Source: a virus
Strand: one strand, 5' to 3'
Virus record (IMG/VR): IMGVR_UViG_3300037875_000394
Coordinates: 1 to 22,945 of that record
Length of the DNA stretch: 22,945 nucleotides
Shown: positions 1 through 22,945 of the stretch, piece by piece
Layout of the letters: the number at the start of each line of letters is the position of its first letter
How positions within the stretch are numbered: position 1 is the first letter of the stretch
Notes under the pieces: model-generated
Databases searched by the model: none
The model's input: the letters and a program-made list of their open reading frames with translations, nothing else
Told to the model about the DNA's origin: nothing
Program-made: the position numbers and the translations under genes

Positions 1-16
1 AGAAGGAGATTTCCAT
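1..16 (-). CDS. Start of a leftward gene, cut by the window edge
   Basis: An ATG on the minus strand at 16-14 overlaps the stop codon of the preceding 33-aa gene as TAATG, the junction style used repeatedly in this genome. An AAGGA Shine-Dalgarno-like run lies about nine bases upstream inside the preceding gene. Only the first five residues (MEISF) are in the window, so nothing can be said about function. The coupling and ribosome site suggest it is the next gene of the leftward small-gene operon. Confidence 0.4.
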
Positions 17-117
17 TAGTTGTTTTCCTTGTAGAAGGGTTTCTGGGCACGGTAGCCCTTGCCATAAGCGTAGATGCCAGCACAGAAGCCGACGAGGAAG
101 CAAGAGAGGTATATCAT
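16..117 (-). CDS. 33-aa small membrane peptide, unknown function
   Basis: A 33-residue ORF begins with an ATG that overlaps the stop of the 66-aa gene as ATGA and is preceded by an AGGTGGT-like ribosome site. The first 18 residues (MIYLSCFLVGFCAGIYAY) are hydrophobic with small residues and could be one membrane-spanning helix. The remainder is short and basic or polar (KGYRAQKPFYKENN). It is the third gene of a leftward cluster of tiny proteins. Phage early regions often encode such peptides, but no family is recognised. It is too short to be certain it is real; the overlap at both ends is the main support. Confidence 0.55.
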   Translation of the reverse strand: MIYLSCFLVGFCAGIYAYGKGYRAQKPFYKENN

Positions 118-314
118 GACCACACCACCTTGAGCATTGTCAGCGAGTCCTTAGCGATGCTAAGAGCAGAGGCATAGCTGCCTCCGTACTTCCTTTGCAT
201 ATCCAAAGCGGTTTGACGAAGAGCGTAAGCCCTACGCTGAGAAAGGGGACGATCCATCACATCCTCTTGAGAGAGGGTGAAGGTGTCAATGGTAGTTAGA
301 TCAATTGTTTTCAT
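114..314 (-). CDS. 66-aa hypothetical protein (early region)
   Basis: A soluble, mostly helical-looking 66-residue protein of unknown family. It has an N-terminal Thr/Ile/Asp-rich stretch, then a basic helix around residues 22-45 (SQRRAYALRQTALDMQRKYG). The start is fixed by the promoter: a consensus -35/-10 pair lies directly upstream and the -10 box ends six bases before the ATG, so transcription should begin at or next to the start codon with no ribosome binding site. The stop overlaps the start of the 33-aa gene, so that gene is probably translated by coupling. Confidence 0.75.
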   Translation of the reverse strand: MKTIDLTTIDTFTLSQEDVMDRPLSQRRAYALRQTALDMQRKYGGSYASALSIAKDSLTMLKVVWS

Positions 315-320
315 GTGTAT

Positions 321-349
321 ATTATACCCTATGGAGAGGGGTTTGTCAA
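321..349 (-). promoter_or_regulatory. Consensus sigma70 promoter for a leaderless mRNA (66-aa gene)
   Basis: On the minus strand TTGACA (349-344) and TATAAT (326-321) are separated by exactly 17 bp, a perfect match to the bacterial housekeeping sigma consensus. Six bases (ATACAC) separate the -10 box from the ATG at 314, so the start site should fall at about the A of ATG. It is probably an early phage promoter read by host RNA polymerase. Confidence 0.88.
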
Positions 350-357
350 GAGGTTTT

Positions 358-504
358 TTAGAAAAATTCAGGAAGAGATGAGATGAGTGAAGCGACCATG
401 AGGAGGATCTTTGCGATGATCACGATAGCGTGAGCAAGGGCATTATGGAAGAGGACTGCAAGGCTTACGAGGAGGATGTTTTTCATTGTGATGTTCTTTT
501 TCAT
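358..504 (-). CDS. 48-aa hydrophobic small protein with signal-like N-terminus
   Basis: Too short for routine gene calling but well supported: it starts six bases after a perfect TATAAT box and runs 48 codons. The protein begins with a Lys-rich MKKNITMKN, then is hydrophobic nearly to the end (ILLVSLAVLF, then AIVIIAKILLMVASLIS), ending SSLPEFF. It could be a signal peptide followed by a second hydrophobic helix, or a small membrane protein with one or two spans; NALAHA near residues 21-26 resembles a signal peptidase site. No family is recognised. Met7 is an alternative start, but the promoter position favours Met1. Confidence 0.7.
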   Translation of the reverse strand: MKKNITMKNILLVSLAVLFHNALAHAIVIIAKILLMVASLISSLPEFF

Positions 505-510
505 GTGTGT

Positions 511-539
511 ATTATACCAAGTCCATAGCCATATGTCAA
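511..539 (-). promoter_or_regulatory. Consensus sigma70 promoter for a leaderless mRNA (48-aa gene)
   Basis: Minus-strand TTGACA (539-534), a 17-bp spacer and TATAAT (516-511), followed by ACACAC and the ATG at 504. The architecture is identical to the promoter at 321-349, including the six-base gap between the -10 box and ATG and the CACATGAAAA start context. The two promoters therefore look like copies of one regulatory design. Confidence 0.88.
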
Positions 540-685
540 TAGCTTTTTTCTTTTTCTTTCATGCGTAAACCCTTGTCAATACTGTACTTAGGTCGAGGGG
601 CCGGGGATAACGAGCGGAGGATTTGACGGCGAAGCGGGGACCCCATACGGCCCAAGCCCCCTTCATACACAGTACTTAAGTGGTA

Positions 686-741
686 GGGACTCCTAAAATT
701 TTATAAAAAGGTAACGGGACTCCGAAAAAAAAAGGGACTCC
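686..741. repeat. Three copies of GGGACTCC
   Basis: GGGACTCC occurs at 686-693, 716-723 and 734-741, two of them followed by TAAAAT. The third copy forms the left arm of the terminator hairpin at 733-762. The extra copies could pair alternatively with the same right arm, or be remnants of duplicated terminator arms. Confidence 0.5.
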
Positions 742-762
742 TAAAATAAATTAGGAGTCCCT
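725..762 (-). terminator. Strong rho-independent terminator of the 783-1924 operon
   Basis: A perfect 12-bp inverted repeat, AGGGACTCCTAA (733-744) and TTAGGAGTCCCT (751-762), surrounds a six-base loop. On the minus strand it is followed directly by nine Ts (complement of 725-733). It lies 20 bases past the stop of the 181-aa gene. The plus-strand side has no T-run, so it should act only on leftward transcription. Confidence 0.9.
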
Positions 763-782
763 AAGGGATCGACAGGAGTTAG

Positions 783-1328
783 TTATATACTAGTTCCAAA
801 AGAGTCTGCACTCGCGGTGGCTGGTGGGCAGCATTTTTTTACCACCGGAGAAGAACATTTTGGATGACCCTGACTATTGTAGGGACCATATCCCATTGGG
901 TCACCTGGCTCTTGTACCTCTGTATTGATAGTTTCAGCTACTTGCTCCGCTGGGGCTCCTGCTTGCATTTCTTTAGCCCATTTAGGCGGGTTATCTGATA
1001 CTTCGCTCTTTGTCATGGAAGCAACACATGGGCCACCACCGCCGCCACAGGGACACTCCTCGCAGGGGGTCTTTTTAAAAGAATGAAATATCTTAAAACC
1101 CGCACTACCTGAAATTGTTGGACCTTCATCATAATGCTTTTCTTTTTCGCACCTTACCATAATAATAATACTTAAAAAAGTTTTAGTGGAACCATTTGGG
1201 AGGGTCTTCGCGGTGCCAGTAACCTTTCGGGTTATAGTGCAATAACAAATTTCAGACTCTGCTGCATCTCCCGTATCCCTGTTAATAAAGGTTTTATTAT
1301 TATCTCCCTCTTCATTAAAGCCTATCAT
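783..1328 (-). CDS. 181-aa Cys-rich hypothetical protein, possible virion component
   Basis: No family is recognised. The protein has about a dozen cysteines in clusters: ICYC (about 27-30), a lone Cys near 59, a dense CEECPCGGGGGPC motif (about 89-101) and C/CC near 158-167. This suggests metal binding or disulphides. The middle is Gly-rich and the C-terminal half is Pro/Glu/Ser-rich and likely disordered. Its start follows the stop of the upstream 197-aa gene by two bases, so the pair is one transcript, ending at the terminator at 725-762. Whether it is structural is a guess from its neighbour's character. Confidence 0.7.
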   Translation of the reverse strand: MIGFNEEGDNNKTFINRDTGDAAESEICYCTITRKVTGTAKTLPNGSTKTFLSIIIMVRCEKEKHYDEGPTISGSAGFKIFHSFKKTPCEECPCGGGGGPCVASMTKSEVSDNPPKWAKEMQAGAPAEQVAETINTEVQEPGDPMGYGPYNSQGHPKCSSPVVKKCCPPATASADSFGTSI

Positions 1329-1330
1329 GA

Positions 1331-1924
1331 TTACAGGTCCACCAGTGTAGCTTTAAATGAGGGGCACTCGACAGCTACCTGTCCCATAGCTTGAGCTAAA
1401 ATACCGTTTGTAGTAGAAGAGGTATCATATGTGCTGTCATACCCTCCAGGCATTTGATCCATTACTAAACTAACATTTTTTGTACAGGTTCCTGTAACAT
1501 CTAAATAATTTCCAGCAGCATCTTTTAGAGCGGGTCTCCTTATGATACCCATAGAACTGGTACTGACAACCCCATCCGTTCCAAAACCACCACTTGTTCC
1601 TGTGTTAGTCTGAAGTTGTAAAACATGAGGTCTGAATAAGTTTCCTGAGGAACTATCTGCTGAAGAGAAGGCCACATTCTTATAAATTTCATCTTGAGTC
1701 TGAACAGTACAATTCATGTCCATCCAGTTTGAAGTGACTGTGGGAGAAGTAGTAATACTACTTGTACTACTATTGTATTGATTCCTTCTAATATACATGA
1801 TATCAACAGTTTGAACATGGACATACCAATCTTGTACTCCAGCGGCTCCTCCAGAAACGGAAAATCCTATATTAGGGGGGCCAGTGGAATTGGCATTGGT
1901 TGGTAAAGGTACGGGGGTGGGCAT
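1331..1924 (-). CDS. 197-aa Ser/Thr-rich hypothetical protein, possible virion protein
   Basis: The start is supported by a clear AGGAG eight bases upstream of the ATG. The protein opens with a Pro/Thr-rich segment (MPTPVPLPTNANSTGPP), then has a long Ser/Thr/Gly/Asn-rich, beta-looking body with patches such as DWYVHVQTVDIMYIRR (about 32-47). There is no membrane span or signal peptide. Composition resembles phage surface or decoration proteins, but no domain is recognised. It is first of a two-gene leftward operon with its own promoter-like motif (1962-1973) and terminator. Confidence 0.72.
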   Translation of the reverse strand: MPTPVPLPTNANSTGPPNIGFSVSGGAAGVQDWYVHVQTVDIMYIRRNQYNSSTSSITTSPTVTSNWMDMNCTVQTQDEIYKNVAFSSADSSSGNLFRPHVLQLQTNTGTSGGFGTDGVVSTSSMGIIRRPALKDAAGNYLDVTGTCTKNVSLVMDQMPGGYDSTYDTSSTTNGILAQAMGQVAVECPSFKATLVDL

Positions 1925-1961
1925 AATTAATTCTCCTAGGTATTAGTAGTTCTAGCTACTC

Positions 1962-1973
1962 TATTATATATAG
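1962..1973 (-). promoter_or_regulatory. Late-promoter-like motif CTATATATAATA (leftward)
   Basis: On the minus strand CTATATATAATA lies about 37 bases before the ATG at 1924, in the 125-bp divergent gap shared with the tubulin-like gene. It contains TATAAT and resembles the rightward motif at 2029-2038. No -35 box is visible at the expected distance. Confidence 0.45.
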
Positions 1974-2028
1974 TACTAATATTTGAAATGGATCTTAGAA
2001 TTTATAAAGTTCTTCAAATAAAAGTAAC

Positions 2029-2038
2029 CTATATAATA
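2029..2038 (+). promoter_or_regulatory. Late-promoter-like motif CTATATAATA (rightward)
   Basis: CTATATAATA sits immediately before an AAGGAG ribosome site (2038-2043) and the ATG at 2050. The same ten bases recur at 3603-3612, with a one-base variant at 8818-8827, each upstream of a rightward gene. No TTGACA-like -35 lies 17 bases upstream. A phage-specific late promoter, comparable in role to the T4 TATAAATA box, is the likeliest reading. Confidence 0.5.
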
Positions 2039-2049
2039 AGGAGTTTATT

Positions 2050-3264
2050 ATGACAGATGAAACAAAAAGTGGGCCTGAGAAGCCCGAAGAATATAAAGAA
2101 ATTTTTGCAGCTAATATCCCAGATCTCCCCTTAGAGGACTTCGAACCTGATATTGAAGCTATTGTAGACGAGATCGAAGATAAAGCCCACGGTGCTTTAA
2201 CTTATGCTTTTATCGGTGCAGGGCAGGGAGGGGGAAGAATGGCAAAAGCCTTCTACGAATTAGGTTACACTAAAACACTTGCTATCAACACAGCGAAGAA
2301 TGATCTAAACTTGTTAAAGATTCCTGAGGAACATAAGTTCTATATTGATCATTATGGTGATCAGGGTGCTGGCAAGGACCAAGTTAAAGCAGCCATCGCA
2401 TTCGAAGCTAGGGAACAAGAGGTTTTCAATAAGTTGAAGAGCATCGTAGGTGAGAATGTAGATCGCATTGTTATCTGCGCTGGCATCGCTGGAGGTTCTG
2501 GTGGTGGGTCTGTCGTTCCTTTAATCAAGCTGTGTAAAAAGTATTTCACTTATGTAGGGAAAGAAGGAGATGCATCTGAGAGAATTGGAGTTATTGCTTC
2601 TCTCCCAACTACTGGTGAGTCTGCTTCTCCTGTTGTGGCTAAGAACGCTTATAACCGTATGAAGCAACTTTGTGCAATGGCTAAGGAAAAGAAGTTCTCA
2701 CCCCTTATCATTGTTGATAATCAAAAGATTAAGAAGCTTTATCCTAAGCTTACTGTAAAGGCTTTCTGGCCTACAATTAACAATACCGTTGCTGGCTTGT
2801 TCCATATATTTAATGTCCTAGCAACTCAGAACTCTGATTATACTTCCTTTGACCCACAAGACTATGACAGTGTGATGAAGTCTTCTGGTTGTATGATTAT
2901 GGGTGTCACGGCTGTTAAGGATTTTGAGAGCGAGACAGGGGTTTCTACGGCTCTCAAGGCCAATCTAGAAACAACCCTACTAGCTGAGGGCTTTGACCTC
3001 AAGACCGCTACAGCAGCCGCTGGGGTGGTCGTAGGGGGGACCAAAATCTTTGAAGAGACTGCTGGTTTGATGGACAACCTTGAACACGCCTTCTCTACTC
3101 TGGCAGCTATTACTGGCAACGCTATGGTTCACCGAGGCATCTACGAAGATCCTAGGAAGGATAAGCTAGTTGTTTATACTCTTATTGGTGGTCTTGATGC
3201 TCCCCAGAAACGCTTGGAAGATCTTACCAAGTTTATGAAGCTTGATCCTTACGGGGACGAATAA
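2050..3264 (+). CDS. Tubulin/FtsZ-superfamily GTPase
   Basis: This 404-aa protein carries the ordered motifs of the tubulin/FtsZ fold. They are the N-terminal nucleotide loop GAGQGGGR (56-63, like FtsZ GxGGGGxN), the phosphate-binding T4 loop GGSGGGS (148-154, like GGGTGTG/S), a VDN segment in the position of the FtsZ PN-rL loop, and a synergy loop SFDPQD (266-271) keeping both acidic residues of the catalytic NxDxxD. The latter is followed by SVMKSSGCMIMGV, equivalent to the FtsZ stretch after that loop. An acidic, probably flexible extension of about 50 residues precedes the fold. Members polymerise on GTP and hydrolyse it at the subunit interface, so this probably forms filaments in the infected cell. 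Known viral relatives include PhuZ and TubZ; I cannot say which it is nearest. It overlaps the next gene as TAATG. Confidence 0.88.
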   Translation: MTDETKSGPEKPEEYKEIFAANIPDLPLEDFEPDIEAIVDEIEDKAHGALTYAFIGAGQGGGRMAKAFYELGYTKTLAINTAKNDLNLLKIPEEHKFYIDHYGDQGAGKDQVKAAIAFEAREQEVFNKLKSIVGENVDRIVICAGIAGGSGGGSVVPLIKLCKKYFTYVGKEGDASERIGVIASLPTTGESASPVVAKNAYNRMKQLCAMAKEKKFSPLIIVDNQKIKKLYPKLTVKAFWPTINNTVAGLFHIFNVLATQNSDYTSFDPQDYDSVMKSSGCMIMGVTAVKDFESETGVSTALKANLETTLLAEGFDLKTATAAAGVVVGGTKIFEETAGLMDNLEHAFSTLAAITGNAMVHRGIYEDPRKDKLVVYTLIGGLDAPQKRLEDLTKFMKLDPYGDE

Positions 3265-3569
3265 TGGAAATTAATATCAATAAGGGCCAGATCATTACTA
3301 CAGTATGCCTAGCTGTGGCTGGGTGGTTTACTATGGAAACTTATTCTCACGCACAACGCCTTAGTGCTTTGGAAGAAGATAAGAGTATTCATCTGCGCCA
3401 AGATAAGGAGCTACAAGAAATTCGTAAGTGTATTCAGGACATGACCATTCTTTTCTTTCAGGAGGGGGAGGATGAACTTATTCCTTCTTACGAGAATGCT
3501 AACCCCGATGCGGGTTTCTCTGCCGCGCAAACTGATTTAAGAAATTTGCGAGAACGCAAAGGTAAGTAA
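3264..3569 (+). CDS. 101-aa single-pass membrane protein, cotranscribed with the tubulin-like GTPase
   Basis: The ATG overlaps the GTPase stop (TAATG), implying translational coupling. Residues about 9-24 (IITTVCLAVAGWFTME) form one hydrophobic span. They are followed by a charged helix likely to be a coiled coil (about 30-62, ALEEDK...QDKELQEIRK) and a polar tail. No family is recognised. Because it is coupled to the filament-forming GTPase it could be a membrane anchor or regulator for it, but small membrane-plus-coil proteins (spanin or holin accessories, for instance) are common in phages and the architecture does not decide. Confidence 0.7.
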   Translation: MEININKGQIITTVCLAVAGWFTMETYSHAQRLSALEEDKSIHLRQDKELQEIRKCIQDMTILFFQEGEDELIPSYENANPDAGFSAAQTDLRNLRERKGK

Positions 3570-3602
3570 AAAAAATTCGGAGCCCTTACGGGTTAGTGAC
3601 TC

Positions 3603-3612
3603 CTATATAATA
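3603..3612 (+). promoter_or_regulatory. Late-promoter-like motif CTATATAATA (second copy)
   Basis: Identical in all ten bases to the motif at 2029-2038. It lies 13 bases before the ATG of a 19-codon ORF and about 80 bases before the phosphatase gene. No -35 box is evident. Confidence 0.48.
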
Positions 3613-3625
3613 ATGAGGTAGAGCT

Positions 3626-3685
3626 ATGAAATTTTTCAAAAAACTTATACTAATTGAGAAACACAATCGGAAAGGTGGGGTGTGA
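3626..3685 (+). CDS. Tiny 19-codon ORF (possible leader peptide)
   Basis: An ATG with an upstream GAGG opens a 19-codon ORF (MKFFKKLILIEKHNRKGGV), ending nine bases before the phosphatase ATG. It sits just after the promoter-like motif at 3603-3612. The peptide is basic with a short hydrophobic centre. It could be a real small peptide or a leader coupling translation to the next gene; length alone makes it uncertain. Confidence 0.35.
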   Translation: MKFFKKLILIEKHNRKGGV

Positions 3686-3694
3686 GGTATTTAA

Positions 3695-4366
3695 ATGGAA
3701 GAGCCAGTAGACAGTCTAGTTTATTCGAAAAGGTTACGCAAACCTAAAGGAGAGATAACACTCTTTAACGATAGTGCTAAATTTATTCGGCTCCCTGTGC
3801 CTCCCATTAATTCTAGTTTAGCTACAGCAAAAGATATATTGACAGTGCAGGGAGCCACTTATTTATGCGGGGATGGTATGAAAAAAAGTGTGCGTAAGCA
3901 TGATAAAGATCCTGCATTCGCAATTAAAACATACCTAACTTTGTTTGGGATTAAGTATGATAAACAGTTTATTGACAAGGTGCTGAAGGAGAGTGCCATA
4001 ATCATTAGTACTTTAAAGAATTCATACAATAGACCTAGACCTCAACAATTAGCTCCTTATTTTGGAGTCGAGTTTGAAGTTCTTTGGAGTAGAACTAATA
4101 ATAGTCCCTCCTACCCAAGCGGGCACTCTACCCAATCTAGACTGATCGCTGAAATTTATGCAAACAAATACCCAGAACACAAACTTAATTTAATTAAAGC
4201 AGCAGAAGAATGTGGGGGAGGTAGGATAATGGCGGGATTTCATTACCCTACAGACCACAAAGCAGGAGTGTACCTTGCAAAACGACTTTTTAAATCCCTC
4301 AAAGGAACAAAAGCTGTTACTTATGATCTATCAATTGATCTCACAACTAATAAAGGAGAAAAATAA
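3695..4366 (+). CDS. PAP2-superfamily phosphatase (soluble)
   Basis: All three PAP2 / vanadium-haloperoxidase-fold motifs are visible: K-x6-RP (K108, R115, P116), PSGH (141-144, H144 the general acid) and R-x5-H-x3-D (R177, H183 the nucleophile, D187). The usual SR of the third motif is GR here. The family removes phosphate from lipid phosphates, pyrophosphates, nucleotides or other small esters. There is no signal peptide or obvious membrane helix, unlike the bacterial lipid phosphatases, so the enzyme is probably cytoplasmic and its substrate cannot be read from sequence. Length (223 aa) suits a single catalytic domain. It has a GAGG ribosome site and its stop overlaps a tiny ORF. Confidence 0.87.
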   Translation: MEEPVDSLVYSKRLRKPKGEITLFNDSAKFIRLPVPPINSSLATAKDILTVQGATYLCGDGMKKSVRKHDKDPAFAIKTYLTLFGIKYDKQFIDKVLKESAIIISTLKNSYNRPRPQQLAPYFGVEFEVLWSRTNNSPSYPSGHSTQSRLIAEIYANKYPEHKLNLIKAAEECGGGRIMAGFHYPTDHKAGVYLAKRLFKSLKGTKAVTYDLSIDLTTNKGEK

Positions 4367-4422
4367 TGCCTCTCAAACGATTCATGCTTCCCAGAGTTGC
4401 GCGTTGCAGTAACGGTTGCTGA
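4366..4422 (+). CDS. Tiny 18-codon ORF after the phosphatase
   Basis: The ATG overlaps the phosphatase stop (TAATG) and is preceded by an excellent AAAGGAG seven bases upstream, better than most full-length genes here. The product would be an 18-residue, Arg/Cys-containing peptide ending ARCSNGC. It stops one base before the 3' end of the convergent DUF1360-like gene. The strong ribosome site is the only positive evidence. Confidence 0.4.
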   Translation: MPLKRFMLPRVARCSNGC

Positions 4423-4701
4423 CTATACCCTCTCATCATGTAGGGCTAATGCCCAACTGATTGCATAAAGCAACCAACATGATGAGAGGGATAAAAAGCC
4501 ATCAAGAAGGAAGTTTCCTGTAATACTTTTCCAAGTAAGACTAAGCAAACTTCCTGTCCAGAAACCAAGACATAAAGGGCAGCAGACTAGATCACCTAAT
4601 AACGGGTGTAAGTCTGCTGCCTTTTCTCTAAAGGTCTTGAAGATCTTCCCGTGCGTAATAGCAAAGGTTATTCCAAAGCTTACTAGTATCCACTCAATCA
4701 T
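4423..4701 (-). CDS. DUF1360-like small membrane protein
   Basis: A 92-aa protein with an N-terminal hydrophobic segment (about 1-17), a central CCPLCLGFWTG motif (40-50) and C-terminal hydrophobic stretches (about 49-56 and 68-86). A CPxCxGFW-type motif followed by a membrane helix matches my recollection of the DUF1360 family of small bacterial and phage membrane proteins, whose function is unknown. It follows the glycosyltransferase with an ATGA overlap, so the two are one transcript. The last 20 codons include a perfect 14-bp inverted repeat (4428-4441 / 4477-4490), described separately. Confidence 0.62.
   Translation of the reverse strand: MIEWILVSFGITFAITHGKIFKTFREKAADLHPLLGDLVCCPLCLGFWTGSLLSLTWKSITGNFLLDGFLSLSSCWLLYAISWALALHDERV
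4428..4490. repeat. Inverted repeat predicted to form a three-way junction
   Basis: CCCTCTCATCATGT (4428-4441) and ACATGATGAGAGGG (4477-4490) are perfect 14-bp inverted repeats. The 35 bases between them hold two smaller hairpins, GGGC-TAAT-GCCC (4443-4454) and TTGC-ATAAA-GCAA (4461-4473). The whole can fold as an outer stem with two arms, on either strand. It overlaps the 3' end of the DUF1360-like gene and begins just after the tiny plus-strand ORF, at a convergent junction. No T-run follows on either strand, so it is not a classical terminator. Confidence 0.7.
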
Positions 4702-5411
4702 ATTGACAACGGAAGGGTAGTGTTAGCGATAAACGCTTTTCTATTCTTATGCCAAGAATCTCTGCCCACTAATTCCCCATTAGACATATGAATTAAGTCT
4801 ACGGGGACGGCATAATTAGTATACCCTTTTTTGTGAGCGGTACTTGTGTAGTGAAGGTCATAAAAATCCCAAGGTCCTTCGAAGTAATCAGGTTTTTGTA
4901 ATCCTACATCTACCCATACTTCTTTTCGTGCAGCTAGAAATAAACCATCTAAAACTACTACTGGTCCGTAAGGTCCGTACTCAGTATCCTCGATACGAAC
5001 TTGATCGGGTTTGTGCGTATGTGGGGGAAACTTCACTATGGTTTTATGTTTAACCATACCTCTATGATACCCCGCAGCCCAGTGGTCCTGATTCCACCAC
5101 ACGGAATCCTCACCTAGTAAAGTGGTCCCTGCTGGCCCAACGATGCCTGTTGTTTTTTTAACGCATGTGCTTAGAGCGGCAATGAACTGTGTATGATTAG
5201 AGAGGATCTGTAGATCATCATGACAGAAAATGATAATATCCTCATCCTTAGCAGTACAGAGCTTTAATCCTCTCTCATAGGCTTCAAATATAGAAGACTG
5301 CTTTGCCAAGAGTTTAACTTCCACCCCATAGCTAGATAAGGTGTTAACAAGAGCCTTAGTTATTATCGGCAATTTAACATCCCTAGTACATATAATAGCG
5401 AACATCTTCAT
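4698..5411 (-). CDS. Family-2-like (StrF-type) glycosyltransferase
   Basis: A 237-aa protein with a GT-A fold pattern. It has an N-terminal beta strand (FAIICTRD), a second block with the nucleotide-sugar/metal site region IIIFCHDDLQIL (HDD at 64-66, acting as the DxD-like motif), a VVLDGLFLAARKEVW segment and a C-terminal FEGPWDFYDLHYT segment. The last matches StrF-like family-2 transferases, where a conserved Asp near this point aids catalysis. The acceptor is unknown: host surface glycan, phage DNA or a virion protein are all possible. It is first in a leftward pair with the DUF1360-like gene. A Met at residue 3 is an alternative start; no clear ribosome site precedes either. Confidence 0.75.
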   Translation of the reverse strand: MKMFAIICTRDVKLPIITKALVNTLSSYGVEVKLLAKQSSIFEAYERGLKLCTAKDEDIIIFCHDDLQILSNHTQFIAALSTCVKKTTGIVGPAGTTLLGEDSVWWNQDHWAAGYHRGMVKHKTIVKFPPHTHKPDQVRIEDTEYGPYGPVVVLDGLFLAARKEVWVDVGLQKPDYFEGPWDFYDLHYTSTAHKKGYTNYAVPVDLIHMSNGELVGRDSWHKNRKAFIANTTLPLSI

Positions 5412-5431
5412 GTACTATAATAGAGTGTCTT
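5412..5431. promoter_or_regulatory. 20-bp divergent intergenic region with back-to-back -10 motifs
   Basis: The only DNA between the divergent glycosyltransferase and terminase genes is 20 bp. On the plus strand it holds CTATAATA (5415-5422; TATAAT at 5416-5421), ten bases before the terminase ATG. On the minus strand the same bases read CTATTATAG, with a TATTAT five bases before the glycosyltransferase ATG. Neither gene has a clear ribosome site, so both mRNAs would have very short or no leaders. Confidence 0.45.
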
Positions 5432-6958
5432 ATGGATAAATCAGAACTACTTAACGAATTTGCTAAATGTAAAGAGGACCCTGTATACTTTATTTCAAAT
5501 TATATAAAGGTCACTCATCCTGTGAGAGGTCTAGTTCCGTTTAAGCTCTACCCCTTTCAAGTAGATGTGCTAGAGGCTGTTAAAACCCATAGATTCAATG
5601 TATTGCGTAAATTCAGACAGGCAGGAGCTACTACTATTGCAGCAGGTTTATCCTTATGGACAGCCATTTTTCAAAAGCATAAACAGATTGTAATTTTATC
5701 TAAAGGAGATGCCGAGTCTACTGAGATTCTTGATAGAATCAAACTAATGTATGATGAACTTCCTACTTTTCTTAGACCTAAGATTGTGGAGGACAATAAG
5801 CACACTCTAAAACTCTCCACAGGGTCCACCATTAAATCTCGCCCATCTGGTAAGCAGTCGGGACGCTCACTAGCAGGATCACTCCTCATTATTGACGAGG
5901 CTGCTTTCATTGAAAATATTGATACTATCTGGGCTGCTGTATACCCAATTATCTCTACAGGAGGTCGTGCTTTTGTCTTATCTACCGTTAATGGTATTGG
6001 TAATTGGTATTATGATGTGTACCACAAAGCTTTAGCTGGGGAGAATTCTTTTAATGCTATTGATATTAATTGGGAATCCCACCCAGAGTATAAGCGAATG
6101 GAGGGCTTTGAAGATCTATACACAGAGTTAGAGAAGAGGGGTCTATATGTGGATCAATGGGAAACAACTACCAAAAGGAACATGCCTTTAAAGCAATGGC
6201 TACAGGAGTATGAGTGCGAGTTTCTGGGTACGGGTGAAACCTATTTAGAGGGCTATCTTCTAAGGCGATTGGTAGAAGAGGTTAATACGGATTATTGGAT
6301 CAAATACAATAACAAAATGCGGGTGTGGAAAGAGCCTACCGCAGAGCATGAATATGTTATTGGAGTAGATGTTAGCTTAGGAAGAGATAGAGATTACTCT
6401 GCTTTTCATATTTTTAATGCTTATACGGGAGAGCAAGTAGCCGAGTTTTATTCTAACAAAACCCCGATTAATGACCTTGCTCAAATTTTGTATACGGAAG
6501 CTAATCTATATAATAATGCCCATGTAATCATTGAGAGAAACACAATTGGGAATAACTTGATAGACTGGATGTTTAATGTTTTGGAATACGATAACCTTTG
6601 GATAGATGATAAAAATGATTTTGGCGTACAAATCACTACTAGAAATCGAGAGGAGTTTTTAGCAAGGATGGAGGAGTATATTAGGAACAACTACTTGAAG
6701 ATAAATTCAAAACGAACCGTAGATGAGCTTTTAACCTTTATTGTAGATGCTAATGGTAAGATTACAGCAGATGAGGGAAAACATGATGATTTAATTATGA
6801 GTCTTTCTATAGCGGTATCTTTACTACATACTTTAGCAGATCACGCGCCTTTAGAGATGGCACAGAATACAGAAGAAAAAGAGCGAAAACCCTTAGAACC
6901 CGTAAGGACTTCGAACCACGAAAGTATAGATGAGGATATAAAATGGCTGATGAGTTAA
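5432..6958 (+). CDS. Terminase large subunit (T4 gp17-like packaging ATPase-nuclease)
   Basis: Pumps DNA into the prohead and cuts the concatemer. The ATPase half shows an adenine-binding YPFQ (40-43), a Walker A region KFRQAGATT (60-68), Walker B LLIIDE (151-156, D155/E156) and a coupling motif LSTVNG. The nuclease half shows VDVS with D313, IERN with E368 and HDDLIMS with D452/D453, the three-acid RNase-H-like metal site. The Walker A lysine of GKT is absent (AGATT); a lysine eight residues before the final Thr aligns with the lambda-type deviant Walker A. Length of 508 aa is slightly under T4 gp17. It overlaps the portal gene by 16 bases, and its start follows a -10-like box by ten bases. 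Confidence 0.95.
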   Translation: MDKSELLNEFAKCKEDPVYFISNYIKVTHPVRGLVPFKLYPFQVDVLEAVKTHRFNVLRKFRQAGATTIAAGLSLWTAIFQKHKQIVILSKGDAESTEILDRIKLMYDELPTFLRPKIVEDNKHTLKLSTGSTIKSRPSGKQSGRSLAGSLLIIDEAAFIENIDTIWAAVYPIISTGGRAFVLSTVNGIGNWYYDVYHKALAGENSFNAIDINWESHPEYKRMEGFEDLYTELEKRGLYVDQWETTTKRNMPLKQWLQEYECEFLGTGETYLEGYLLRRLVEEVNTDYWIKYNNKMRVWKEPTAEHEYVIGVDVSLGRDRDYSAFHIFNAYTGEQVAEFYSNKTPINDLAQILYTEANLYNNAHVIIERNTIGNNLIDWMFNVLEYDNLWIDDKNDFGVQITTRNREEFLARMEEYIRNNYLKINSKRTVDELLTFIVDANGKITADEGKHDDLIMSLSIAVSLLHTLADHAPLEMAQNTEEKERKPLEPVRTSNHESIDEDIKWLMS

Positions 6959-8808
6959 ACAAAAATGGTAAGTTAGATGAAAGTTCTATTGGTTACACTA
7001 AGTTTGGTGCTGGTGGTCCTGATGATCGTCTTGGTCCTTATTTCTATCCCACAGGAAGATTAGGACAGTTTTTAGCTAGATTCTTCGCCACTAAAGCAGC
7101 CCCCTTTATGCACAAGCAAGGGGATGAAGGTCCCACTCCTCAAGCTCTCCTTGCTGGTGATACCGTTCAGAACTCTGATATAGTTCAACCTGATCGTCTT
7201 CCTGCCGTTGGAACCCTTAGCCGCACCTCTCTCCAACTACCTGAACTAGAGCGTACCCGTAGAGAGAGGTATAGGAAGTTCGAAGAGATGGATGACTATC
7301 CCGAGATTGGAACTGCCTTTGATATCTATGCTGATGATGCTACTCAAAAGAGTTTAAGAGGGGGTAGATGGACAATTCAAAGTAAAGAGCAGTTAGTTGT
7401 AGATGAGATTACTAAGCTCTTTGAAACCCTTAGTCTGGACAGGCATTATTGGGATATTATCCGTAATACTTGTAAGTATGGGGATTGTTTTATGGAAACT
7501 ATCATAGATATTAATAATCCAAGAAAGGGTCTCCAGAGAATAAAGGTTTTAAATCCTAATTTTATTATTAGAGTAGAAAATGAGTATGGCTACCTAACTG
7601 ATTTCCTACAAGAAATCCCTGAGGCTAACGACTGGACAGCATATGGAAGTGCCGCTGACCAGATGACTGGGACTGCTTATATTACTTTAGACAGAAACCA
7701 ACTCATCCACTTTAGACTTCGAACCTCTGACCCTATGTATTACCCTTATGGAAAGTCTATTGCAGCAACGGCTGTTCGGGTATTCCGTTCTTTGAAGCTT
7801 ATGGAAGATGCGATGTTAATCTACCGTTTGGCTAGGGCTCCTGAGCGTAGAATTTTCTATATTGATGTTGCTAATATGCCAGCCACTAAGGCTGAGATGT
7901 ATATCGAAAAGGTGAAGGAGAAATTTAAGAAAGAAAAGTATTATGATTCCAATGCAGGAACCATTGATGCTCGTTATAACCCCTTAAGTGCAGATGAAGA
8001 TTTCTTTGTTCCCACTAGAGGAAACCAAGGAACCAAGATCGAGACTCTTCCTGGAGCCCAAAATTTGGGTGAGGTAGATGATGTTCGTTACTTCCGTGAC
8101 AAGCTTCTTGCTGCTCTTAAGGTTCCTAAGGATTATATTGTGGAGAAGGACAAGTCTCCTGAGCGTAAGGCTAACCTATCCCAGCTTGATGCTAAGTTTG
8201 CTAGGGTTATTGGGCGAGTTCAACAGCAAGTTGAAATAGGCTTAGAACAAATTGCTAAGAGGCATATGGCATTGGTGGGTTATCCCGCTAGTTTAATTAA
8301 AGACTTAAAGATCATTCTTCCTGATCCTAGTGATGTTTTTACTAAGCGTAAAATGGAAATTGATGAGCAAAAAGCTAGAGTTATTCAAGCTGTTGTTGGT
8401 ACAGGGCTATTCCCTAAATCTACGATCTATAAGGAATTCTATGATATGACTGATCAAGAAATTGAACATACTTTAGAGGAACTTAAGAAAGAGAAGGAAG
8501 AGGAAGCTGCTAACGAAGCCGCTGCGATGCAAGGTCAAGAAGATATGGCTCAAAGTGGCAAAGATCAAGATATGGACCGAGAGCAACAGGGTAAGGACGC
8601 TGATGCTGGTCGAGATGAGGGTGGAAAACAGGCTGACCACGAACGACAAATGGAAGTAGAAAAGAAAAAGCCTAAAAAGGAAAGCGTAGTCTTTTTAAAT
8701 AGGTTAAAGAACCGAATTATTGCTGAGTCTGGGACTGGGCATAAAAAACTAGCCTCTCTTGAGAGGATTATCACTAGAAATGTGCAAAATCATCAAAAAA
8801 ATAGTTAA
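6943..8808 (+). CDS. Portal protein (T4 gp20-like)
   Basis: The dodecameric ring at the prohead vertex through which DNA enters and to which the tail joins. Diagnostic gp20-like stretches include RYRKFEEMDDYPEIGTAFDI (about 107-126), an AREPERR-like APERRIFYIDV segment in the middle and a wing/stem region with LLAALKVPKDYIVEKDKSPE. Its position next to the terminase supports this. At 621 aa it is about 100 residues longer than T4 gp20; the excess is a C-terminal Glu/Gln/Lys/Asp-rich disordered tail (from about 510) ending in a basic segment. An I-A-E near the end fits the loose gp21 protease rule but is weak evidence. A GAGG site precedes the ATG. Confidence 0.93.
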   Translation: MADELNKNGKLDESSIGYTKFGAGGPDDRLGPYFYPTGRLGQFLARFFATKAAPFMHKQGDEGPTPQALLAGDTVQNSDIVQPDRLPAVGTLSRTSLQLPELERTRRERYRKFEEMDDYPEIGTAFDIYADDATQKSLRGGRWTIQSKEQLVVDEITKLFETLSLDRHYWDIIRNTCKYGDCFMETIIDINNPRKGLQRIKVLNPNFIIRVENEYGYLTDFLQEIPEANDWTAYGSAADQMTGTAYITLDRNQLIHFRLRTSDPMYYPYGKSIAATAVRVFRSLKLMEDAMLIYRLARAPERRIFYIDVANMPATKAEMYIEKVKEKFKKEKYYDSNAGTIDARYNPLSADEDFFVPTRGNQGTKIETLPGAQNLGEVDDVRYFRDKLLAALKVPKDYIVEKDKSPERKANLSQLDAKFARVIGRVQQQVEIGLEQIAKRHMALVGYPASLIKDLKIILPDPSDVFTKRKMEIDEQKARVIQAVVGTGLFPKSTIYKEFYDMTDQEIEHTLEELKKEKEEEAANEAAAMQGQEDMAQSGKDQDMDREQQGKDADAGRDEGGKQADHERQMEVEKKKPKKESVVFLNRLKNRIIAESGTGHKKLASLERIITRNVQNHQKNS

Positions 8809-8817
8809 TTAGGCTCA

Positions 8818-8827
8818 CTATATAACA
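8818..8827 (+). promoter_or_regulatory. Late-promoter-like motif CTATATAACA
   Basis: Nine of ten bases match the motifs at 2029 and 3603. It lies in the 48-bp gap between the portal and the 575-aa gene, upstream of an AAGGAG ribosome site, and would start a transcript covering the 575-aa protein, collagen fibre and small membrane protein. Confidence 0.45.
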
Positions 8828-8856
8828 ATAGCCTGTAATAAACAAGGAGTTAGACA

Positions 8857-10584
8857 ATGTTCGATCATTTATTCGAAAACAGAAATACCACAGTAACAAA
8901 TTTACTTAAACTAGGCGACTGTCTTGGTCGTTCTTTAAGAGAAAATGTAGAATTATTTTCTATTGATAGTGAAAACAAGAGAGTTGCGTTCTTAACCGAG
9001 AACGGAAAAGTTCTATCAGGAGAATATAATTTAAAAGGAGATATTAATCTCACTAATCTAAGAATTCAAAGTTCTGATATCTTCGCAGATAATGAAACTT
9101 TTGATTCCTTTGTTACTGAGAAAGTCTCAACTTTTGTAGGCAAGCTCAACTCTAACGAGTATGAAACCGCTGACGATAGTTTTACTAATCTCTTATCTCT
9201 TTGGGAAAACAGACTTAAGTTTGAAAATGTTAAAAAGAGGCTTCAAGAAAAGGCTGCGGTTTTCTCCCAAGATCAAACCATTGTTGAAACTCAGGAATTT
9301 CAACGCTTTCTTGAGATGATGCCGCAGTTCCTAGACTTTCTATCTGAAAATAAACAAAATATTGAACAAGTAAAAGAAATCGAACATGCAATTAAACTTT
9401 CTAACGCCGTTTCTAAGGCATTTGATTTCCCAAAACTTTCGTATGATGCTTTACAAGAACAGGGTAGCTACAAGATCTCCAAGGGACCTAATAAAAGCGT
9501 CTACGAGTTAATCTGTAAACAAGAATTAGTACGAAAAGAACTTTTAGAATCCAAAAAGAGTTTTGAAGATGTTTGGGCGACTAACCCCAGCATTCGTAAG
9601 CTTGCTAGTCATATTTTTGAAGACTCTGAAGAAATAGTATTAGAAGCCTTAGTTGATGCTGTTGTAGAAGTTCCTTTCTTAGCTCTCACTACTAAGAAGC
9701 AACTGTTTGAATCCCTCGGAAGCTCCTTCGGTATCTCCGATGATACAGCTATTTCTGATAAGGAAATTAAAGGCTATGCTTCTAAGCTTTTTGAGATGAA
9801 GAAGCCACTAAAATCTGTAATTTTAGAACTTCTTAATACTAAGTATGGTATTAATGTTCAAAATCTTAGAGAGAGTGCCACTTTTGAAGGGTTAGCACAG
9901 ACACAAGTAGTTATTTTTGAAGCTCTTATGCGGTTAGCTCCTAAGGGAAGCATTATTAAAGAGTGTTTATCCGATTTAAGCAAGATGCTTAAGACCAAGA
10001 ACGGGGTAGAAATCATTGATGTTAATGATCTACTACAAGAATGCTTTGAAGGCTGTGATTATTCAGACTTCACCTTTGATTTTTCCCTGTCTGAGGGGAT
10101 TTCTTTTAATACCCTTCTTACAACTGAAGTAAGTACTAATGATCTTTTAGAAAAGGCCAAAGAGAAGATGCTTTTAGATAAAGATAAATATAAACCTGTT
10201 GATGACGATGAAGATAATCTTAGCCCAGAACAAAAAGATGGGAAGGCTGCCGCAGAAAAGGGCGAAGTGGACCCAGAAAACGAAACAGAGGATGAAGATG
10301 ACTCTATAAAGGCAGCTAAAAAAAGAAACCCTAAGCCAGAAAAGAAGCATGAGGAAGCTGGTGAAGCTCCTTTTCAAAAGGCAGAGACAGAAACCGCCCC
10401 TGAGGGCGGCGATGAAGAACCTCCACCCGAAGGGGAACCTTCTGCGGAAGCACCCAAGAAGGGCCTTACTAAAGATGAATTTATGGATGCTTTAAAAGAC
10501 ATGGATGAACTTTTAGCAGGTATGGCTTCCGAAGAAGAATCAGAAGAAATAGATCACGCTGAAGGTGACGAAACGGAGGCTTAA
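8857..10584 (+). CDS. 575-aa hypothetical protein with an acidic tail, possible head or virion component
   Basis: Not recognised by family. Residues 1-440 are predicted mainly helical and rich in Lys/Glu/Phe/Leu, with repeated coil-like stretches (about 120-185, 210-250). Residues about 445-540 are a strongly acidic, Pro/Glu/Asp/Lys-rich disordered region, and the last 35 residues are a short helix plus acidic end. In T4 the genes after the portal encode prohead protease, scaffold and major capsid protein; here this protein occupies that place, and its helical, charged nature would suit a scaffold or internal head protein. That is inference from position only. AAGGAG lies seven to eight bases before the ATG. 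Confidence 0.75.
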   Translation: MFDHLFENRNTTVTNLLKLGDCLGRSLRENVELFSIDSENKRVAFLTENGKVLSGEYNLKGDINLTNLRIQSSDIFADNETFDSFVTEKVSTFVGKLNSNEYETADDSFTNLLSLWENRLKFENVKKRLQEKAAVFSQDQTIVETQEFQRFLEMMPQFLDFLSENKQNIEQVKEIEHAIKLSNAVSKAFDFPKLSYDALQEQGSYKISKGPNKSVYELICKQELVRKELLESKKSFEDVWATNPSIRKLASHIFEDSEEIVLEALVDAVVEVPFLALTTKKQLFESLGSSFGISDDTAISDKEIKGYASKLFEMKKPLKSVILELLNTKYGINVQNLRESATFEGLAQTQVVIFEALMRLAPKGSIIKECLSDLSKMLKTKNGVEIIDVNDLLQECFEGCDYSDFTFDFSLSEGISFNTLLTTEVSTNDLLEKAKEKMLLDKDKYKPVDDDEDNLSPEQKDGKAAAEKGEVDPENETEDEDDSIKAAKKRNPKPEKKHEEAGEAPFQKAETETAPEGGDEEPPPEGEPSAEAPKKGLTKDEFMDALKDMDELLAGMASEEESEEIDHAEGDETEA

Positions 10585-10590
10585 CTCTAA

Positions 10591-13500
10591 ATGACAACGG
10601 GCTGCACACTAGGGTTTATCCCTCTAATTCTATCTTCTGTAGAGGGGCAATGTGAAATTGTTGAACTACCAGATGGAGAATGTCTATGTGTAGATATATG
10701 TCAGGGAAGTGTAGGGGGAACAGGACCTCAAGGGCCTCAAGGGTTTGACGGGGCGCAAGGGATTCAAGGAACTCAAGGGTCTCAAGGGTATGACGGGCCT
10801 CCAGGGCCTCAAGGGCCTACAGGGTATCAAGGGCTTCCAGGCATTAAGGGCGCTACAGGAACCCCCTTGGGTATTATTCTGGAGTTTGATGATGCGGTTG
10901 CTGGGGGAGTCTCTGGTAGTTTAATATCTTTTAATAGTGTTGATTCGACTGGTGTTAGTGAAGTTTGGGTAGATAATTTTAGTAAGGCTGGTCAAGATCT
11001 TACTAATTGGATTAATTCATGGTATACAGGGTGGCCTGGACCTACAGGGTATGGCCCTTATGGGGTATTAACTGTACAGTCTACTCTTAATTCTGATGCT
11101 TTATTTAACTTTAATATAACTGGTATAACATATGTAAATGCTGGTGGTCTTACTTATTTTAAATTAGCTTGTGATGCTCTATATTATCCTGGGGCTGAAA
11201 TTGTCAACTTTTTAACTGATGGTGATGATGTAGCTATAACTTTTTCAAAAGATGGGCCTCCAGGGCCTCAAGGGTTTGACGGGGCGCAAGGGATTCAAGG
11301 AACTCAAGGGTCTCAAGGGCATCGAGGGGATCCAGGGTTTCAAGGGGCTCAAGGGATTCAAGGGCATCAAGGGTATCAAGGGTATGACGGGGATGTAGGG
11401 CCTCAAGGGCCTACAGGGTTTGACGGGGCTGAGGGCATTAAGGGTTCTACAGGGATTCCCTTGGGTACTATTATGGATTATGTAGAGTCTGCTACTGGGG
11501 GAACTGCTGATGGTAAGTTGTCTTTTAATAATATAGACTCGGCTGATATTTCAGAAGTTTGGTTAGATGATGAAAGTAAATATAATCAACCTCTTAGGGA
11601 TTGGATTGATTCCTGGTATTCAGGGTTTCCAGGGGCTACAGGGTATGGCCCTTATGGGGTATTAAATGTACACTCTACTGAGGCTGCTGATGTTTTATTT
11701 AGCTTTAAGATAACTGATATATTTGACAGGACAACCTACTATAGATTAGGGTGTGAGCCTCTGTCTTATCCTGGTAATACTGTCACAGACTTTTTAACTA
11801 ATGATGATGATGTAGCTATAACTTTTTCAAGATATGGGCCTCCAGGGCCTCAAGGGTTTCAAGGGTTTGACGGGGCTCAAGGGATTCAAGGGCATCAAGG
11901 GCCTGGGGGGCCTAAAGGGTTTCAAGGGTATGACGGGCCTATTGGGACTATTGGGCCTACTGGGCCTGAGGGGCCTGAGGGGCCTCAAGGCCCTATAGGG
12001 TATGCTGGGGCTGTTGGGCCTATAGGGCCTATAGGGTATTCTGGGCCTGAGGGGCCTGATGGGCCTCCAGGGCCTCAAGGGGTTACAGGGCCTCAAGGGC
12101 ATCAAGGGTATCAAGGAACTCAAGGTTCTCAAGGGTCTCAAGGGGAGCAAGGGTTTCAAGGGTATCAAGGGTATCAAGGGAATCAAGGGATTCAAGGGCA
12201 TGAAGGGCCTATAGGGCCTGACGGGATTAGAGGGTTTCAAGGGGCTCAAGGGATTATGGGGCATGACGGGGCTGAGGGGCCTGAGGGGCCTGAGGGGCCT
12301 CAAGGCCCTATAGGGTATGCTGGGGCTGTTGGGCCTATAGGGCCTCAAGGGTATGACGGGACTGATGGGCCTGATGGGCCTCCAGGGCCTCAAGGGGTTA
12401 CAGGGCCTCAAGGGCATCAAGGGCATCAAGGGTATCAAGGAACTCAAGGTTCTCAAGGGGAGCAAGGGTCTCAAGGGTTTCAAGGGTATCAAGGGAATCA
12501 AGGGATTCAAGGGGAGAGAGGGTTTCCCTTGGGTATCATTATGGATTTTGATGGAGCGACTGGTGGGGGAGTTGCTAGTGGTAAGTTGTCTTTTGATGAG
12601 GTGCGAGCAGATGACATTTCAGAAGTTTGGTTAGATGATGAAAGTAAGGCTGGTCAAAGTCTTATTCTTTGGATTAATTCATGGTATACAGGGTTTCCAG
12701 GGGCTACAGGGTCCAACTATGGGGTATTAAATGTACGATCTACTAAGGCTGCTGATACTGTATTTAGTTTTAATATAACTGGTATAACATTTGTAAATGC
12801 CCTTACTACTTATTATAAATTAGAGTGTAATGCTCTATATTTTCCTGGGGAGGTTGTTGCCGACTTTTTATCTGATGGTGATGATGCAGCTATTTCTTTT
12901 ACAAGATATGGGCCTCCAGGGTCTCAAGGGTTTCAAGGGTTTCAAGGGTTTGACGGGGCTCAAGGGATTCAAGGGCATCAAGGGCCTGGGGGGCCTAAAG
13001 GGTTTCAAGGGTATGACGGGCCTATTGGGACTATTGGGCCTACTGGGCCTACTGGGCCTGAGGGGCCTGAGGGGCCTCAAGGCCCTATAGGGTATGCTGG
13101 GGCTGTTGGGCCTATAGGGCCTCAAGGGTATGACGGGACTGATGGGCCTGATGGGCCTCCAGGGCCTCAAGGGGTTACAGGGCCTCAAGGGTATCAAGGA
13201 ACTCAAGGTTCTCAAGGGTCTCAAGGGTCTCAAGGGGAGCAAGGGTTTCAAGGGTATCAAGGGTATCAAGGGATTCAAGGGCATGAAGGGGAGAAAGGAT
13301 CTCCCTTGGGTATCATTATGACTTTTGATGAAGCGGTTAATGGGGGAACTGCTGATGGTAAGTTGTCTTTTAATGATGAACACACTACTCCAATTTCAGA
13401 AGTTTGGATAGATTCTCATAGTAAGAGTCTACAACCTCTTACTACTTGGATTCAGTCATGGTATTCAGGGTATCCAGGGGCTACAGGGCAAGGCCCCTAT

Positions 13501-14820
13501 GGGGTATTAAGTGTACAATCTACTGTTACTTCTAATACTTTATATACCTTTAAGGTAACTGGTATAAATGCCCTTACTTCTTATTATGTGATAGATTGTG
13601 ACCCTGTATATTTTCCTGGGGAGGTTGTTGCCGACTTTTTATCTGATGGTGATGATGTAGCTATTTCTTTTACAAGATATGGGCCTCCAGGAGGCCCTCA
13701 AGGGGCTCAAGGGTCTCAAGGGCAAGGGGCTCAAGGGGCTCAAGGGACTGATGGGCCTCAAGGGGCTCAAGGGTTTCAAGGGGCTCAAGGGCAAGGGGCT
13801 CAAGGGACTGATGGGCCTCCTGGACCTGCTGGGGCTACAGGTTTAACTGCTTTAGCTATCGAAGCGCGGGACGCGCTGTGGGCGAGAAATACGACTACGG
13901 GGGGTATGATCAGTGAAACTGGTTGTTATCCCTTCTTGGGATCTTTAAATAATCCAAACTCGGGTGGGGGTGGAACGGGGACTGATGAGGATGGAAATGC
14001 CGATGGATATGGATTAAGCTTCTTTGAGGGTGTTACTTGGAGTTATGGGGGTGACGGGGGAGAGGCGGGGACTGGTGCATGGAAACCTACCCCTCCAATC
14101 TTCTCCCGCTGGAACGATACAACCGCCATTATGAATGCGGCGTGGCGGGAGATGAGTTGGGAAGACGGGGAAATGGGGGCTTCACTAATTACCACACTTG
14201 AAAGTGATGTGACCATTAAGGCTACAGGATTAGGCTCTATTCAGGCTGATCAAATTTCCCTAGCATCGGGAGGGTATACTGCTGTTGCGAATGTTCCCCT
14301 TAGTGAGTGGTCTGCTTCTGATCTTGATATAACTGGAAAGTACCTTACTACTACCAATCTATTGGTAAAAGCAGACTCTCTTACAGTAGGAGATGCTTGT
14401 CCTGTTCCTCTTCCGTTCTGCTATATGGCCCTAAGTGCGGCTGATGTAGCATCCTCTGATGAGAAGGCATTAGGCTACTCAAATGTTCCTACTACAATAG
14501 AGTCTAATATTAGTGACTTTGTATGGGATGATACTGCTAAGAATTGGATAGTAAAAATAGCAGGTACTTATCGAGTCATAGGGGCAGTAATATTAGAGGG
14601 AGGATCCTCTTTAGTAAATCTAAATGTTAATCTAGAGGGGGTTTCCATTCTAACTGGAGCCCCTAGAGTCCACTCCTCTGTTGATCCTCTAGAACACACA
14701 ATTATGGCTGTATTCACAGCCGCAGCAGATGATGTGGTAAATATTACCTATGAAGCTACTGCTGCTTCTACCGTAAAAGCTATTATAGGCTCTACCTTCT
14801 TCATGGAAAGATTAAAATAA
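10591..14820 (+). CDS. 1409-aa collagen-like fibre protein with four repeated globular modules
   Basis: A probable trimeric virion fibre or adhesion protein. A short N-terminus with five cysteines (residues 5, 21, 31, 33, 37) leads into five Gly-X-Y segments: about 42-91, 222-289, 416-644, 774-903 and 1031-1085. Between them lie four homologous non-collagen modules of about 125-130 aa (92-221, 290-415, 646-773, 905-1030), each starting PLG-I and ending in a VAIxF block. A unique Gly-rich region follows. The last about 140 residues look like a C1q/TNF-type beta jelly roll ending STFFMERLK, typical of a collagen trimerisation head. Many triplets carry Gln in the Y position (GYQ, GTQ, GSQ). A GGAGG site lies upstream. 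Function in host contact is inferred. Confidence 0.9.
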   Translation: MTTGCTLGFIPLILSSVEGQCEIVELPDGECLCVDICQGSVGGTGPQGPQGFDGAQGIQGTQGSQGYDGPPGPQGPTGYQGLPGIKGATGTPLGIILEFDDAVAGGVSGSLISFNSVDSTGVSEVWVDNFSKAGQDLTNWINSWYTGWPGPTGYGPYGVLTVQSTLNSDALFNFNITGITYVNAGGLTYFKLACDALYYPGAEIVNFLTDGDDVAITFSKDGPPGPQGFDGAQGIQGTQGSQGHRGDPGFQGAQGIQGHQGYQGYDGDVGPQGPTGFDGAEGIKGSTGIPLGTIMDYVESATGGTADGKLSFNNIDSADISEVWLDDESKYNQPLRDWIDSWYSGFPGATGYGPYGVLNVHSTEAADVLFSFKITDIFDRTTYYRLGCEPLSYPGNTVTDFLTNDDDVAITFSRYGPPGPQGFQGFDGAQGIQGHQGPGGPKGFQGYDGPIGTIGPTGPEGPEGPQGPIGYAGAVGPIGPIGYSGPEGPDGPPGPQGVTGPQGHQGYQGTQGSQGSQGEQGFQGYQGYQGNQGIQGHEGPIGPDGIRGFQGAQGIMGHDGAEGPEGPEGPQGPIGYAGAVGPIGPQGYDGTDGPDGPPGPQGVTGPQGHQGHQGYQGTQGSQGEQGSQGFQGYQGNQGIQGERGFPLGIIMDFDGATGGGVASGKLSFDEVRADDISEVWLDDESKAGQSLILWINSWYTGFPGATGSNYGVLNVRSTKAADTVFSFNITGITFVNALTTYYKLECNALYFPGEVVADFLSDGDDAAISFTRYGPPGSQGFQGFQGFDGAQGIQGHQGPGGPKGFQGYDGPIGTIGPTGPTGPEGPEGPQGPIGYAGAVGPIGPQGYDGTDGPDGPPGPQGVTGPQGYQGTQGSQGSQGSQGEQGFQGYQGYQGIQGHEGEKGSPLGIIMTFDEAVNGGTADGKLSFNDEHTTPISEVWIDSHSKSLQPLTTWIQSWYSGYPGATGQGPYGVLSVQSTVTSNTLYTFKVTGINALTSYYVIDCDPVYFPGEVVADFLSDGDDVAISFTRYGPPGGPQGAQGSQGQGAQGAQGTDGPQGAQGFQGAQGQGAQGTDGPPGPAGATGLTALAIEARDALWARNTTTGGMISETGCYPFLGSLNNPNSGGGGTGTDEDGNADGYGLSFFEGVTWSYGGDGGEAGTGAWKPTPPIFSRWNDTTAIMNAAWREMSWEDGEMGASLITTLESDVTIKATGLGSIQADQISLASGGYTAVANVPLSEWSASDLDITGKYLTTTNLLVKADSLTVGDACPVPLPFCYMALSAADVASSDEKALGYSNVPTTIESNISDFVWDDTAKNWIVKIAGTYRVIGAVILEGGSSLVNLNVNLEGVSILTGAPRVHSSVDPLEHTIMAVFTAAADDVVNITYEATAASTVKAIIGSTFFMERLK
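10864..13680 (+). repeat. Four copies of a ~380-bp module alternating with collagen triplet DNA
   Basis: Related module copies lie at 10864-11253, 11458-11835, 12526-12909 and 13303-13680. Each begins CCCTTGGGTA, contains a SEVW-(V/L/I)-D block and a GVL-V-ST block, and ends with the codons for VAI(T/S)F just before GGGCCTCCAGG. They diverge at perhaps a third to a half of residues, so the duplications are old, while the flanking collagen DNA is nearly identical between copies. Confidence 0.85.
11836..12525 (+). repeat. Long collagen-coding 9-bp repeat tract with internal duplications
   Basis: About 76 consecutive Gly-X-Y triplets encoded by variants of GGG-NNN-CAA and GGG-CCT-NNN. A block of about 50 bp starting GGCCTCAAGGCCCTATAGGG occurs here at 11981 and about 12297, and again at about 13070 in the next collagen segment, showing recent duplication or recombination within the gene. 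Confidence 0.85.
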
Positions 14821-15077
14821 TGACTACTGAAACTACGAAAAGATACACTATATCAAAAGAAACTTTAATGCCCTTAGGAATGGTAATAACTCTCTGTGCC
14901 GCTGTGGTGTGGATAAGCTCTCAACTCAATAACATCAACCATAAGCTTGATATTATTGAAAATGCTATGGAGGACCAATGGACAAGCCGCGATATGGAAA
15001 ATTGGGGTTTACGCTTGAAAATGCAGAATCCTACTATTGAGATTCCGGGGCTGGAGATTCCCTTAAAAAATAATTAA
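14820..15077 (+). CDS. 85-aa single-pass membrane protein with a coiled coil
   Basis: The ATG overlaps the collagen gene stop (TAATG), so it is translationally coupled to the fibre. Residues about 16-33 (LMPLGMVITLCAAVVWIS) form one membrane span with the N-terminus probably cytoplasmic (basic TTKRYT). They are followed by a short heptad-like helix (LNNINHKLDIIENAMED) and a Pro/Ile-rich tail (NPTIEIPGLEIPL). No family is recognised. The layout resembles the 101-aa protein at 3264-3569. Roles in lysis or membrane anchoring are possible but not shown. It overlaps the convergent 75-aa gene by four bases. Confidence 0.72.
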   Translation: MTTETTKRYTISKETLMPLGMVITLCAAVVWISSQLNNINHKLDIIENAMEDQWTSRDMENWGLRLKMQNPTIEIPGLEIPLKNN

Positions 15078-15301
15078 TCGACAATATGAGCTTGCTTCAT
15101 TAGACGGATTACTCGTTGAGTATAGGTTCGTCTAAAATTATTGAGAGTATTAACCATATTCTCTAGTTTTATTACTCCGTCTGAGCTTACATCATCCGAA
15201 GTTAAAAAATGTCCTAATTCAGCATGGAGCCAATTAAGGTCAGCTAGTTCTGAAGTGTTCAACTTACTTCTAAGTTCTTCAATCTCTTGTGGGTTTTTCA
15301 T
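15074..15301 (-). CDS. 75-aa hypothetical protein downstream of the helicase
   Basis: A soluble, largely helical protein (MKNPQEIEELRSKLNTSE start, Asn-rich NMVNTLNNF in the middle, basic RRTYTQRVIRLMKQ near the end). Its ATG overlaps the helicase stop as ATGA, so both are expressed together. No family is recognised. In T4 the small gene following uvsW is also short, but I cannot show homology. Confidence 0.68.
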   Translation of the reverse strand: MKNPQEIEELRSKLNTSELADLNWLHAELGHFLTSDDVSSDGVIKLENMVNTLNNFRRTYTQRVIRLMKQAHIVD

Positions 15302-16671
15302 AGTGTTATAACCTCATGGCCCTCTTTCTTGTAATGACGCTTTCTTGCGTTAGAATGTTCTCTTAGATACTTTTCTTTATCTAAGAAATCATAGATAAAA
15401 ACTTTCTCTTTTGATTCGTGTCGGCGTAAAGCTCTACCTAGAGCTTGCAGGGTTGCTATTTCAGACTTCATTCCTCTGGCGTTAATGAAATGTGTGATTT
15501 CTTCAATGTTAATACCTGTTTGGAGGATTTTAGTGCCAATGAGGGTACTAGTTCCTCTATGTCTGAGGAAGTTAGATATACTTTTATACCTTTCTCCGAG
15601 GGAGTCTTCACCCTGTAAAAACTGTACTTCCCCGTCTCCAAGCAAGACCTCCAAGGCTCTTCCATGATCAAGTGATTTGGTAAGTATAAGTATGCGAGAT
15701 CGCTCGCTGGTTCGTCTAATTTCATTTACAATCTCCTTAATAATATTGTTTCGTGATTCGTTATTTACTATGTAGTCCTCATATACCTCAGGGTAGGCTA
15801 ACTCTTCGTCTGCTCCGCTGGCAGTATAGGGTCTATCTATTAGCTGTATAAGGGGTTTTGTAAGCCTTCCAGCCTCCACAAGACCCGAAGTATCCACAGA
15901 AGCCCACACAGGCCCCAGAGAGCCCTCCAGATTGAATTTGGGGATAGTATCGGATGGTGGGGTGGCTGTGAATCCGAAGCGGTACAGGGCCTTAGGGAAG
16001 GCTTGGAGAGCAGCCAAGGTAGTTTTGCCATTTGCGAACTCATGGCACTCATCCACCATTAAAACTTCGGTTTCTTCCAAGTGCGTGTCTAGAATCTTTT
16101 CGATGCTTTGGACAGTACATAACATAATATCCCCGTAAATATAACCCTCACCAAAACAAAGACCAATATTATCCATCCCACAAGTTTTAGTAAGAAAATC
16201 ATAAGTTTGTGTTAGTAGCTGTTTTGCGTTAAAAAGGAGTACCATCTTCCTCCCAGCCAGTGCTTTCACTAATCCAGCCATAATTAGTGTTTTTCCTGAT
16301 CCAGTAGGTGATTTTACAATTCCTCGTTTTTCTTTAAGAGCCCTAATAATTAGCTCTTCTTGGTAATCATACAATGAAAAGGCAGAAAGTAGCCAACTAG
16401 CGGTATTCTCTTCTTTTACAGAATTTTCAAAAACAACCTTAGGATCACAATCAATCTTTTTTAGATCTTTAAGGACACGAAGTAATAAACCTGTGAGGAA
16501 TATACCCTTTCTCGTAATAAAATGAATATTTCCATCCCAGTGCCTACGCTTATAAGCAGAAGAATACTGGTAGCCAGGAACTTTTTCCGAGTACAGCCTA
16601 TATAATGCGTCTAATAAATCAGGATTATCGGTGATAATTCTAGATTTTAGAGTATTTACAAGGATCTTCAT
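15298..16671 (-). CDS. uvsW: UvsW-like superfamily 2 DNA/RNA helicase
   Basis: Unwinds branched DNA and R-loops during phage recombination-dependent replication. From the ATG at 16671 (457 aa) the motifs are Walker A SPTGSGKT (121-128), DECH box (207-210), TATP (235-238) and QALGRALRR (409-417). The N-terminal about 100 residues, with YSSAYKRRHWDGNIHF, match the T4 UvsW DNA-binding domain. The frame is open for 20 more codons to an ATG at 16731. I chose 16671 because a TATAAT box (16678-16683) lies exactly six bases before it, as at the two early promoters, and because this avoids overlap with the divergent gene. The stop overlaps the 75-aa gene as ATGA. Confidence 0.9.
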   Translation of the reverse strand: MKILVNTLKSRIITDNPDLLDALYRLYSEKVPGYQYSSAYKRRHWDGNIHFITRKGIFLTGLLLRVLKDLKKIDCDPKVVFENSVKEENTASWLLSAFSLYDYQEELIIRALKEKRGIVKSPTGSGKTLIMAGLVKALAGRKMVLLFNAKQLLTQTYDFLTKTCGMDNIGLCFGEGYIYGDIMLCTVQSIEKILDTHLEETEVLMVDECHEFANGKTTLAALQAFPKALYRFGFTATPPSDTIPKFNLEGSLGPVWASVDTSGLVEAGRLTKPLIQLIDRPYTASGADEELAYPEVYEDYIVNNESRNNIIKEIVNEIRRTSERSRILILTKSLDHGRALEVLLGDGEVQFLQGEDSLGERYKSISNFLRHRGTSTLIGTKILQTGINIEEITHFINARGMKSEIATLQALGRALRRHESKEKVFIYDFLDKEKYLREHSNARKRHYKKEGHEVITL

Positions 16672-16676
16672 TAGAC

Positions 16677-16684
16677 TATTATAG
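16677..16684 (-). promoter_or_regulatory. CTATAATA box six bases before the helicase ATG
   Basis: Minus-strand CTATAATA contains TATAAT (16683-16678), followed by AGTCTA and the ATG at 16671. The six-base gap equals that at the promoters for the 48-aa and 66-aa genes, implying a leaderless helicase mRNA. The -35 position reads TAAGTA, so it is not a full sigma70 promoter. Confidence 0.5.
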
Positions 16685-16719
16685 AGCAGACCCTTGTGGT
16701 TACTTAGGAGTAATTTTAT

Positions 16720-17496
16720 ATGATAGAACAAGAAACAAAGACCCAGAAGCCTGAAGATAAGCTAAATAAACAGACTGAAAAGCAGATTCTTGCTACTCTT
16801 CTGAAGAATGTACCGTCGAATGATGCTGTACCAGTAAGCGTACCATCAAAAAACCGATTTTACAATTTAATAGACTCAGCGAAGCCAATTTCCTTGCGTC
16901 CGATGACCTTTGATGACGAGAAGGCTATGCTGTCAAAGAAGAATGCTAACCAAGATGTACTAAATGTCTTGCTAGGAAGGTGTATAAATAATATTGATGT
17001 AGGTCAACTTCTCCAGATGGATAAACTCTATCTAATTATGAAATTGAGAGAGATCTCCTACGGTGATGAGTATAGTGCTACTATCTCTTGTAATGGTTGC
17101 CGAAGAGATAATCAAGTAAAGTTCGAACTATCTAAACTTCAGGTTAATTTGATTGAAGAAGACCTGACTAACCCCGTGGATGTTTATCTCCCGGTTATTA
17201 AGAAAAAGTGTAAGGTTCGATTACCACGGGTTTCTGATGAAAATTACTTTGCCAACTCTGAATATGCAGTTGCTAACCTGTGGCGGTTTATAGAGGAAGT
17301 AGACGGTCATGAGGCTAAAGGATTAATTTCTAAACTAGTCCCACAGCTACCCATCAAGGATATTCATGCAATCTTAAATATTCTTTCGGGTAATAAGTAC
17401 GGTATTGATACAAAGGTACGCTTCCTATGCAATTACTGTAACCATAATGAAATTATGGAGCTTCCTATTACTTCCGATTTTTTTTCCGGGAACTAA
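16720..17496 (+). CDS. T4 baseplate-hub-like protein (gp26-type), zero-frame product
   Basis: A 258-aa protein resembling the T4 baseplate hub assembly family (gp26-like): an N-terminal charged helix, an LRPMTFDDEKAML segment (59-71) and two Cys pairs, CNGC (124-127) and CNYC (237-240), able to form a zinc ribbon. It is probably an assembly factor or part of the baseplate hub, acting in tail morphogenesis. AGGAG lies nine bases before the ATG. The last codons contain a T8 slippery run, and the reading frame one base back is open for 64 more codons, so a longer fused product is expected (separate entry). I am less sure of the gp26 label than of the frameshift. Confidence 0.75.
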   Translation: MIEQETKTQKPEDKLNKQTEKQILATLLKNVPSNDAVPVSVPSKNRFYNLIDSAKPISLRPMTFDDEKAMLSKKNANQDVLNVLLGRCINNIDVGQLLQMDKLYLIMKLREISYGDEYSATISCNGCRRDNQVKFELSKLQVNLIEEDLTNPVDVYLPVIKKKCKVRLPRVSDENYFANSEYAVANLWRFIEEVDGHEAKGLISKLVPQLPIKDIHAILNILSGNKYGIDTKVRFLCNYCNHNEIMELPITSDFFSGN

Positions 17497-17678
17497 GTAC
17501 AGGTTTTAATTTAGAGAACCTGTACTTAGAAGCCTATATACTTGTAAAGCACTGCCGCTTCGGCTACGGAGATGTGCAGCACATGTCAAGAGGCGAGAGA
17601 GAGATATTCTTGAACCTTTACAAAAAGGAAATGGAAGACCAAGAGCGTGCAAGTAAACAACACAACAGTCGTAGATAG
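16720..17678 (+). CDS. Frameshifted long form of the baseplate-hub-like protein (319 aa, -1 frameshift)
   Basis: Zero-frame reading to the TTT at 17482-17484 (residue 255), a one-base slip back, then 64 codons from 17484 to a TAG at 17676-17678, giving about 319 aa. The extension begins RELSTGFNLENLYLEAYILV and contains MSRGEREIFLNLYKKEM, helical and charged. This organisation (short protein plus minor -1 extended form, upstream of a tape measure gene) parallels gpG/gpGT tail assembly chaperones of long-tailed phages. Without the slip, 17497-17646 would be an unexplained gap in an otherwise gap-free genome. Confidence 0.78.
17478..17529 (+). promoter_or_regulatory. Programmed -1 ribosomal frameshift signal
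   Basis: The run T8 at 17478-17485 supplies the slippery heptamer T-TTT-TTT in the correct zero-frame phase (GAT TTT TTT TCC). Eight bases further a perfect 13-bp stem, CTAAGTACAGGTT (17493-17505) with AACCTGTACTTAG (17517-17529), encloses an 11-base loop. The zero-frame stop TAA (17494-17496) lies inside the stem. Slippery site, spacer and stem all match a standard -1 frameshift element. The loop is long enough to join a pseudoknot, but I found no clear partner. Confidence 0.85.
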
Positions 17679-18579
17679 GGGCAACCGCCCAAATATTAGC
17701 CAACGAATTGGGCTTCGTATTTTCTTTATTAATGACGGAGAGTATGTTGATCCCTACGAAATCAGTTCGGTACAACTCTTCAAACAGTCTGATACTCTTA
17801 CCCCTTTATCGGTCCTAGGATCTGACGGATTAGTTTCCTCAAAACCATTGATGACCTTCGGGGCATCGGGGGATACGCAAACAACCTCCTCTAAGTTTAA
17901 TTCTTCCAATTATCTTCCATCGGTTACCGCAAGTGGGATTTATAGGATTAAGCAGGGGGAGTATGTTGTAGTTTTAGATGAGACTCTAAACCTCTCTGGT
18001 TGGGACACAAACACAAGTACCCAGCTTGCTGTCTCCAGTCTCTCTGCCGTTAATAACTATGTTGATATGTGGGCAGTCAAGCTTGATGCCGCCTCTAAAT
18101 ATCAACTTATAACAAATAACTTCGCTTTATATGAAGATACTTTCTTTGCTTTCACCGAGCCTTTGCTTCTTACTACTAGAAATGCTTTAATGAACAAGCA
18201 TGTAAGACTTGGAGAAAAGTTGGACCTTAAGGTTACTACTGAGACTACTCTTCAAAATAAGACAATTGATAAATCAATTCAGAATATATTTAAGGAATCA
18301 GTTATTACTAAGGGGTTGATGGAAATTAGAAAAGTAAATCAAGAAATAAATATTGATGGACCCTTTACAGTTGCTAGTTTCCTTTCTACCAATGGGCTGG
18401 TAGATATCACCACAGATAATACCTTATTAATGAATTGGGATACCGCACTCTTGAAGGATAACGAGTCCTTCAAGGCAGGAACTTTCGGAAGTCTAACAGG
18501 AACTTACAGTGTACAGGTTAAATATAATATCCTGAACCAGACATTTATAAGTCCACTGTTCTATCTCACAGTGTCGTAA
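17647..18579 (+). CDS. 310-aa hypothetical structural-type protein (GTG start)
   Basis: No family is recognised. The best start is GTG at 17647 (MQVNNTTVVDRGNRPNISQ), overlapping the frameshifted extension by 32 bases; the ribosome site is weak, so coupling is likely. The first 190 residues are beta-rich with an immunoglobulin-like look (RIFFINDGEYVDPYEISSVQLFK; later SGIYRIKQGEYVVVLDE). A helical middle (about 190-240) and a second beta domain with an ending GTYSVQVKYN...SPLFYLTVS follow. Position between hub-like and tape measure genes suggests a tail or baseplate component. Its 3' end overlaps the convergent primase by 14 bases. Confidence 0.78.
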   Translation: MQVNNTTVVDRGNRPNISQRIGLRIFFINDGEYVDPYEISSVQLFKQSDTLTPLSVLGSDGLVSSKPLMTFGASGDTQTTSSKFNSSNYLPSVTASGIYRIKQGEYVVVLDETLNLSGWDTNTSTQLAVSSLSAVNNYVDMWAVKLDAASKYQLITNNFALYEDTFFAFTEPLLLTTRNALMNKHVRLGEKLDLKVTTETTLQNKTIDKSIQNIFKESVITKGLMEIRKVNQEINIDGPFTVASFLSTNGLVDITTDNTLLMNWDTALLKDNESFKAGTFGSLTGTYSVQVKYNILNQTFISPLFYLTVS

Positions 18580-19567
18580 GGAGGTGATTCATTAGATAGT
18601 CGTAGTCATACTTTTTAGTATGGTAATCGACAAAACCGCTTAGGTCTTGGCCCCTCATATGGGCATCATTCCAGTCGTTAACTTCCGAAGGTGGATGGCA
18701 GATGTGCAAGTCTGCCATCCTTTTTAATCGCCGCAAGTAATCAAACTTACCTACGCCTCGTTTTCCTGCATCATCATTATCATATCCGATAATAATTTTT
18801 CCATCAAAGTCTTTTAGTGCCTCTACCTGTATTTCAGATACAGAACAGCCCATAGTGCAAGTAGCATTAACTCCTTGAATTTGAAGTGAAATAGCGTCTA
18901 ATGGACCTTCACAAACTACAAGAAGATTGGCACACTCATCATAGGGATATAAAATATGTGATGAGCGAGGCCAATCATCTGTTGGATTTAAGTATTTAGG
19001 TGTCTCATCTCCCAAAGCACGGGCTTGAAAATAAAAAATCTCCGAATTTTCTAAAAACGGTATGATTAAACGCCCTGCATACTTACCTTTGGTAGAAACA
19101 TAGTAGGTACGATCATTTTTTTCTAGATCAAACAACCTTCTTTCATATAAAAAGGTCCATGCATGTTGAACAAGCCTATCTTCACTATCATAATCTTCTA
19201 CTGTGATGGATTTAAGATGTAATTCACCAATTCCTGTGGCCCAACCGTGGGGAGGTTTTTTTGTAGTCACTGGAGGAGTATAAGTCTCAATTTGACCGTC
19301 AAACTCCTTAAAAAGAATATCAGCTTCGGCTTGGTTATAGGTCAATCCTTCCATATAGGCGTAAAGCTGGATGAAGTTACCTTTATTACCGCTCTTGAAG
19401 CATTGCCACAACCCAGTATTTAAATTAATACTCATGTGACGCTTGTAATCGTCAGAGATATATACAGAGGGGACAATTAGCTCTGACTCACCAGAGGACA
19501 TTTTGTAATTATCCTTGAACTTCTCAAGGAAGTAGTCTCTAATAAATTGAGGAGCAATTATGTTCAT
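18566..19567 (-). CDS. DnaG-type TOPRIM DNA primase (T4 gp61-like)
   Basis: Synthesises RNA primers for lagging-strand replication. A TOPRIM domain is clear: VVCEGPLDAISL with E220, then IIIGYDNDDAGKRG with the D263/D265 metal-binding pair, and a later DWNDAH block. The N-terminal part (about 40-75) keeps the shape of the primase zinc-binding domain (SINLNTGLWQCFKSGNKGNFIQL) but has one Cys (C56) where a CFxC pair is usual, so zinc binding may be lost or altered. At 333 aa it is close to T4 gp61. No helicase domain is fused. Its ATG lies inside the 5' end of the divergent nuclease gene (eight-base overlap). Confidence 0.9.
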   Translation of the reverse strand: MNIIAPQFIRDYFLEKFKDNYKMSSGESELIVPSVYISDDYKRHMSINLNTGLWQCFKSGNKGNFIQLYAYMEGLTYNQAEADILFKEFDGQIETYTPPVTTKKPPHGWATGIGELHLKSITVEDYDSEDRLVQHAWTFLYERRLFDLEKNDRTYYVSTKGKYAGRLIIPFLENSEIFYFQARALGDETPKYLNPTDDWPRSSHILYPYDECANLLVVCEGPLDAISLQIQGVNATCTMGCSVSEIQVEALKDFDGKIIIGYDNDDAGKRGVGKFDYLRRLKRMADLHICHPPSEVNDWNDAHMRGQDLSGFVDYHTKKYDYDYLMNHLLTTL

Positions 19568-20357
19568 AAATACAATTTCCGAATCAAAATCTAAGACTTT
19601 TAAAGAGTGTCAGTTGAAGTACCGTTATCGGTATGTGGACCGTTTCAAGGAGGAGAGGACTAATACTGATCCTTTGCACTTTGGTTCTTATATCCATAAA
19701 ATCTTTGAAGATGGCTATCAAGCGACCACGCTTGCCCAGCTAACTGTTATAGCTGATAATGTTAAAAAAGATTACACCTTTTCAGAATCTTATACCCCTA
19801 AGATCAAAACTTGTTTAGAGAACTTTCTCCGCTTCAACGCTTCCCTATCTGAAACCGTTTCAACAGAAATGGTGTATGAGGTAGTGTATGATAAAGAGAA
19901 AGATCTTAAGCTCAACGGTATTATTGACCGTGTGATTAAAGGTACAGACGGTGGATACCTTGTTATCGACTATAAGACTTCCAAAAGAGAATTGTCTGAG
20001 TTAGATCTTTATCAGGATCGACAGATGCAGGGGTATGCTTTTGCTATCCATAAGAAGCTGGGGGTCCCCTTAAGTAATATTGTGGTTGCCCACTACTACC
20101 CGCTCACCAACCACTTCGTAACTTGTAAGTATTCTCCTAATCAGATTAAGCACTATCTGAAGGAGAAGGTGGATCAGATGTGGAAGATCCGCAAGATGAA
20201 GAAGGAAGAGTTTAGAGCTATGCAGAATCAGTTCTGCAACTGGTGTGGGTATAAAACCTTGTGTCCCGAGTTCAACTCTGGTAGACTATGCGAAGAGCGC
20301 ATTGAAAAGCTCAAGGAAGGGCGAAAGAATAAGCGCACCTCCAACCGCAAAAAGTAG
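19560..20357 (+). CDS. RecB/Cas4-like PD-(D/E)XK nuclease with probable iron-sulfur cluster
   Basis: A 265-aa single-domain nuclease. Motifs in order: GSYIHKIFE with H46, GIIDR with D123, VIDYKTSK with D137 and K139 (the D-x-K catalytic core), then QDRQMQGYAFAI. Four cysteines, C17 (FKECQLKYRYRYV) and C226/C229/C235 (CNWCGYKTLC), sit as in AddB and Cas4, where they hold a 4Fe-4S cluster that clamps the fold. It probably acts as an exonuclease in phage recombination or replication. The tail is Lys/Arg-rich. GAGGAG lies five bases before the ATG, inside the primase coding sequence. No cas1, cas2 or CRISPR array is near, so a Cas4 adaptation role is unlikely. Confidence 0.9.
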   Translation: MFINTISESKSKTFKECQLKYRYRYVDRFKEERTNTDPLHFGSYIHKIFEDGYQATTLAQLTVIADNVKKDYTFSESYTPKIKTCLENFLRFNASLSETVSTEMVYEVVYDKEKDLKLNGIIDRVIKGTDGGYLVIDYKTSKRELSELDLYQDRQMQGYAFAIHKKLGVPLSNIVVAHYYPLTNHFVTCKYSPNQIKHYLKEKVDQMWKIRKMKKEEFRAMQNQFCNWCGYKTLCPEFNSGRLCEERIEKLKEGRKNKRTSNRKK

Positions 20358-20474
20358 AACGGCAATAGCTAAGTAAACTATAGAACTTAGCAACTGACCA
20401 CACCACCCCATCTCATGGGTAACTTGGTTTATAATTCCGTATTCGATCAGGTCGTTTTCATCTAGCCTTGTCAT
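20286..20474 (-). CDS. 62-aa small membrane protein overlapping the nuclease 3' end
   Basis: After a polar N-terminus (MTRLDENDLIEYGIINQ) residues about 28-62 are strongly hydrophobic (LLSSIVYLAIAVLLFAVGGALIL...), giving one or two membrane spans. Its first 17 bases overlap the 94-aa gene, so translation may be coupled. Its last 72 bases lie antisense to the nuclease's Lys/Arg-rich tail. Hydrophobic codons opposite Lys/Arg-rich ones can arise by chance, but the hydrophobic stretch continues outside the overlap, which favours a real gene. Confidence 0.55.
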   Translation of the reverse strand: MTRLDENDLIEYGIINQVTHEMGWCGQLLSSIVYLAIAVLLFAVGGALILSPFLELFNALFA

Positions 20475-20742
20475 TTGTGATCAATGGGTAGTATATACTT
20501 ATATCAATGGATGTAAAAAAGTTTTCCACCTGTTCAGGTGAATACCTACACTTCTTTGTTAGGTAGTTAAACAGACTGCTTTGTTTAATCTGTTTCTGTT
20601 TGTTAAGGGATTCAAGGATCTTGATTTGAAAATGCTTTATAAATTTTTCTGAGTATTTATATCTCCATTTCTCTACAAAGTCTCTGTGTAGAGTATGATT
20701 GATTAAATCTATAAAATCTATAAAGTCTATATCTGTATTCAT
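20458..20742 (-). CDS. 94-aa hypothetical protein
   Basis: Soluble, helical and Lys/Phe/Ile-rich. The start has an AGGA site and a TATAAAT sequence (20761-20755) upstream. The C-terminal half (SLFNYLTKKCRYSPEQVENF, then YYPLIT) looks like a small helical domain. Size and placement among replication genes would suit a transcription or recombination accessory factor such as T4 gp33 or UvsY, but no motif establishes it. I record it as unknown. Confidence 0.68.
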   Translation of the reverse strand: MNTDIDFIDFIDLINHTLHRDFVEKWRYKYSEKFIKHFQIKILESLNKQKQIKQSSLFNYLTKKCRYSPEQVENFFTSIDISIYYPLITNDKAR

Positions 20743-20752
20743 ATTCCTAACT

Positions 20753-20766
20753 TAATTTATATATTA
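20753..20766. promoter_or_regulatory. AT-rich divergent promoter-like site (TATAAAT / TTATATATTA)
   Basis: In the 33-bp gap between divergent genes, the minus strand reads TATAAAT (20761-20755), close to the T4 late box, 12 bases before the 94-aa start. The plus strand reads TTATATATTA before the GAGGCGAG site of the 155-aa gene. Direction cannot be decided from sequence. Confidence 0.35.
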
Positions 20767-20775
20767 GAGGCGAGA

Positions 20776-21243
20776 ATGGCTCTCTTTTCAAAAAAAACCC
20801 AAGAATTTTTAGAAGACGCAGGTAAAAGTCCCAAGAGGGTGGGTACGCCTATTGAGGCCAGCGCAGGATACATTACTCCAGGGGATATTTTAATCTTTAG
20901 ATATTTCAATCATCTTTGGGCAAAATACTCAGGGAGAGGAGCAGGAAGCAGAGAACAACGAGTGGTGTTGGTTGTGAAGACTAAAAGAGGTAATGGTATA
21001 TTTATGGCATCTCCCAAGTCTCCCAGCGCAAGAGATGGTGATTTCCTCATGAGTGCTTTTAATTTAGAGGGCAGATCCGAAGAAGTTATTGATACTATCA
21101 TAGAAAACCTATATAAAAAGAGGAGACGCGCTTCTTACTACGGGCTAATACATCAAAGCCTCCAAAAACTCTTAGGTCCAGACAGCTTTAGAACCTTTAG
21201 GCTGAAAGGGATGAAGGGTATCTATAAGTTAACTCTGAAATAA
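20776..21243 (+). CDS. 155-aa hypothetical protein upstream of the tape measure gene
   Basis: Start supported by GAGGCGAG seven to eight bases upstream. It has a central beta-rich domain (about 30-80: YITPGDILIFRYFN, then REQRVVLVVKTKRGNGIFMASPK), followed by a helical Arg/Lys-rich segment (about 100-130) and a short C-terminal strand. The GDILIF...VVLVV spacing is reminiscent of small SH3-like barrels, but no family is claimed. Three bases separate it from the tape measure gene, so it is probably cotranscribed and may be a tail or assembly protein. Confidence 0.72.
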   Translation: MALFSKKTQEFLEDAGKSPKRVGTPIEASAGYITPGDILIFRYFNHLWAKYSGRGAGSREQRVVLVVKTKRGNGIFMASPKSPSARDGDFLMSAFNLEGRSEEVIDTIIENLYKKRRRASYYGLIHQSLQKLLGPDSFRTFRLKGMKGIYKLTLK

Positions 21244-21246
21244 ATC

Positions 21247-22945
21247 ATGGCAGACGAACCAAATAATCTTGAAGAACTCATCAAGCAGCTTTTAGCGGTG
21301 ACCGTTGCTTCGAATGAGGCCCGAGGTGATGCAGAGAAGGAAGCGAAGGAGCAGCGAGATAAGGCTACGGCAAAGCAGGATAAAGAGGATAAGAAGATTG
21401 GGAACCAGTTAAGACAGGCTGATGGTCATCTTACCAATCTCCCCGTAATCGGTAAGATGACCAAATTTATCTCCAGCCAGATAAATCAAGTCGCTAACCA
21501 ATCTCTGAAACTTCAAGAAGCAGCCCTATCCAGAGGCATGACCTTAGGTTCGGCTATAGACCGTAACAGTAAGGTTCAGAAGCAGTTAACCACCTATACT
21601 GGGGCTGCTGTAGGTTCGATGGCTGCTGTCCAAACTAACTTTGAGATGTTTGCAGGAGGTTTGGGTGATGCTAGTTATGAAACCAGTAGACTAGTTCACG
21701 CTACTAGGTTATCTTCAGGTCAACAAAAACAACTCATTGCTGGGTTAGCTAAGAATACCCGAGGTATGGGCTTTACTAGTGAAGAAACTAGTAGACTTGC
21801 TGATACTACTTTAGGAATGAGCCAGAAATATGGTATCAGTACTAACGAATTAGTGAATGCAGTTGGTGGGTTATCAGACCAGCTTTATGATTTTGCTGCT
21901 TTAGGTATCGGTGCAGAAATACAAGAAGCTGCTACTGTACTAGCTGCGGGACTAGGCCCAGCAATGGCTAAGGTTGGTCCTGAGCTTATTGGAGCTTTCA
22001 CTAAAGGCGACAGCATGATTCAAGCATCCCTTCTAGGTGTGAGCGCAGAGAGAGCGGAACTCCTTAAACAAGGGGGAGATCAAACAAAAGCTGCTATTGG
22101 ATTAGTAACCAAGGGTGGAGCCGAAGCTGAACGCTTAATTAATCAGTGGACTTCCGGGGGGATGGATAGAGGACTAGCGTTACAACAGCTTACTCAGATT
22201 TACGGAAAAGAAACAACACAACTTCTTGCTGCTAGGAATGAATTACAAGATCAAGCAGATGCGAGGAAAATGTCCCTTACGGCTTACACTAAGCAGATGC
22301 AGAAAGAAGCAAAGATTAAAGAAGAGTGGGCGACCACATGGCAGAACTTTAAAGATAGGGTAGTCTCCCCCCTTCAAGAAGTGGTTATGGCTTTTGTTAA
22401 TTTTGGTCTTCAATTAATAAGTTATTTTGGACCTCTTATTAAAGTAGTTGCTCAACTTTCTCTGGGTGTTGTTTCCTTGATGATGGCAGTCATAGCCATG
22501 AAAAAAGCCTTTATTCTCTGGCAAGTAGCTCAGAAGGGGTATGGAATGGCGAAGGGTGCGATTGGAGCAGCGGGAGGAGGGCTTGCAGGGGCTGGTCGCG
22601 CAGCGAAAGGGGGCATCGGGGCTGGTTGGGACAAACTAAAAGGCTTCATTACGGGGAAGAAGGGTGGAGGAGCAGGAGGAGGCTTAGGGGACAAACTAAA
22701 AGGCTTCATTACGGGGAAGAAGGGTGGAGGAGCAGGAGGAGGCTTAGGAGCCCCTAAGCCTGGGGGAGGAGGAGGAGCCATGCCGGGAGCCCCTGCTGGG
22801 GGTGGAGGCTTAGGGGGCTTCCTAGGGAAGCTAGGAGACGGGCTAAAGAAGCTAGGGACAACGGGGGCTCTGAAGGGCGCAGCGGTCATTGCGATTCTCG
22901 CTGCCTCTTTAGCAATTGCAGCGGTTGGATTTGGATTATTTGGGA
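21247..22945 (+). CDS. Tail tape measure protein, N-terminal part (runs off the window)
   Basis: An open frame of 566 codons from the ATG at 21247 to the window edge. Residues 1-60 are a charged helix (Glu/Lys/Gln-rich), and a long Ala/Gln-rich, mostly helical body follows. A hydrophobic stretch lies near 390-425 (FGPLIKVVAQLSLGVVSLMMAVIAM), then a Gly/Lys-rich region (about 440-530), then another hydrophobic helix at the edge (AAVIAILAASLAIAAVGFG). Charged helix, Ala-rich coil and membrane-active segments are the tape measure pattern: it sets tail length and is ejected with DNA into the host envelope. No strong ribosome site was seen. It contains an exact 20-residue tandem duplication (462-501). 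Confidence 0.82.
   Translation, partial: MADEPNNLEELIKQLLAVTVASNEARGDAEKEAKEQRDKATAKQDKEDKKIGNQLRQADGHLTNLPVIGKMTKFISSQINQVANQSLKLQEAALSRGMTLGSAIDRNSKVQKQLTTYTGAAVGSMAAVQTNFEMFAGGLGDASYETSRLVHATRLSSGQQKQLIAGLAKNTRGMGFTSEETSRLADTTLGMSQKYGISTNELVNAVGGLSDQLYDFAALGIGAEIQEAATVLAAGLGPAMAKVGPELIGAFTKGDSMIQASLLGVSAERAELLKQGGDQTKAAIGLVTKGGAEAERLINQWTSGGMDRGLALQQLTQIYGKETTQLLAARNELQDQADARKMSLTAYTKQMQKEAKIKEEWATTWQNFKDRVVSPLQEVVMAFVNFGLQLISYFGPLIKVVAQLSLGVVSLMMAVIAMKKAFILWQVAQKGYGMAKGAIGAAGGGLAGAGRAAKGGIGAGWDKLKGFITGKKGGGAGGGLGDKLKGFITGKKGGGAGGGLGAPKPGGGGGAMPGAPAGGGGLGGFLGKLGDGLKKLGTTGALKGAAVIAILAASLAIAAVGFGLFG
22628..22748 (+). repeat. Perfect 60-bp tandem duplication inside the tape measure gene
   Basis: Bases 22628-22688 are identical to 22688-22748 (period 60 bp), giving two in-frame copies of a 20-residue unit beginning DKLKGFITGKK and ending GGLG (residues 462-481 and 482-501). 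With no differences between copies, the duplication is recent or kept uniform by recombination. Confidence 0.95.

Follow-up and report, generated by a model that had tools for sequence, protein, structure and literature searches.

The tubulin gene and its surroundings

The DNA analysed here (the window) is an IMG/VR fragment of 22,945 bases, taken over its whole length, from an uncultured marine virus that infects bacteria. An open reading frame on its plus strand (2050..3264), recognised by profile match and predicted fold, encodes a tubulin-superfamily GTPase of 404 amino acids. A Shine–Dalgarno sequence AAGGAG can be read just upstream at 2038..2043 (+). In the sequence and the alignments, the T1 nucleotide-binding loop GAGQGGGR corresponds to residues 56–63 (2215..2238, +) and the T4 tubulin signature loop GGSGGGS to residues 148–154 (2491..2511, +), and they are followed by the T7 synergy loop SFDPQD at residues 266–271 (2845..2862, +). 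Two further elements emerged from the alignments: the family signature HRGIYED in the C-terminal domain (residues 361–367; 3130..3150, +) and a conserved N-terminal linear motif, IPDLPLED (residues 23–30; 2116..2139, +), which according to pLDDT lies within a disordered acidic tail.

The start of the next gene, a 101-aa ORF whose product is weakly hydrophobic at its N-terminus (3264..3569, +), overlaps the tubulin stop; this ORF also adjoins the tubulin in L008 (78%) and not in other relatives. The tubulin gene lies 2.2 kb upstream of, and on the same strand as, the genes for a T4-type large terminase (TerL, 5432..6958, +) and a T4-type portal protein gp20 (6943..8808, +), both identified by profile match. 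The T4-type phage context proposed in the initial annotation was therefore correct. Besides TerL and gp20, the window contains a T4-type baseplate protein, a UvsW-like helicase, a DnaG-type primase and a collagen-repeat fibre as T4-type myovirus markers, while its TerL and portal stay below 40% identity to their counterparts in every deposited phage among the matches listed. The T4 late promoter TATAAATA was not found upstream of the tubulin gene, nor was it enriched genome-wide. A tRNA-based host inference gave no result, since the window clade has no tRNAs.

Other genes of the window deserve mention in their own right. The tail fibre (10591-14820) has 1,409 amino acids with nine collagen triple-helix stretches. 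Between tubulin and terminase (3695-5411) lie genes for a PAP2 phosphatase, a DUF1360 membrane protein and a glycosyltransferase-like protein, which are retained in nearly the whole window clade. A 197-aa ORF with no assigned function (1331-1924 in the window, 12264-12878 in L006) is found upstream and divergent from the tubulin in the window and L009, and downstream and co-directional in L006 and L008. This strand switch suggests that the DNA around the tubulin was inverted locally or shuffled.

Sequence, fold and comparison with known tubulins

The window protein matched the Pfam families TubZ-like_C (PF22453, 1.4e-9) and Tubulin (PF00091, 4.6e-9), both above the cut-offs, and an unnamed family only in PHROGs. 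Among solved relatives, RepX/TubZ (4ei7) was the best match at 1.1e-11, with CetZ and FtsZ next. AlphaFold2, which is confident when the alignment includes Phycisphaerae homologues, gave a tubulin fold with a pLDDT of 86 and a pTM of 0.85. A Foldseek search with this model returned TubZ as best match (E 5.9e-23, TM 0.71-0.73, about 20% identity), followed by CetZ and FtsZ. The tubulin/FtsZ GTPase identity put forward initially was confirmed on both counts, since the best profile families are of tubulin type and not of another P-loop or Rossmann family, and structure prediction yields the tubulin fold.

In an alignment of 27 relatives, down to 41% identity, G58, G61, G62, G148, G151, G153, D268 and D271 are invariant, as are P24, H361, R362 and G363, and L26 and E29 are nearly so. 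The three loops are as the initial annotation described them, both acidic residues of the synergy loop are retained, and the acidic extension of some 50 residues at the N-terminus was borne out, residues 1–36 being predicted as disordered (pLDDT <50). Thus, the product of the ORF is a true member of the tubulin superfamily whose GTP pocket and catalytic loop are intact: it has the GTPase-domain profile, the tubulin fold, glycine-rich T1 and T4 loops and the T7 acidic residues, and its matches by profile and fold are far above chance. It also belongs to a narrower family, defined by the N-terminal [IL]PxLxxE, YTxFDxxDY and HRGI[YF]ED together with alignment over the full length. The N-terminal motif reads IPTLDIED in other phages (IPTLDIEDYDP in its longer form) and IPTLDLEQ in Phycisphaerae (longer form IPTLDLEQYEP).

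With TubZ of Bacillus plasmids (2xka, 4ei7), the window protein shares the tubulin fold, the TubZ-like_C domain and an intact T7 loop, and its predicted model resembles TubZ more closely than FtsZ or PhuZ. However, identity to TubZ is only about 20%, no TubR or tubC is adjacent, the phage context is of a virulent, T4-like type, and the conserved linear motif is N-terminal rather than C-terminal as in TubZ. PhuZ of the phiKZ-like nucleus-forming jumbo phages is likewise phage-encoded, with a probable role in DNA and capsid positioning in common, but it gives a TM of about 0.5 and 12% identity, and neither sequence nor structure groups the window protein with it. FtsZ has a similar GTPase domain and the T7 aspartates, whereas the window protein shows no FtsZ_C Pfam match, is about 20% identical, and ends just after the C-terminal domain, without the C-terminal conserved peptide. 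After TubZ, CetZ of haloarchaea is one of the nearest solved structures (TM 0.68-0.69), but it is also about 20% identical, archaeal and functions in cell shape. The window tubulin is therefore neither FtsZ, nor PhuZ, nor part of a TubRZC system. In the BFVD structure library, the closest viral protein was A0A6J5RW92 of an uncultured Caudovirales phage (E 9.1e-35, 25% identity), automatically annotated as 'FtsZ Cell division GTPase', and PhuZ was far more distant.

Distribution, constraint and mobility among phages

A search of 50,697 deposited phage genomes with the window tubulin gave no match at E 0.01, and no close homologue was found in cultured phages, where Bacillus phage G was the only hit, at 19%. 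In IMG/VR, the window query retrieved 12 close loci at 86-100% identity, alignment A1 retrieved 66 loci down to 59%, and alignment A2 retrieved 172 relatives. A Phycisphaerae-type query gave 74 loci (23-53% identical to that query), on contigs partly overlapping the earlier sets. Each of 16 large contigs carries a single tubulin copy. Since the T4-type portal was present in 11 of the 14 long tubulin-bearing contigs tested, which were drawn from all main branches, the tubulin probably characterises T4-type myoviruses, often large ones, and not phiKZ-like phages. It constitutes a distinct and environmentally common family of the gp20-portal myoviruses. No paper on a tubulin family of T4-type phages and Phycisphaerae was found in a literature search.

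Most of the first 66 loci have the order TUB-...-TER-POR, and in most loci of the major clade it is F10-F3-TUB-F6-F5-F4-TER-POR. The T4-type portal is found 0.8-3.3 kb downstream of the tubulin in the deep lineages L260-262, L265, L273, L286, L290 and L297, and at least 12 kb away in L251, L306, L309 and L311, so the link to packaging genes is not universal across lineages. Three loci showed peculiarities. In L297, a 1,028-aa ORF with an HNH endonuclease-containing intein (6135-9218) takes the place of TerL between tubulin and portal. The tubulin of L052 (826-1962) is split into two ORFs of 243 and 123 amino acids and may be broken or mis-assembled. In G012, a small ORF after the tubulin (L093 16169-16537) probably encodes a signal peptide and contains a haem-like CxxCH motif.

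Of the proteins encoded in its neighbourhood, the tubulin evolves most slowly. It averages 66% identity where TerL averages 35% and the portal 31%, and it is 92% identical where TerL is 73%. With a dN/dS of about 0.02-0.07, it is under very strong purifying selection, as would be expected for a polymer with many contacts. In addition, pS in two window-clade pairs is lower for tubulin (0.50-0.54) than for TerL (0.78-0.79), and G008 has a tubulin 87% identical to that of the window with no other gene in common. The lower pS and this isolated sharing point to gene exchange between related phages combined with purifying selection.

Sister phages L341-L343 have the order F10-F3-F6-F5-F4-TER-POR without tubulin, a precise empty site at which F3 and F6 overlap in L341. 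Empty sites also occur in L419 and L427 of the window clade, where the tubulin is patchy. Since these sisters keep the same flanking genes, the tubulin behaves as an autonomous single gene, inserted near the packaging genes in two lineages, and is accessory. Among loci with enough upstream sequence and a TerL identity of at least 76%, it was present in 10 of the 10 examined, which argues that it is useful to these major-subclade phages; at a TerL identity of 74% or less it was found in none of 30.

Chromosomal relatives, possible transfer and possible function

Scanning GTDB genomes with A2 gave seven loci, all in Planctomycetota MAGs (mostly Phycisphaerae) and 40-50% identical, whereas the narrower alignment A1 had found no cellular homologue in genome contigs. 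Homologues were present in 13 of 298 sampled genomes of the class Phycisphaerae and in 6 of 392 of the phylum Planctomycetota, two of the six being weak, distant matches. These genes are chromosomal, as their housekeeping neighbours (pheT, gapA/pgk/rpe, lepB) indicate, and by sequence search they are the only close cellular homologues found. They resemble the window tubulin over the full length (41-50%), with the IPTLDLEQYEP motif, YTSFDPxDY and HRGIYED. They differ in being chromosomal, often tandem or N-terminally extended, and in having GQCGG where the phages have GQGGG. All PF00091 matches in 18 carrier genomes (incomplete MAGs) fall at these loci, with no FtsZ or other tubulin detected, in agreement with the ftsZ loss reported in Phycisphaerae (PMC12283558, PMC5147048). 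A survey of FtsZ/tubulin evolution (PMC9871819) mentions neither Phycisphaerae nor phages.

Some Phycisphaerae genomes have a tandem tubulin pair. The second copy (L109 9239-11032, L110 6708-8285) has degenerate GTPase loops and a C-terminal AAA_lid_14-like fusion, a region which resembles the DNA-binding ends of sigma54-activator/Fis type.

A narrow tree left the direction of transfer open, and planctomycete monophyly was not rejected (AU p 0.11). It had suggested a host-to-phage capture, a reading that was reversed when more diverse viral members were included: once another 41 viral sequences had been added, the Phycisphaerae proteins grouped as a single clade (100/99) with viral lineages all around it. 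The same nesting is seen on a tree rooted with E. coli FtsZ and two distant planctomycete tubulins (40-row clade 98/97), which has long outgroup branches and draws on genome scans that covered close cellular relatives only. In this rooted tree the phiKZ PhuZ row, with a branch of 9.1, joins an unrelated long row. An all-viral grouping apart from Phycisphaerae was rejected at p-AU 0.020, by a test picked after the tree had been seen. Since the Phycisphaerae clade sits inside the viral radiation, the trees suggest phage-to-bacterium transfer, which is favoured and not established. The wider scenario, in which the tubulin family of T4 phages is old and an FtsZ-less Phycisphaerae lineage domesticated such a phage tubulin as its sole tubulin, is put forward tentatively and with more doubt than belief.

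For the phages themselves, the reading we prefer, with belief and doubt about balanced, is that of a T4-type phage tubulin family, nearest to TubZ and inserted in the late region, whose GTP-driven late filaments would organise the infected cell. The tubulin would form GTP-dependent filaments late in infection, and these may centre replicating or packaging DNA, or move procapsids to the DNA. PhuZ centres the phage nucleus and moves capsids (PMC13282480), and by analogy late placement of DNA or capsids for packaging is plausible here. The protein would then work like PhuZ, but non-phiKZ phages would have recruited their tubulin separately. Its patchy presence and its distance from the portal in some lineages count against this reading. 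A cargo or an anchor probably docks on the disordered acidic peptide [I/L]PxLxxE at the N-terminus; no cargo or motor partner of the window tubulin was identified.

Alternatively, the phage protein could copolymerise with, or displace, a chromosomal homologue in FtsZ-less Phycisphaerae-like hosts, and could reach host partners through the shared N-terminal motif. This we consider unlikely. The sole close cellular homologues found do carry the same motif, and their genomes have no other PF00091 protein. However, an identity of 41-50% is low for copolymerisation, the homologue occurs in only a small fraction of the class, and no close phage copy of the tubulin was found in any GTDB genome. Moreover, G012 and G018 encode their own tmRNAs (L093 12985-13309, L098 849-1179), whose tags, ANTDTYSEYALAA and ANTNTYVDYALAA, show no resemblance to the Phycisphaerae tags examined.

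A block of host division through FtsZ or a host division scaffold is decidedly improbable. Phage proteins that block division by way of FtsZ exist, such as lambda Kil (PMC3961180), but the window protein is not a small inhibitor: it is a full GTPase, and purifying selection on it is strong. The initial annotation had considered interference with host division; for FtsZ this is unsupported, since no FtsZ was found in the bacteria that hold the closest cellular relatives.

A role in lysis or envelope remodelling seems very improbable, even though the major-clade tubulin is flanked by the small membrane proteins F3 and F6 (transmembrane helices predicted in 50/55 and 48/48, respectively) and, in G012 and G018, the gene comes after one for an SLT lytic transglycosylase. 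L341-L343 retain the same neighbours in the same order without tubulin, so F3 and F6 are not necessary partners, and tubulin neighbours vary by lineage. Spanin or holin identities considered for F3, F6 and F10 had no profile support.

Finally, a TubRZC-type partition tubulin segregating an extrachromosomal prophage is hardly credible: TubZ is the nearest solved fold and, according to work cited in PMC8597652, partitions plasmids and a Clostridium prophage, but domain searches of the neighbouring genes found no TubR-like HTH gene, no direct repeats or iterons were found upstream of the tubulin, and no lysogeny gene was seen in the window alongside its T4-type structural genes.

The large phage family, its Phycisphaerae kin and its single-gene insertion go beyond what the sequence of the window alone showed. 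The phage tubulins characterised so far are mostly those of nucleus-forming phiKZ-like phages and of a small number of partition systems. The family described here is separate from these, common in the environment and located in T4-type myoviruses. Its nearest cellular kin are in FtsZ-less planctomycetes. Two questions are raised, namely whether T4-type phages build a skeleton of tubulin for packaging and whether bacteria that lack FtsZ make use of a tubulin related to that of phages. If true, the transfer reading would mean that FtsZ-less bacteria domesticated a cytoskeletal protein of viral origin.
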